Below are positions 1 through 43,912 of a stretch of DNA of 43,912 bases, one piece after another. Location of the stretch: the NCBI GenBank assembly GCA_005882045.1, contig VBHO01000147.1, positions 1 to 43,912 of the forward strand, written 5' to 3'. The DNA is from Chloroflexota bacterium. Its GTDB lineage: Bacteria; Chloroflexota; Dormibacteria; CF-121. Numbering within the stretch: position 1 is the first letter of the stretch; each line of letters opens with the position of its first letter. The translations under genes and the position numbers were made by a program. The notes under the pieces are model-generated. The model was not told the origin of the DNA. It saw nothing but the letters and a program-made list of their open reading frames with translations, and searched no databases.

Positions 1-190
1 CGGCCATCTCGACGCCGATGGTGCCGAAGACGATCCGGCCGATCCAGCGCTTGGCCTCCATCACGCTGCGCGGCTCGATCGCGATCATCTTCCAGATAAA
101 CGCGCAGACGAAGGCCAGGGCGCCGATGCTGCCGGTCAGTCCCTGCGCGTACCCGGTCCAGACCTCGATGACATGCTTCAGTTGGTCCAT
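1..190 (-). CDS. Small membrane protein, 5' part only (runs off window start)
   Basis: Sixty-three codons are visible before the window edge; the stop lies outside. The protein begins MDQLKHVIEVWTGYAQ, then has a hydrophobic segment at about residues 20-37 (containing ALAFVCAFIWKMIAI), a short basic loop (MEAKRWIGR) and the start of a second hydrophobic segment. The start ATG at 190 shares one base with the TGA stop of the upstream gene (TGATG), so translation is probably coupled. Two closely spaced membrane segments in a short protein are seen in holin-like and VirB2/TrbC-like proteins, but I see no diagnostic motif and do not assign a function. It is transcribed with the 190..549 gene from the promoter near 600. 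Confidence 0.6.
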   Translation of the reverse strand, partial: MDQLKHVIEVWTGYAQGLTGSIGALAFVCAFIWKMIAIEPRSVMEAKRWIGRIVFGTIGVEMA

Positions 191-549
191 CAGGGCTTTT
201 TTCCCAACTGCTCGTTGATGCGTGCCTCGACATACGACTCGATGGCGGCGGTGAGTCGCTGCAGGATGCCCCATTGCTCGACCATGAGGTTGCGGTCTTC
301 GCGGCCGAATTTTTGAAAGAGCTCGGGCGCCAGCCCTGGCCTAGCGGGGGATGGCGCCACCGCCGCCGGCGGTCGAAGCGGCGTCACCAGCGTCGGGATG
401 GCCGGCGGTTGGAAGCTGGGCAGTACTAGTGGCGGTGGACGAAAAGCGGTGCGATGCGGCTGGATGGCCAGGTGGATGCCAACGCCGGTAAAGGCGGCGA
501 GCAGGGTGACCTCGCCACCGATGAGGGCGAGCTTCCAGGATGGGCGCAT
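190..549 (-). CDS. Hypothetical single-pass membrane protein with proline-rich linker
   Basis: About 119 residues starting MRPSWKLALIGG. One membrane segment lies near residues 6-30, followed by a proline-rich stretch (about 35-75, PPPLVLPSFQPP, PLRPPAAVAPSPARP) and a helical, charged C-terminus (about 80-119). I chose the ATG at 549 because GAGGAG lies six bases upstream of it; an ATG 33 bases earlier has no such site. The stop overlaps the start of the next gene by one base. The layout, inside-anchor, extended linker and a short helical outer domain, suggests a structural or partner-binding role at the membrane, but no family was recognised. Confidence 0.6.
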   Translation of the reverse strand: MRPSWKLALIGGEVTLLAAFTGVGIHLAIQPHRTAFRPPPLVLPSFQPPAIPTLVTPLRPPAAVAPSPARPGLAPELFQKFGREDRNLMVEQWGILQRLTAAIESYVEARINEQLGKKP

Positions 550-590
550 GGAGGACTCCTCGAGAGGGTCGTCGGGCGGCAACGCTGCCC

Positions 591-619
591 ATCCTTACAC
601 AATTCCGTGTATTTGTCAA
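591..619 (-). promoter_or_regulatory. Promoter of the 190..549 / 1..190 operon with inverted repeat in spacer
   Basis: On the minus strand TTGACA (619..614) is followed after 17 bases by AAGGAT (596..591), a perfect -35 and a fair -10. The inverted repeat TACAC-N6-GTGTA occupies 596..611, within the spacer and touching the -10, which is a classic position for a repressor operator. No regulator gene is adjacent. The promoter would give a leader of about 35 bases before the SD-led ATG at 549. Confidence 0.6.
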
Positions 620-632
620 GACGAAATCCGGC

Positions 633-1574
633 TCAGCGGCGGCGGATCTCCTCCAGGGCCTGCCGGAGCCCGCCGAATTGGAACCGGTAGCCCGCGGCTT
701 TCGCCTTGTCCGCGACGGCTCTCCTACCATCGAGCAGCAACTGCGACTGCGTGCCGAGCGCCAGGCGAAGCAGCAGAGCCGGTGCGGGAAACCAGGTCGG
801 GCGATGCCAGACCCGGCCGATCTCTTTCGCCACCTCAACCTGCCGACGGATATCCGGGGCCACGGCATTGACGGCGCCGCTCAGCCGCTCATTCTCGAGC
901 CCGAACCGATAGAGCCCGATGATGTCGTCGACGTGGATCCAGGTGAACCACTGACGGCCGCTGCCCAGCGGACCGCCGACGAATAACCGAACGGGAAGGG
1001 TCAGGAGATTGAATGCCGGCGCGCCCCGACCAAAGACCATCGACGTTCGCATCCGAACGACGCGGAGACCAAGCGGTTCGGCCTTCAGGGCGGCGGTTTC
1101 CCACTGCTGGCTCATCCGCGCGAGGAAGGAATCGCCGGGTTCGCCGTCCTCGGTGATGATGTCGTCGCCGCGGTTGCCGTAGTAGTCGATACCGGAGGCG
1201 TTGAGGAGGACCGACGGCCGGCGATCAGTCGGCGTCGCTTCGATCGCCTGCACGATGGCGGACGTCGCAGCGAGGCGGCTGGAGAGGATTTGCGCCATGC
1301 GCTGCCGTGTCCATCGACCGCTCCCAACGTTTGCGCCGGCGAGATTGATGATGCCCTGCGCACCCGCGAGCTCGTCGACCCAGTCGCCGCTCGGGGTGCG
1401 GGCATCCCAGGTGACGTCGCGTAGGCCCCCATCCTGACCCTCTCCAGCAAGCGGGGGAGGGAAAGCGCGACGCTGGCCACGGGTGAGGATGACTACTTCG
1501 TGCCCGTCATTGACCAAGCTCGCCGAAAGCTGGCGGCCGATGTAGCCCGATCCACCCGGGATCAGGATCTTCAT
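633..1574 (-). CDS. TIGR01777-family NAD(P)-dependent epimerase/oxidoreductase (SDR39U1/YfcH-like)
   Basis: 313 residues, the usual length of this atypical short-chain dehydrogenase family. The N-terminus MKILIPGGSGYIGRQL carries the nucleotide-binding GxxGxxG motif; later motifs include IINLAGANVGSGRW, a tyrosine-containing SGIDYYG segment and FTWIHVDDIIGL, all typical of TIGR01777 proteins. Substrate is unknown for the family. Residues about 37-50 (AFPPPLAGEGQDGG) are encoded by a dispersed GC-rich repeat (1426..1461) and lie in the loop after the second beta strand, where related proteins have only a few residues. The start ATG at 1574 follows GATAGT by six bases with no SD, so the mRNA is probably leaderless. 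Confidence 0.85.
   Translation of the reverse strand: MKILIPGGSGYIGRQLSASLVNDGHEVVILTRGQRRAFPPPLAGEGQDGGLRDVTWDARTPSGDWVDELAGAQGIINLAGANVGSGRWTRQRMAQILSSRLAATSAIVQAIEATPTDRRPSVLLNASGIDYYGNRGDDIITEDGEPGDSFLARMSQQWETAALKAEPLGLRVVRMRTSMVFGRGAPAFNLLTLPVRLFVGGPLGSGRQWFTWIHVDDIIGLYRFGLENERLSGAVNAVAPDIRRQVEVAKEIGRVWHRPTWFPAPALLLRLALGTQSQLLLDGRRAVADKAKAAGYRFQFGGLRQALEEIRRR
1426..1461 (-). repeat. Dispersed GC-rich palindromic repeat, copy A (inside epimerase gene)
   Basis: The element reads, on the plus strand, CCCCCATCCTGACCCTCTCC, then AGCAAGCGGGGGAGGG: two arms of C/T-rich and G/A-rich sequence around a short AGCAAG centre. Copies B (11589), C (13330) and D (34219) share the same core. This copy is slightly degenerate (CTCTCC instead of CTCCCCC). 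It is read in frame by the epimerase gene as PPPLAGEGQDGG. Confidence 0.8.
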
Positions 1575-1580
1575 CTACTT

Positions 1581-1586
1581 ACTATC
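1581..1586 (-). promoter_or_regulatory. Putative leaderless -10 element of the epimerase gene
   Basis: GATAGT on the minus strand (1586..1581), then six bases, then the ATG at 1574. No Shine-Dalgarno sequence precedes the start. The same spacing recurs at seven other genes in this window. Confidence 0.5.
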
Positions 1587-1598
1587 GCAAGTTAAGCG

Positions 1599-3098
1599 TT
1601 ACGGGTTGAAGCTGCGGGTTCGCCGTTCGGCGCGAGACTGCGCGAGGCGTTGCATCGCCTGGGCGAGCACCGCAGCCCGGTCGTCCTTGCCGTGCTCGCT
1701 GGCAGCGACCCCGGTATCGACGGCGATCCGAACAATGTCGCCGTTCGGTGTTGCCGCGTAAGGGTGCTCCTCGAGCGCGGGTCGCAGGCGATCTGCCTGC
1801 CGCACTGCGACCGCCCGATCGGCTTCGGGAATCACCAGGCAGAATTGGCCGTCGCGAATCCGCGCGAGCGTGTTCACGCGCCGCGTCTTCGCCCGGATGA
1901 CCGCGACAAATTCACGCAGGATGCGACCGAGACCCGCCTCGCCGTATTTGCCGCGAAGCACCTCGAACGCCTCAATCTCGAAGGTCACGACGGCCAGGTC
2001 GTTGCTGTATCGCGACGCCCGGCTGATCTCCTTGTCGAGCAGGTCGCCCAGGTAGCGAGTGCTGTAGGCGCCCGACTGGAGGTCGAGGAGCGCGAGTTGC
2101 TCCGCCTGCATCAGCTTGCGGCCCATGACCAGGGCGTACAGCCCTTCGGCGACGAAGCTCTCCATCGCCGCCAGCGGTTCCTGGAGATCGTCGCGCGAGC
2201 GGTCGAAGCCCACCACGATCGCGCCGAAGGTCGCGCCGGCTTTCTGGTCCGGAATCGGCACGCCGACGACGCTCCCTACCTTAACCGTGTCGTCGGTGAG
2301 GTAGCGTGACCAGGCGCTCTTGGCAATGTCGGGCACGGTCACGGTGCGGTCGGCATGCTTGACCCATTCCGCGATGCCTTCCACCAGGCGGCGCTTCGCG
2401 GCCACCAGCTGATCGGGCGACGTCTGGTCGTAGGCCGAAGCCAGATCGGAACCGCTGTCGTCGATCATGAGCACCAGGGCGTAATCGGCGCGGGTGAGGT
2501 AGAGCACCGCGTCGACGACATGCTGGGTCAACATCTGCGCGTTCGACTCGGCGATCTCGGCCTGCAGGCGCCGCAGCGCATGACCGACGCGCTCCTTCGC
2601 TTGCATCTCAGCGAGCAGGTTCAGCCCCACCGAGACCAGTTCGCCGGCGCCGAGGAGGTTCTCGGCATCGTGTTCCTGGACAGCGTCGGCCGCCTGGATC
2701 AAGTCGTCGGGAAAGATCTTGAGACGGAAGGCGAGCTCAGCAAATTCTTCGACCGAGTTGGGAGCGAACCTCACGGCGGGACCGACGACGGCCCCCATCT
2801 GGACTTCCTTTTCATTGCGCACCGGGGCGATGAAATGTCCGACCCCGGACTTGCAGACACCGATGGTTTCCTCGCCACGCTTGAGGAAATCGGGATCGTT
2901 GTAGAGCGGGCACGCCTTGCGCTCCTGCAGTAGACGGCAGTAGCGCGGGTAGTCTTCCACCGCCGTCAGCGGATGCGCGTCGAGGTCGAAGACCTGCAGC
3001 TTGAGTCCGGTCGACGCCGCAAAGCGGTCCACCATCCGGGCGAATTCCGGACTGCTGACCAGCGCGCCAAGCTCCCCTTCTTGCGGTTCTACCTCCAT
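1599..3098 (-). CDS. Sensor protein: PocR ligand-binding domain, GAF domain, degenerate GGDEF
   Basis: About 499 residues from the ATG at 3098 (a TTG three bases upstream is an alternative). Residues about 8-120 resemble the PocR domain, with LVSSPEFARMVDRFAASTGL and Cys residues in YCRLLQERKACPLY and GVCKSGVGHF typical of that fold, which in known members may bind small hydrocarbon-type ligands. About 160-330 is a GAF-like domain. About 340-490 resembles a diguanylate cyclase fold (LLDLQSGAYSTRYL, RASRYSNDLAVVTFEIE) but the GGDEF signature is IRDGQF, so catalysis is very unlikely and it may act as a binding or dimerisation module. There is no membrane segment, so it is cytosolic. It is divergent from the ABC exporter at 3276. 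Confidence 0.75.
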   Translation of the reverse strand: MEVEPQEGELGALVSSPEFARMVDRFAASTGLKLQVFDLDAHPLTAVEDYPRYCRLLQERKACPLYNDPDFLKRGEETIGVCKSGVGHFIAPVRNEKEVQMGAVVGPAVRFAPNSVEEFAELAFRLKIFPDDLIQAADAVQEHDAENLLGAGELVSVGLNLLAEMQAKERVGHALRRLQAEIAESNAQMLTQHVVDAVLYLTRADYALVLMIDDSGSDLASAYDQTSPDQLVAAKRRLVEGIAEWVKHADRTVTVPDIAKSAWSRYLTDDTVKVGSVVGVPIPDQKAGATFGAIVVGFDRSRDDLQEPLAAMESFVAEGLYALVMGRKLMQAEQLALLDLQSGAYSTRYLGDLLDKEISRASRYSNDLAVVTFEIEAFEVLRGKYGEAGLGRILREFVAVIRAKTRRVNTLARIRDGQFCLVIPEADRAVAVRQADRLRPALEEHPYAATPNGDIVRIAVDTGVAASEHGKDDRAAVLAQAMQRLAQSRAERRTRSFNP

Positions 3099-3114
3099 CA
3101 ATGCTGTCCGGCCT

Positions 3115-3138
3115 TTGAAGGCATGGCTCGACCTTCAA
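3115..3138. repeat. Inverted repeat TTGAAGG-N10-CCTTCAA upstream of the PocR gene
   Basis: Perfect 7-base arms (3115..3121 and 3132..3138), 17 bases upstream of the PocR gene's ATG and about 140 bases from the ABC gene. It could be an operator for the PocR gene or a hairpin in its leader. Confidence 0.4.
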
Positions 3139-3262
3139 GGCAACAACGCTGTAACGGCGGAAACCTGTCGCGACGCCGGCGTTCGCGGCTGAATTCGGGC
3201 TGTATTCGGGCGATCCCTCGCCCAGAGGCCCATTCTAGACCCTGTTTTTGGCGCTCCATCGG

Positions 3263-3268
3263 TACACT
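3263..3268 (+). promoter_or_regulatory. Putative leaderless -10 element of the ABC ATPase gene
   Basis: TACACT, seven bases before the GTG at 3276, with no Shine-Dalgarno site. This decides the GTG as the likely start, because translation of the longer open frame would require a start inside the divergent PocR gene. Confidence 0.5.
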
Positions 3269-3275
3269 TGGCACG

Positions 3276-4040
3276 GTGCTGTCCACCCGCCTCCTGACCA
3301 AGCGCTATGGCAGCCTCACGGCGGTGGAGGACCTCGACCTGGAGGTGGGCGCCGGGGAGCTGTTCGGCTTCCTCGGTCCCAATGGGGCCGGCAAGACCAC
3401 CACCATCAAGATGCTCGTCGGGCTGCTGCGGCCGACCAGCGGCAATGCCAAGGTGGCCGGTATCGACATCGCGGCCGAGCCGGAGAAGGCCAAGGCGCTG
3501 ATCGGCTACGTGCCCGACGCCGCCACCCTCTACGATAAGCTGAGCGCCCGAGAGTTCCTCGAATTCTCCGGCGATCTCTACCACGTCGAGCGGAAACTTC
3601 GCGATCGCCGGATCGCGGCGCTGCTCAAGCTGTTCGATCTCCAGGAGCGGGGCGATGACTTCCTGTCGGGCTATTCGCGCGGCATGCGGCAGAAGGTCTC
3701 GCTGGCGGCGGCGCTGTTGCACGACCCGCAGGTCCTCTTCCTCGATGAGCCGACCGTCGGCCTCGATCCCCAGAGCGCCCGCCAGATGAAAGACATCCTG
3801 CAGGACTTCTGCCGCGAAGGGAAGACGGTCTTCTTTTCCACCCACATCCTGGAAATCGCCGAGCGAATGTGCACCCGGCTGGCCATCATCAACCACGGCC
3901 GGCTGGTGGCGATGGGGAGCCTTCAAGACCTCCGGCACATGGTGGGACAGGACGGGCAGTCACTGGAGCAGATCTTCCTCGAACTGACCGGTAGCCGCGA
4001 GGACGACGTCAGCGCGGTGTTGCGTGGCCTCGAAAGCTAG
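3276..4040 (+). CDS. ABC transporter ATP-binding protein (exporter type)
   Basis: 254 residues from GTG. Clear ABC ATPase: Walker A GPNGAGKTT near residue 40, Q-loop region, signature SGYSRGMRQK, Walker B VLFLDEPTVGLD and the switch histidine in FFSTHILEIAE. The signature is SGYSRGMRQ rather than LSGGQ, common in drug/peptide/ABC-2 exporters. The protein energises export by the permease encoded by the overlapping gene 4024..5707 (17-base overlap), which however is frameshifted. Upstream in-frame sequence extends to 2973 but lies over the divergent PocR gene and is not protein-like, so it was excluded. Confidence 0.9.
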   Translation: MLSTRLLTKRYGSLTAVEDLDLEVGAGELFGFLGPNGAGKTTTIKMLVGLLRPTSGNAKVAGIDIAAEPEKAKALIGYVPDAATLYDKLSAREFLEFSGDLYHVERKLRDRRIAALLKLFDLQERGDDFLSGYSRGMRQKVSLAAALLHDPQVLFLDEPTVGLDPQSARQMKDILQDFCREGKTVFFSTHILEIAERMCTRLAIINHGRLVAMGSLQDLRHMVGQDGQSLEQIFLELTGSREDDVSAVLRGLES

Positions 4041-5707
4041 ACCCGGCGCGGGCGCGTTGGAAGGGCTCGCGCTTGGCCTGCTGCTCTGGCGCGTCCAGCT
4101 GCAGATGTTCATCAACCAGACCATTCGTAGCCGCAACGCTGGACGGATCGCGGGCACAATCGCGGGCGCCGCCGTGATCCTGCTCGCCTGGTCATGGGAG
4201 GGGTTCGTCACCTGGCTCGGCGTGGAGGCCTCACACCGGATGCAGGTGCACGTCGACTCCGTGCACCTGCTGAGCCTGGCATTTCTCGCCTACACCGGCG
4301 TCCTGGTCTTCAGCAGCCTGGTCTTCAGCCTTAACGCGCTGCTGCTCAATCCCGACCTGGAGCTGCTGCTCGCCGCGCCGCGATCGGTGGAAAGCGTGCT
4401 CGCCAGCCGGATGGTGGTACAGGTGCTCCGCCTCTTCCTACTGAGCCTGCTGTTCACCGCACCGGCTCTCCTGCTGCTTGGGGTCGTTAATCAAACCCCG
4501 CTGATCCCACTCGCCTTCGCGGTGCTCTTCCTTCTCTACCCGGTGTTCGTGGTCGTGATCATCTCGTTGATGAGCCTGCTGTTGGTTCGCATCATCCCGG
4601 TCGGCCGGGGCCGCGAGGTCCTCACGCTCTTTGGTGTCGCGCTCGCCATCGGCATCAACCTGGCCAACTTTCTCCTCAATCCCGCCCTGCGCGATCCCAG
4701 CTTCACCCGGCATCCCGGGGTGACGTCGGGCCAGCTCGGCGTGGCTCCCATCAGGCTGGGCAGGGCGCAGCGCGGCGGCCATCCTCAGAGGCGACTGGGT
4801 GACCGCCGGCCAGTGGCTGTTGCTGCTGCTGGCCGCCTCGGCCGCCACCTTCGCCGCGGGCAGCGTCCTGAACGGCCGGCTCTACATGGCGGGATGGATC
4901 CAGGCGGTCCCACCGCGACGGCGCCATGCGGCAGCGAGAGTCCGTCGGTCGAAGGGTGCGCTGCCACTGCTGAGTCCGGTACTGGCCGCGGTCGTGATCA
5001 AGGACTGGCGGATGCGCACCCGCGATCTGGCCCAGCTCGTCCGCTTCATCATGCCGGTTGTGTTCCTCTTCATCATCTTTGGTCTTCGTTTTCCTCGCGA
5101 GCTGGGCGCGGTGCGAAGCCTCGGCGGTGGGCCGCCCGCCGCCATGATCGGCCTGATCCCGGCGTGGATCCTGCTTTTTTCGCTGAGCATCTCGCTCGGC
5201 CTATCGGCGGTCAGCCTGGAGGGGAAAAGCATCTGGGTCTACGTGGCCTCGCCCAACAGCACCATGCGCTTCCTACAGGCGAAATGCTGGTCCACCGCCC
5301 TGCCGGTCGCGGCGCTGGTGGCGTTGGCGGCGCTCGCCGCAGAAATCATCATCCGGCCCGGATGGCTGTGGGCGGTAACCGCGGTCGTGCTGGCCGTCGC
5401 CGAGGCGATCGCGGTAACGACCCTGATGGTCGGGATCGGCGCCGTGTTTGCCCGCTTCGACTGGACCGACGCGCGGCGGATGATGCACCCGGTCGGCGTT
5501 TTCATCGGCATGGGGTTGTTCTCCATCATCAGCATCGCCAGCGCCCTGCTGCTGGTGATTTCGATGGCGCTGGCCGCGGTGACGCGCTTCCCGCTCTTCA
5601 CCACCTGGCTGGCCGCGATGACCATCGCGGTAGGGGGCGCGATCGCGGTCGCGGCGCTGGGCATCCTCTTCGGCAACCAGCACTTGCGCGGGTTAGAGGT
5701 CGGCTGA
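4024..5707 (+). pseudogene. ABC-2-like exporter permease, interrupted by a frameshift near 4725-4742
   Basis: The GTG at 4024 opens a hydrophobic protein of several membrane helices (for example LFLLSLLFTAPALLLLGVV, VFVVVIISLMSLLLVRIIP) that is convincing up to about 4738. The same protein then continues in the +1 frame from about 4739, beginning AWLPSGWAGRSAAAILRGDW and running through further helices to the TGA at 5707. A stop (TGA, 4721) in the second frame and loss of hydrophobic pattern in the first place the break between 4721 and 4742; one extra base or two missing bases would restore a permease of about 560 residues. It either reflects sequence error or a recently broken transporter; the intact partner ATPase argues for error or very recent loss. 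The 3' end overlaps the convergent thymidine kinase gene by 15 bases. Confidence 0.8.
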
Positions 5708-6859
5708 CTCCTCGGCGACCCGGACGGGCTCCGGCTCCGATCGTAGCGGCGTCCCGATGCGGTGATGATGCCGGCAGCGAGCCTGGTAGGTAGCGGCTCC
5801 GCCGATCACGACCAGCGGACCATCTGCCGGCGCCGCGACGCCGTCCAGCAGCCGTTGCGTGCGACTCGCCTGGTGCGATCCGCAGCCGGGATATTGGCAC
5901 GAGGCCTGCAGCTTGGTGAGCCGGTCGGCGTAGGCGGCGAGCAGCGGCATCGGGCCGAAGGGACGGGCGAGGAAGTCAAGGTCGAGCCCAGCCACGATCA
6001 CATGCCGGCCGCGGTTGGCTAGCTCCTCTGCAAGTTCCACGATCTCGTGCCCGAAGAATTGCGCCTCGTCGATGCCGATCACCTTCGTCTCGTCGTGCAC
6101 CTGCGCCGCCAGCGCCGCCACGTCGGGCACCGCAATCGCCGGGAAGCGGACCTCTCGATGGGAGGCCACCGCCGCGATCGCGTAGCGGTCGTCGAGCGCG
6201 GGCTTGAACGCCTGGATGGAGGACCCGGCGTAGCGAGCCTGGTCGAGCCGGCGGATCAACTCCTGCGTCTTACCGCTGAACATGCAGCCGCTGATCAGGT
6301 CCAGGCTACCCGACGGCTCATCGAACCAGACTTCCTGGAAGGTCTGCGTCCGCGGCTCCGCGCTGTGGTGGCGGCGGCAGACCGGGAGAAAGCGTTCGGG
6401 TGTGCCGTTGACGGCAATGAAACGCTGAGTCCGACTGGCCAGGTTGCGGCAACCCGGCTGCGCGCAGACCCCGTCGTCGAGCTTGAGAGCCACATCGGCG
6501 GCGCACATCAACTCGGGCATCGGGCCAGCGGGTCGCCCGGTGTAGTCGAGCTCCCAGCCGGCGACCACGACATCGACCCGGTGGACGGTGGCCAGGTCGT
6601 TCAGGACCTCGACCAGGCGGTCGTCGTAGAGCTGCGCGTCGTCGACCGTCACCAGCTCGGTGGCCGGGTCGAGCTGATCAAGCAACTGATTGGCATCGGA
6701 TGGGGCAGCGAGCCGCTGCATCCGGCGCCCCTGGCGCTGGGCGCGCTCGGCCTCAGCCTCGAGCTTCTTGGTCTTGCCCGAGTGCGTCGGGCCGCAATAG
6801 ACCGTCAGGCTGCCGAGCCGCTGGTGCTCGCGATCCTCGCGATACCGCTCGTTGATCAT
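5693..6859 (-). CDS. Fused tandem thymidine kinase (two TK1-type domains)
   Basis: 388 residues from the ATG at 6859, four bases after the upstream stop and preceded by GGAG and GAGG. Two type-II thymidine kinase domains follow each other. The C-terminal one (about 184-370) is complete: Walker A GCMFSGKT (191-198), FKPALDDRY (218-226), catalytic IDEAQFF (263-269, Glu265), zinc ligands C321, C326, C362 and H365. The N-terminal one (about 16-168) has Walker A GPTHSGKT (23-30) but VDDAQLY instead of [I/V]DEAQFF, and no FKP..D.RY loop; it retains C132, C137, C161 and nearby His. I infer one active salvage kinase (thymidine to dTMP) fused to a probably inactive or regulatory copy. Normal TKs are about 190-200 residues and single-domain. 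Confidence 0.85.
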   Translation of the reverse strand: MINERYREDREHQRLGSLTVYCGPTHSGKTKKLEAEAERAQRQGRRMQRLAAPSDANQLLDQLDPATELVTVDDAQLYDDRLVEVLNDLATVHRVDVVVAGWELDYTGRPAGPMPELMCAADVALKLDDGVCAQPGCRNLASRTQRFIAVNGTPERFLPVCRRHHSAEPRTQTFQEVWFDEPSGSLDLISGCMFSGKTQELIRRLDQARYAGSSIQAFKPALDDRYAIAAVASHREVRFPAIAVPDVAALAAQVHDETKVIGIDEAQFFGHEIVELAEELANRGRHVIVAGLDLDFLARPFGPMPLLAAYADRLTKLQASCQYPGCGSHQASRTQRLLDGVAAPADGPLVVIGGAATYQARCRHHHRIGTPLRSEPEPVRVAEESADL

Positions 6860-6863
6860 GGCC

Positions 6864-8051
6864 TCAACTCCGGCGAAACTCGACCTTGGCCTGCTCCACC
6901 AGCGCCTGGTCGGCAAGGAGATCCGCACCCGTCATCGCCAGGGCTTTCGCCGCGTCCACCATCGCCTGGTAGCCGCGCAACGAGCCCGCGGCTTCAAGAA
7001 AGGCCTGCGAGTGACCCGGCACCTCGGCCGGCGCGATACCAATCGTTGGATGGAGGGCGGGGACAACGTGGCTGACGTTGCCCATGTCCGTTGACCCAGC
7101 ACCCTCCCAGGGCACGCCCACGACGGGGTCGACTCCGAGCCGGCGCAGGTTCCCCTCGAAGAGTTTGGCCAGCACGCCATTGTTGCGAAGGTCCGCGTAT
7201 GGATCCTCGTCGAAGCTGAGTCGCACTTCGCAGCCGGTCGCGAGCGCGGCAGCCTGGAAAATGTTCTTGACCTTCTGCACCAACTCAAGCATGTAGGCCT
7301 CGTCGCGCGCCCGGACCAGAAATTCGCCGCTGGTTCGCTCCGGGATGATATTGGGCGCCGTGCCGCCCTCCTTAAGAAAGCCATGCAGCCGAGCGCCTTC
7401 CTTCACCTGCTGGCGCAGCAGGCTGATGCCGTTGTAGGCGAGGACGAAGGCATCGAGCGCATTGATCCCTTTCTCGGGGTCGCCCGAGGCATGCGCCGCG
7501 CGGCCGATGAACTCGAAGTGCATGTGGGTGACCGCCAGCGCCCAGTGGAGCACCTGCGTGCGCGTGTCGGGATGGAACATCATCGCGGCGTCGACTTCCT
7601 GGAAGATGCCGGCGCGGATGAGGCGGATCTTCCCTCCCCCACCTTCTTCGGCCGGGGTGCCGATGACGAGAACCCGTCCCGGCAACCGGTCGAGCGCATC
7701 GGCCAGCGCGATCCCGGCCCCGGCGGACGCGGTCGCGATCAGGTTGTGGCCGCAACCGTGACCCAGACCGCGGAGCGCGTCGTACTCGGACAGGAACGCG
7801 ATCGTCGGGCCATTTCCCTTCCGCCGACTGGCGACGAAGGCGGTCGGAGTGTTGGCAACCCCGAGCTCGACGCTAAACCCATGTTTCTTGAGCAGCTCCG
7901 CCAGCCACGCCACGGCCTTGTGCTCCTGGTAGGCGATCTCCGGATGGGCGTGAATGTCACGCCCGATCCGCTCCAACTCCGGCCGAAGGGCGTCGATCCG
8001 GGTGCTGATCTCATCCTTCAGCTGGCTGATCGGCGCCTGGGCTACTGACAC
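6864..8051 (-). CDS. M20-family amidohydrolase (PM20D2/AbgB-like)
   Basis: About 395 residues from the GTG at 8051 (MSVAQAPISQLKDEI...). It is a zinc/manganese-dependent amidase or dipeptidase: metal-site motifs GHGCGHNLIATASA and GTPAEEGGGGK, the dimerisation insert around GRAAHASGDPEKGINALDA, and GAGSTDMGNVSHVVP near the C-terminus are characteristic of the AbgB / PM20D2 branch, which cleaves p-aminobenzoyl-glutamate or beta-alanyl-type dipeptides. Exact substrate cannot be read from sequence. The longer open frame upstream is antisense to the divergent 8074 gene and not protein-like. The tandem thymidine kinase follows after four bases, so they are one operon. Confidence 0.85.
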   Translation of the reverse strand: MSVAQAPISQLKDEISTRIDALRPELERIGRDIHAHPEIAYQEHKAVAWLAELLKKHGFSVELGVANTPTAFVASRRKGNGPTIAFLSEYDALRGLGHGCGHNLIATASAGAGIALADALDRLPGRVLVIGTPAEEGGGGKIRLIRAGIFQEVDAAMMFHPDTRTQVLHWALAVTHMHFEFIGRAAHASGDPEKGINALDAFVLAYNGISLLRQQVKEGARLHGFLKEGGTAPNIIPERTSGEFLVRARDEAYMLELVQKVKNIFQAAALATGCEVRLSFDEDPYADLRNNGVLAKLFEGNLRRLGVDPVVGVPWEGAGSTDMGNVSHVVPALHPTIGIAPAEVPGHSQAFLEAAGSLRGYQAMVDAAKALAMTGADLLADQALVEQAKVEFRRS

Positions 8052-8057
8052 GCTGGC

Positions 8058-8070
8058 CAATAATTGTATG
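8058..8070. promoter_or_regulatory. Shared AT-rich divergent promoter between the M20 and coiled-coil genes
   Basis: The start codons of two divergent genes (GTG at 8051, ATG at 8074) are only 22 bases apart. The interval holds a near-palindromic AT-rich block (CAATAATTGTA). On the minus strand TACAAT is a good -10 candidate; on the plus strand TAATTG lies seven bases before ATG 8074. Both genes would be leaderless or nearly so, and polymerases would compete for one site. Confidence 0.4.
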
Positions 8071-8073
8071 GCG

Positions 8074-8607
8074 ATGGCAGAGCCCCTGAACCTCGGACAG
8101 GCGTCAGACGACGAGCTCGCCCGCCGCGTGCGGGAAATCATGGCCGAGATGACCCCGCTGGAGGAGTCCCTCGGCCGGTTGCGCGCGCAGATCCAGCAGG
8201 TCGTCAGCGAGCAGAAGAAACGCGAGCGCTCGCTGCACCTGAAGGCCCGGATGCAAGTCCGGACCACCGTGGCGCAGGGTCAGATGCCGACGCTTCAACA
8301 GGTGGCGGAGAGTTCCAATGACCTCGTCCCGCCCGAGGCGTCGTTGGCGAGCCTGCGTTTTTTCCGCGACAGCGGCACGGAGATCGGACTCGGCTACGCG
8401 ACTGGACGCGAGCCGACCGTGTGGATGACCAACGGTTCGAGCACGGCCGCGGTCAAGACGGTCGCGGAGATCCGCTCGCGCTTCCTCGAGGGTTGGGATT
8501 TCGGGACGGCGGCGCATCCTGGCGTGCGCATCCACATCCCGAATAGCAGAACAGAAAAGATTTTGCAGCCGTCGGAGGTTTTTGTCGGGTTGAAGGGCGG
8601 CGACTAG
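8074..8607 (+). CDS. Hypothetical coiled-coil protein
   Basis: 177 residues from ATG 8074 (an ATG at 8068 adds two). Residues about 10-70 form an amphipathic coiled coil (REIMAEMTPLEESLGRLRAQ, IQQVVSEQKKRERSL). The C-terminal half (about 95-177) looks like a small globular domain with LRFFRDSGTEIGLGYATG, TVWMTNGSSTAAVKTV and VRIHIPN. No signal peptide or membrane segment, so cytosolic. No family recognised. The LCP-family gene follows nine bases after the stop, suggesting a link to the cell envelope, but that is positional evidence only. Confidence 0.6.
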   Translation: MAEPLNLGQASDDELARRVREIMAEMTPLEESLGRLRAQIQQVVSEQKKRERSLHLKARMQVRTTVAQGQMPTLQQVAESSNDLVPPEASLASLRFFRDSGTEIGLGYATGREPTVWMTNGSSTAAVKTVAEIRSRFLEGWDFGTAAHPGVRIHIPNSRTEKILQPSEVFVGLKGGD

Positions 8608-8616
8608 CGAGGGAGG

Positions 8617-9664
8617 GTGCCTGGGGTCGCGACGACACACCGAGTGCGAGGATTCCGATGGCTGCGGATCGGACTCGGGCTCATGGCCGGCCTGCTTTTG
8701 GCAGTTGTCGTGCTGGCCGGATACGTGTGGACCGCGCTCACCACCATTGCTCCCCGCAGCGAGATCGGTGACCTGGTGGCGCTCGTCACCAACGCCGGCG
8801 ACGCCAGCACCCTCGATTCGAAGACGCGATCTGATCGATCAATCAACGTGCTCTTACTCGGTTACGGTGGCCCAGGTCACGGCGGGCCCTACCTCACCGA
8901 TTCCATGCTGAGCCGTGATGATCTCAATCCCACGCGATCTCGTAGTCTCGATCCCCGCGCTTCCAGACAACGGGACGATCCCAGCCCGGATCAACCTCGC
9001 CTACGCCATCGGCGTGGACAAACAAAGCTTCCCAAACGTTCGGGATAGCTGGAGAACTCCAACGGGAGGAGGCGACCTGGCTGCGGCCACGGTAGCCGAA
9101 GTAACCGGCCTGCCGATCGACTACTGGGTCGCAGTCGATTTCATGGCCTTTCGGCAAGTGGTGGACGCGCTTGGTGGCATCGATGTCACCATCCCGGAGC
9201 CGCTCGACGATCCGTACTTTCCGGCCGGGGAGACCGCGGCGTACACGCACGTCCACTTCGATGCCGGCCGGCAACATCTGAATGGTGAGCGGGCCCTCGA
9301 GTATGCACGGTCGAGGCAAACGACCTCGGACTTCGACCGATCGCGGCGGCAGCGGCTCTTGCTGTTGGCGATCCAGCAACGCATCCACGGCCTCGCCAGC
9401 GTGCCGCAGCTCGTTGGGCTGGTATCGGCGCTCAGAGATAATGCGCGCACGAATCTGCGGCCGGTCGAGCTGCGCGAGCTGGCGCATCTGCTCGCGGGTA
9501 TACCTCAAGACGGCATTCGACAGATTGGCCTCGACGACAGCAACGTCCTGATCAAGCACAGCCTGCCGGACGGGACCTACGTGCTGAGCCCTCGGGACGG
9601 AAGCTTCGCGGCGCTTCAGCGCTACCTGTCCTTGGCGATAGGCTCCCCGCCGGCGAGCGGTTAG
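8617..9664 (+). pseudogene. LytR-CpsA-Psr (LCP) family gene with internal deletion/frameshift near 8910
   Basis: LCP proteins transfer wall teichoic acid or other glycopolymers onto peptidoglycan. The first frame (8617 on) gives a membrane anchor (GLMAGLLLAVVVLAGYVWTA) and the start of the LCP domain (INVLLLGYGGPGHGGPYLTD, then SML). The second frame (8915 to 9664) resumes at MMISIPRDLVVSIP and continues with LPIDYWVAVDFMAFRQVVDA, VDALGGIDVTIPEPL, and LNGERALEYARSRQTTSDFD, RSRRQRLLL. LCP domains normally have about ten more residues between TDSM and SIPRD, so about 30 bases plus the frame are missing here. Conserved Arg and Asp residues flank the gap. Slippage, deletion or assembly error are all possible. 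The gene follows the 8074 gene by nine bases. Confidence 0.8.
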
Positions 9665-9668
9665 CAGA

Positions 9669-9690
9669 AGGCCCGGCGCGAGCCGGGCCT
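9669..9690. terminator. Strong bidirectional hairpin between convergent genes
   Basis: Perfect 9-bp stem AGGCCCGGC / GCCGGGCCT with a GCGA loop, five bases after the LCP stop and 12 bases before the end of the convergent secreted-protein gene. No U-run, as usual for GC-rich genomes. Confidence 0.7.
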
Positions 9691-9702
9691 CCCTCGCGGT
9701 GT

Positions 9703-10254
9703 CTAGATCTTGATCGCGAAGCTCGCCGGACCCGCACTGTCGCAGCTTGCTCCGAAATACGAGAACGAGCATACCTGGCCGCTGAACGTGGCGTTGGCGG
9801 GCCCGTTATGGAGCGCGGCAGTAAATGGGTCGGTGAAAGTGTCGGGGCTGACCGTAATCGCGCCGGTATTAATGGTCGTCCCGTCACACGTCAGGGCCAT
9901 GAATGTGCCTGGCCCCCCGCCGCCTCCCTTGCCACCGCCCGTGGACCCGTTGAGGAACCAGAACACGTCGCCGGCACCTACTGCTGCCTTACCGGACGGC
10001 GTGGCCTGCACCAGGCTCAGATGTCCATTCCCGAAGGTCCCGAAGAAGGCCGGTGGTAGGGGGCTGCAGACAACCTGGATCGGGACGGTTACGCTCACCC
10101 CGATGCGGTTGTTGGGTCCAGGAAACGTCACCGATAAACCCGGACCGGAGACCGTGGCCGGCCCGGCTGCGGCGGACGCCGACGTGGCAAAAAGCGGAAT
10201 GGCGAGTAGCGGCACGACTATGGCGAGCCTTGCGTATTTCGTCCACACGTTCAT
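9703..10254 (-). CDS. Hypothetical secreted protein
   Basis: 183 residues starting MNVWTKYARLAIVVPLLAIP, a Sec signal peptide with a likely cleavage after SASA (about residue 28). The mature part is Gly/Ser/Thr/Pro-rich, with beta-strand-like segments (ATVSGPGLSVTFPG, VSVTVPIQVVCSP), a glycine run (GGGKGGGGGPG) near its middle and four Cys that could form two disulphides. I chose the ATG at 10254 because AAAGGAAA precedes it; an earlier in-frame start has no such site. No family recognised; it could be an adhesin-like or surface protein. It stands alone, downstream of the GH31 gene. Confidence 0.6.
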   Translation of the reverse strand: MNVWTKYARLAIVVPLLAIPLFATSASAAAGPATVSGPGLSVTFPGPNNRIGVSVTVPIQVVCSPLPPAFFGTFGNGHLSLVQATPSGKAAVGAGDVFWFLNGSTGGGKGGGGGPGTFMALTCDGTTINTGAITVSPDTFTDPFTAALHNGPANATFSGQVCSFSYFGASCDSAGPASFAIKI

Positions 10255-10398
10255 ATCAATTTCCTTTGGAAAAACGTGGCCTAAATGATCGATCGATCGC
10301 TCCAACGCGACCCGGCTACGCCATGTGCCCTCGCCTCCCTTGACCGCAGAACGTGCGGCCCATGGATCAGAACGCGACCGGGGGCCAGATGGTATCGC

Positions 10399-10420
10399 CC
10401 GACTTTCCTCCCTGAGTCGG
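10399..10420 (-). terminator. Possible terminator after the GH31 gene
   Basis: Hairpin with 6-bp stem CCGACT / AGTCGG and a 10-base loop, 12 bases past the GH31 stop. No U-run, so evidence is modest. The rest of the 10255-10432 gap contains a GATCGATCGATC run (around 10286) and no visible gene. Confidence 0.35.
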
Positions 10421-10432
10421 CGCCTCGCAGAG

Positions 10433-12745
10433 CTAACTCAAATTGACGGTTTGTCCGAGACGACCTTCCACCGGTGGCCCGTCGGGCCGGTGCACGTGAA
10501 CGCTAGCCACGTAGTCGAGCGGGCCTCCCTCAAGTCGGAGATGCTCGCGCTCGACCTTCATCGTGAAATGGAGTTGGCGGTGGTCGTCGGCCAGCTCGAT
10601 TTCGGTCGTGCCCTCGCTACCTGGGTAGACCTCGAAGCTCAGCGGGTCCCATGCCCGCTCGTTCGCATATCGGAGCTCTGGACCCATGGGCAGGACGGCG
10701 CCGGCGCGCACGAACAGCGGCAGCGTTTCCAATTCGGCGTCGTACGTTATCCAGCGTCCGCCGACGAGTCGCTGATCCGTCCAGAAGTCGTACCAACCGC
10801 CGGGCGGCAGATAAATATTGCGCCGGCCTCGTGGCTCGAACATGGGGGCGACCAGCAGATCCGGGCCGAGTAGGTATTCGTCGTCGATGCGCCAGGTCGT
10901 CGGATCTGACGGATAGTCGTAGACCAGCGGCCGCGCCAGTGGTACGCCTTCCGTCACGCGACGCGCCGCTGCATATAAGTAAGGAAGCAATCGGTAGCGA
11001 AGCTGGGCGTAACGGCGGAAGATCGACAGCGCGGGCTCGCCGTAGGCCCAGGGCTCCCGCGGCGCGGTGTGGCCATGGGCGCGCGCGTGGGAGAACAGCA
11101 GCCCCATCTGCGACCAGCGCACGTACAGTTCGGGGCTCGGGGGATCGATCAGGGTCGGAATTCCAAAGAAGCCGCCCATATCGAAGCTGGCAAAGGCCGC
11201 GCCCGACAGGATCCAGCTCAGCGCACCGCGCAAGCTGGCCGCCATGTCCTCGAACGTGCATCCCGGGTCGCCGCCCCAGTGCACCGGGTAGCGCTGCGAC
11301 CCGGCGTAGCCGGAGCGGCCCCAGATGAGGCCGTAACCGTGCACGTCCTTGATGGTTTCGAACACGGCTCGCTGGTAGAGCAGGGGATACAGATTGTGCA
11401 ACTGCTCGGCGGGGGTGCCGTCGTGGGGCACGGCATCGTCGGGCATGTCCTCGGCAAAGTCGGTCTTGATCACGGCCACGCCCATCTCGAGCAACTTGCG
11501 GTTCTTGGCTTTGAACCACTCGACCGCCTCGGGGTTGGTGAAGTCGACCGCGGCACTCGGTTTGGCGAAGCCATGGACGAGGGCCAGGCCCCCACCCTGC
11601 CCTCCCCCTGAGGGGGAGGGTGAAATATCCTTGGTCTTCATCAGGAACCCTTTGCGCTCGCCCTCGGCGCACATCTCGGAGTCGAGCGGTACGTACGGGC
11701 TTTCCCACAGCGACAGCCTGAAGCCCAGCGCCTTGAGCTCCGCGATCATGCCTTTGGGATCGGGGAAGGCCGACTCGTCCCATTCGAGGTCGCCATGGTG
11801 CCCCTCGTGGTAACGCATCCAGTAGGGGTCGATGTGAATGACATCGCACGGGACTTTTTCCTCTCGCATGCGGCGGGCGACCGTCATCACCTCGTCGCGG
11901 TTGCGATAGCCCCAGCGGCTGATCCAGAACCCAAACGACCAGTCGGGGGGCACCGCCGGCTGACCGGTCAGGCGATGGTAGGCCCGCATGATCGGCGCAA
12001 TGCCATCGCCCACGATCAAGTACGCGCGCAGATGATCGGCGCGGGCGGTGGCCTGCCACGCCGTCGCCGATGCCTGACCGAGGTCGTAGTAGAGAGGCCC
12101 GGTCATGTCGAAGAAGACGCCATAGCCTTCAGAGCTGACCAGCAGTGGCACGTTCTTGTAGGCGCGGTCGCTGCGGACGCCAAAGGCGTCGACCGTCCAC
12201 GATGCGAACGCCTGGCCGCGGCGATTGAGGGCCCCAAAATGCTCGCCGAGGCCGAAGAGCGCCTCGTCGGGCTTTAGCCCGGCGGTTAACCAGCGCAAGC
12301 CACGGGCATGGCCGGTCGGAAAATGGTGAAAGTCGCCGCGAATGTCGCGATCGTTTGGCTCGTCGGCAAAGCGCACCGTTCCCGTCGCGTCCTTGAGACG
12401 TAACCGGAAAGGGGTGCGATCGACCTCGACGGTCAGCGCCGAGGTGGAGATCGACCAACCCTGGTCCTTTTGAGCCATCTTGCAATCCGAGGCCGACGGC
12501 GCACGGTCGACCAGAAGCCGGGATGGCTTGCTCGCCCCGGCGCCGAAATGAAGGCGCACGATGTCGGGCGCTACCGGTCGAATCTCGATTGGGACTCGCG
12601 AGCCGCGGTCGTCCTCCGCGGTCAGCTCGATGCGATTGTCACGGGCGCGAACGCTGCGGACAAGTGCGATGGATCGGGGATCGCGAGCAAGAAAATCACC
12701 GGCCGGGCGCGCCGGTTGGGCCGCTACCAGCCGCGCTGGATCCAC
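10433..12745 (-). CDS. Glycoside hydrolase family 31 (alpha-xylosidase/alpha-glucosidase, YicI-like)
   Basis: About 770 residues. N-terminal beta-sandwich, then a TIM barrel with WSFGFWISRWGYRNRDEV, CDVIHIDPYWM, the nucleophile segment VIKTDFAEDMP (Asp429), GRSGYAGSQRYPVHWGGD (the last Asp is the likely acid/base), and SFDMGGFFG. These match the YicI branch of GH31, exo-acting retaining enzymes on alpha-xylosides or alpha-glucosides. No signal peptide, so cytosolic. The best start is GTG 12745, overlapping the MBL gene by 22 bases; no ATG lies in the right place, so the start is uncertain. A dispersed repeat (11589..11622) adds about 11 residues (SPSPSGGGQGGG) at 375-386, in a loop before ALVHGFAKPSAAVDFTNPEA, shortly before the nucleophile in sequence. 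Confidence 0.85.
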   Translation of the reverse strand: MDPARLVAAQPARPAGDFLARDPRSIALVRSVRARDNRIELTAEDDRGSRVPIEIRPVAPDIVRLHFGAGASKPSRLLVDRAPSASDCKMAQKDQGWSISTSALTVEVDRTPFRLRLKDATGTVRFADEPNDRDIRGDFHHFPTGHARGLRWLTAGLKPDEALFGLGEHFGALNRRGQAFASWTVDAFGVRSDRAYKNVPLLVSSEGYGVFFDMTGPLYYDLGQASATAWQATARADHLRAYLIVGDGIAPIMRAYHRLTGQPAVPPDWSFGFWISRWGYRNRDEVMTVARRMREEKVPCDVIHIDPYWMRYHEGHHGDLEWDESAFPDPKGMIAELKALGFRLSLWESPYVPLDSEMCAEGERKGFLMKTKDISPSPSGGGQGGGLALVHGFAKPSAAVDFTNPEAVEWFKAKNRKLLEMGVAVIKTDFAEDMPDDAVPHDGTPAEQLHNLYPLLYQRAVFETIKDVHGYGLIWGRSGYAGSQRYPVHWGGDPGCTFEDMAASLRGALSWILSGAAFASFDMGGFFGIPTLIDPPSPELYVRWSQMGLLFSHARAHGHTAPREPWAYGEPALSIFRRYAQLRYRLLPYLYAAARRVTEGVPLARPLVYDYPSDPTTWRIDDEYLLGPDLLVAPMFEPRGRRNIYLPPGGWYDFWTDQRLVGGRWITYDAELETLPLFVRAGAVLPMGPELRYANERAWDPLSFEVYPGSEGTTEIELADDHRQLHFTMKVEREHLRLEGGPLDYVASVHVHRPDGPPVEGRLGQTVNLS
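11589..11622 (-). repeat. Dispersed GC-rich palindromic repeat, copy B (inside GH31 gene)
   Basis: Plus strand: CCCCCACCCTGCCCTCCCCC, then TGAGGGGGAGGGTGA. Compared with copies C and D the centre is TGA instead of GCGAGC and one base differs in the left arm. The gene reads it in frame as ISPSPSGGGQGGGLA. Confidence 0.8.
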
Positions 12746-13305
12746 TCGTCCAGGTGCGGCCGCTCCCGACCGATGGTGGTGGGCTTGCCGTGGCCTGGCA
12801 GGACCTGGGTCTCGTCCGAGAGGGTGAAGAGCCTGCCTCGGATGCTCTCGATGATGGTCGGAAAACTCGCGTAGGGATTGGCGGTGTTTCCCGGCCCGCC
12901 GGGAAAGAGGGTGTCGCCCGAAAACAGGTGCTCGCTGCCAAGGAAGCAGACGCTGCCGGGCGTGTGGCCGGGCGTGTGCATCGCGACGAGTTCGTACTCG
13001 CCAAAACGAAATCGCTCGCCATCTTGGACGCGATGGTCCGCCTTGATCGGCATCATCGACTCGTCCGCCTCGTGACAGGTGAATTGCGCATGGGTTTGCT
13101 CGCGTACCGGCTTCAGAGCTTGCACGTGGTCGGCGTGGCCATGCGTCGTCAGGATATGGCTGACCCGCAGGCCCTCGAGTTCCTTGATGATGCGTGGTGC
13201 GTCGTTGGCGGCGTCGATCAAGAGCGCCTCTTTGCTCTTCGGATCGCTCAATACGTAGACGTTGTTGTCGTAGGGACCGACGGAGAACGTCGTGAGCCGG
13301 TACAC
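12724..13305 (-). CDS. Metallo-beta-lactamase-fold hydrolase (glyoxalase II-like)
   Basis: 193 residues from GTG 13305. Canonical metal motifs: ILTTHGHADHVQAL (HxHxDH), MHTPGHTPGSVCF, the bridging Asp in LFSGDTLF, and VLPGHGKPT. Length and motif spacing fit the glyoxalase II / persulfide-dioxygenase-like group of cytosolic hydrolases; thioester hydrolysis is the likeliest activity but is not certain. The start lies six bases after TAAACT with no SD, so the transcript is probably leaderless. The GH31 gene overlaps its 3' end by 22 bases, so the two are co-transcribed. Confidence 0.85.
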   Translation of the reverse strand: MYRLTTFSVGPYDNNVYVLSDPKSKEALLIDAANDAPRIIKELEGLRVSHILTTHGHADHVQALKPVREQTHAQFTCHEADESMMPIKADHRVQDGERFRFGEYELVAMHTPGHTPGSVCFLGSEHLFSGDTLFPGGPGNTANPYASFPTIIESIRGRLFTLSDETQVLPGHGKPTTIGRERPHLDEWIQRGW

Positions 13306-13311
13306 GGGTTG

Positions 13312-13317
13312 AGTTTA
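13312..13317 (-). promoter_or_regulatory. Putative leaderless -10 element of the MBL-GH31 operon
   Basis: TAAACT on the minus strand (13317..13312), six bases, then GTG 13305. The matching -35 position (about 13335-13340) falls inside repeat copy C, so the repeat may shape this promoter. Confidence 0.5.
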
Positions 13318-13329
13318 TCGAGCCCCATG

Positions 13330-13392
13330 CCCCCACTCTGACCCTCCCCCGCGAGCGGGGGAGGGGAATCGTGCCGCAAGCGGGGGAGGGTG
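13330..13392. repeat. Dispersed repeat, copy C, with a second partial half, in a divergent promoter region
   Basis: A full copy (13330..13366; arms CCTCCCCC and GGGGGAGGGG around GCGAGC) is followed by a second partial half, CGCAAGCGGGGGAGGGTGA (about 13374-13392). It fills most of the gap between the divergent MBL gene (GTG 13305) and endonuclease IV gene (ATG 13404). Confidence 0.75.
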
Positions 13393-13403
13393 AATTTACG
13401 AGA

Positions 13404-14264
13404 ATGAGTGACGTGGCCCAGGAACGACGAATCGGCATGCACATGCGCACCGGCCGCGGCCTCGATAAGGCCGCCGAGATGATCAAAGCGCTGCAGCTGC
13501 AGGCCGTCCAGATCTTTACCGGCAATCCGAGCGCCTGGCGCTCGGCGTCAGTCGACCCCAAGGCCACCGCGTTGTTCAAAGAGGCGCTCGCAGAGATGGA
13601 GGTCCGCCCGGCACTGTCACACGCCATGTACCTGATCAACTTGGCCTCGCCCAACCCCAATTTTCAAAAGAAATCGCGGGAGGCGCTGAAGGCGGAACTA
13701 GAGCGCGCCGAGGCGTACGGCTTGCAGTACGTCGTGACGCACGTCGGCAGCCACATGGGCGACGGCGCCCAGGCCGGCATCGATCGCGTGGTTTCCCAGC
13801 TGGACCTGGTGCTGGGCACGGCCGCTGGCTCGGCCACCTGTTTGCTCGAAACCTCGGCGGGGGGCGGCGCTTACGTTGGTGCCAAGTTCGATGACCTGGC
13901 GCAGATCCTTTCCCGGTTGCCGCAACACGCGGAGCGGCTGGGCGTCTGCTTCGATACCGCCCACGCCTACGCGTCGGGCTACGACGTGGCCGGTGCGGAG
14001 GGCATGACCACGACGCTGGAGCAGCTCACCGCCATCATTCCGGCAGAGCGGATCCGCGCCTGCCACTGCAACGACACCACCGTGACCCTGGGCGGGAAGG
14101 CGGACCGGCACGTCAACATCGGCCAGGGCAATGTGGGCCTCGAGGGCTTCAGAGCATTGCTTCACTTCGATCCCCTGGCGCACTGCGCCTTCGTGCTGGA
14201 GACGCCGGGCGAGGAGATGCTCGAAGGACTCGAGAACCTGAACACGCTCCGGTCGCTGCGATGA
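13404..14264 (+). CDS. nfo: Endonuclease IV (AP endonuclease, DNA repair)
   Basis: 286 residues. Endonuclease IV cleaves 5' to abasic sites using three zinc ions in a TIM barrel. Family motifs are all present: RIGMHMRTGRGLDKAAEM, LQAVQIFTGNPSAW, the metal-binding histidines in LSHAMYLINLAS and VVTHVGSHMGDG, LLETSAGGGAYVG, VCFDTAHAYASGYD, and CHCNDTTVTLGGKADRHVNI. I chose ATG 13404; sequence upstream is repeat copy C and the frame reads as repeat-derived. The start has no SD. The HAD gene overlaps its stop by four bases (ATGA). Confidence 0.9.
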   Translation: MSDVAQERRIGMHMRTGRGLDKAAEMIKALQLQAVQIFTGNPSAWRSASVDPKATALFKEALAEMEVRPALSHAMYLINLASPNPNFQKKSREALKAELERAEAYGLQYVVTHVGSHMGDGAQAGIDRVVSQLDLVLGTAAGSATCLLETSAGGGAYVGAKFDDLAQILSRLPQHAERLGVCFDTAHAYASGYDVAGAEGMTTTLEQLTAIIPAERIRACHCNDTTVTLGGKADRHVNIGQGNVGLEGFRALLHFDPLAHCAFVLETPGEEMLEGLENLNTLRSLR

Positions 14265-15049
14265 GCGCGCCGATCGAGGCGGTCCTGTTGGACTACGGTC
14301 ACACGCTGATCTATTTCGACGAGCGGCCGCACTCGGCGCTGCTCGGCGCCTACGAAAACGTCAACCGGTTGCTGGCGGACACGTTGGAGCGTGAGGTGCC
14401 GGTCGCGCAGGTCATGATTGAGAAGGTCTCGCAACGAGTCGACGCGGAGATTCAGCGTGACTATGCCGCCGGCCGGGAGGAGGAAGTCGAGATCGCCGCC
14501 ATCTATGACGCCGCCTTGCGTGACATCGGGCTGGAGCTGGAACCGGCGCTGATCGAGCGAGTCATGGAACTCGAACAGGAGGGCTGGCTGAAGAGCGTGC
14601 ACGTCGGCCCCGACGTGGTTTCCACGCTGGAGGAGCTCCGGCGCCGGGGTCTCCGCCTTGGCATCGTCTCCAACGCGGCTTACCTGCCCCGCCTGATGAA
14701 CGCGCAGCTGGCCGCGCTGGGCCTGGCGAAGTATTTCAGCGGCGTCTCGTTCTCCTCCGAGGTCGGCGTGCGCAAACCGCACCCCGCGATCTACCGGGAC
14801 GCGCTCGCCAAGGTCGGCGTCGAGCCCTCCAGAACGCTCTTCGTGGGCGACCGTGTCCGGGAGGATGTGCAGGGACCAAAATCGCTGGGCATGCGCGCGG
14901 TCCTGACCCGGGAATGGAGGCAGGAAGACGACCCGGGCGCCGCAGATTTTGTCATCGCACGGCTGGGTGACTTACTCACGGTCCTCAACGGTCTCGCGGC
15001 CGGGCGACATGCGGCCGATACCTATAATGAGGTGACGTCGCGCGAGTAG
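14261..15049 (+). CDS. HAD-superfamily hydrolase
   Basis: 262 residues, start ATG overlapping the nfo stop (ATGA), so translation is coupled. Motif I is AVLLDYGHTLIYFDE, motif II IVSNAAYLPR, motif III Lys in VGVRKPHPAIYRDA, motif IV LFVGDRVREDVQG. Motif I reads DYGHT: the usual second Asp (DxDxT), the general acid/base of phosphatases, is Gly. That is known in some HAD branches, such as dehalogenase-like enzymes, so phosphatase activity is not assured. A helical cap domain lies between motifs I and II. The C-terminal tail is disordered. Confidence 0.8.
   Translation: MSAPIEAVLLDYGHTLIYFDERPHSALLGAYENVNRLLADTLEREVPVAQVMIEKVSQRVDAEIQRDYAAGREEEVEIAAIYDAALRDIGLELEPALIERVMELEQEGWLKSVHVGPDVVSTLEELRRRGLRLGIVSNAAYLPRLMNAQLAALGLAKYFSGVSFSSEVGVRKPHPAIYRDALAKVGVEPSRTLFVGDRVREDVQGPKSLGMRAVLTREWRQEDDPGAADFVIARLGDLLTVLNGLAAGRHAADTYNEVTSRE
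15023..15028 (+). promoter_or_regulatory. Putative -10 (TATAAT) for the small HTH gene
   Basis: Perfect TATAAT inside the 3' end of the HAD gene, about 55 bases before the GTG at 15084. No good -35 was seen. A transcript from here would carry the SD site GGAGGT upstream of the HTH gene. Confidence 0.45.
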
Positions 15050-15083
15050 CGTCGCGGATGGGGTTCTGGAGGTAGGCGGGGCG

Positions 15084-15380
15084 GTGGACTTCCGCGAGTA
15101 TCTGAAGCGCAAGTGTCGCGAGCAGAACATTTCTCTGCACCGGCTCGCGGTCCGCTGCGACCTGAACCAGATTTACTTCTACCAGGCCGTCAACAAGAAC
15201 AAGGAAAACCCGCCCCCGTGGGTGCTCCGCCGGGCGGCCCCGCATCTCGGAGTGACCTACGTCGAGCTGTTGATCGCGGCCGGGCACCTGACGGAGGACG
15301 ACCTGCGGGAATATACTGGCCGCCCGCCGGCGCCGCCGTCGAAAGAGCCGGAACGGGCTCGGGAGAAGGTCTCGGTCTAA
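15084..15380 (+). CDS. Small XRE-like helix-turn-helix protein
   Basis: 98 residues from GTG 15084, with GGAGGT about nine bases upstream. Residues about 1-65 form a helix-turn-helix of the Xre/lambda-repressor type (EYLKRKCREQNISLHRLAVR, LNQIYFYQAVNKNK, WVLRRAAPHLGVTYVELLIA); the tail is Pro/Arg-rich. Probably a DNA-binding regulator, with no ligand domain, but its target is unknown. The 3' end overlaps the convergent LppX-like gene by four bases (shared CTAA). Confidence 0.7.
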   Translation: MDFREYLKRKCREQNISLHRLAVRCDLNQIYFYQAVNKNKENPPPWVLRRAAPHLGVTYVELLIAAGHLTEDDLREYTGRPPAPPSKEPERAREKVSV

Positions 15381-16129
15381 GCGGAGGTCGTGTCGCCGCC
15401 CGCCACGAAGCTCGAGAAGTGGTAGGTGACTGACCAGGTGAATTGGGTGGTACTCATATCGATCTTCATCTGGTGCATGTAGCGGTCACTGGCGGAGATC
15501 CACACCTCGACCTGGATGCCGGCGTTGGTCAGAGCGGCTTCGTCTGCCGGGGTGAGGCCGCTCGACGGATCGGCTTTGAGCTGTTCGACGTATTTGCCCG
15601 GGTCGACGGTCAGCGAGAAATGGTGGACGTCGATGTTGTCCATCGTGATGTCGCCCAGATCATCGGAGGCGCGGAAGGCGTGGGCGAACTCCAGGTTCGC
15701 GATCGGGTCCATCCCGGGCGCGATCTGACTTTTCGAGTTGCCGGTGACGTCCTTCCACGCCGGGCCCTGTGAGGGGATCCTGATGTATTCGTGGCCGTTC
15801 TCGATGCGCTCATCCACTTCCACGATCACATCGCCGTCCGCCGATGGGACGTCCATCTGGAGCGTGAGCGTCTCTTTGTGTGGATAAATCAGGTCACCTG
15901 AGCCGGTGATTTTGACGCCGGCCAAGCCGTTGAGCACCAGGTTGCCGGCCAGCGACAGGTGGACGCTCTTCAGGCCCTGCATCGCGTCACCACTTTTGCT
16001 GATGAAGGGACCGGCATCGAGGGGCGGCGGGGCCGACTGCTGTCCCGGGATCATCCCGTTGATGGCGCCACTCTTCCACACCAGTAGGCAGGAAACGATG
16101 GCGACGGCAATCGTGATCAGCCGTCCCAT
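15377..16129 (-). CDS. LppX/LprG-like lipoprotein or membrane-anchored protein
   Basis: 250 residues. The N-terminus MGRLITIAVAIVSCLLVWKS has an IVSC lipobox-like site (Cys14), though the hydrophobic stretch continues past it, so a plain membrane anchor is also possible. The rest resembles the LppX_LprAFG family of lipid-carrier lipoproteins: GDAMQGLKSVHLSLAGNLVL, VKITGSGDLIYPH, LTLQMDVPSADGDVIVEVDE, EYIRIPSQGPAWKDV, DMSTTQFTWSVTYHFSSF. Such proteins carry lipids or glycolipids at the outer face of the membrane in Actinobacteria. The start is ATG 16129 without a clear SD. The gap 16130-16337 holds an 8-base inverted repeat (GATCCATC/GATGGATC) and no gene. Confidence 0.7.
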   Translation of the reverse strand: MGRLITIAVAIVSCLLVWKSGAINGMIPGQQSAPPPLDAGPFISKSGDAMQGLKSVHLSLAGNLVLNGLAGVKITGSGDLIYPHKETLTLQMDVPSADGDVIVEVDERIENGHEYIRIPSQGPAWKDVTGNSKSQIAPGMDPIANLEFAHAFRASDDLGDITMDNIDVHHFSLTVDPGKYVEQLKADPSSGLTPADEAALTNAGIQVEVWISASDRYMHQMKIDMSTTQFTWSVTYHFSSFVAGGDTTSA

Positions 16130-16337
16130 CGAGCACGCAACGATTCGACCGATCCATCCTTGCTGGGAAAAGCGCGGCCCGCCGGAAGGAGGGGTTGGCG
16201 ATGGATCCGAAGAGGGGGACGGGAATCAGATACGCCGGCGGGCCTAGCCAGCTCGCGGATCATAGCAACGCTATCCCGCCGCGACACGGCATATACCCGC
16301 TTGTCACCGAGCCGTTACATGCTGGCAAGATAGTTGC

Positions 16338-18038
16338 GTGCAGCGGGTGGTCATGCATGTCGACCTCGATGCCTTTTATGCCTCGGTCGAGCAGCTGCGC
16401 CGCCCGGAGCTGCGCGGCAAGCCGGTCATCGTGGGCGGCGCCGGGACGCCCGGCGAGCGGGGCGTGGTGGCTGCGGCCTCCTACGAAGCCCGTCCCTTCG
16501 GGGTCCGCTCGGCGATGCCACTCAGCCGGGCGCGTCGCCTCTGCCCCAACGGGATATTCGTTCCCTGTGACTTCCACGCCTACCGCGAAGCCTCGAAGTC
16601 GGTCTTTGCCATCCTCGACCGCTACTCCCCCATCATCGAGCCGATCTCGCTCGACGAGGCCTACCTCGACCTCACCGGACAGGAGGCGCTGATGGGGCCG
16701 CCCGCCGGGGTTGCCACCCGGCTCCGCGACGAGGTCAAGACGCGCAGCGGTCTCGACCTCAGCATTGGCGTCGCGAGCTGCAAGCTGGTTGCCAAGGTCG
16801 CCTCTGAGCTGCGCAAGCCGCGGGGCCTGGTGGTCGTTCGGCCCGGTGAGGAGGCCTCCTTCCTCGCCCCGCTACCGCTTTCCAGGCTGCCCGGCTGCGG
16901 GCCGGCCACCGCGGTCAAACTGGAGCGGGTCGGGGTTCGCACCATCGGCGACCTCGCGGCCCTGCCCGACCCGCTGCTCGGCGAGCTATTCGGCCAGTAC
17001 GGGCGCGCCCTCGGCGCCCACGCTCGAGGCCTCGACGCGAGTCCTGTCACGCCGCCGGGCGACCCGAAGAGCATCTCGCGCGAGGTCACCTTCGACCGCG
17101 ACGTGAGCGACGCCGGCAAGGTGCGAGAAACCGCACTCGGTCTCTTGCAGGACGTCGGTCAAAGTTTGCGCGCACATCGATTGTCGGCGCGCACCGTCGT
17201 GCTCAAGATTCGCTATCAGCCCTTCGACACCCAGTCGCGGCAAGCCACCCTCCCCTACCCTACCGATCGGGATGACCAGCTGGCTGGGGCCTTACGTCAT
17301 CTGCTCGAGACCCAGGTCGCCCCCAGCCGCCCCGTCAGACTGATCGGCGCCGGCGTGAGCAATCTCGAAGCCTGCGCGACACAGCTGAGCCTGCTGGAGA
17401 GCCGGTCGCCGCGGCTGGCCATGCTCGACGCGCAACTCGACCAGCTGCGCGGGCGCTTTGGCGAGCACGTCATCAGTCGCGGCACGGCCGCGCCAACCCA
17501 TCAGAAAGACGTCAGACGTGATGACCTGGGACGACGGGTGAAGGCCGCCAAGCCCAAGACCGCGAAGCTGACCCACATCGGACCCAGTGGCGAAGCCCGC
17601 ATGGTCGACATTTCCGCCAAACCGGTCAGCAACCGCGAGGCACGGGCGCGTGGGTCGGTAAAGATGAGCCAGGCGGCGCTCGAGGCGATCCTGCGCGGCA
17701 ACCTTCCCAAGGGCGAGGTGATCGGCACGGCACGCATCGCCGGCATCCAGGCGGCGAAACGGACCAGCGAGCTGATCCCCATGTGCCATCCGCTGGCGCT
17801 GACCATGGTCGATGTCGTGTGCCGGCCCGACCGGGCTCTACCCGGCATCCAGATCGAGTCGGTGGTCCGTTGCGTGGCGCGAACGGGCGCAGAGATGGAA
17901 GCGCTGACGGCGGTGGCGGCGGCGGCCCTCACCATCGTCGATATGGCGAAAAGCGTCGACCGCTGGATGACGATCGAGGATATCGAGCTGCTGGCGAAAC
18001 GCGGGGGTAAGAGCGGCGACCTGCGTCGTCCGGACTAG
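16338..18038 (+). CDS. DNA polymerase IV - MoaC fusion ORF
   Basis: 566 codons with no stop between two unrelated enzymes. Residues about 1-385 are a complete Y-family polymerase (DinB): [31 protein letters not shown] catalytic acids, [16 protein letters not shown], a helix-hairpin-helix region and the little finger ending [14 protein letters not shown] Lys/Ala-rich linker (about 390-405) leads to MoaC (about 407-560), cyclic pyranopterin monophosphate synthase of molybdenum-cofactor synthesis, with [30 protein letters not shown] and [12 protein letters not shown], retaining the catalytic His, Asp and Lys. GTG 16338 is taken as start; GTG 16347 and ATG 16353 are alternatives. An internal GTG (17538) could start MoaC separately but has only a weak SD. 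The gene ends by a shared stop with the convergent gene. Confidence 0.85.
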
Positions 18039-19288
18039 CGGCCGGCCTTGATCGCCTTCATCGCCGCGTCGTAGGCCTTCTGCATCGGGCCGAAGGTCTT
18101 GGTTTCGTAGTCAGCGGGCAGGGTCTCCTCGGGACTCGACATCGCCTTCAAGGCCGCGTTAGTGGCATCGGTGTATTTCTTGATGCCCGCGGGATCCTTG
18201 GCCTGGATCGCCTGGATCAGGCTCTCGGTGTTGGTCAGGACATCGTTGAAGCTGCTCACCTGTTTGGCGATTTGCGGCGCAAGCCCGGGTGCCCCGGACA
18301 GTGACATCGCCAGCTCGATTTTCTGCTGAGCATCCGGATAGGGCGCGCCGGCTCCCACCAGGTCATGCTTGGACAATGCCGCGCTCATCTTCGCGTAGTC
18401 GATCAACGCATCGAGATAGGGCTGAATCACCTTAGCCTCGTTGACCGCCGCGGTCATCGCCTTGTCGGCCTGAGTGAGCCCGGCCAGTGCCGCGGCGAGG
18501 CGCTCCCGTTCGCTGCTGATTTGCGCGCTCTTCGTGGGCGCGCCCCATTTGATGAACGACAGGCTCTGGTCAACGCCCTTGAGCGTTGCCTCGTCGGATT
18601 GCACCAGGGTGAGGCCATCGTTGAAGGAGACCGCCAGCTTGGCGAACTGGGCCTTCAGCGCCGCTGGATCGCTGGAACTGTTCGACGAGCCGATCAGCTG
18701 TGCGAACACGGCGTCCACCTTGGCCTGGTGCGAGGCGGCGGTCGTGAGCGATTTATCACCGGCCGAAATCTGGGCGGTGGCGACGGCCGGCATGATGCCG
18801 TAGACGAGCACCAGGAGCACCACCAGGCCGGCAGCCACGGTGACGATCCGGCGCTGGTAACGCAGCAGCTGGGGTGGAACGGCGACCGGAAGGGTGAGGG
18901 TCTGGCCGAAGATTCGAAGGGTCGTGCCGGAAGCGGCCGGCGGCCCCTGGCCTGGCCCGTAGCCAGGGTACGGCTGGCCGTAGCCGGGCTGCTGGGGGTA
19001 ACCGGGTGTCTGCCCGTAACCCGGCGGGGCGTAGGAGGGATACTGGCCCTCCTGACCCGGCTGGCCGGGATAGCCGCCCTGTTGTCCCGGATATTGTGGC
19101 TGCTGCGGGTAATTCGGCTGGCCGTAGGGCTGGCCTTGCTGCCCTGGCTGGCCGGGAGCGTAGCCGGGCGGGGCGTAGCTGGCCTGCGGCGGGGGCAGCT
19201 GGTTGCGGCAGTTGGCGCAGGTCTGGGCGCCGGGCTGGTTCCAGGTTATGCCGCAGTACGGACACGGAGCTGATTGGTAAGCCTGCAT
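18035..19288 (-). CDS. Zinc-ribbon, Pro/Gly/Gln/Tyr-rich, membrane-anchored helical protein
   Basis: 417 residues in four blocks. Residues about 8-32: zinc ribbon ([16 protein letters not shown]). About 33-125: low-complexity repeats rich in P, G, Q and Y ([17 protein letters not shown]), likely disordered. About 145-175: one membrane helix ([20 protein letters not shown]). About 176-417: an Ala-rich, helical extracellular domain ([10 protein letters not shown]-like start, [19 protein letters not shown]). The cytosolic part thus joins zinc ribbon to disordered tail, as in other Gram-positive zinc-ribbon membrane proteins. The neighbour (19355..20230) has a related outer domain without the N-terminal blocks. 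Function unknown; a scaffold or stress-envelope role is conceivable. The 3' end overlaps dinB-moaC by four bases (CTAG). Confidence 0.65.
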
Positions 19289-19354
19289 AGTGGCGCCGAC
19301 GCGCTACAGGTTCAACTGCCCGGGTCACCGGATTCCTTCGGGACCGTCCGTCAG

Positions 19355-20230
19355 TCAAACGACGGTCGCTGCCTGGACGCCCTTGTGGTAGCTGTCGATC
19401 AGCGGCTGGAACATCTGTCGGTTGCTGGCGTCGACGCTGTCGAAGCGGACCTTGAGTGCGTCAAACTGGTCGCTCAGGGCCTGGAGCTGGGCCTGCGCTT
19501 GCCGGGCAGCCGAAGGGTTGTTCGCCTGGATAGCGGCGATCTCCTGTTGCAGCGCGTCCAGACCCGACTTGAGAAGGCCGGCAAGCACACCATATTCGGC
19601 CGGAATGTCGGCCCGATGCGAACGGTCGAGGGCGGTCTGCACCTGCTGCTTGGCGGACGCAAAGGCCGCCAATGCCCCGTTCAAGTCATTGGCCTGAGCC
19701 TTCGCGATCAGGCCACGCATCTCGATGACGCCCTGGACGAGCGGCTGCAACATCCATAGCTGATCGTGGATATCGAGCAGCACCTGTTCCGCGTTGGCCA
19801 GTCCTGACCGAGCGGCCTGGGTCAGATTCACCTCGGCAGCCTGCGCATCCCGTTTCGTCAGGGTGAGCAAGCGCGCGGACCCCAGATTGGCGTCGGCCGC
19901 CTTGACCGAGGCTTGATCGCTCCGAACCGTCAAGAGCGCGGCCTCAACTTCAGGGAGGTCTTTGTCAACGAGAGCCTTGTAGCTGGCTGGGTCGCTGGGC
20001 ACGTTGGCGCCCACGTAGTCATTGATTGCCTTGTCGACGGTGTCCCGGTGCTGAATCGCGAGCTTCAGCGCCTGGTCCGCTTGACGAACCTGGGCGTCTA
20101 CCGTTCGGGCACTGTTCAGCGCATATGCGACAGCGAAAACCAGCAGCAAAACGATGGCCACGACCGCGACCAGGAGCCCGCCCCGGCTGCGGCGGCGAAC
20201 CAGCGTCGGCGCGACCGACTCGGACTCCAT
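19355..20230 (-). CDS. Membrane-anchored helical protein, paralogue of the 18035 gene product
   Basis: 291 residues from ATG 20230, chosen because GGGGAGAG lies seven bases upstream and the promoter's -10 covers the earlier ATG. One membrane helix (about 18-38, LLVAVVAIVLLLVFAVAYAL) then a long Ala/Gln-rich helical extracellular domain with coiled-coil character (HRDTVDKAINDYVG, QAQLQALSDQFDALKVRFD). The C-terminal part aligns by eye with the 18035 product (AKANDL.../[22 protein letters not shown] / [13 protein letters not shown]). The two genes are 66 bases apart and on the same strand, likely an operon. No enzymatic motif seen. Confidence 0.6.
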   Translation of the reverse strand: MESESVAPTLVRRRSRGGLLVAVVAIVLLLVFAVAYALNSARTVDAQVRQADQALKLAIQHRDTVDKAINDYVGANVPSDPASYKALVDKDLPEVEAALLTVRSDQASVKAADANLGSARLLTLTKRDAQAAEVNLTQAARSGLANAEQVLLDIHDQLWMLQPLVQGVIEMRGLIAKAQANDLNGALAAFASAKQQVQTALDRSHRADIPAEYGVLAGLLKSGLDALQQEIAAIQANNPSAARQAQAQLQALSDQFDALKVRFDSVDASNRQMFQPLIDSYHKGVQAATVV

Positions 20231-20250
20231 TGAAACTCTCCCCAACTCCA

Positions 20251-20279
20251 TCGATACCAGAGGGAGCGATTTCGGTCAA
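20251..20279 (-). promoter_or_regulatory. Promoter of the paired helical-protein operon
   Basis: TTGACC (20279..20274), 17-base spacer, TATCGA (20256..20251) on the minus strand. Predicted start about 20244 gives a short leader with SD GGGGAGAG before ATG 20230. Confidence 0.6.
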
Positions 20280-20288
20280 GCCCCGACT

Positions 20289-21170
20289 TCAGCGAAGCAG
20301 CTGACCCAGTTCCTCCGCGTTACGGACGGCGTAGTCCGAGTAGCAGTTGTTGAAGATCGCGTGAACCTCGATGGCGCTCTTCGCCATGTCCTGGAGCTTG
20401 GGCGCCCACGCCTTCAGCTCGCTTGGCTGATAGAGGTAGCGAAACTTTTCCGCGGTGCTGATGCCTTTCTTCTCCCAGTTCTCTGCGTTGTGGCCGTGAA
20501 AGCGCACCATGCCGAGCGGCGCCGTGGTGGCGACTACCGGCGGCACGCTGGACGCGAAGCCTTGGGGCTCGTCAACCACTACGTAGGTGTAGTGGTGGTC
20601 CTTCAGAAACTCGACGACGCGCTCACGCCGGGACTCCTTCATCCACAGCGCCTGGCGAAACTCGATCGCGATCCCGAAGTCCGGCAACCACTCGCGCAGG
20701 TCTTCCATGAAGCGATAGGCCGACGGCGAGGGAAGAAACCACTTGGGGAATTGGAAGACGATCGCACCCAGCTTGCCCGCATCCTGCAGCGGTTGCATCC
20801 CCTCGCGGAAGCGATCCCACACACTTTCCTTCTCTTTGGGCCCCAGATCCTTGAAGTAGAGGTTGGTCTTCGAATCGGACACCTTTTCCCGCAGGTCTTT
20901 CGGCAAGCGGGCGACCGGGGTGGGATGCTGGGTCAGCAGCGCGTACGCCTTGGCGTTGAAGGTGAACTCTTTCGATGTGCGCGCGACCCACAGCTCGGCG
21001 GTCTTCTCATTGGGGATCGCATAGAAGGTACTGTCGACCTCGACCACAGGAAACTTCGAGGCGTAATAACGGAGCCGCTCCTCCGCCGTCGTCGCGTCCG
21101 GGGGATACCACCCGCTCTTGATCAGAGTCGGCTCCGTCCAGGAAGAAATCCCGACCTTGATGCGTCCCAT
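20289..21170 (-). CDS. DUF72 family protein (YecE-like)
   Basis: 293 residues. DUF72 proteins adopt a TIM barrel and have no established biochemical function. Family motifs are visible: MGRIKVGISSWTEP with WYPPDATTAEERLRYYASKF, VEVDSTFYAIP, FTFNAKAYALLTQHP, LGAIVFQFPKWF, IEFRQALW, YVVVDEPQGF, MVRFHGHNAENW and HAIFNNCYSDYAVRNAEEL. The ATG start (21170) overlaps the moaB TGA stop by one base (TGATG), so the pair is translationally coupled and one operon with moaB, but no metabolic link is known. Confidence 0.85.
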   Translation of the reverse strand: MGRIKVGISSWTEPTLIKSGWYPPDATTAEERLRYYASKFPVVEVDSTFYAIPNEKTAELWVARTSKEFTFNAKAYALLTQHPTPVARLPKDLREKVSDSKTNLYFKDLGPKEKESVWDRFREGMQPLQDAGKLGAIVFQFPKWFLPSPSAYRFMEDLREWLPDFGIAIEFRQALWMKESRRERVVEFLKDHHYTYVVVDEPQGFASSVPPVVATTAPLGMVRFHGHNAENWEKKGISTAEKFRYLYQPSELKAWAPKLQDMAKSAIEVHAIFNNCYSDYAVRNAEELGQLLR

Positions 21171-21676
21171 CAGCTGGGGCGGTGGGCGGCGGGAGCGTCG
21201 CTGACCTCGCCGCGCAGCGTGCGCAGGCCGTGTGGCAGCGCTTCCATGACGGCCTCGAGGCTGTCGACTACCCCGCGCGGGCTGCCAGGGAGGGCCAGCA
21301 GCAAGGTCCGTCCAATGACGCCGGCCAGCGAGCGCGACAGCATCGCGTGCGGGGTTTTGCGCAGACCCGCGGCTCGCATCGCTTCGGCGATACCCGGCAC
21401 CGGGTAGTCGAGCAACGGCTCAACCGCCTGTGGCGTGACATCGCGCGGGCCCAGCCCTGTACCACCGGTCAAAACGATCAGGTCGGGGTCGGCGACCCGC
21501 AACCACTCGCGGACCTGACGCTGGATGTCGGCCAGCTCATCACTGACGATGGCCCGCCCGACCACCTCCGCGGGGATGCGGGCCAGCGCCTCGCTGATCT
21601 TTTCGCCACTTTCGTCGACGCGTTCACCGCGGGCGCCCTTGGTGCTCACGGTCAGGACGCAGGCACGAAAGCTCAT
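21170..21676 (-). CDS. moaB: Molybdenum cofactor biosynthesis protein MoaB/MogA
   Basis: 168 residues with the MoaB/Mog signatures LIVLTGGTGLGPRDVTP (MPT-binding, TGGTG) and LLLALPGSPRGVVDSLEAV (PGSP). It adenylylates molybdopterin before metal insertion. The leaderless start ATG 21676 follows TAGACT by six bases. It supports a functional molybdenum cofactor pathway together with MoaC (16338) and the formate dehydrogenase (35131). Overlaps DUF72. Confidence 0.9.
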   Translation of the reverse strand: MSFRACVLTVSTKGARGERVDESGEKISEALARIPAEVVGRAIVSDELADIQRQVREWLRVADPDLIVLTGGTGLGPRDVTPQAVEPLLDYPVPGIAEAMRAAGLRKTPHAMLSRSLAGVIGRTLLLALPGSPRGVVDSLEAVMEALPHGLRTLRGEVSDAPAAHRPS

Positions 21677-21682
21677 GCCAGC

Positions 21683-21688
21683 AGTCTA
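21683..21688 (-). promoter_or_regulatory. Putative leaderless -10 element of moaB-DUF72
   Basis: TAGACT (21688..21683), six bases, then ATG 21676, no SD. The same hexamer and spacing occur at the 30091 gene. Confidence 0.5.
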
Positions 21689-21718
21689 AGCATGGTCGCT
21701 AGCGGGAACTTGAGCTAA

Positions 21719-22168
21719 CTAGCCTTCGGCGCGGTAGGCGGCGTGCGCCGCGATCGTGCGGCAGAAATCCGTCACGGCGCCGCCGACTTCCATCAGGTCG
21801 TGATAGCCGAAGGGGACGCAGTGGTCGAAGGGGGGAAAGCGAACCACCGCCGAGGCGGGCGGAAGGTCGGCGTCGTACAGGGCCAGCACCGGACGCCCCC
21901 GGCCGAGCAGCCAGCCGGCTTCGAACCCGACCCCGGTGCTGCGCCCGGTCATCTCCATACAGCCGGCGTCCGCCTCCAGCAGCTCGCGGTGCATCATCTC
22001 GGCGATCAACTCAGGCCGGTCGAAGCCGGGCCGGTAATCGGGATCCGCCACCCGCTCGGCGAGGATCCCGGCTCCATACTCCCGCAGCGCCCGATGGGCC
22101 AGCTGGATGGCCTCGAGGCTGCGCGGACCTAGTTCGCCACTGACCGCCCGACCGAGGTAGACCTTCAC
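21719..22168 (-). CDS. Nucleoside 2-deoxyribosyltransferase-like protein
   Basis: 149 residues from GTG 22168. It has the compact Rossmann-like fold of nucleoside 2-deoxyribosyltransferases and DNPH1-like N-glycosidases: MKVYLGRAVSGELG at the N-terminus, an Asp/Glu region (LLEADAGCMEMTG) and the hallmark GVGFEAGWLLGRGRPVLALYD, whose Glu is the catalytic residue in the family. Function could be base exchange or hydrolysis of deoxynucleosides/5'-monophosphates; substrate cannot be read. The GTG start overlaps the stop of the 46-residue gene by four bases (GTGA). Confidence 0.75.
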   Translation of the reverse strand: MKVYLGRAVSGELGPRSLEAIQLAHRALREYGAGILAERVADPDYRPGFDRPELIAEMMHRELLEADAGCMEMTGRSTGVGFEAGWLLGRGRPVLALYDADLPPASAVVRFPPFDHCVPFGYHDLMEVGGAVTDFCRTIAAHAAYRAEG

Positions 22169-22305
22169 GGCAGCACTTTGGGGGCAGGGTTGCGCTTGGG
22201 CCGCCAGAGCCCGACCATCAACATCACCATGCCGAGAACGGGGTCGAACGGCAGGACGATGCCCCCGAGGAGCGCAGCAAGCCAGCGCGGCCGAAAGCGC
22301 CGCAT
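22165..22305 (-). CDS. Small hydrophobic protein (46 residues)
   Basis: MRRFRPRWLAALLGGIVLPF then DPVLGMVMLMVGLWRPKRNP and APKVLP: a short amphipathic/basic N-terminus, one or two tight hydrophobic segments and a basic tail, typical of a tiny membrane protein. It starts seven bases after the stop of the 22313 gene and its stop shares GTGA with the next gene, so it is likely co-translated in an operon. No family recognised. Confidence 0.55.
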   Translation of the reverse strand: MRRFRPRWLAALLGGIVLPFDPVLGMVMLMVGLWRPKRNPAPKVLP

Positions 22306-22312
22306 GGGCGGA

Positions 22313-22684
22313 TTATCCGCCATCGCCGGTCGGTCTGCCTGTCTCGCTGGAGGTCACCGCCTCGTGGGGCTCATCTTCGACATCCAGGCCGCCGTCGTCG
22401 TCGTCGTGGTGGAGCTCGTCCGTGCCCGGATCACCCTTTTTGCGCCGGGCGGGTCGTTCCGCCGACAGAGAACGGACGTCCAGGCCCTGGCGAAGCAGGT
22501 GAATGCTCTCCAGTAAGGAGAGGCGCTCGACCAGCCAGCCGACCCGGTAGTGCACGGCAAACCAGGTCTCGTTCGCCGGCGGATGGCGGTGACGGCGCCG
22601 CCAGCGACCGACCGCCTCCTTAAAGGTTGGGGCGAAACCGCCTTCTCCGCCGCCGCGGCGGTCGGCCCCCGCATTCGCCGGCAC
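22313..22684 (-). CDS. Small hypothetical protein with acidic tail (123 residues)
   Basis: GTG start (22684) with TAGAAT six bases upstream and no SD, supporting it as real and leaderless. Residues 1-80 are basic and aromatic (EAVGRWRRRHRHPPANETWF, VHYRVGWLVERLSLLESIHL), the tail is acidic (DELHHDDDDGGLDVEDEPHE). No known domain. It heads an operon with the 46-residue protein and the nucleoside-deoxyribosyltransferase-like protein, and is divergent from the NIF3-like gene. Could be nucleic-acid binding. Confidence 0.5.
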   Translation of the reverse strand: MPANAGADRRGGGEGGFAPTFKEAVGRWRRRHRHPPANETWFAVHYRVGWLVERLSLLESIHLLRQGLDVRSLSAERPARRKKGDPGTDELHHDDDDGGLDVEDEPHEAVTSSETGRPTGDGG

Positions 22685-22690
22685 GGACGG

Positions 22691-22742
22691 ATTCTAATTC
22701 GGATCGCCGGCACCGCTGCGCAATGCCGCCAATCGCGATAAT
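22691..22742. promoter_or_regulatory. Divergent leaderless promoter pair (22684 gene and NIF3-like gene)
   Basis: Minus strand TAGAAT (22696..22691), six bases before GTG 22684; plus strand GATAAT (22737..22742), six bases before GTG 22749. The two promoters share a 64-base gap. Confidence 0.5.
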
Positions 22743-22748
22743 GCCGAA

Positions 22749-23573
22749 GTGCGGCTGACCGAGATCATGGCCCTGGCCAACGGCCTCGCCGGCTGTGCCG
22801 ATACCCCGCCTGATTCCGAGGTGTACCTCGACGGCGAGGTGCGCCGCGTCTATGTCGGGATCGATATCGATGTCGCCGAACTCCTCCTGGCGAAAAACCT
22901 TGGGGTGGACGGCGTCATCGCGCACCACCCGATTGGTTCGCGCGCGCGCCACGGGATCGCAGCGGTAATCGAGCGGCACGAGGCCCAGATGCGTGCGGAG
23001 GGCATCCCAGAGGACATCGCCCACCAGTTGATGCTCGCCCGTCGCGACCCGGTGGCGCACACGCTGCACACGAGCAATTACGACCGGGTGGTCGGTGCGG
23101 CCAAACAACTCCAGATGCCGTTAATGAACATCCACCTGGCGGCCGATATCGTCGGGCGCCGGTTCTTCATCGACTTTGTCGGGCGGGCCGTCGATGGTCA
23201 AGGCAGCAACGTCGGCAGCCTGGTCGATGAGCTCAAGACGATCCCGGAGATGGAGGCCTCACTGGTCCAGCCCGAGCTCTGGCTCGGCAGGGCCGAAAAC
23301 CCGGTCGGACGCTGGATTGTCCAAATGGCCGCCGGCACCAATGGCGGCGCCGCCATCTATCGCACGTATTATGAGCACGGCATCAATACCATCCTGGCGA
23401 TGCACATCGATGACCGGGACCTGCGTGAACTCGAGCAGCTGCAGCTGCCCAAGGCGAACCTGGTGATCACCGGCCACATGCCGAGCGACTCGATCGGGAT
23501 GAACCGCGTGATCGCGGCCCTGGAACAGCGCGGACTCGAAGTAATCGCAGGCTCCGGAGTTATAAGGGTATAG
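22749..23573 (+). CDS. NIF3-like dinuclear metal-centre protein
   Basis: 274 residues starting MRLTEIMALANGLAG. NIF3/DUF34 proteins bind two metals and are of uncertain biochemical role (GTP cyclohydrolase-like annotations are tentative). Seen here: VRRVYVGIDIDVAELLLAK, GVDGVIAHHPIGSRARHG (metal His pair), LMNIHLAADIVGRRFF and LVITGHMPSDSIGMN towards the C-terminus. Leaderless GTG start. The small 23595 gene follows by 22 bases in the same direction. Confidence 0.65.
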   Translation: MRLTEIMALANGLAGCADTPPDSEVYLDGEVRRVYVGIDIDVAELLLAKNLGVDGVIAHHPIGSRARHGIAAVIERHEAQMRAEGIPEDIAHQLMLARRDPVAHTLHTSNYDRVVGAAKQLQMPLMNIHLAADIVGRRFFIDFVGRAVDGQGSNVGSLVDELKTIPEMEASLVQPELWLGRAENPVGRWIVQMAAGTNGGAAIYRTYYEHGINTILAMHIDDRDLRELEQLQLPKANLVITGHMPSDSIGMNRVIAALEQRGLEVIAGSGVIRV

Positions 23574-23594
23574 ACCACCATCGAGGAGGACCGC

Positions 23595-23885
23595 TTGGAC
23601 GCATCACCTCGCGCGTACGGCAATGAAGCGGAGCGTCGCTATCACCTCCGACGGCTCGACGACCTGTTGGAGGCGCTGGAGCGGCTGAACCTCGCCGAGG
23701 CCAAGACCCTCCCGGTGGCCGTCAAGGAGCGCATCGAGAAAGAAGGGATTACGGTCGACGATGACACCAACTTCAGCAAGCTGATCGAGCTGGTCTGGGC
23801 TCAGCAGGAGAAATACCTGATCGACCTCAAGGCCGTCGGCCGGCTCAACCTCGCCGGCAAGCGCCGACGACGTATCAGCGGCTAG
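23595..23885 (+). CDS. Small helical protein of unknown function
   Basis: 96 residues from TTG 23595, with GAGGAGG seven bases upstream (no in-frame ATG fits better). Almost all helical: RRYHLRRLDDLLEALERLNL, AVKERIEKEGITVDDDTNFS, LIELVWAQQEKYLIDLKAVG, then a basic tail KRRRRISG. No domain recognised. Placed after the NIF3-like gene. Confidence 0.5.
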   Translation: MDASPRAYGNEAERRYHLRRLDDLLEALERLNLAEAKTLPVAVKERIEKEGITVDDDTNFSKLIELVWAQQEKYLIDLKAVGRLNLAGKRRRRISG

Positions 23886-23929
23886 CGCCCCATTACGCGA
23901 GCTCATCACGGCTGCGCCGAAGCACAGTC

Positions 23930-23975
23930 AAGTCAGTGACTTAAAACGCGCCGATGCGCTTACGCGCGAAAGCGC
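23930..23975. terminator. Palindrome and hairpin between convergent ends (23885 and 23995)
   Basis: AAGTCAGTGACTT (23930..23942) is a perfect palindrome around one base; 14 bases further a 6-bp stem GCGCTT / AAGCGC with an 8-base loop (23956..23975). They lie between convergent genes and may act as terminators, or the palindrome may be an operator. No U-run. Confidence 0.35.
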
Positions 23976-23994
23976 GGCTCGCCCTGCGGGCTCG

Positions 23995-25974
23995 CTAAGC
24001 CGCCTTGTAGCGGCTGAGTTCTGTTTCGAGCTGCTGGATGCGGAAGAGCAGTTGGTTGATATAGCGCTCGCGGCCCATCAGGCGGGTGTTCATCGAGGCG
24101 GTCGCCTGCAGCTGTTCCTTGACCCGGTCCCAACGCCGGACGTTCTGGATCGCGACCGACGCCTGCTCCGCAAAGGCCTTCAGCTGCTCGAGGTCGCCAG
24201 CGGGGATCGGATCCAGGTTGTCGCGATAGACATTGAGCACGCCGCTCACCTCGTCTGAGACCTCGACCTCGGAGCGACTGAGCAGCGCGCCGTCATCGGT
24301 CGCATCCTGTTCGCGCAGCGAGCCGCATAGCACCGAGGCGATCATCGAGAGACCCGCAGTCTCGACGGTCTCGACCAGGTTCGGCGGCAGCATTTCCCGC
24401 ATCAGCGAGACCCAGGGCTTGCCGGTGCGCATCACGTCACCGGCGGCCGGCGCACCCCAGGCGATCCGTTGGCTGATGATGACCTCCGCCACACCTTGCG
24501 AGCCCGCGACTTCCAGCTCCAGGCTCTTCGGATTGCGCAGGGCGAGCAACGCGGCGTTGCCACCAATCAGTTCTTTGGCGCTGGAGAGCACGAACTCGAC
24601 CAGCTGCTTGCTGTCATTGGCGACCGACAGCTCCCGGGCCTTTCGAACGAGGGTCGTCAGGCGGTCCTCCCGCTGCTTGAGCAGGTCGACCAGACGGGCG
24701 TTGATCAAGGCATTGGCGGCGTCGGTCGCGACACGTGCCAGGTTGCGCAGGTCGTGCTCCGTGAACGGATCACTCGCCGCGCGCGCCAGCGTCAGCACCC
24801 CCAAGCCTTCTTTGTCGGCGAGCAGCGGGACGGCGATGAAGGATCGGGGCTGATGCTTCGGGTCAGACGCTTTGAAACGCGAGTCGGACCGGCTGTCGCG
24901 GACCAGCACCGGTTCGCGATGCGACAACGCCCAGCCGGCGATGCCTTCGCCGACTTTGAAGCGTGACATCTCGCTGATCGCGATCGGGCTGTTGCGCGCC
25001 GCCTCGACCTTGAGCTCTTCCTGGAGGTGATCCACCAGCGCAAGCGTCCCGCGCTCGAAGCGCACCAGCTCGGACGCGGCATCGAGGACGCCGTCGAGGA
25101 CGGTGCGCCATTCCACGGAGGACGACAGCCGCTGGGCCGCCTTGATGGTGGCCTGCGAGCTTTTCAAGGCTTGCTCGGCCTCCGCCAGCTGGGCGCGCGC
25201 CACGTCCCAGCGTGCCGAAAGCGCGTCGAACTCCAGTTGAACGCGGTGGTGAGCGGCCTGGTTTTCGAGCGCACGCTCGAGGTCAGCCCGCATTCCGTCG
25301 CTGGCTCGTTTGGCGGCTTCGACTTCGGCGCGTAGGCGATTGGAACGCGCTTCGACGGTTTCGTGCTCCACCTTGAGCGCCGCGACCTCGGCGTCGCGGG
25401 CCGCGATCGTCGCGTGGGCGCTGGCGAGCTCGCCCGCGAGACGGTCACGCTCGACGCTGGCCGTGGCTTGGCTGCGAGTTGCTTCCGACAGGCGGGCGGT
25501 CAGGTCCTGCCGCTCGCGATCGAGGGTCTCATAGGCGGTCTGGAGGGTGGCGTGCTTGGCGGCGACGTGCTCGAGCTCCTGGACCCGCCGGGCATGTTGC
25601 TCGGCGAGCGTCCGTTGTTCGGCGATTTCAGCCTCGAGCGCGGTCGCCCGGCCCCGATGCCGGCCGAGTTCCTGCTCGGTCTGCTCGAGCAACTTCTGGT
25701 TCCGCTCCAGCACCCGACCCTGTTGACGATGGGCCTTGAGCAACTCGGCGAGGTCCAGCCGCAAGCGTGCCTGGGTGGTGCCGGCCTCGTCCAGCTGGGC
25801 TTCGAGGGAGCGGTCTGAGGTCTGGGCGTCGGAAGACCGCCTGGAGGAGGTCGATGGTGTTGGGGCGCTCGACGGGATCGCGCGCGGCGCGGGCGTTTTG
25901 TCCGCCGCTGAGTGCGCTGGAGCCGCCGGTTTATCGGCGGGTTTCTGCCGACGAGAGAAGGACCACTTTGACAT
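23995..25974 (-). CDS. Coiled-coil protein with two C-terminal GAF domains
   Basis: 659 residues. Residues 1-60 disordered (Ala/Pro/Ser-rich), about 60-285 a long coiled coil with heptads (LELLEQTEQELGRHRGRATA, ERQDLTARLSEATRSQ), about 290-435 a GAF domain (FKVGEGIAGWALSHREPVLV, FIAVPLLADKEGLGVLTLAR), about 450-620 a second, less typical GAF domain, ending in a coil. No histidine kinase or output domain, so it is a sensor/scaffold only. It begins four bases after the TadA stop, so they are co-transcribed. Its GAF is of the same type as in the histidine kinase at 28270, suggesting shared signals. Confidence 0.8.
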   Translation of the reverse strand: MSKWSFSRRQKPADKPAAPAHSAADKTPAPRAIPSSAPTPSTSSRRSSDAQTSDRSLEAQLDEAGTTQARLRLDLAELLKAHRQQGRVLERNQKLLEQTEQELGRHRGRATALEAEIAEQRTLAEQHARRVQELEHVAAKHATLQTAYETLDRERQDLTARLSEATRSQATASVERDRLAGELASAHATIAARDAEVAALKVEHETVEARSNRLRAEVEAAKRASDGMRADLERALENQAAHHRVQLEFDALSARWDVARAQLAEAEQALKSSQATIKAAQRLSSSVEWRTVLDGVLDAASELVRFERGTLALVDHLQEELKVEAARNSPIAISEMSRFKVGEGIAGWALSHREPVLVRDSRSDSRFKASDPKHQPRSFIAVPLLADKEGLGVLTLARAASDPFTEHDLRNLARVATDAANALINARLVDLLKQREDRLTTLVRKARELSVANDSKQLVEFVLSSAKELIGGNAALLALRNPKSLELEVAGSQGVAEVIISQRIAWGAPAAGDVMRTGKPWVSLMREMLPPNLVETVETAGLSMIASVLCGSLREQDATDDGALLSRSEVEVSDEVSGVLNVYRDNLDPIPAGDLEQLKAFAEQASVAIQNVRRWDRVKEQLQATASMNTRLMGRERYINQLLFRIQQLETELSRYKAA

Positions 25975-25977
25975 CCG

Positions 25978-27423
25978 TCACTCCGCCGTGGCGCGTAGCG
26001 CCGCGTCGGCGGCCGCTGCTGACTGCCCCTCGATGACCTGGAGGCCGGTCTTGCCGAAGACTTCGATCGGGAAGTCTTCTCCGTTGGCCTTGAGCCGGGG
26101 CAGCAACTTGGGCAGCACGCCGGTCCAGCGGAAGGCGCCGAGGACGTTGCCCTCTTCGTCGATGCCGGTCTGGTCGAAGACGCAGATGTCCTGCAGCTGG
26201 ATGACGTTGGCGGCGATCCCGGTGATCTCGGAGATGTGGGTGACGACCCGGCGGCCGTCGCGCAGACGGGCCTGCTGCACGAAGAGCGTGATGCCGCCCA
26301 CGATCTGCTCGCGAATCGCCTGGAAGGGCAGGTCAGACCCGCCCATGATGACCATGGTCTCGATCCGGTTAAGGGCGTCCTTCGGGCTGTTGGCGTGCAC
26401 CGTGGTCATGCTGCCGTCGTGGCCGGTGTTCATCGCCTGCAGCATGTCCAGCGTTTCGGCGGCGCGGCACTCGCCGACGACGATGCGGTCGGGCCGCATG
26501 CGCAGAGCATTCACCACGAGGTCGCGGATCGCGACCGCGCCGCGGCCTTCGACGTTGGCGCTGCGCGCTTCCAGGGTGACCAGGTTGCGCTGCCGGAGCT
26601 GCAGCTCGGCGGTATCCTCGACCGTCACGACCCGCTCGGTGTCCGGGATGAAGTTCGACAGCACGTTGAGGGTGGTCGTCTTGCCGGAGCCGGTGCCGCC
26701 GCTGACGACCATCGAGATTCGCGAGCGCACGCAGGCGCGGATGAAGTCCGCCATTTCTTTGTTGAGCGTGCCGAAGTTGACGAGGTCCGATACCTTGTAC
26801 GGCACCCGCGAGAACTTTCGGATCGTGATGCTCGAGCCCTGCACCGCCAGCGGCGGGATCACGATGTTGACGCGCGAGCCGTCGGGAAGGCGGGCATCGA
26901 CCATGGGCGACGATTCGTCGACCCGGCGACCGATGCGGGCGACGATCCGATCGATGACCCGGCGAAGCTGACGCTCGTCCTCGAAGACCAGCTCGGACTG
27001 CCCGAGACGGCCGCGGCGCTCGGCGAAAATCGTCTTCGGTCCGTTGACCATGATTTCGCTGACCTCCGGGTCTTCCAGCAGCGACTCCAGCGGGCCCAGA
27101 CCCAGGGTGTCGTGCATGATCAGCTCGGCAAGCTCTTCCCGGTCGTGCTTGGTGAGCTTGAGGTTGGTCTCCTGGCAATACTCGTCGACGAGTTCGGCGA
27201 TGCGGCGCTGCACCATGTCGGCGCTGGCGGTGTCCGAGTTGCCGCCGAGCGCGGTGATCAGGCGCTCGTGGACGGCCTTCTTGATGCGATCGATATTGGG
27301 AACGCGCGCCGCAATGTTCTGAGGCTTGACGGTCAGACTGGACAGGCTCGCCGGCGCACCCGGTTCCCCACCCTGGGGCTTCTCGGGAAGCTTGCCTTTG
27401 TTGAGCTTGTCAACGAGCAGCAT
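25978..27423 (-). CDS. tadA: TadA/CpaF-type secretion ATPase
   Basis: 481 residues. Pilus/secretion hexameric ATPase of the TadA/CpaF type: a N-terminal region with PNIDRIKKAVHERLITALGG, the catalytic core with Walker A VVSGGTGSGKTTTLNVLSNF, Asp box region RIVVGECRAAETLDMLQAMN and GHDGSMTTVHANSPKDALNR (His box). Start ATG 27423 has GGAGGA upstream. No other Tad genes (TadB, TadC, prepilin, prepilin peptidase) occur within 43.9 kb, so this is an orphan ATPase, unlike the usual multi-gene loci. The preceding 169-base leader is rich in hairpins. Confidence 0.9.
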   Translation of the reverse strand: MLLVDKLNKGKLPEKPQGGEPGAPASLSSLTVKPQNIAARVPNIDRIKKAVHERLITALGGNSDTASADMVQRRIAELVDEYCQETNLKLTKHDREELAELIMHDTLGLGPLESLLEDPEVSEIMVNGPKTIFAERRGRLGQSELVFEDERQLRRVIDRIVARIGRRVDESSPMVDARLPDGSRVNIVIPPLAVQGSSITIRKFSRVPYKVSDLVNFGTLNKEMADFIRACVRSRISMVVSGGTGSGKTTTLNVLSNFIPDTERVVTVEDTAELQLRQRNLVTLEARSANVEGRGAVAIRDLVVNALRMRPDRIVVGECRAAETLDMLQAMNTGHDGSMTTVHANSPKDALNRIETMVIMGGSDLPFQAIREQIVGGITLFVQQARLRDGRRVVTHISEITGIAANVIQLQDICVFDQTGIDEEGNVLGAFRWTGVLPKLLPRLKANGEDFPIEVFGKTGLQVIEGQSAAAADAALRATAE

Positions 27424-27480
27424 GCAGTCCTCCTGGATTCATAAAGACAGCGACAACGTCGCATCGGGAGCGTAGCCTGC

Positions 27481-27578
27481 GCCGGCCCCCCGGCTTATCT
27501 GCCAGTCAGCCCAGCTTTGGGCCGAACGGCGGATACCCGGCGCAAGCGGCTCCGTAAGGGAAACGTGAGTTTGCGCCG
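27481..27578 (-). promoter_or_regulatory. Structured leader upstream of tadA (three hairpins)
   Basis: Minus strand, 5' to 3': a long hairpin with an 8-bp outer stem CGGCGCAA/TTGCGCCG (27578..27571 with 27545..27538) and an inner 6-bp stem with one bulged A; GCCCA/TGGGC with a 4-base loop (27522..27509); GCCGG/CCGGC with a 4-base loop (27494..27481). They occupy most of the 169-base gap between the response regulator stop (27593) and tadA. The first could terminate the regulator operon; together they look like a possible regulatory RNA. No known riboswitch class was recognised. Confidence 0.4.
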
Positions 27579-27592
27579 ATTCCGGCATGGCT

Positions 27593-28273
27593 TTAGCTGG
27601 CTTTGCGTTCGGGGAAGCCGTCGTCGAGGAGGCCGTGCTGGGTCGCCCAAACGGCAGCCTGGGCGCGGGAGCTTAGATTCAGCTTGCTCAGGATGTTCGA
27701 GATGTGATGCTTGACCGTCTTGTCCGAGAGAAAGAGATCGGCGGCGATCTGCTTGTTAGTCTTCCCCTGGGCGGCCAGCCGCAGGACGCGCTTTTCCTGG
27801 TCGGATAGCGCCGCACGGACGACCTCGTCGGAGCTGGCGGCCATCTTCCGGATCCGCTCGAGCACCTTGCGCGTCACCTCCGGGTCGAGCAGCGAACGGC
27901 CATCAGCCACCGAGATCACGGCGTCGATCAATGCCGCTTTGTTGATCTCTTTCAGTAAGTAGCCGGAGGCGCCGGCCATGATCGACTCGTAGACCGCGTC
28001 CTCGTCCGCGAACGACGTCAGCATGATGACTTTGCTGCCCAGGTTGCGTCCCAGGATCTCGCGGCAGGCGTCGATCCCGCTGCCGCCCGGCATCCGGACG
28101 TCGAGCAGCACCACGTCGGGACGCAGCAGCGCCGCCTGATAGACCGCATCCTGCGGCGAGGCGGCCTCACCGACCACGCGGATTCGCGGATCGGACTCGA
28201 GAATGGTGCGCAGCCCAAGCCGGATCATCTCGTGATCGTCGGCGATCAGCAGACGAACCGTCCCGGTGCTCAT
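27593..28273 (-). CDS. NarL/DevR-type response regulator
   Basis: 226 residues. Receiver domain (IADDHEMIRLGLRTIL; phosphoacceptor Asp58 in VVLLDVRMPGGSGID; Lys in GYLLKEINKAAL), then a LuxR-type HTH (SDQEKRVLRLAAQGKTNKQI, DKTVKHHISNILSKLNLSSR). It shares four bases with the stop of the upstream kinase gene (28270..28273), which is its cognate sensor. Similar to DevR/DosR in layout. Likely dimeric transcription factor; target genes unknown, but the tadA operon is immediately downstream. Confidence 0.9.
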   Translation of the reverse strand: MSTGTVRLLIADDHEMIRLGLRTILESDPRIRVVGEAASPQDAVYQAALLRPDVVLLDVRMPGGSGIDACREILGRNLGSKVIMLTSFADEDAVYESIMAGASGYLLKEINKAALIDAVISVADGRSLLDPEVTRKVLERIRKMAASSDEVVRAALSDQEKRVLRLAAQGKTNKQIAADLFLSDKTVKHHISNILSKLNLSSRAQAAVWATQHGLLDDGFPERKAS

Positions 28274-29985
28274 CGGCGGTATGGAAACACCGCCTCCAGA
28301 CGGGTGCCGGCGCCGGGGGCACTCTCCAGCGTCAGCGTGGCGCCCAGCTCGTGCACGCGCTCCTCGATGTTGGGCAGCCCCCGACCGCGCTCGATCCCTG
28401 GCGTGGGCCGAGCGTCGACATCGAAGCCCTTGCCGTCATCCTCGATGACCAGCATGGCCGCCTCGGCGCCAAAGTTGAGCGAGAGGTTGGCGTGCGTGGC
28501 GTCCGCGTGCTTGTAAACGTTGGCGAGCGTCTCCTGGATGATGCGAAAGAGCGCGATCGAAATCTCCGGCGAGAGCTCCTCGCTTGGCGAGGCCCCCACC
28601 TCGACCTGGACCGGGATGCCGGTCGCCTCCTGAAAGTGCGTGCACAGATCGGCCACCCACTGGCCGATCTCCTTCTCTTTCATGATGATCGGGCGCAGCT
28701 GGTAGATGAAGGTCCGCATCTCGGAGAGGACATGGTTCAACTGCTGGATCGAGCCGCTCAACACCGGCGGCACTGCATCGGGCTGGCTGACCGCCAAGTC
28801 ACGCGCGTGCTCGAGCTGGAGCCCGAGCGCGTAGACGTACTGGACGAGCCCGTCGTGCATGTCACGAGCGATCCGGTTGCGCTCGGACACCACCGCCATC
28901 TCGTTCTGCTGGTCCTGGACGCGGGCTTGCAGCCGGAGTCGTTCCATCCCCAACGCCACCTGGCGGCCGATCTCGTCCAGCAGCTCGAGCTCGGATGGGG
29001 TGAGGCGGTCGGCATCGGCGAAGCCGACCAGCAGCGCGGCCGTCATCCGTCCCTGCCAGCGAACCGGGACCGCGGCGACCGCTTGCGCGTCGCTGTGCGA
29101 CCAGAAGGCGTCGTCGAGCAGTGACGGCCGGGTCGTGCGCAGCAGCACGAGGGGCCGCACCGACTCCGCGAGGCCGGCCATCATCGGCAGCGCGCCAACG
29201 GGCTGGCTGCGAAGTGACTCGAGACCGAAGGCCGGCGGATCTGAGGCATCGAAGGCCGCCTCGATGATCTCGCCTTCCTCGTCCGGCAGGATGACGGCGG
29301 CGGCAGTGGCTCGCATGGCAAAGGCCACCTGTTTAACGGCCCGCTGCAGCAATTCCGGCGTGGTGACGGCCTCGCTGCCGGCTTGAGCCGTGGCGAGCAG
29401 CGCTTCCGCCCGGCGCCGGGAGGCGCGCTCGGTTTCGAACAGCCGGGCATGATCGATGGCCACCGCCGCCTGGGTGGCGATCGCCTCGACCAGCTTCTGA
29501 TGCTCGGGGCCGAAGGGCTCGCGGGCGGCCCGAACCAGGACCAACGCCCCCAGCAGGTTCTCCTGCGCGCGCAGGGGGGCGGCCAGCACCGTCTTGGACC
29601 GGCGTTCTGCACCGGTCACCTTGTAACGGGCATCCTTGGACGAGTCCGCAATCACGGCGGTGGCGCCGTGGCGAACCACCCAGCCGACCACACCCTCCCC
29701 AACCTTGAAGCTCTTGACTTCTTTGAGGGCGACCGGCACGCCGAGGGCGGCTTTGACATGGAGCTCGGTACGCGAGTCGTCCAACAGAAAGATGGTGGCC
29801 GCATCGAAGGCGACCAGCGCGTTCATGCGCTCGAGGACGTCCTTGAGGGTGCGATCGAGATCGAGCGAGCTGCTGAGCGCGGCGCTGACCTGCGTCAGCA
29901 GCCGGTACGACGGCGCCGGTGTTGGACTGCCGCCGGAAATTACCTTGAGCCGGCTCGCGTCCATCTTGCGCGCGCGCTCGGTCAT
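28270..29985 (-). CDS. GAF-GAF sensor histidine kinase (DevS/HPK7-like)
   Basis: 571 residues. Two GAF domains (about 20-180 and about 190-345; the first has SFKVGEGVVGWVVRHGATAV and TVLAAPLRAQENLLGALVLV), a HisKA_3 dimerisation domain with phosphoacceptor His377 in RNRIARDMHDGLVQYVYALG, and a HATPase domain (IIQETLANVYKHADATHANL, IEDDGKGFD, RGLPNIEERVHELGATLTLE). No membrane segment: a soluble sensor, like DevS. Start ATG 29985; a second Met (29964) is possible. No SD and no clear -10 were seen. Overlaps its response regulator by four bases. Confidence 0.9.
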   Translation of the reverse strand: MTERARKMDASRLKVISGGSPTPAPSYRLLTQVSAALSSSLDLDRTLKDVLERMNALVAFDAATIFLLDDSRTELHVKAALGVPVALKEVKSFKVGEGVVGWVVRHGATAVIADSSKDARYKVTGAERRSKTVLAAPLRAQENLLGALVLVRAAREPFGPEHQKLVEAIATQAAVAIDHARLFETERASRRRAEALLATAQAGSEAVTTPELLQRAVKQVAFAMRATAAAVILPDEEGEIIEAAFDASDPPAFGLESLRSQPVGALPMMAGLAESVRPLVLLRTTRPSLLDDAFWSHSDAQAVAAVPVRWQGRMTAALLVGFADADRLTPSELELLDEIGRQVALGMERLRLQARVQDQQNEMAVVSERNRIARDMHDGLVQYVYALGLQLEHARDLAVSQPDAVPPVLSGSIQQLNHVLSEMRTFIYQLRPIIMKEKEIGQWVADLCTHFQEATGIPVQVEVGASPSEELSPEISIALFRIIQETLANVYKHADATHANLSLNFGAEAAMLVIEDDGKGFDVDARPTPGIERGRGLPNIEERVHELGATLTLESAPGAGTRLEAVFPYRR

Positions 29986-30078
29986 GCGAGTGCGACGTTT
30001 GGCCGGCCGCTTTCCAGCGGAGCGGCGTCACCAGATCGTCACGAATTCGGCCCTTACGACTCTTTAAGAACCTCCCGA

Positions 30079-30084
30079 TAGACT
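30079..30084 (+). promoter_or_regulatory. Putative leaderless -10 element of the TPR/CAP lipoprotein gene
   Basis: TAGACT, six bases, then GTG 30091, with no SD. Confidence 0.5.
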
Positions 30085-30090
30085 GACCCC

Positions 30091-31983
30091 GTGAGGCGGC
30101 GGGGCGGCGCGATCCTTCTTCTTGCTGTCCTGCTGGCCGCCTGCGACCCGGTCGCAGCCAAGCCCAGCGCTCCGAGCGCCGAATCGGCGCTGGCCCTCAT
30201 GTTTCAGAACAGATATGCAGCGGCCACCAGCCAGCTGCAGGATCTGATCAAGGCGCATCCGCAGGACGCCAAAGACCACGCCGCCTATGCGCTGGTCCTC
30301 AATTACCAGACCAAGCAAAAGGCCGCGCTCGACGAAGCCAAGAAAGCCCAGACCATCGCTCCCCATGACGGCTTCGTGCTGACCATCCTGACCCGGGTCG
30401 AAGACTGGAACGACGACATCCAGTCGGCCGCCCGGGACGGGGCCGCGGCCGTCAAGGCGGCGCCCAAGTCGACCCTGGCCCACGTCTTCTACGCGGAAGC
30501 CCTCGCCGATGTCGGCCAGTACGCCGACGCCCAGACCCACCTGGCGAAAGGCGCGGACCTGGCCAAAAAGGGGTCCGACTATGACAAGGCGGAGGTCGAG
30601 CGCAACTGGGCCAACTACTACCGCGACAAGAAGGACTACCCGCAGGCGCTCGCGCATCTCAAGCTGGCGGCGGGCGCGCAGCCGAAATGGGTGGAGCGGC
30701 TGCTCGAATTGGCGCGATTTTCCATCGCCCGTCAGGATCTGACTGGCGCGACCCAGTTCCTGGAGCGAGCTGCGACCCTGTCACCGGATGACGCCGGACT
30801 GCGCGAGCAACTGGGCGAGGTCGCGCTATTCGCGCAGGACTACGACGTCGCCAAGAGCGCCTACCAGGCAGCCCTGCAGCTCCAGCCGCGCAGCGCCCTC
30901 GACCTCAAGTTGCTGGGCGACATCGCGGTCGCCAAGGACAAGGATCCGACCACGGCCATTCGGGATGAGCGCGCCGCGATCGCGGCGGAACCGACCGACC
31001 AGGAGGCGGGCGCGTACCTGGTCGCGGTGCTTCGCTATCTGAACAAGGACGAGACCGCCGCGGCAAAGGCGGCCATGGAGACGGTGGCCCCCAGCGGCGT
31101 GGGCGCCGCACCTGCCGCGACCTACGTCGATCTCGACAAGGCGGCGGTCGACCGGCAGGCTCTCGCACTGGCAACGGTGAACCGCTACCGGCGCTTAGCC
31201 GGGTTGGGACCGGTGACCAGCTCGACGGTCATTCACCAGTCGGGGCTGGCCCACGCCTTCTACACCTTCTTCAATGGGGCGCTGGCCAGCATCCGCGACC
31301 TCGGCATTCACAAGGAGGAGGCGAGCGGCCAGGGCTACATCGGGGACAACGTGCTGACGCGCGCGCAACATTTTGGCTACCCGCAGCGGTCGATGGCGGA
31401 AGTCATCACCCACCGCACCGACCCTGCGGCCGCGGTCAGCGACTGGATCGATTCCGTGTATCACCGCTTCCCGCTGCTCCGGGCGGACCTCCTGGAGCTC
31501 GGTTACGGCGACGCCTACCTGGGACCGATGACGGTCCAGGTGATGGACATGTCGTACCGGGAGACCGCCAGTGGCCGCGTCATCCTCTATCCAGCCGACA
31601 ACCAGGTCAACGTGCCGACCGCCTTCAACGGCAACGAAATCCCGGATCCCGCGCCCAACGCCAGCTACCCGATTGGCTATCCGGTCTCCGCCACCTTCGA
31701 CCGCAATGCGCGGGTCACGATCACGGCCTTTCACCTGCGCGATCCATCGGGCACCGAGCTGCCGGGCACCTCGCTGCAACCGGGCAACGAAACCGAGAAT
31801 TCCTTCGCCTTCCTCGCCAACGTGCCCCTGCAGGCGGGGACCACCTACACCGCCGAGCTGACCTATACCCTCAACGGGATCGCTGGTCGAAGGCTCTGGC
31901 ACTTCTCGACGACGGCCGGTCCGAGCCCAACCCCTCAATCCCAGACCGCTGCCGCCGAGCTCAGCTCCCCTCGGGTCTGGTGA
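30091..31983 (+). CDS. Lipoprotein with TPR repeats and a CAP/SCP-like domain
   Basis: 630 residues. Signal peptide ends in LLAAC (lipid-attached Cys18). About 25-340: tetratricopeptide-like repeats (FQNRYAAATSQLQDLIKAHP, YRDKKDYPQALAHLKLAAGA, QQ-type helices). About 350-480: a CAP/SCP-like domain (LATVNRYRRLAGLGPVTSST, SGLAHAFYTFFNG, DWIDSVYHRFPLLRADLLEL), as in secreted bacterial CAP proteins of unknown activity. About 490-610: a beta-sandwich-like module (YPVSATFDRNARVTITAFHL, TTYTAELTYTLNGIAGRRLW). It is tethered to the outer face of the membrane. GTG start, leaderless. Confidence 0.8.
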   Translation: MRRRGGAILLLAVLLAACDPVAAKPSAPSAESALALMFQNRYAAATSQLQDLIKAHPQDAKDHAAYALVLNYQTKQKAALDEAKKAQTIAPHDGFVLTILTRVEDWNDDIQSAARDGAAAVKAAPKSTLAHVFYAEALADVGQYADAQTHLAKGADLAKKGSDYDKAEVERNWANYYRDKKDYPQALAHLKLAAGAQPKWVERLLELARFSIARQDLTGATQFLERAATLSPDDAGLREQLGEVALFAQDYDVAKSAYQAALQLQPRSALDLKLLGDIAVAKDKDPTTAIRDERAAIAAEPTDQEAGAYLVAVLRYLNKDETAAAKAAMETVAPSGVGAAPAATYVDLDKAAVDRQALALATVNRYRRLAGLGPVTSSTVIHQSGLAHAFYTFFNGALASIRDLGIHKEEASGQGYIGDNVLTRAQHFGYPQRSMAEVITHRTDPAAAVSDWIDSVYHRFPLLRADLLELGYGDAYLGPMTVQVMDMSYRETASGRVILYPADNQVNVPTAFNGNEIPDPAPNASYPIGYPVSATFDRNARVTITAFHLRDPSGTELPGTSLQPGNETENSFAFLANVPLQAGTTYTAELTYTLNGIAGRRLWHFSTTAGPSPTPQSQTAAAELSSPRVW

Positions 31984-32009
31984 GCGCCTTGAACACAGTC
32001 AATACCCGT

Positions 32010-32047
32010 CATCCAACGGGGATGCCAAACTTGGATGCCATCCAAGT
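32010..32047. repeat. Cluster of CATCC/GGATG inverted repeats, incl. a 9+1+9 palindrome
   Basis: CATCC-N5-GGATG (32010..32024), then ACTTGGATG-C-CATCCAAGT (32029..32047, perfect). Located 28-65 bases after the stop at 31983, before the 60-residue membrane protein gene. Four half-sites in 38 bases suggest a protein binding site; the long palindrome could also form a terminator hairpin (8-bp stem, GCC loop). Confidence 0.55.
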
Positions 32048-32168
32048 CGCTGGCTCGCCGAGCGCAAACAGCGCGGCTCAAACCGCCCGAGGGCAAGCCT
32101 TCTCGATTCGAACACTGGCTTGACTGGCGGCTCTCTCCGTATGGTGGGAGCGAAAGGAGGTGGGCCAT

Positions 32169-32351
32169 TTGAGGTCGTCGAGGTTGCGCAGCCAGGCTGG
32201 CGACTCGTCGTCCGCCAGCGTGGTCGCAGTCTTCGCCATGGTCGTTATCGTGCTCATCGTGCTCTTCGCCTGGTATGGGTTCTTTGCCGGCGGGCACTTG
32301 TTTGGCAACGGCGGTGGTAATGGCATCAACGTCACCGTTCATTCGTCTTAG
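32169..32351 (+). CDS. Small single-pass membrane protein (60 residues)
   Basis: Starts TTG 32169 with a very strong SD AAAGGAGGTG nine bases upstream; an in-frame GTG at 32160 overlaps the SD and is less likely. Basic N-terminus, one membrane helix (ASVVAVFAMVVIVLIVLFAW) and a Gly/Asn-rich outer tail (NGGGNGINVTVHSS). No family recognised. Upstream TTGACT (32120) lacks a well-spaced -10. The palindrome cluster at 32010-32047 may control it. Confidence 0.6.
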   Translation: MRSSRLRSQAGDSSSASVVAVFAMVVIVLIVLFAWYGFFAGGHLFGNGGGNGINVTVHSS

Positions 32352-32353
32352 GC

Positions 32354-32517
32354 TCACTGCAAGCTGACGAAGAACGGCTGACTCCAAGCCCGGGCGCCGT
32401 CCGCGCCGATTGCTTCGACGCGAAGGTAACCCTCGTCTCCCCGGATCTCGTATGACCCGGTGCTGGCACTGACGGCGTTCACGACGCGACCGCCGCGGCC
32501 GACGACGACGAAGGCGA
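32354..32517 (-). pseudogene. Remnant of a PHP-type phosphoesterase C-terminus
   Basis: The minus frame ending at 32354 contains LIAFVVVGRGGRVVNAVSAS then EIRGDEGYLRVEAIGADGAR and AWSQPFFVSLQ. This pattern (YLRVE..DGARAWSQPFF) resembles the C-terminal tail of CehA/McbA-like PHP-domain proteins (G.YLRVEV..... AWSNPIF). The similarity begins exactly at the pxpA stop codon (32518); the rest of such a protein (about 300 residues) is missing. Deletion or recombination at the pxpA end is the simplest explanation. Identification is by eye. Confidence 0.4.
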
Positions 32518-33264
32518 TCAGCCTGGGGTGGAAACGCTGACCCCAAGCGCTCCCAGTTCCTGACGGATCCGCCTGGCCAGGGTCACGGCGCCAGGGGTGT
32601 CGCCATGTACGCACAGGGTTCCAAACGATACTGCAAGCCGGCTGCCGTCGCTGGCGCGGACTTCACCCTTGGTGACCAAGGAGCGGACTTGCCGTGCCAC
32701 TTCCGCCGGATCGGTGATCAGCGCGCCCGGCTCGGACCGCGGCAGCAATGTGCCATCCGGACGGTAACGCCGGTCGGCAAAGGCTTCCGCCGTAAAAGGA
32801 TGGCCCACAGCGACTGCCGCCTCCCCCATCGCCGATCCGGCACGACCCACCAACCGCAGGCTTGGAGCGAAGGCGCGGATGGCCGCAACGATCGCGACCG
32901 CCAGGGCGCTATCTGTCTCTGCCTGGTTGTAGAGGGCGCCGTGCGGCTTGACGTGGTGCAGCGCAGTGCCTTCGGCACGAGCGATCGCATCGAGCGCACC
33001 AAGTTGAGGCAAGAGCAGCTCCCGGACTTCGCCCGCGGTCAGCTGCTGCGGCCGCCGACCGAAGCCTTCGCGGTCATCGAACCCTGGGTGGGCACCGACG
33101 GCAACGCCATTTCGCATGGCTATCACTACCGTTGCTCGCATGGTGCGCGCGTCACCGGCGTGAAGTCCGCAGGCGATGTTGGCGGAGCTCAGCAGTGGAA
33201 GCAGTGCCGCATCGGTTTGCGGGTCACCTTCGCCGACGTCAGCGTTCAGATCGAGCTGCCGCAC
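32518..33264 (-). CDS. pxpA: 5-oxoprolinase subunit PxpA (LamB/YcsF family)
   Basis: 248 residues from GTG 33264 (the longer frame lies over nrfD). PxpA works with PxpB and PxpC to cleave 5-oxoproline with ATP. Motifs: LDLNADVGEGDPQTDAALLP, LSSANIACGLHAGD, VAVGAHPGFDDREGFGRRPQ, LHHVKPHGALYNQAETDSAL, AEAFADRRYRPDGTLLPRSE, TLCVHGDTPGAVTLARRIR. No pxpB or pxpC is in the window. It overlaps nrfD by 19 bases and lies last in the formate dehydrogenase operon. A gene remnant follows its stop. Confidence 0.85.
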   Translation of the reverse strand: MRQLDLNADVGEGDPQTDAALLPLLSSANIACGLHAGDARTMRATVVIAMRNGVAVGAHPGFDDREGFGRRPQQLTAGEVRELLLPQLGALDAIARAEGTALHHVKPHGALYNQAETDSALAVAIVAAIRAFAPSLRLVGRAGSAMGEAAVAVGHPFTAEAFADRRYRPDGTLLPRSEPGALITDPAEVARQVRSLVTKGEVRASDGSRLAVSFGTLCVHGDTPGAVTLARRIRQELGALGVSVSTPG

Positions 33265-34292
33265 CCGCCGAGATTTTCTCCGGCCTTCGACAGGTCGAAG
33301 GATGCCGACTGGTCTTCTGACGAGTCCTTGCCGGCCTCGAAGATGCTCCAGCGTAGTGCTAGGGATCCGATCATGCTGCACATGGCCGCAGCCGTCGACA
33401 ACGATCGCACCGTGCGACTATGCCCGCGACGCGCGAAGCCATGAAGCAGGAGCGGTAGCAACCCTCCTGCGAAGACGGCGCCCAACCAGAATGGCGGGGC
33501 GAATCGACCGGTCGTCAGCGGTCGAGCGGCCTTTCCGGACTGCACGAGGTAGCCAGTGAGAATGGCCATCTCGCCGAGCGACGCCGCCGATTCGACGGTG
33601 GCAAGCCGGTGGAGGGTCGCCTCGGGCGCGCCGCGGCGCGCGGCCTGGAGGGTGACCGCGGCCGAGCCGCTCGACAACGCCGAAGCCATGAAGACGCCGC
33701 CCAGCAACCTGCTCTTCGCCCACAACGGGACATTGGTGGCGCCCAAAAGCACACCGCTATAGCCCGCGAGCGTCAAGCCGAGAAGACAGCCGGTCAGCTC
33801 GGTCAGGCGACGCGGCACGAGCCCGACCAGCGCGCGCAGGGGCCCGCGAAGCAGTCCCGTATCGGCCGCATGCAACCCGGCTCTCGCGAATGCAAGTGGC
33901 GTGAACCCGGTCAGCGTCCATGCGCCGAGATTCATCGGCGAGAGGGGCTTGAAGATACGCAGCATGTGATGAAAGCGCTCCGGTCGACCGAGGTCGCCGA
34001 TTAGCAGCGGCGCACAGGGGAGGAGGGCGGCCGCCGCGACGTAGAAGCCGTCGGCAGCGATTCGGCGGTCGTCGGCGGATCCAAACGTTTGCGCCAGCGA
34101 CGCCGTGACGAAGGCGCCGGCACCCAGCCCACCGAGCCAGAAGTAGGCGGGCACCTCCCAGGTCCATACCGGACGGCGCACGACCGGGTAGTCGTAATAG
34201 CCCGCAGTGCCCGCACTGCCCCCACCCTGACCCTCCCCCGCGAGCGGGGGAGGGGAATTTCCGTGCGGGAGAGAGAAATTGCCCCCGGTCAT
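33246..34292 (-). CDS. nrfD: NrfD/PsrC-like membrane subunit of formate dehydrogenase
   Basis: 348 residues from ATG 34292 (ATGA overlap with fdhB). A multi-spanning quinone-interacting anchor of the NrfD/PsrC family with about 8-9 hydrophobic helices (WEVPAYFWLGGLGAGAFVTA, LPCAPLLIGDLGRPERFHHM, GLTLAGYSGVLLGATNVPLW, LLGGVFMASALSSGSAAVTL, FWLGAVFAGGLLPLLLHGFA). It would pass electrons between the iron-sulphur subunit and the quinone pool. Repeat copy D (34219..34258) encodes residues about 12-25 (NSPPPLAGEGQGGGSAG), just before the first helix. The open frame upstream of 34292 is antisense/overlapping fdhB and was excluded. Confidence 0.85.
   Translation of the reverse strand: MTGGNFSLPHGNSPPPLAGEGQGGGSAGTAGYYDYPVVRRPVWTWEVPAYFWLGGLGAGAFVTASLAQTFGSADDRRIAADGFYVAAAALLPCAPLLIGDLGRPERFHHMLRIFKPLSPMNLGAWTLTGFTPLAFARAGLHAADTGLLRGPLRALVGLVPRRLTELTGCLLGLTLAGYSGVLLGATNVPLWAKSRLLGGVFMASALSSGSAAVTLQAARRGAPEATLHRLATVESAASLGEMAILTGYLVQSGKAARPLTTGRFAPPFWLGAVFAGGLLPLLLHGFARRGHSRTVRSLSTAAAMCSMIGSLALRWSIFEAGKDSSEDQSASFDLSKAGENLGGCGSSI
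34219..34258 (-). repeat. Dispersed GC-rich palindromic repeat, copy D (inside nrfD)
   Basis: Plus strand CCCCCACCCTGACCCTCCCC, then CGCGAGCGGGGGAGGGGAAT. Almost identical to copy C. The tail GTGCGGGAGAGAGA (34263..34276) resembles the degenerate second half that follows copy C, suggesting a longer element. Confidence 0.8.
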
Positions 34293-35134
34293 TGGCGGCC
34301 GCCACGAAACACGAGGGCCGCCACCATCGCGAATCCAATCCCGACGGCGGCACTCCAGCCATAGCGTTCCGCCATGGTCTTGCGCGGCAAGCGCGGGACC
34401 TCGGGCAGGTTGTAAGCCTCCGGCTTGTCGAGCAGCAGGAAGAAGGCATGCAACGGACCGACCTCCGCCGCCTCCTTTCCTTCCGGCATTCCGTAGAGGC
34501 GCGCCGTCGACTCGCCGCGTGCCTTGAGCTCGCCGAGACGCTGACGAGCCCGCTGTTGCAGTTCCTCGACGTCGCCGAACTGGATCGACGCCGTCGGACA
34601 CGACTTGGCGCAGGCCGGGGTCATGTCATCCTTCAACCGGTCGTAGCAGAGGGTGCATTTGTGGGCCGTCCCAACCTCGAATGTGCTCTCCTTCGGGACC
34701 CGGTCGATGACGCCGAAGGGGCAGGCCGGCACGCAGAAGCCACAGCCGTTACAGATGTCTTGCTGGACGTAGACCGTGTCGAATTCGGTGCGCACGAGCG
34801 CGCCGGTCGGGCACGCCTCGAGGCAAGCCGCATTGGCGCAATGCTTGCAGACGTCCGACATCATCAGCCAGCGCTGCTCCTGCCGGCTGCCGTTGGCCTT
34901 CGCCTGCTCGATGAATTGCACGTGCCGCCAGGTGGTGGCACCCAGGTGACCGGTGTTGTCGTAGCTGTTTCCGGTGATGGCAAAGCCGTCGGCGGGCAAC
35001 TGGTTCCACTGCTTGCAGGCGACTTCGCAGGCCTTGCAACCGATACAGAGGCTGGTGTCGGTGAAGAAGCCCTTCGCTTTCTTCGGCGGCGGCGGCTCCT
35101 CGAGATTCATGAGCCGCTTGTAGCCATCGATCAT
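34289..35134 (-). CDS. fdhB: Formate dehydrogenase iron-sulphur subunit
   Basis: 281 residues. Four [4Fe-4S] ligand sets: CIGCKACEVACKQW, VCKHCANAACLEACPTGALV, ICNGCGFCVPACPFGVIDRV, HKCTLCYDRLKDDMTPACAK. Near the C-terminus one hydrophobic helix (YGWSAAVGIGFAMVAALVF) anchors it, as in FdnH/FdoH. It carries electrons from FdhA to NrfD. Starts with ATGA overlap with fdhA and ends with ATGA overlap with nrfD, so the whole complex is coupled. Confidence 0.9.
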   Translation of the reverse strand: MIDGYKRLMNLEEPPPPKKAKGFFTDTSLCIGCKACEVACKQWNQLPADGFAITGNSYDNTGHLGATTWRHVQFIEQAKANGSRQEQRWLMMSDVCKHCANAACLEACPTGALVRTEFDTVYVQQDICNGCGFCVPACPFGVIDRVPKESTFEVGTAHKCTLCYDRLKDDMTPACAKSCPTASIQFGDVEELQQRARQRLGELKARGESTARLYGMPEGKEAAEVGPLHAFFLLLDKPEAYNLPEVPRLPRKTMAERYGWSAAVGIGFAMVAALVFRGGRQ

Positions 35135-38124
35135 CGCAAGCGCCCCTTTCGGAGGTTGCAGGTCAGCGCTTTGTCTTCCTGGATGTAGACGTTCGGTTCC
35201 TCGGAGAGCGCCACCAGGTCATTCGCCATGGCACCCGTGACCAGCCCTTTGTAGCCCCAGTGATAGGGCAGACCGACCTCGTGAATCAGGTTGCCGTTGT
35301 GGCGGAAGGGACGGACGCGTCGGGTGACGAGCGCCTTGCACTCGATTTGATTCCGCGGCGTCGACACGACGACCCAATCGAGATTTTCGATCCCCTTCTC
35401 GGCGGCCAGCTCGGGACTGATCTCGGCGAACATCTCCGGCATCAGCTCGCTGAGCCAGCTGTTCCACCGCGACATCGAACCCGAGGTGTACTGCTCGGTC
35501 ACGCGATAGGTCGTGACGATGTACGGATACTGCGGGTCGCCGGGTGGACTGATTGGGTTGTCCGTGCGACGGAATCGCTTGGCCACCGGGCTGTCCTGGC
35601 GCGGGTACAGATCATTGCTGAGTGGTGATTCGAGCGGTTCGTAGTGGGTGGGCAGCGGGCCGTCCTTGAGCCCGCTGGGAGCAAACAGCCAGCCGCGACC
35701 ATCGGCTTTGAGCGTGAACGGATCAGAGCCGGAGTGTAGGTCCATCCCGGTGCCCTGCCCTTTCGCTGGCGTGTCGGGCGCCTTCCCCAGCGGAAAATCG
35801 GGCACGTCGAGCCCGGTCCAGCTCCCGGCGCCGGCGTCCCACCAGACGTACTTCTTTCGCTCGGACCAGGGCTTGCCGGCCGGGTCCGCGGAAGCGCGGT
35901 TATAGAGGATGCGCCGGTTGCCAGGCCAGGCGAAACCCCACTCGGGATCGACGTAGTTTCCGGGAGTGCGGTTTCGGCGACGTGCCAGGTTCTGACCGGG
36001 CGCGGGAAACACGCCGGAATAGATCCAGACGCCGCAGGCCGTGGAGCCGTCATCCTTCAGCCGTTCGAACCCGGGGATCCGCTCGTGATCGGCGACGGTG
36101 TAGCCGTTGACTTCCATAAGGACTTTCTCGGCCGACGGCTCGTCCTGGATTCGATACTCGGGATCCGGGCGCTCCGGCAGATAGTCCCAGGTGAGGTTGC
36201 GCAATCCCTGGTCGTGCGGATTCGCCGACTCGAGGTAGAGCTCCTTCAACCGCCGGCCCAGGTGATAGAGAAACCAGAGGTCGGATCGGGCGTCGCCCGG
36301 CGGATCGACCGCCTTGTCGTGATACTGCAGGAGGCGCTGGGTGTTGGTGAAGGTGCCTTCTTTCTCACCCGGCCCGGCCGTCGGGACCAGGAAGACCTCG
36401 GTCTTGATATCGGCCGGCTTCCATCCTTCCGGCGCGGCGTACCAGAAGGCTGCGGTCTCCGTCTCGTAGAGGTCGAGCGCGACCATCCAGTCGAGCTGGG
36501 TAAGAGCCTTGCGCTGGAGCCCGGCGTGGGGACTCCCGTTTGCGGGATTCTGCCCAAAGACGACAAAGCCTTTGACCTTGCCGTCCGCCATCGCGGCCGA
36601 GGTCGAGACATGCGAGTGATCGCCCGTCAGCTTGGGAATCCACTGATAGCCGTACTCGTTCTCTTTCCGGGCCTCGTCGCCGTACCACGCCCTCAAGAGG
36701 GAGACCACGAATTTCGGCAGGTTCGACCAGTAGCCGCCCCGGACGAGCGACTCACGCATGTATTGCTCGAGCGTGTCATCGCCCCTGATGACCGCCGGGT
36801 GTGGCAGGTAGCCGGGCAGCAGGTCGAACAGCGTGGGCACGTCGGTCGATCCCTGAATCGACGCGTGGCCGCGCAGCGCCATGATCCCACCGCCCGGCCG
36901 GCCGATGTTGCCCAGCAGCAGCTGCAGGATGCCGGCGGCCCGAATGATCTGGGCGCCGTAGCTCTGCTGGGTCCAGCCTACCGCGTAACAGATCGCACTG
37001 GTCCGCTCGCGCCCAGAGTTTTTCGTCAGGACCTCGGCCACCTGGAGAAAGAGCTCTTTCGGCGAGCCGCACACGCGCTCCACCATCTCGGGCGTGTAGC
37101 GCGCATAGTGGCGCTTGAGGATCTGGAACACGCAGCGCGGGTGCTGCAGCGTTTCGTCGCGAGCCGGTCCGTGCGGCGGCCCCGCATAGGACCAGCTGGC
37201 GTTGTCGTAGCTGCCCGACTGCGGATCGTAGCCGGAGAACAGGCCGCCGTTGTCTTCGGCATCGACGTAGTCACCGCTGACGATCGTCGACGCATTCGTA
37301 TAGGCGAGCACGTATTCCTTGAACCATTGGTCGTGCGTCAGCACGTAGTTGATGAGCCCGCCGAGAAATGCGATGTCACTGCCGGATCGGATAGGCACGT
37401 ACAGGTTCGCGGTGGCGGAGGTGCGTGTAAAGCGCGGATCGACGTGGATGATGGTGGCCCCTTTCTCACGGGCCTTCATCGGCCAGCGATAGCCGACCGG
37501 GTGGTTCTCGGCCATGTTGCTGCCCATGATCAGGATGGCATCTGCGTTGGCGAGGTCTTGCTGGAAGGTGGTCGCCCCACCTCGTCCGAAGCTTGTCCCC
37601 AGACCGGGGACGGTGGAGCTATGTCATATTCGCGCCTGGTTTTCGATCGAGACGACGCCCAGGCCGCCGCTGAACAGCTTCTTGATCAGGTAGTTCTCTT
37701 CGATGTCCATCGTCGCCCCGCCCAGCGTCGCAATCGCCGTCGTCTGGTTGACGAGCTTGCCCTCAGCGGTGCGCTCGACGAAGGTGGCGTCGCGCGTTTC
37801 CTTGATAAGGGTCGCGATGCGGTCCATCGCCCACTCGAGCGGCCGGTCTTCCCAGTGGTCCGAGTAGGGCGCGCGGTATCGCACCGTGGTTACCCGGTTG
37901 GGGTTGACCACATATTGAAAGGTTGAGGCACCCTTCGGGCACAACGTGCCTTCGTTGATGGGCGAGGCCGGGTTCCCCTCGATGTCGATGATCCGCTTGT
38001 CCCTGACGTAGACCAGCTGGCTGCATCCGACCGCGCAATAAGGACAAACGGAGGCGACCGCCTTGTCGGCGCGGCGAGTGCGGGGTTCCTTTTCGATCGA
38101 TTCGCGCGACACCGGCTGGGCCAA
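35131..38124 (-). CDS. fdhA: Selenocysteine-containing formate dehydrogenase catalytic subunit
   Basis: 998 codons including a stop, with one in-frame TGA (37626..37624) decoded as selenocysteine, Sec167, in QARI-Sec-HSSTVPG. The frame is continuous on both sides. [4Fe-4S] Cys27, 30, 34 and 62 (VCPYCAVGC...LCPKG); IMGSNMAENHPVGYRW; GNIGRPGGGIMALRGHASIQ; C-terminal MGD-binding domain (KALVTRRVRPFRHNGNLIHE, GLPYHWGYKGLV). Mo/W-bis-MGD enzyme, formate to CO2. Start TTG 38124 with TAGGAGG upstream. The N-terminus (MAQPVSRESIEKEPRTRRAD) has no Tat signal, unlike FdnG, so the subunit may face the cytoplasm. Feeds FdhB and NrfD. SECIS: separate entry. Confidence 0.9.
37595..37626 (-). ncRNA. SECIS element for selenocysteine insertion in fdhA
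   Basis: After the UGA the minus strand reads 18 bases, then the loop GGUCU. The hairpin stem is GUCCCC/GGGGAC (37611..37606 with 37600..37595), loop at 37605..37601. E. coli fdhF has the same GGUCU loop at the same 18-base distance after its UGA. A lower AGCU/AGCU pairing is possible. SelB and tRNA-Sec genes are not in the window. Confidence 0.85.
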
Positions 38125-38253
38125 AATGCGCCTCCTACAGGTCGCGTGCCGCCCTATCTCGCTCGCCTTTCCACACCGGGGCTCGCTATTTAGCCAGTAT
38201 ATGGACGCCCCTCGAGCCGGCGCCACCGTAACCTGAGGCCGTAGGTAAGGGCG

Positions 38254-38376
38254 ATGAAACGCGCAGTCGTTTTCGTGGTGAGCTTGATGCTGCTGGTCGG
38301 TGGCATTGCCGGCTGCGGATCTTCGAACGGCTCCGGCTCGGGCGACACCTCGAGCACCTCGCGGCCCGGCTACTAA
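38254..38376 (+). CDS. Small lipoprotein (40 residues)
   Basis: MKRAVVFVVSLMLLVGGIAG, then Cys21 and a Ser/Gly-rich tail (CGSSNGSGSGDTSSTSRPGY). GIAGC is a good lipobox, so the mature part is only 20 residues, tethered to the membrane. Start ATG 38254 with AAGGG close upstream; TAGGTA six bases before the ATG could also serve a leaderless transcript. Precedes the DUF1800-DUF1501 pair, divergent from fdhA. No family recognised. Confidence 0.6.
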   Translation: MKRAVVFVVSLMLLVGGIAGCGSSNGSGSGDTSSTSRPGY

Positions 38377-38472
38377 GCGATCTGAGCCGCCGCCGGAGCG
38401 GGTGGCGAACCGCCGTTGAACCTTCTAAGGGGCCTCTCAGGGCCGGTTCACACCGCGGCCATAGCCTTACCT

Positions 38473-39939
38473 ATGAATATGGACGACGCCGCGCCGACAC
38501 CGACGTCCGCGACGAGATCACTGCCGATCTGGCGGCGGCCGGTGTCACGCCGAGCGGTGCTGGCCACCGGCGCAGCCGGGGCCGGGGCGGCCGCGCTGGC
38601 CGTTCTCTGGAAGGGCGCCGACCTGACGCAGATCCTGAACCGAGTGCGGGATCTGACGCATGACTACCAGGGCGCCCTGAGCAACCCGCGCGTTCGGGCG
38701 GCGCACCTGCTGCGCCGGGCCGGCTTCGGCGGCACCGGGCAGGAGGTCGACCGGCTCGCCGCCATGACCACCACGGACATGGCGCAGTCACTGCTGGACT
38801 ACCAGCAGACGTCGAATGCCACGCTCGACGGACAGCTGCCAACGCTGGACCTTAGCTCGGCCAAGGGACCAAATCCGGGCGCGGTCCAAGCCTGGTGGCT
38901 GCAACGGATGGTGCAGACGGCGCGGCCGCTGGAAGAGAAGATGACCCTCTTCTGGCACGGTCTGCTGACCAGCGGACTCGACAAAGCCGGTCCGGGTCAG
39001 ATGTACGTGCAGAACGAGCTGTTTCGGAAGATGGCGCTCGCCAACTTCGATGATTTGCTCAAGGCGGTGTCGAAAGATCCGGCGATGATGATCTACCTCG
39101 ACACCGAGACCAACCGCAAGGGCAAGCCCAACGAGAACTACGCCCGCGAGCTGATGGAGCTCTTCACGACCGGCATCGGGCATTACACCGAGGACGATGT
39201 CCGCGAGTCCGCCCGGGCATTCACCGGCTGGACGCTTCAAGGCGGCAAGCAAGTGCGCTACACGATGCAGTCGGCCTTCATCCCGCGCTACTTCGACGGC
39301 GGGCAGAAGACCTTCATGGGCAAGACCGGCAACTTCACCGGCGACGACATCGTGGAGATACTGGTGCCGCTGCGGGCAACCGCCGAGCGCCTCTCCACGC
39401 GACTCTTCAGCTTCTTCGCCTACCAGAACCCAGAGCCGGAGATCGTGCATCACCTGGCCAACACCTTCCAGCAATCGCATTACAACGTGGGGGCGGTTGT
39501 CCGCGAAATCTTCAGCATGGACGCCTTCTATTCCGCGAAGGCATATCGTGCGCTGGTCAAGAGCCCGGCCGAACTGACGGCCCAGACCCTGCGCGCAACC
39601 GGCGCCGATGCGCGGGCGTACCTGGCGGCGGCCAACGCGATGGCGCCGATGGGCCAGGTGCTCTTCTATCCGCCGAACGTGGCCGGCTGGCCAGGCGGCG
39701 CCTCGTGGATCAACAGCTCGACGTTGCTGAACCGCCTCAACTTCGCCAACGCGGCGGCGCGACGCGCACCGATGTCGTCGCCCGCGCAGACCGGCGACCA
39801 GCTGACGGCCACCCTGGTTGACGGCAACATCACAGGCAACACGCGCGATGGCTTGCAGGCCTTTGCGGCCGCCCATCCGGACGACCACGCCGGCCTCCTG
39901 TTCATGACGATGGCGACGCCGGAGTTTCAACTGAACTGA
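38473..39939 (+). CDS. DUF1800 family Tat-exported protein
   Basis: 488 residues from ATG 38473 (MNMDDAAPTPTSATRSLPIW; TAGCCT five bases upstream, no SD). A Tat signal is seen: PVSRRAVLATGAAGAGAAAL. DUF1800 core: NPRVRAAHLLRRAGFGGTGQ, EEKMTLFWHGLLTSGLDKAG, MIYLDTETNRKGKPNENYAR, ELMELFTTGIGHYTEDDVRE, ARAFTGWTLQGGKQV, VLFYPPNVAGWPGGASWINS. Such proteins almost always neighbour a DUF1501 protein, as here (39955). Their function is unestablished; a role at the cell surface is assumed. Exported to the outer face. Confidence 0.85.
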   Translation: MNMDDAAPTPTSATRSLPIWRRPVSRRAVLATGAAGAGAAALAVLWKGADLTQILNRVRDLTHDYQGALSNPRVRAAHLLRRAGFGGTGQEVDRLAAMTTTDMAQSLLDYQQTSNATLDGQLPTLDLSSAKGPNPGAVQAWWLQRMVQTARPLEEKMTLFWHGLLTSGLDKAGPGQMYVQNELFRKMALANFDDLLKAVSKDPAMMIYLDTETNRKGKPNENYARELMELFTTGIGHYTEDDVRESARAFTGWTLQGGKQVRYTMQSAFIPRYFDGGQKTFMGKTGNFTGDDIVEILVPLRATAERLSTRLFSFFAYQNPEPEIVHHLANTFQQSHYNVGAVVREIFSMDAFYSAKAYRALVKSPAELTAQTLRATGADARAYLAAANAMAPMGQVLFYPPNVAGWPGGASWINSSTLLNRLNFANAAARRAPMSSPAQTGDQLTATLVDGNITGNTRDGLQAFAAAHPDDHAGLLFMTMATPEFQLN

Positions 39940-39954
39940 TGGAGATGAGCACTC

Positions 39955-41202
39955 ATGTTTAGCCGCCGCGACTTCATGAAGCAGGGCCTGCTGCCGGTGT
40001 TTGCCGGGTCGGCCGTGCCGAGCATCTTCGCCAACGGCCTGGCAGCCGCCGCCGCGGACTCGCCCCAGGCCACCCCCAACGGCCGGATCCTCGTGCTGGT
40101 TCAGCTGGCGGGCGGCAACGACGGCCTCAACACCCTGATCCCTTTCCAGGACGGCGCTTACCACGACGCCCGGCCAACGCTGCGCCAGGACACGGGTGTG
40201 CTGACACTCAACAACCAACTCGGCCTGCATCCGAACCTCAAGGGGCTCAAGGCCAGCTGGGACGCGGGGCAGCTCGCCATCGTGCAGGGTGTCGGGTATC
40301 CAAGCCCCAACCTGTCGCACTTCGCCTCCATGTCGATCTGGGAGACCGCCAGCGTGCAGGGCGGCATCGGCGACGGCTGGCTGGGACGCTACCTCAATTA
40401 CCTCGACAAGGTCGGCGAGAGTCCGAACCACGCGCTCGAAGGCGTGAGCGCCGGTTCACTGGTGCCGCCGGAACTGCGCTCGAAGACGCCAGTCACGGCG
40501 CTCCAGTCGCTCAGCACCTTCCGCCTGCAGCCGGTCAACGAGCACGGCACCCAGGTCGACGTGGAGAACCCGCTGATGAAGTTCTACGGCGCATTCAAGA
40601 CGGCCGGCCCAGCGCCGTTTGGGGCCCTGCTCGACACCACGTTGCAGGAAGCGCTGCAAGCGTCGCACGCCTTGCAGGCGACCGATGCGACCTACCAGCC
40701 CAAGGCCACCTATCCGGCGAAGAGCCCAATCGCCAGCTCGCTCAAGCTGGTGGCGGAAACGATCGTGTCAGGACTGGGGGTGCGCGTGGCCCACGTCACC
40801 CTGGGCGGGTTCGACAACCACGCCCGGGAGAAGCCGGTCCACGACAAGCTGCTGCTCGGCCGCGACCAGGCGGTCGCCGCATTCATGCAAGACCTGGCGG
40901 GCCACGGCTACGGCGACAAGGTGCTCGTCATGACCTGGTCGGAGTTCGGACGGCGGGTGAAAGAAAATGGCAGCGCCGGGACCGACCACGGCACCGCCGC
41001 GCCGATGTTCCTGCTGGGTGCACCGGTGAAGGGCGGTCTCTACGGCCAGCAGCCGAGCCTGGCCGATCTCGACAACGGGAACCTCAAGTTCACCACCGAC
41101 TTCCGTTCGGTGTATGCGTCCGTGCTGCAGGGCTACCTCAACGCGCCAGCGTCGGAGCTGCTGGGTGGCAACTACGAAATCCTCCCGCTGCTCAAGGCAT
41201 AG
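39955..41202 (+). CDS. DUF1501 family Tat-exported protein
   Basis: 415 residues. Tat signal MFSRRDFMKQGLLPVFAGSA. Core motifs of the DUF1501 (sulfatase-like fold) family: RILVLVQLAGGNDGLNTLIP, RPTLRQDTGVLTLN, AIVQGVGYPSPNLSHFASMS, HVTLGGFDNHAREK, VLVMTWSEFGRRVKENGSAG, TDHGTAAPMFLLGAPVKGGL. It shares the alkaline-phosphatase-like fold of sulfatases. Substrate and activity are unknown. SD GGAGATGAG upstream. 15 bases downstream of the DUF1800 gene. Confidence 0.85.
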   Translation: MFSRRDFMKQGLLPVFAGSAVPSIFANGLAAAAADSPQATPNGRILVLVQLAGGNDGLNTLIPFQDGAYHDARPTLRQDTGVLTLNNQLGLHPNLKGLKASWDAGQLAIVQGVGYPSPNLSHFASMSIWETASVQGGIGDGWLGRYLNYLDKVGESPNHALEGVSAGSLVPPELRSKTPVTALQSLSTFRLQPVNEHGTQVDVENPLMKFYGAFKTAGPAPFGALLDTTLQEALQASHALQATDATYQPKATYPAKSPIASSLKLVAETIVSGLGVRVAHVTLGGFDNHAREKPVHDKLLLGRDQAVAAFMQDLAGHGYGDKVLVMTWSEFGRRVKENGSAGTDHGTAAPMFLLGAPVKGGLYGQQPSLADLDNGNLKFTTDFRSVYASVLQGYLNAPASELLGGNYEILPLLKA

Positions 41203-41209
41203 TCACCGC

Positions 41210-41215
41210 TAGCAT
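41210..41215 (+). promoter_or_regulatory. Putative leaderless -10 element of the lactonase-like gene
   Basis: TAGCAT, six bases, then GTG 41222; no SD. It starts within eight bases of the DUF1501 stop, so a separate transcript is possible. Confidence 0.5.
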
Positions 41216-41221
41216 CAGGGC

Positions 41222-41890
41222 GTGCCGCTCCAACCCGAAGCGATCATCCGACTGAATCTTGGCCACCTCTGGCTGGCCGAGTTCCCCCTGGAGATCCCGG
41301 TGCATGGCTTCTTGATCAAGCATCCCGGCGGGGCTGGGCTGATCGACACGGGCTACGGCACCCCGTTGGAGCTGATCAAGGATTACCGCCCGGTCAACGC
41401 CTCCGTGGCGGAGGCGCTGCGCAAGCATGATGTCGATCCGTCCGACATTGGCTGGGTCATCAACTCCCATCTCCATTTCGATCACTGCGGCCAGAACGCC
41501 GTGTTCCCCCAGGCGCCGCTGTATGTACAACGAGCCGAGTACGAACGTCGTCACCGGTACGCGGGCACGCCCGCAGCCTGGCTCGATTATGCCGGCGCGC
41601 GCTACGAGCTGATCGACGGGGAGCGCGAGATCGTGCCCGGCGTCCGGGTCATCACCACCCCCGGCCATACCCCAGGCCATCAGAGCGTCGAGGTCGATAC
41701 CAGCGCCGGCCCGGCCCTCCTGACCGGCGATGCCTGCTGGACAGTCCGCATGTTCGACGGCGAGGCCCCACGCGAGGGGATGATGGAAGACGACGCGACC
41801 TTCGGCCGGTCGCTGGAAAAGATGCGCCGGCTCAAGCCAGCCACCGTGCACTTCTGCCACGACAACCGGAGCTGGCACCGGACCGCCTGA
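41222..41890 (+). CDS. Metallo-beta-lactamase-fold lactonase-like hydrolase (AHL-lactonase type)
   Basis: 222 residues from GTG 41222. Dinuclear zinc motifs: INSHLHFDHCGQN (HxHxDH), ITTPGHTPGHQSVEV, LLTGDACWTVRMF, TVHFCHDNRSW. Length and motifs resemble N-acyl-homoserine-lactone lactonases (AttM/AiiA-like), which open the homoserine lactone ring of quorum-sensing signals; other lactones or phosphodiesters are possible. Cytosolic. Not the same subgroup as the 12724 gene (glyoxalase II-like). Confidence 0.75.
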   Translation: MPLQPEAIIRLNLGHLWLAEFPLEIPVHGFLIKHPGGAGLIDTGYGTPLELIKDYRPVNASVAEALRKHDVDPSDIGWVINSHLHFDHCGQNAVFPQAPLYVQRAEYERRHRYAGTPAAWLDYAGARYELIDGEREIVPGVRVITTPGHTPGHQSVEVDTSAGPALLTGDACWTVRMFDGEAPREGMMEDDATFGRSLEKMRRLKPATVHFCHDNRSWHRTA

Positions 41891-41921
41891 GAGCCGCACC
41901 TTAACCGCGGTTTACCCGATG

Positions 41922-41951
41922 TTGACGTCGGGACCGCGGGCACGCTACGCT
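41922..41951 (+). promoter_or_regulatory. Promoter of the large secreted propeller protein
   Basis: TTGACG (41922..41927), an 18-base spacer, TACGCT (41946..41951). Inverted repeats overlap it: CCCGA-N8-TCGGG (41915..41932) and two CCGCGG palindromes (41905, 41934). An AACCGCGGTT palindrome at 41903..41912 could also terminate the upstream gene. Confidence 0.5.
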
Positions 41952-41999
41952 GCAGGCGGGCGAAGTCGGCAACGTTCTGGGGAACACGGGAGGGAACAC

Positions 42000-43912
42000 T
42001 TGAGCCACTACGCGTATCGGCAGCCGCGCGCGCTCCGCATGTTGAGTATTGCCGGTCTCGGCGCGATTCTGATTGGGGTTGTCGCCGTAAGCGGTCCCGG
42101 TCGGGTCAGTGCCCTCGGGCAGCAGCACGGGAGCCAGGCAGAAGCGATCTCGTTTACCCGCGATCCAGACAGACAGGGCGGCGAGGGGCCGGTTGCCACG
42201 GCCGCCCAGGAGCAGTACGACAACCGCGCTTATCCCAACACCACCATCGGCTTCGAGCAAGTCATCGCCAGCCAGCAGGCCTTTCAGGCGGTCAAGCAGC
42301 ACGGTAAGGGATCCGGGAAAGCGGGCGCGTCATCGAGCACGGGCGCAGCCGAAGTCGGGAGTGCGAATTCGTCACCCTGGACGCTGATCGGTCCATCCTC
42401 GGATCGGGTCGACAGCTTCCTCAGCTACACCCCCGGCGCCGGCGCGGGTGTCATAAGTTCGGGACGAGTCTCGGCGATCGCCGTCGCCCCCGACTGTAGC
42501 GCGAGCAGTTGCCGTGTCTGGGTTGGCGCGGCCGGTGGCGGCATCTGGATGACCAGCAATGGGCTGGCGGCCTCACCCAGCTGGCACTCGTCCTCGGATG
42601 GACTGACCTCCAACTCGATCGGGTCGATCGTTGTCGACCCCAACGACGCCAGCGGCAACACGCTCTATGTCGGCACCGGCGAGCCCAACGGCTCGTCCGA
42701 CTCCGAAGCCGGGGTCGGCCTCTTCAAGTCGACCAACGGCGGTTCCAGCTGGAGTCTCGTCAGCGGTAGCGTGCCGGTCAGCAAGAACCGCTCGATCGGG
42801 GCGATCCTCGTCGATCCCACCAACGCCAGCCACCTCTACATTGGCACCGACGTTGCCCGCCACGGACTCTCGGCGGTGGCCGGCGGCCGGTTCACACCGC
42901 CGGGCGCACCCTCGCTTGGGGTCTATGAGTCGAGCAACGGTGGAGCAAGCTGGGCGCATGTTCTGAACCCGCAGCCGCAGGATGTCGTCGTGCCCGGCAC
43001 CGCCAACGGCGCTGACTTCTTTCGGGGCGGCGTGCCCGTGCTGGCGTTCGATCCGACTGATCCCACGACGGTGTACGCCGCGACCTTCGGGTTCGGCGTC
43101 TGGCGCCGTGCTCCCAATCTCGAGGGCGGCGACGCCAGCTTCAAGCAGATCATCACACCGAGCAACCCCACGGACTCGACCGGCGAGCGCAACAGCCTGG
43201 CCGTGGCGAGTCACACGCGCGTGTACGTTGGCCAGGGCGGCGATAAGGCGGCCCATCTATGGCGCACCAGCAGCGCCGATCAACCTGCAGCGACATTGAC
43301 CGGGACGACCGGGCGTGGCGGATGGCAGGATCTATCAAGCTCTACGAAGGGAACGCCAGGGTACGGTTCGTACAACTTCTGTACCGGACAATGCTGGTAT
43401 GACCAACCGATTGCATCGCCGGCCGGCCATCCTGACACGCTCTGGATCGGCGGGTCGATGCACTACGGCGAGCTCGTGCCCAACTCGCCCTCGAACGGCC
43501 GCGCCGTCATGCGGTCGACGGACGGCGGCGTCACCTTCACCGACATGACAGACGATGCCCAGTCACCGCCGGACTGGTTGCATCCCGACCAGCATGTCTT
43601 GGCGTTCGCTCCCAACAATCCAGACATTGCCTTCATCGGCAACGACGGTGGGGTGTTCCGGACCGGCGGGACGTTCACGGATAGCTCGGGCGCCTGCGCC
43701 GCACGCGGCGTGACCGGCGCCGACCTGGCCGATTGCCGGCAGTGGCTCTCCGCGATTCCAACCGGTCTGACTGCGATCAATGGCGGGCTGGCCACGCTGC
43801 AGTTCCAGAGCCTGTCCGTCAACCCACAGAATGCGAACGACCTGCTCGGTGGGACCCAGGACAACGGAACCTTGTCGAACATGGGGAGTGACGCCAGCTG
43901 GTTCGAGACCAT
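42000..43912 (+). CDS. Large secreted BNR/VPS10-like beta-propeller protein (5' part)
   Basis: 637 codons, open to the window end. Starts TTG 42000 with GGGAGGG six to ten bases upstream. A hydrophobic segment (MLSIAGLGAILIGVVAVSG, about residues 14-32) is a signal anchor. From about residue 130 the chain has repeats of the type VWVGAAGGGIWMTSNG, LYVGTGEPNGS, LFKSTNGGSSWSLVS, YESSNGGASWAHVL, MRSTDGGVTFTDMT and FIGNDGGVFRTGG, separated by VDP(N/T)DAS-like turns. This is the Asp-box / BNR pattern of sialidase- and sortilin-like propellers with NGG.SW. Such proteins can be peptidases, glycan-binding proteins or adhesins; only the first part is visible. No enzymatic motif identified. Confidence 0.75.
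   Translation, partial: MSHYAYRQPRALRMLSIAGLGAILIGVVAVSGPGRVSALGQQHGSQAEAISFTRDPDRQGGEGPVATAAQEQYDNRAYPNTTIGFEQVIASQQAFQAVKQHGKGSGKAGASSSTGAAEVGSANSSPWTLIGPSSDRVDSFLSYTPGAGAGVISSGRVSAIAVAPDCSASSCRVWVGAAGGGIWMTSNGLAASPSWHSSSDGLTSNSIGSIVVDPNDASGNTLYVGTGEPNGSSDSEAGVGLFKSTNGGSSWSLVSGSVPVSKNRSIGAILVDPTNASHLYIGTDVARHGLSAVAGGRFTPPGAPSLGVYESSNGGASWAHVLNPQPQDVVVPGTANGADFFRGGVPVLAFDPTDPTTVYAATFGFGVWRRAPNLEGGDASFKQIITPSNPTDSTGERNSLAVASHTRVYVGQGGDKAAHLWRTSSADQPAATLTGTTGRGGWQDLSSSTKGTPGYGSYNFCTGQCWYDQPIASPAGHPDTLWIGGSMHYGELVPNSPSNGRAVMRSTDGGVTFTDMTDDAQSPPDWLHPDQHVLAFAPNNPDIAFIGNDGGVFRTGGTFTDSSGACAARGVTGADLADCRQWLSAIPTGLTAINGGLATLQFQSLSVNPQNANDLLGGTQDNGTLSNMGSDASWFET

Follow-up and report, generated by a model that had tools for sequence, protein, structure and literature searches.

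Likely merger of dinB and moaC into one reading frame by a small indel at a gene overlap in a Chloroflexota draft genome

The window, meaning the whole 43,912-nucleotide stretch of DNA that we analyzed (contig VBHO01000147.1 of assembly GCA_005882045.1, a soil bacterium of the Chloroflexota, Dormibacteria, CF-121), holds a single open frame of 566 codons that begins with GTG and contains no internal stop. Pfam placed the IMS domain at residues 8 to 157 (1.8e-50) and IMS_C at residues 243 to 352 (3.7e-27), and the translated frame also matched NCBIfam models of DNA polymerase IV. The polymerase motifs HVDLDAF (residues 7 to 13) and SLDEAYLD (residues 104 to 111) are kept, and this part of the frame has the IMS and IMS_C domains with the catalytic Asp and Asp-Glu motifs that mark a DNA polymerase IV. 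A clamp-binding-like motif, QLSLL, lies at residues 349 to 353; as in DinB generally, its putative role is clamp binding.

The remainder of the frame is MoaC. Residues 422 to 557 cover positions 1 to 136 of the 136-position Pfam profile (3.2e-50), and the MoaC models PRK09364 and TIGR00581 both exceeded their cut-offs. In a gap-free alignment with E. coli MoaC (1ekr), residues K51, H77, E112, E114, D128, and K131, which we take to matter for catalysis, correspond to K458, H484, E519, E521, D535, and K538 of the frame, as expected of a full-length MoaC domain. These Pfam, NCBIfam, and E. coli MoaC comparisons bear out an earlier note on this DNA, which had described a complete DinB and a complete MoaC in one 566-codon frame with active-site residues retained. 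As both domains are complete and conserved, a chance open frame was excluded. The features of the locus are collected in Table 1.

Table 1. Features of the dinB-moaC locus (positions are those of the window)
Feature	Position	Strand	Evidence
Merged dinB-moaC frame, GTG start	16338..18038	+	Pfam, NCBIfam; relatives start at the same position (GTG or ATG)
dinB part, Y-family DNA polymerase IV, residues 1-400	16338..17537	+	Pfam IMS/IMS_C; PDB 7yll over residues 1-384
QLSLL, clamp-binding-like, near DinB C terminus	17382..17396	+	Sequence
Conserved DinB tail QKDVRRDDL, last conserved residues upstream of junction	17502..17528	+	Alignment, 14 sequences
Junction, net -2 (or +1) bases versus relatives; frame bypasses former dinB stop	17529..17541	+	Alignments
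GTGA, stop/start overlap signature still present; its GTG was the ancestral start of moaC, TGA now off the dinB frame	17538..17541	+	NTGA in 13/14 relatives
moaC part (cyclic pyranopterin monophosphate synthase), residues 401-566, with active-site residues retained	17538..18038	+	Pfam, NCBIfam, alignment to E. coli MoaC

Downstream, the moaC stop overlaps that of a convergent gene, 18035-19288 (-), within CTAG (18035-18038). The product of this gene, which had no Pfam match, carries a zinc-ribbon-like CPYC/CANC stretch at its N terminus and, after it, a region rich in Pro, Gly, and Gln. A molybdopterin-binding gene of the MoaB/Mog type (PF00994) lies at 21170-21676 (-), 3.1 kb from moaC, so the neighborhood holds more than one molybdenum-cofactor gene. 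Short C/G-rich hairpins (CCCTCCCCC..GGGGGAGGG) occur at 13317-13393, 11576-11630, and 34217-34258, with tens of similar dispersed copies in the genome of the window and in all genomes of the genus; they resemble dispersed palindromic repeats or terminators. Another dispersed element, some 50 bases long (23948-24000), has copies with 87 to 100% identity in many genomes of the genus, and its fold stability was examined and was nothing unusual.

A whole-protein scan of a collection of species genomes returned loci matching both halves only in a group of Chloroflexi metagenome-assembled genomes. Fourteen genomes of the same family carry both genes (G001, G003, G005, and G007 to G017), and in every one of them dinB and moaC are adjacent yet separate and lie in different frames, the dinB frame ending after about 401 to 405 codons. 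This is the outcome that the earlier note had named as counting against a true fusion when it proposed a search for the same domain pair in relatives. In all but one of the 14, the dinB stop (TGA) and the moaC start overlap within four bases, GTGA, ATGA, or TTGA; in two of the TTGA cases, an ATG two bases downstream is the likelier moaC start. The exception, G016, has candidate moaC starts on either side of the dinB stop, each a few bases away. The two nearest genomes, G002 and G006, are about 90% identical in the parts that they hold, and their sequence ends before the junction; in G004, a close match to the query was not found.

The 11 genomes measured from a second family of the class have dinB and moaC on one strand, separated by 1.2 to 1.6 kb, which indicates that the neighborhood is wider than the overlap. 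At one such locus (L159, 2310-5541 [-]), a 366-codon open frame sits between the two genes and overlaps moaC; it encodes a membrane-anchor-like stretch and had no Pfam match. The DinB tail, QKDxRRDDxD, which lies beyond the usual clamp motif, is kept in all members of the first family, down to a DinB of 69% identity.

Comparing the window with its close relatives at the nucleotide level locates the change. The relatives read GAC CTG GAT GCG CTG CGG TGA A across the boundary, and the window reads GAC CTG GGA CGA CGG GTG AAG. The window junction is 2 bases shorter, that is, one codon fewer and one base more, with several substitutions flanking it, and the DinB tail is intact right up to it. Because dinB arrives at the retained GTGA shifted by one base, the TGA is skipped and the frame continues into moaC, reading GTG AAG and entering the moaC frame at the old start codon. 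A net indel of only -2 (equivalently +1) relative to the relatives is needed to join the frames. The window copy thus combines what is looked for in an indel merger of overlapping neighbors: genes that lie in different frames in relatives, a short stop/start overlap, and a net indel. This exact junction was absent from viral contigs and from every other locus fetched.

We then asked how widespread a single DinB-MoaC frame is. Searches at levels from genus to phylum covered 454 other genomes, and one frame spanning both domains was found in none of them. These are distinct genomes with that of the window left out, combining 109 others of the class with a draw of 400 from the phylum; in the phylum draw, matches with E up to 1e-60 were covered in full and weaker ones in part. 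A conserved DinB-MoaC fusion family would be expected to show the pair in one frame in independent genomes; it was rejected on these class- and phylum-wide searches together with the 14 relatives with separate genes. The earlier note had left two options, a real bifunctional protein or adjacent genes that had lost the stop between them; the second agrees with the relatives, and the first gains no support from the 454 other genomes.

Both halves of the merged frame bear the marks of purifying selection. DinB of the window is 81 to 87% identical to that of genus relatives with a complete gene, and dN/dS against genus relatives was 0.07 to 0.12 for DinB and 0.09 to 0.23 for MoaC, although most of the divergence behind these values may predate the merge. 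With active sites kept and dN/dS low, decay of either MoaC or DinB was rejected. The genome has no MoaC other than the one in the merged frame and also carries moaA, which implies that this MoaC is probably needed. The C-terminal domain of that moaA was recovered as two pieces at contig ends (G000 contigs C40 and C196), probably one gene split by assembly. A second, distant DinB-like polymerase that most genomes of the genus carry was not found in the genome of the window.

Taken together, we think it probable that a recent, lineage-specific small indel merged two neighboring, overlapping genes, a near-neutral accident without joint function. The ancestral state would have been that shown throughout the family, with dinB and moaC as same-strand neighbors in different frames and nearly always a four-base NTGA stop/start overlap. 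Such an overlap would let a ribosome finishing dinB restart on moaC, and translation of the two genes was probably coupled before the merge. As the alignment shows, a net change of -2 or +1 in the last dinB codons puts the TGA off frame and joins dinB to the old moaC GTG; we infer that this was a true mutation. Since both halves look functional, one long protein may be made in this lineage, a 566-residue chain in which the tail of DinB and the N-terminal tail of MoaC would form the connector and each domain would keep its ordinary job; the two domains most likely work independently. Without the in-frame TGA, termination-coupled restart would be lost, and MoaC would have to be supplied by the fusion or by internal starts. 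Free MoaC could arise by internal initiation at GTG 17538 or ATG 17601; the Shine-Dalgarno-like energy before GTG 17538 is -3.9, within the random range (mean, -3.2; standard deviation, 2.6), as it is for most relatives.

A less probable but tenable explanation is a consensus or assembly error in the draft genome, in which case the organism really has two overlapping genes like its relatives. The merged frame is known from one genome, a fragmented draft of 269 contigs, and one net indel suffices to produce it. According to the authors of a survey of prokaryotic frame transitions, singletons in general can be either indel mutations or sequencing errors, and those near gene 3' ends are likelier to be indel mutations (PMC3711429). 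The neighboring genes (13371-14264, 14261-15049, 15377-16129, 18035-19288, 20289-21170, 21170-21676, and 21719-22168) match most relatives in one frame over their length, so the stretch is not generally frame-broken. Moreover, only about 20 bases at the gene boundary, in the last dinB codons, are affected and neither protein is harmed, which would seldom be expected of a random error within 1.7 kb. The flanking bases have diverged too, which makes the junction a diverged tail rather than an identical one spoiled at a single base. We therefore favor a true indel over an error.

A selected bifunctional DinB-MoaC enzyme, coupling molybdenum-cofactor synthesis to the DNA-damage response, is very improbable. 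Both domains are complete with their active sites, the genes are neighbors across one family and on one strand in a second, and the N-terminal tail of MoaC in the window exceeds that of most relatives by about five residues. However, the fusion occurs in no other genome searched, the tail of DinB and the N-terminal tail of MoaC account for the linker, and the literature searched yielded no paper that links DinB with MoaC. The suggestion that a cofactor enzyme had been placed in the DNA-damage response is accordingly not upheld: the joined frame is present in one genome only, and nothing indicates joint function. Equally doubtful is a recently fixed fusion tying the dosage and location of MoaC to an error-prone polymerase, which, if true, would newly pair a cofactor enzyme with translesion synthesis.

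A merger by indel carries some wider lessons. A domain pairing that is striking in one genome dissolved once relatives were compared at the nucleotide level, and at a short stop/start overlap a single indel can fuse two genes harmlessly. When a gene fusion in a single draft genome is used to infer a functional link, an overlap-merging indel should be looked for. If the merge is real, it offers a modest natural experiment on the tolerance of hexameric MoaC for an N-terminal polymerase.

Compared with known DNA polymerase IV/DinB proteins (PF00817 and PF11799; PDB 7yll and 4ir1), the window copy is likewise complete and has both the catalytic motifs and a clamp-binding-like one, but its stop codon is off frame and the chain runs on into MoaC. 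Compared with MoaC (PF01967 and TIGR00581; PDB 1ekr and 4pyd), it shares the full-length domain, the active-site residues, and the gap-free alignment to the E. coli protein but has a DNA polymerase in frame upstream. NCBIfam includes MoaC/MoaB and MoaC/MobA models. A survey of archaeal fusions reported MoaC repeatedly fused with itself, MoaE, and MoaB, possibly through frameshifts in conserved syntenic blocks (PMC11237513). The merge in the window would be the same kind of event, with MoaC joined to a neighboring gene and a frameshift origin suggested, but with a partner from outside the pathway and in one genome only.

Follow-up and report, generated by a model that had tools for sequence, protein, structure and literature searches.

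Formate dehydrogenase genes and an in-frame UGA

The window, by which we mean the whole stretch of 43,912 nucleotides that was analysed, carries fdhA, the gene for a formate dehydrogenase (FDH) alpha subunit, together with genes for an fdhB-like Fe-S subunit and an NrfD-type membrane subunit (Table 1). The frame of fdhA stays open over 998 codons, with a single internal TGA besides the terminal one, and when TGA is read as selenocysteine (Sec) it yields a protein of 997 residues. A sequence-only reading of this DNA had already noted an in-frame TGA in an otherwise continuous FDH frame. That observation is exact to the nucleotide, and the strand, which was left unstated, is minus. The predicted protein scored 1501.7 bits against NCBIfam model NF041513 (cut-off 1400) and 1022.7 bits against TIGR01553 (cut-off 814.2), and contains the Pfam domains Molybdopterin, Fe4S4 and Molydop_binding. 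With a score above the curated cut-off and a Sec codon at the UH motif (QARIUHSST), FdhA belongs to the Sec-containing formate dehydrogenase alpha family. Model NF041513 bears the name 'formate_DH_Act', yet the host that exceeds its cut-off is a member of the Chloroflexota and not of the Actinobacteria, and relatives of the gene are found in many phyla. The internal TGA falls at the known Sec position of the FDH family, and the residue that it would encode is presumably the catalytic metal ligand, as in that enzyme family. A gene caller that takes TGA only as a stop would split fdhA in two.

The best NCBIfam match of the fdhB-like subunit is FDH-beta, with a score under the cut-off of that model. 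The N-terminus of FdhA extends for approximately 25 residues ahead of the Fe-S motif, and inspection by eye revealed no twin-arginine signal there. The combination of FdhA with an NrfD-type membrane subunit and without a visible twin-arginine signal suggests a cytoplasm-facing FDH. The FDH genes are adjoined by a homologue of a 5-oxoprolinase subunit, and a pair of DUF genes runs divergently from fdhA.

Table 1. Positions of the features in the window.
Feature	Position	Strand	Remarks
PxpA (LamB/YcsF) homologue, 5-oxoprolinase subunit	32518-33381	minus	adjoins the FDH genes
NrfD-type membrane subunit	33246-34601	minus	Pfam NrfD 112.4 bits; start codon uncertain
fdhB-like Fe-S subunit	34289-35134	minus	overlaps fdhA stop; Fer4 domains
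fdhA, formate dehydrogenase alpha subunit	35131-38124	minus	TTG start at 38124, TGA stop ending at 35131; 998 codons including stop; internal TGA = Sec at residue 167
SECIS hairpin GTCCCC[GGTCT]GGGGAC	37595-37611	minus	6 Watson-Crick pairs, pentaloop; arms GTCCCC 37611-37606 and GGGGAC 37600-37595; covariation in 150 relatives
Apical loop GGTCT (codons GGT CTG)	37601-37605	minus	RGU invariant among the Sec genes counted
Sec codon, in-frame TGA	37624-37626	minus	motif QARI-U-HSSTVPGLG; translation context QARI-U-HSSTVPGLGTSFGR
Shine-Dalgarno-like AGGAGG	38131-38136	minus	6 nt upstream of the fdhA TTG start
DUF1800 gene	38416-39939	plus	divergent from fdhA; paired with DUF1501 gene
DUF1501 gene	39955-41202	plus	divergent from fdhA; paired with DUF1800 gene

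The hairpin after the UGA and its relatives

Twelve nucleotides separate the TGA from the first arm of the hairpin, and the distance from the UGA to the loop is 18 nt. The 6-bp stem capped by a GGUCU loop that had been described from the letters is thus confirmed. The hairpin lies directly downstream of an in-frame UGA and inside the coding region, as is expected of a bacterial SECIS element (bSECIS), and both its GGTCT loop and its spacing agree with the bSECIS model. In the excerpt of PMC13188914 that we drew on, the apical loop of this model is small, lies 16-37 nt from the UGA and has G in its first two positions, with G or U frequently coming next; the same excerpt states that many putative bSECIS elements are unlike those of E. 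coli and that FdhA is the most widespread bacterial selenoprotein family. An excerpt of PMC1088965 likewise describes a small apical loop with a guanosine. A scan of the window against Rfam returned no match at gathering thresholds.

Taken from the fdhA sequence alone, the hairpin is suggestive evidence only. We resampled synonymous codons according to the codon usage of fdhA, with the residues HSSTVPGLGT fixed, and 17% of these reshuffles had a six-pair stem, 12% a GGTCT loop and 2.1% both, whilst a minimum free energy as low as the native one was reached in 9.2%. The protein sequence VPGLGT itself predisposes to hairpin formation. It could accordingly be argued that the TGA is a true stop, or that it arose by misreading of a Cys codon, and that the conserved residues VPGLGT would by themselves generate such a hairpin in GC-rich DNA; the 2.1% of reshuffles with the same stem and loop, a folding energy that is not extreme and the failure to see selC in the assembly (below) all speak for this. 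Given that figure of 2.1%, the case for a SECIS rests on comparison with relatives.

Genome contigs were therefore scanned with an alignment of 11 FDH sequences, and the best 80 of 585 confirmed loci were kept, with an identity of at least 53%. By title, these best 80 come from Chloroflexi, Actinomycetota, Myxococcus, Planctomycetes, Acidobacteria, Proteobacteria, Gemmatimonadales, Binataceae, Eremiobacterota and others. Every one of these named relatives has a stop codon at the site (80/80 of the best 80 of 585; 78 TGA and 2 TAG), and all 80 have the hairpin at 18 nt, with 6/6 pairs in 77 and 5/6 in 3, and with GGTCT, AGTCT or AGTTT as the loop. The same-genus copies that were read carry the stop as well, which for practical purposes rules out a read error, and the concern that better reads might reveal a Cys codon falls away. 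Both TAG cases (L172 and L173) are from Blastococcus and have an intact GGTCT hairpin; an excerpt of PMC5330540 reports UAG-encoded Sec with a CUA tRNA-Sec for Blastococcus saxobsidens. One further locus (L200) has an apparent Leu at the Sec site, but the codon falls within a few bases of the end of its contig, and the locus was excluded from use.

Pooling the best 80 of 585 with same-phylum loci gave 150 distinct Sec elements (148 TGA, 2 TAG) and 6 Cys homologues. Excluded from this set were genes in which the regex motif is missing (E. coli fdhF, shorter FDH paralogues, SelD and six diverged loci that lack a UH/CH motif, L209-L214), together with frames shorter than 250 codons and entries whose 120-nt context repeated that of another. 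The loop codon is GGU or AGU in 150/150 of the distinct Sec FDH genes counted and in 0/6 Cys homologues. Where it encodes Gly it is GGT in 115/115 Sec genes, a codon that averages 12.8% of the Gly codons of the same genes; where it encodes Ser it is AGT in 35/35, against an average of 6.8% in the same genes. The Cys set is a less clean test of the loop than of the stem, because it is small (n = 6), comes from other FDH subgroups and mostly has a different amino acid at the loop codon (Ala in 5/6, the remaining gene having Ser encoded by AGC).

The stem covaries at synonymous positions. The third bases of the Val and Gly codons, both free to vary without changing the protein, form a Watson-Crick pair in 124 of the 134 GTN..GGN genes, compared with 45.6 expected from the genes' own codon usage; 10,000 shuffles gave a mean of 50.4 and a maximum of 72, in a set of relatives that are not phylogenetically independent. 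All four pairs (C-G, G-C, U-A and A-U) occur at this position. Moreover, three named loci have G-C (CCG..CTC) and one has U-A in place of C-G at the third-base pair of the Pro and Leu codons, and species of the host genus differ between GTC..GGG and GTT..GGA, both sides of the stem changing together. The pattern is that of a bSECIS stem maintained by RNA-level selection in the relatives, and we regard the comparative data as decisive. The idea of a true stop or misread Cys codon above a fortuitous hairpin is already contradicted by these data: it is at odds with the stop at the site in all of the best 80 of 585 relatives and in same-genus copies, with a loop codon that is constant in 150 genes despite its rare background use, with the synonymous covariation of the stem and also with the presence of selA, selB and selD. 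We consider its probability negligible.

Selenocysteine machinery of the host genome

The host genome assembly (G000) comprises 3.2 Mb in 269 contigs and is 91% complete. Two genomes of the host's class, G036 and G048, have every sampled 40-mer in common with the Dormiibacterota isolates palsa_871 and palsa_834 (L069=L157, L070=L152), and the same holds for G121, of the same phylum, and Thermogemmatispora carboxidivorans (L226=L103). The window would accordingly derive from the class to which these Dormibacterota belong, in the phylum Chloroflexota as GTDB defines it. Homologues of selA (545.1 bits) and selB (352.4 bits) are neighbours on contig C136, selD (398.7 bits) is on contig C125, and all three exceed their NCBIfam cut-offs; the Sec site of selD (L022) is likewise encoded by TGA (SHGAG-U-ACK). 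These genes, and the UGA within selD, support the claim of the sequence-only reading that the host makes selenocysteine. As a separate observation, the host selD is a candidate UGA-containing selenoprotein gene with a predicted hairpin 12 nt past the UGA, the loop of which is not GGUCU; Rfam, applied to eight SelA, SelB and SelD loci, gave a single weak match, BjrC68, below the gathering score. A second FDH gene of the host (contig C155) has a TGA followed at 18 nt by an AGTTT loop, the hairpin being GGTGGTC[AGTTT]GGCCGCC. With an AGUUU loop in this gene, the host resembles E. coli in that a single SelB has to recognise different loops. Host SelB aligns over nearly its full length to ribosome-bound E. 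coli SelB (5LZB). Its last 83 residues match PDB 1WSU, the chain of which is presumably Moorella SelB, with an E-value of 5.9e-16, versus 0.005 for 2PJP, which we take to be a domain of E. coli SelB.

The search for sel genes that had been proposed as a check was borne out for selA, selB and selD and not for selC. No tRNA-Sec over the cut-off was found in the 269 contigs of the host assembly, and seven sub-threshold candidates were identified as tRNA-Ser, Leu, Phe, Cys and Arg. At first sight selC is thus missing from a genome in which selB is present, as would be expected if the Sec trait were degenerating, the species having lost selC and kept the UGA and hairpin, with FdhA truncated at residue 166. 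Nine of the 15 genomes of the genus (host included) have a tRNA-Sec over the cut-off, and ARAGORN calls all nine tRNA-SeC(tca). In one of the same-genus genomes (G002), selC adjoins a probable thioredoxin gene, judged by eye from its motif. Host contig C37 (6999 bases) is the counterpart of this region and ends inside the thioredoxin gene, approximately 50 columns before selC in the alignment. As the contig stops some 50 bp short of the syntenic position, host selC is best read as lying in an assembly gap and would be found just beyond the end of C37. The retention of selA, selB and selD, together with that of another FDH gene containing UGA, as well as the fragmentation and incompleteness of the assembly, further argue against a loss of selC, which we judge to be very unlikely.

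The tRNA-Sec sequences drew attention to themselves in another respect. Their T-loop reads ATCGTTC (A54, U58) where TTCGATT is usual, so that the near-universal U54-A58 pair is swapped. Twelve of the 16 tRNA-Sec sequences compared have this T-loop, from same-genus and same-family genomes and one same-class genome (L038-L043, L076-L081). Across 400 Chloroflexota genomes the swap pattern occurs in 13, of which 11 are among the 55 of the host's class and 2 among the 345 others, and the two matches outside the class are not tRNAs according to ARAGORN; of 16 swap-pattern loci, 10 were called tRNA-SeC by that program. The seven other tRNAs of the host genome have a normal TTCGA. The host itself probably shares the swapped T-loop, judging from its genus, its own selC falling in the putative gap. 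An excerpt of PMC7912444 gives U54-A58 as a conserved pair of the tRNA T-loop, and no mention of a swapped 54/58 pair in tRNA-Sec was found in excerpts of two papers from a literature search. This T-loop is the most unusual thing met in the analysis. We tentatively entertain, and hold as a possibility short of an expectation, the view that the Sec machinery here is textbook on its mRNA side and unusual on its tRNA side, with an A54/U58 swap that among 400 Chloroflexota genomes is confined to the host's class. If the swap reflects co-adaptation with SelA or SelB, a structurally variant tRNA-Sec would be reading an unchanged SECIS. Second tRNA-Sec-like copies were also seen, in G002 (contig C29, L248), G015 (contig C83, L251) and G396 (contig C29, L250); they match the pattern from anticodon to T-loop, are not called tRNAs by ARAGORN and are possibly partial duplicates.

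The fdhA element among known systems

Taken together, these data make it almost certain that fdhA is a canonical bacterial selenoprotein gene, decoded via SelB and a hairpin that follows the UGA. SelB carrying GTP and Sec-tRNA-Sec would use its C-terminal winged helix to dock on the hairpin with the GGUCU cap, selenocysteine would be delivered at residue 167 by readthrough during translation, and the resulting Sec-containing FdhA may be expected to be active as a formate dehydrogenase. The fdhA SECIS is real, functional-looking and ordinary; its mechanism is well known and the accepted view is unchanged. What it adds is one well-supported selenoprotein gene and a Sec-decoding trait in an uncultured class. 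A literature search on Dormibacter selenoproteins found no mention of Dormibacter, which is not proof of absence. Moreover, the gene family is a clean example of how selection on the RNA keeps the Gly or Ser codon of the SECIS loop at RGU in genes with Sec, a constraint not seen in the few Cys homologues.

Measured against the general bSECIS model (bSECISearch), as far as the excerpted description goes, the fdhA element has no feature beyond the model. As controls we used fdhF, fdnG and fdoG of E. coli MG1655, retrieved by accession. A blastn search of the fdhA stretch against E. coli gave no match. E. coli fdhF does have, like the host gene, a UGA followed at 18 nt by GGUCU within the coding region, as the sequence-only reading had stated. 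This equal spacing is not independent evidence, because the genes are homologous and their codons at corresponding positions specify identical residues. In fdnG and fdoG of E. coli the loop is AGUCU, again at 18 nt, and Gly/Ser-Leu loop codons are common to the genes of E. coli and the host. The stems differ: that of E. coli fdhF, GTTGCA[GGTCT]GCACCA, has no pairing in the register of the host, whereas six uninterrupted Watson-Crick pairs close the pentaloop in host fdhA. In E. coli fdhF the stem is shifted; it contains a bulged U and is closed by an A-U pair.

The closest counterpart of the SECIS-binding end of host SelB is found in Moorella thermoacetica, a Firmicute whose fdhA SECIS carries a GGUCU loop and for which a structure of SelB with the SECIS has reportedly been solved in earlier work. 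Studies of SelB and the SECIS in Moorella appear among the references of PMC11881835. The proposal that recognition of this loop by SelB is conserved far from the Proteobacteria is consistent with our results, and it is not new, having already been established with Moorella. It is the Moorella SelB-SECIS complex (PDB 1WSU), from a different phylum, that the C-terminal winged helices of host SelB, compared here as sequence, match best.
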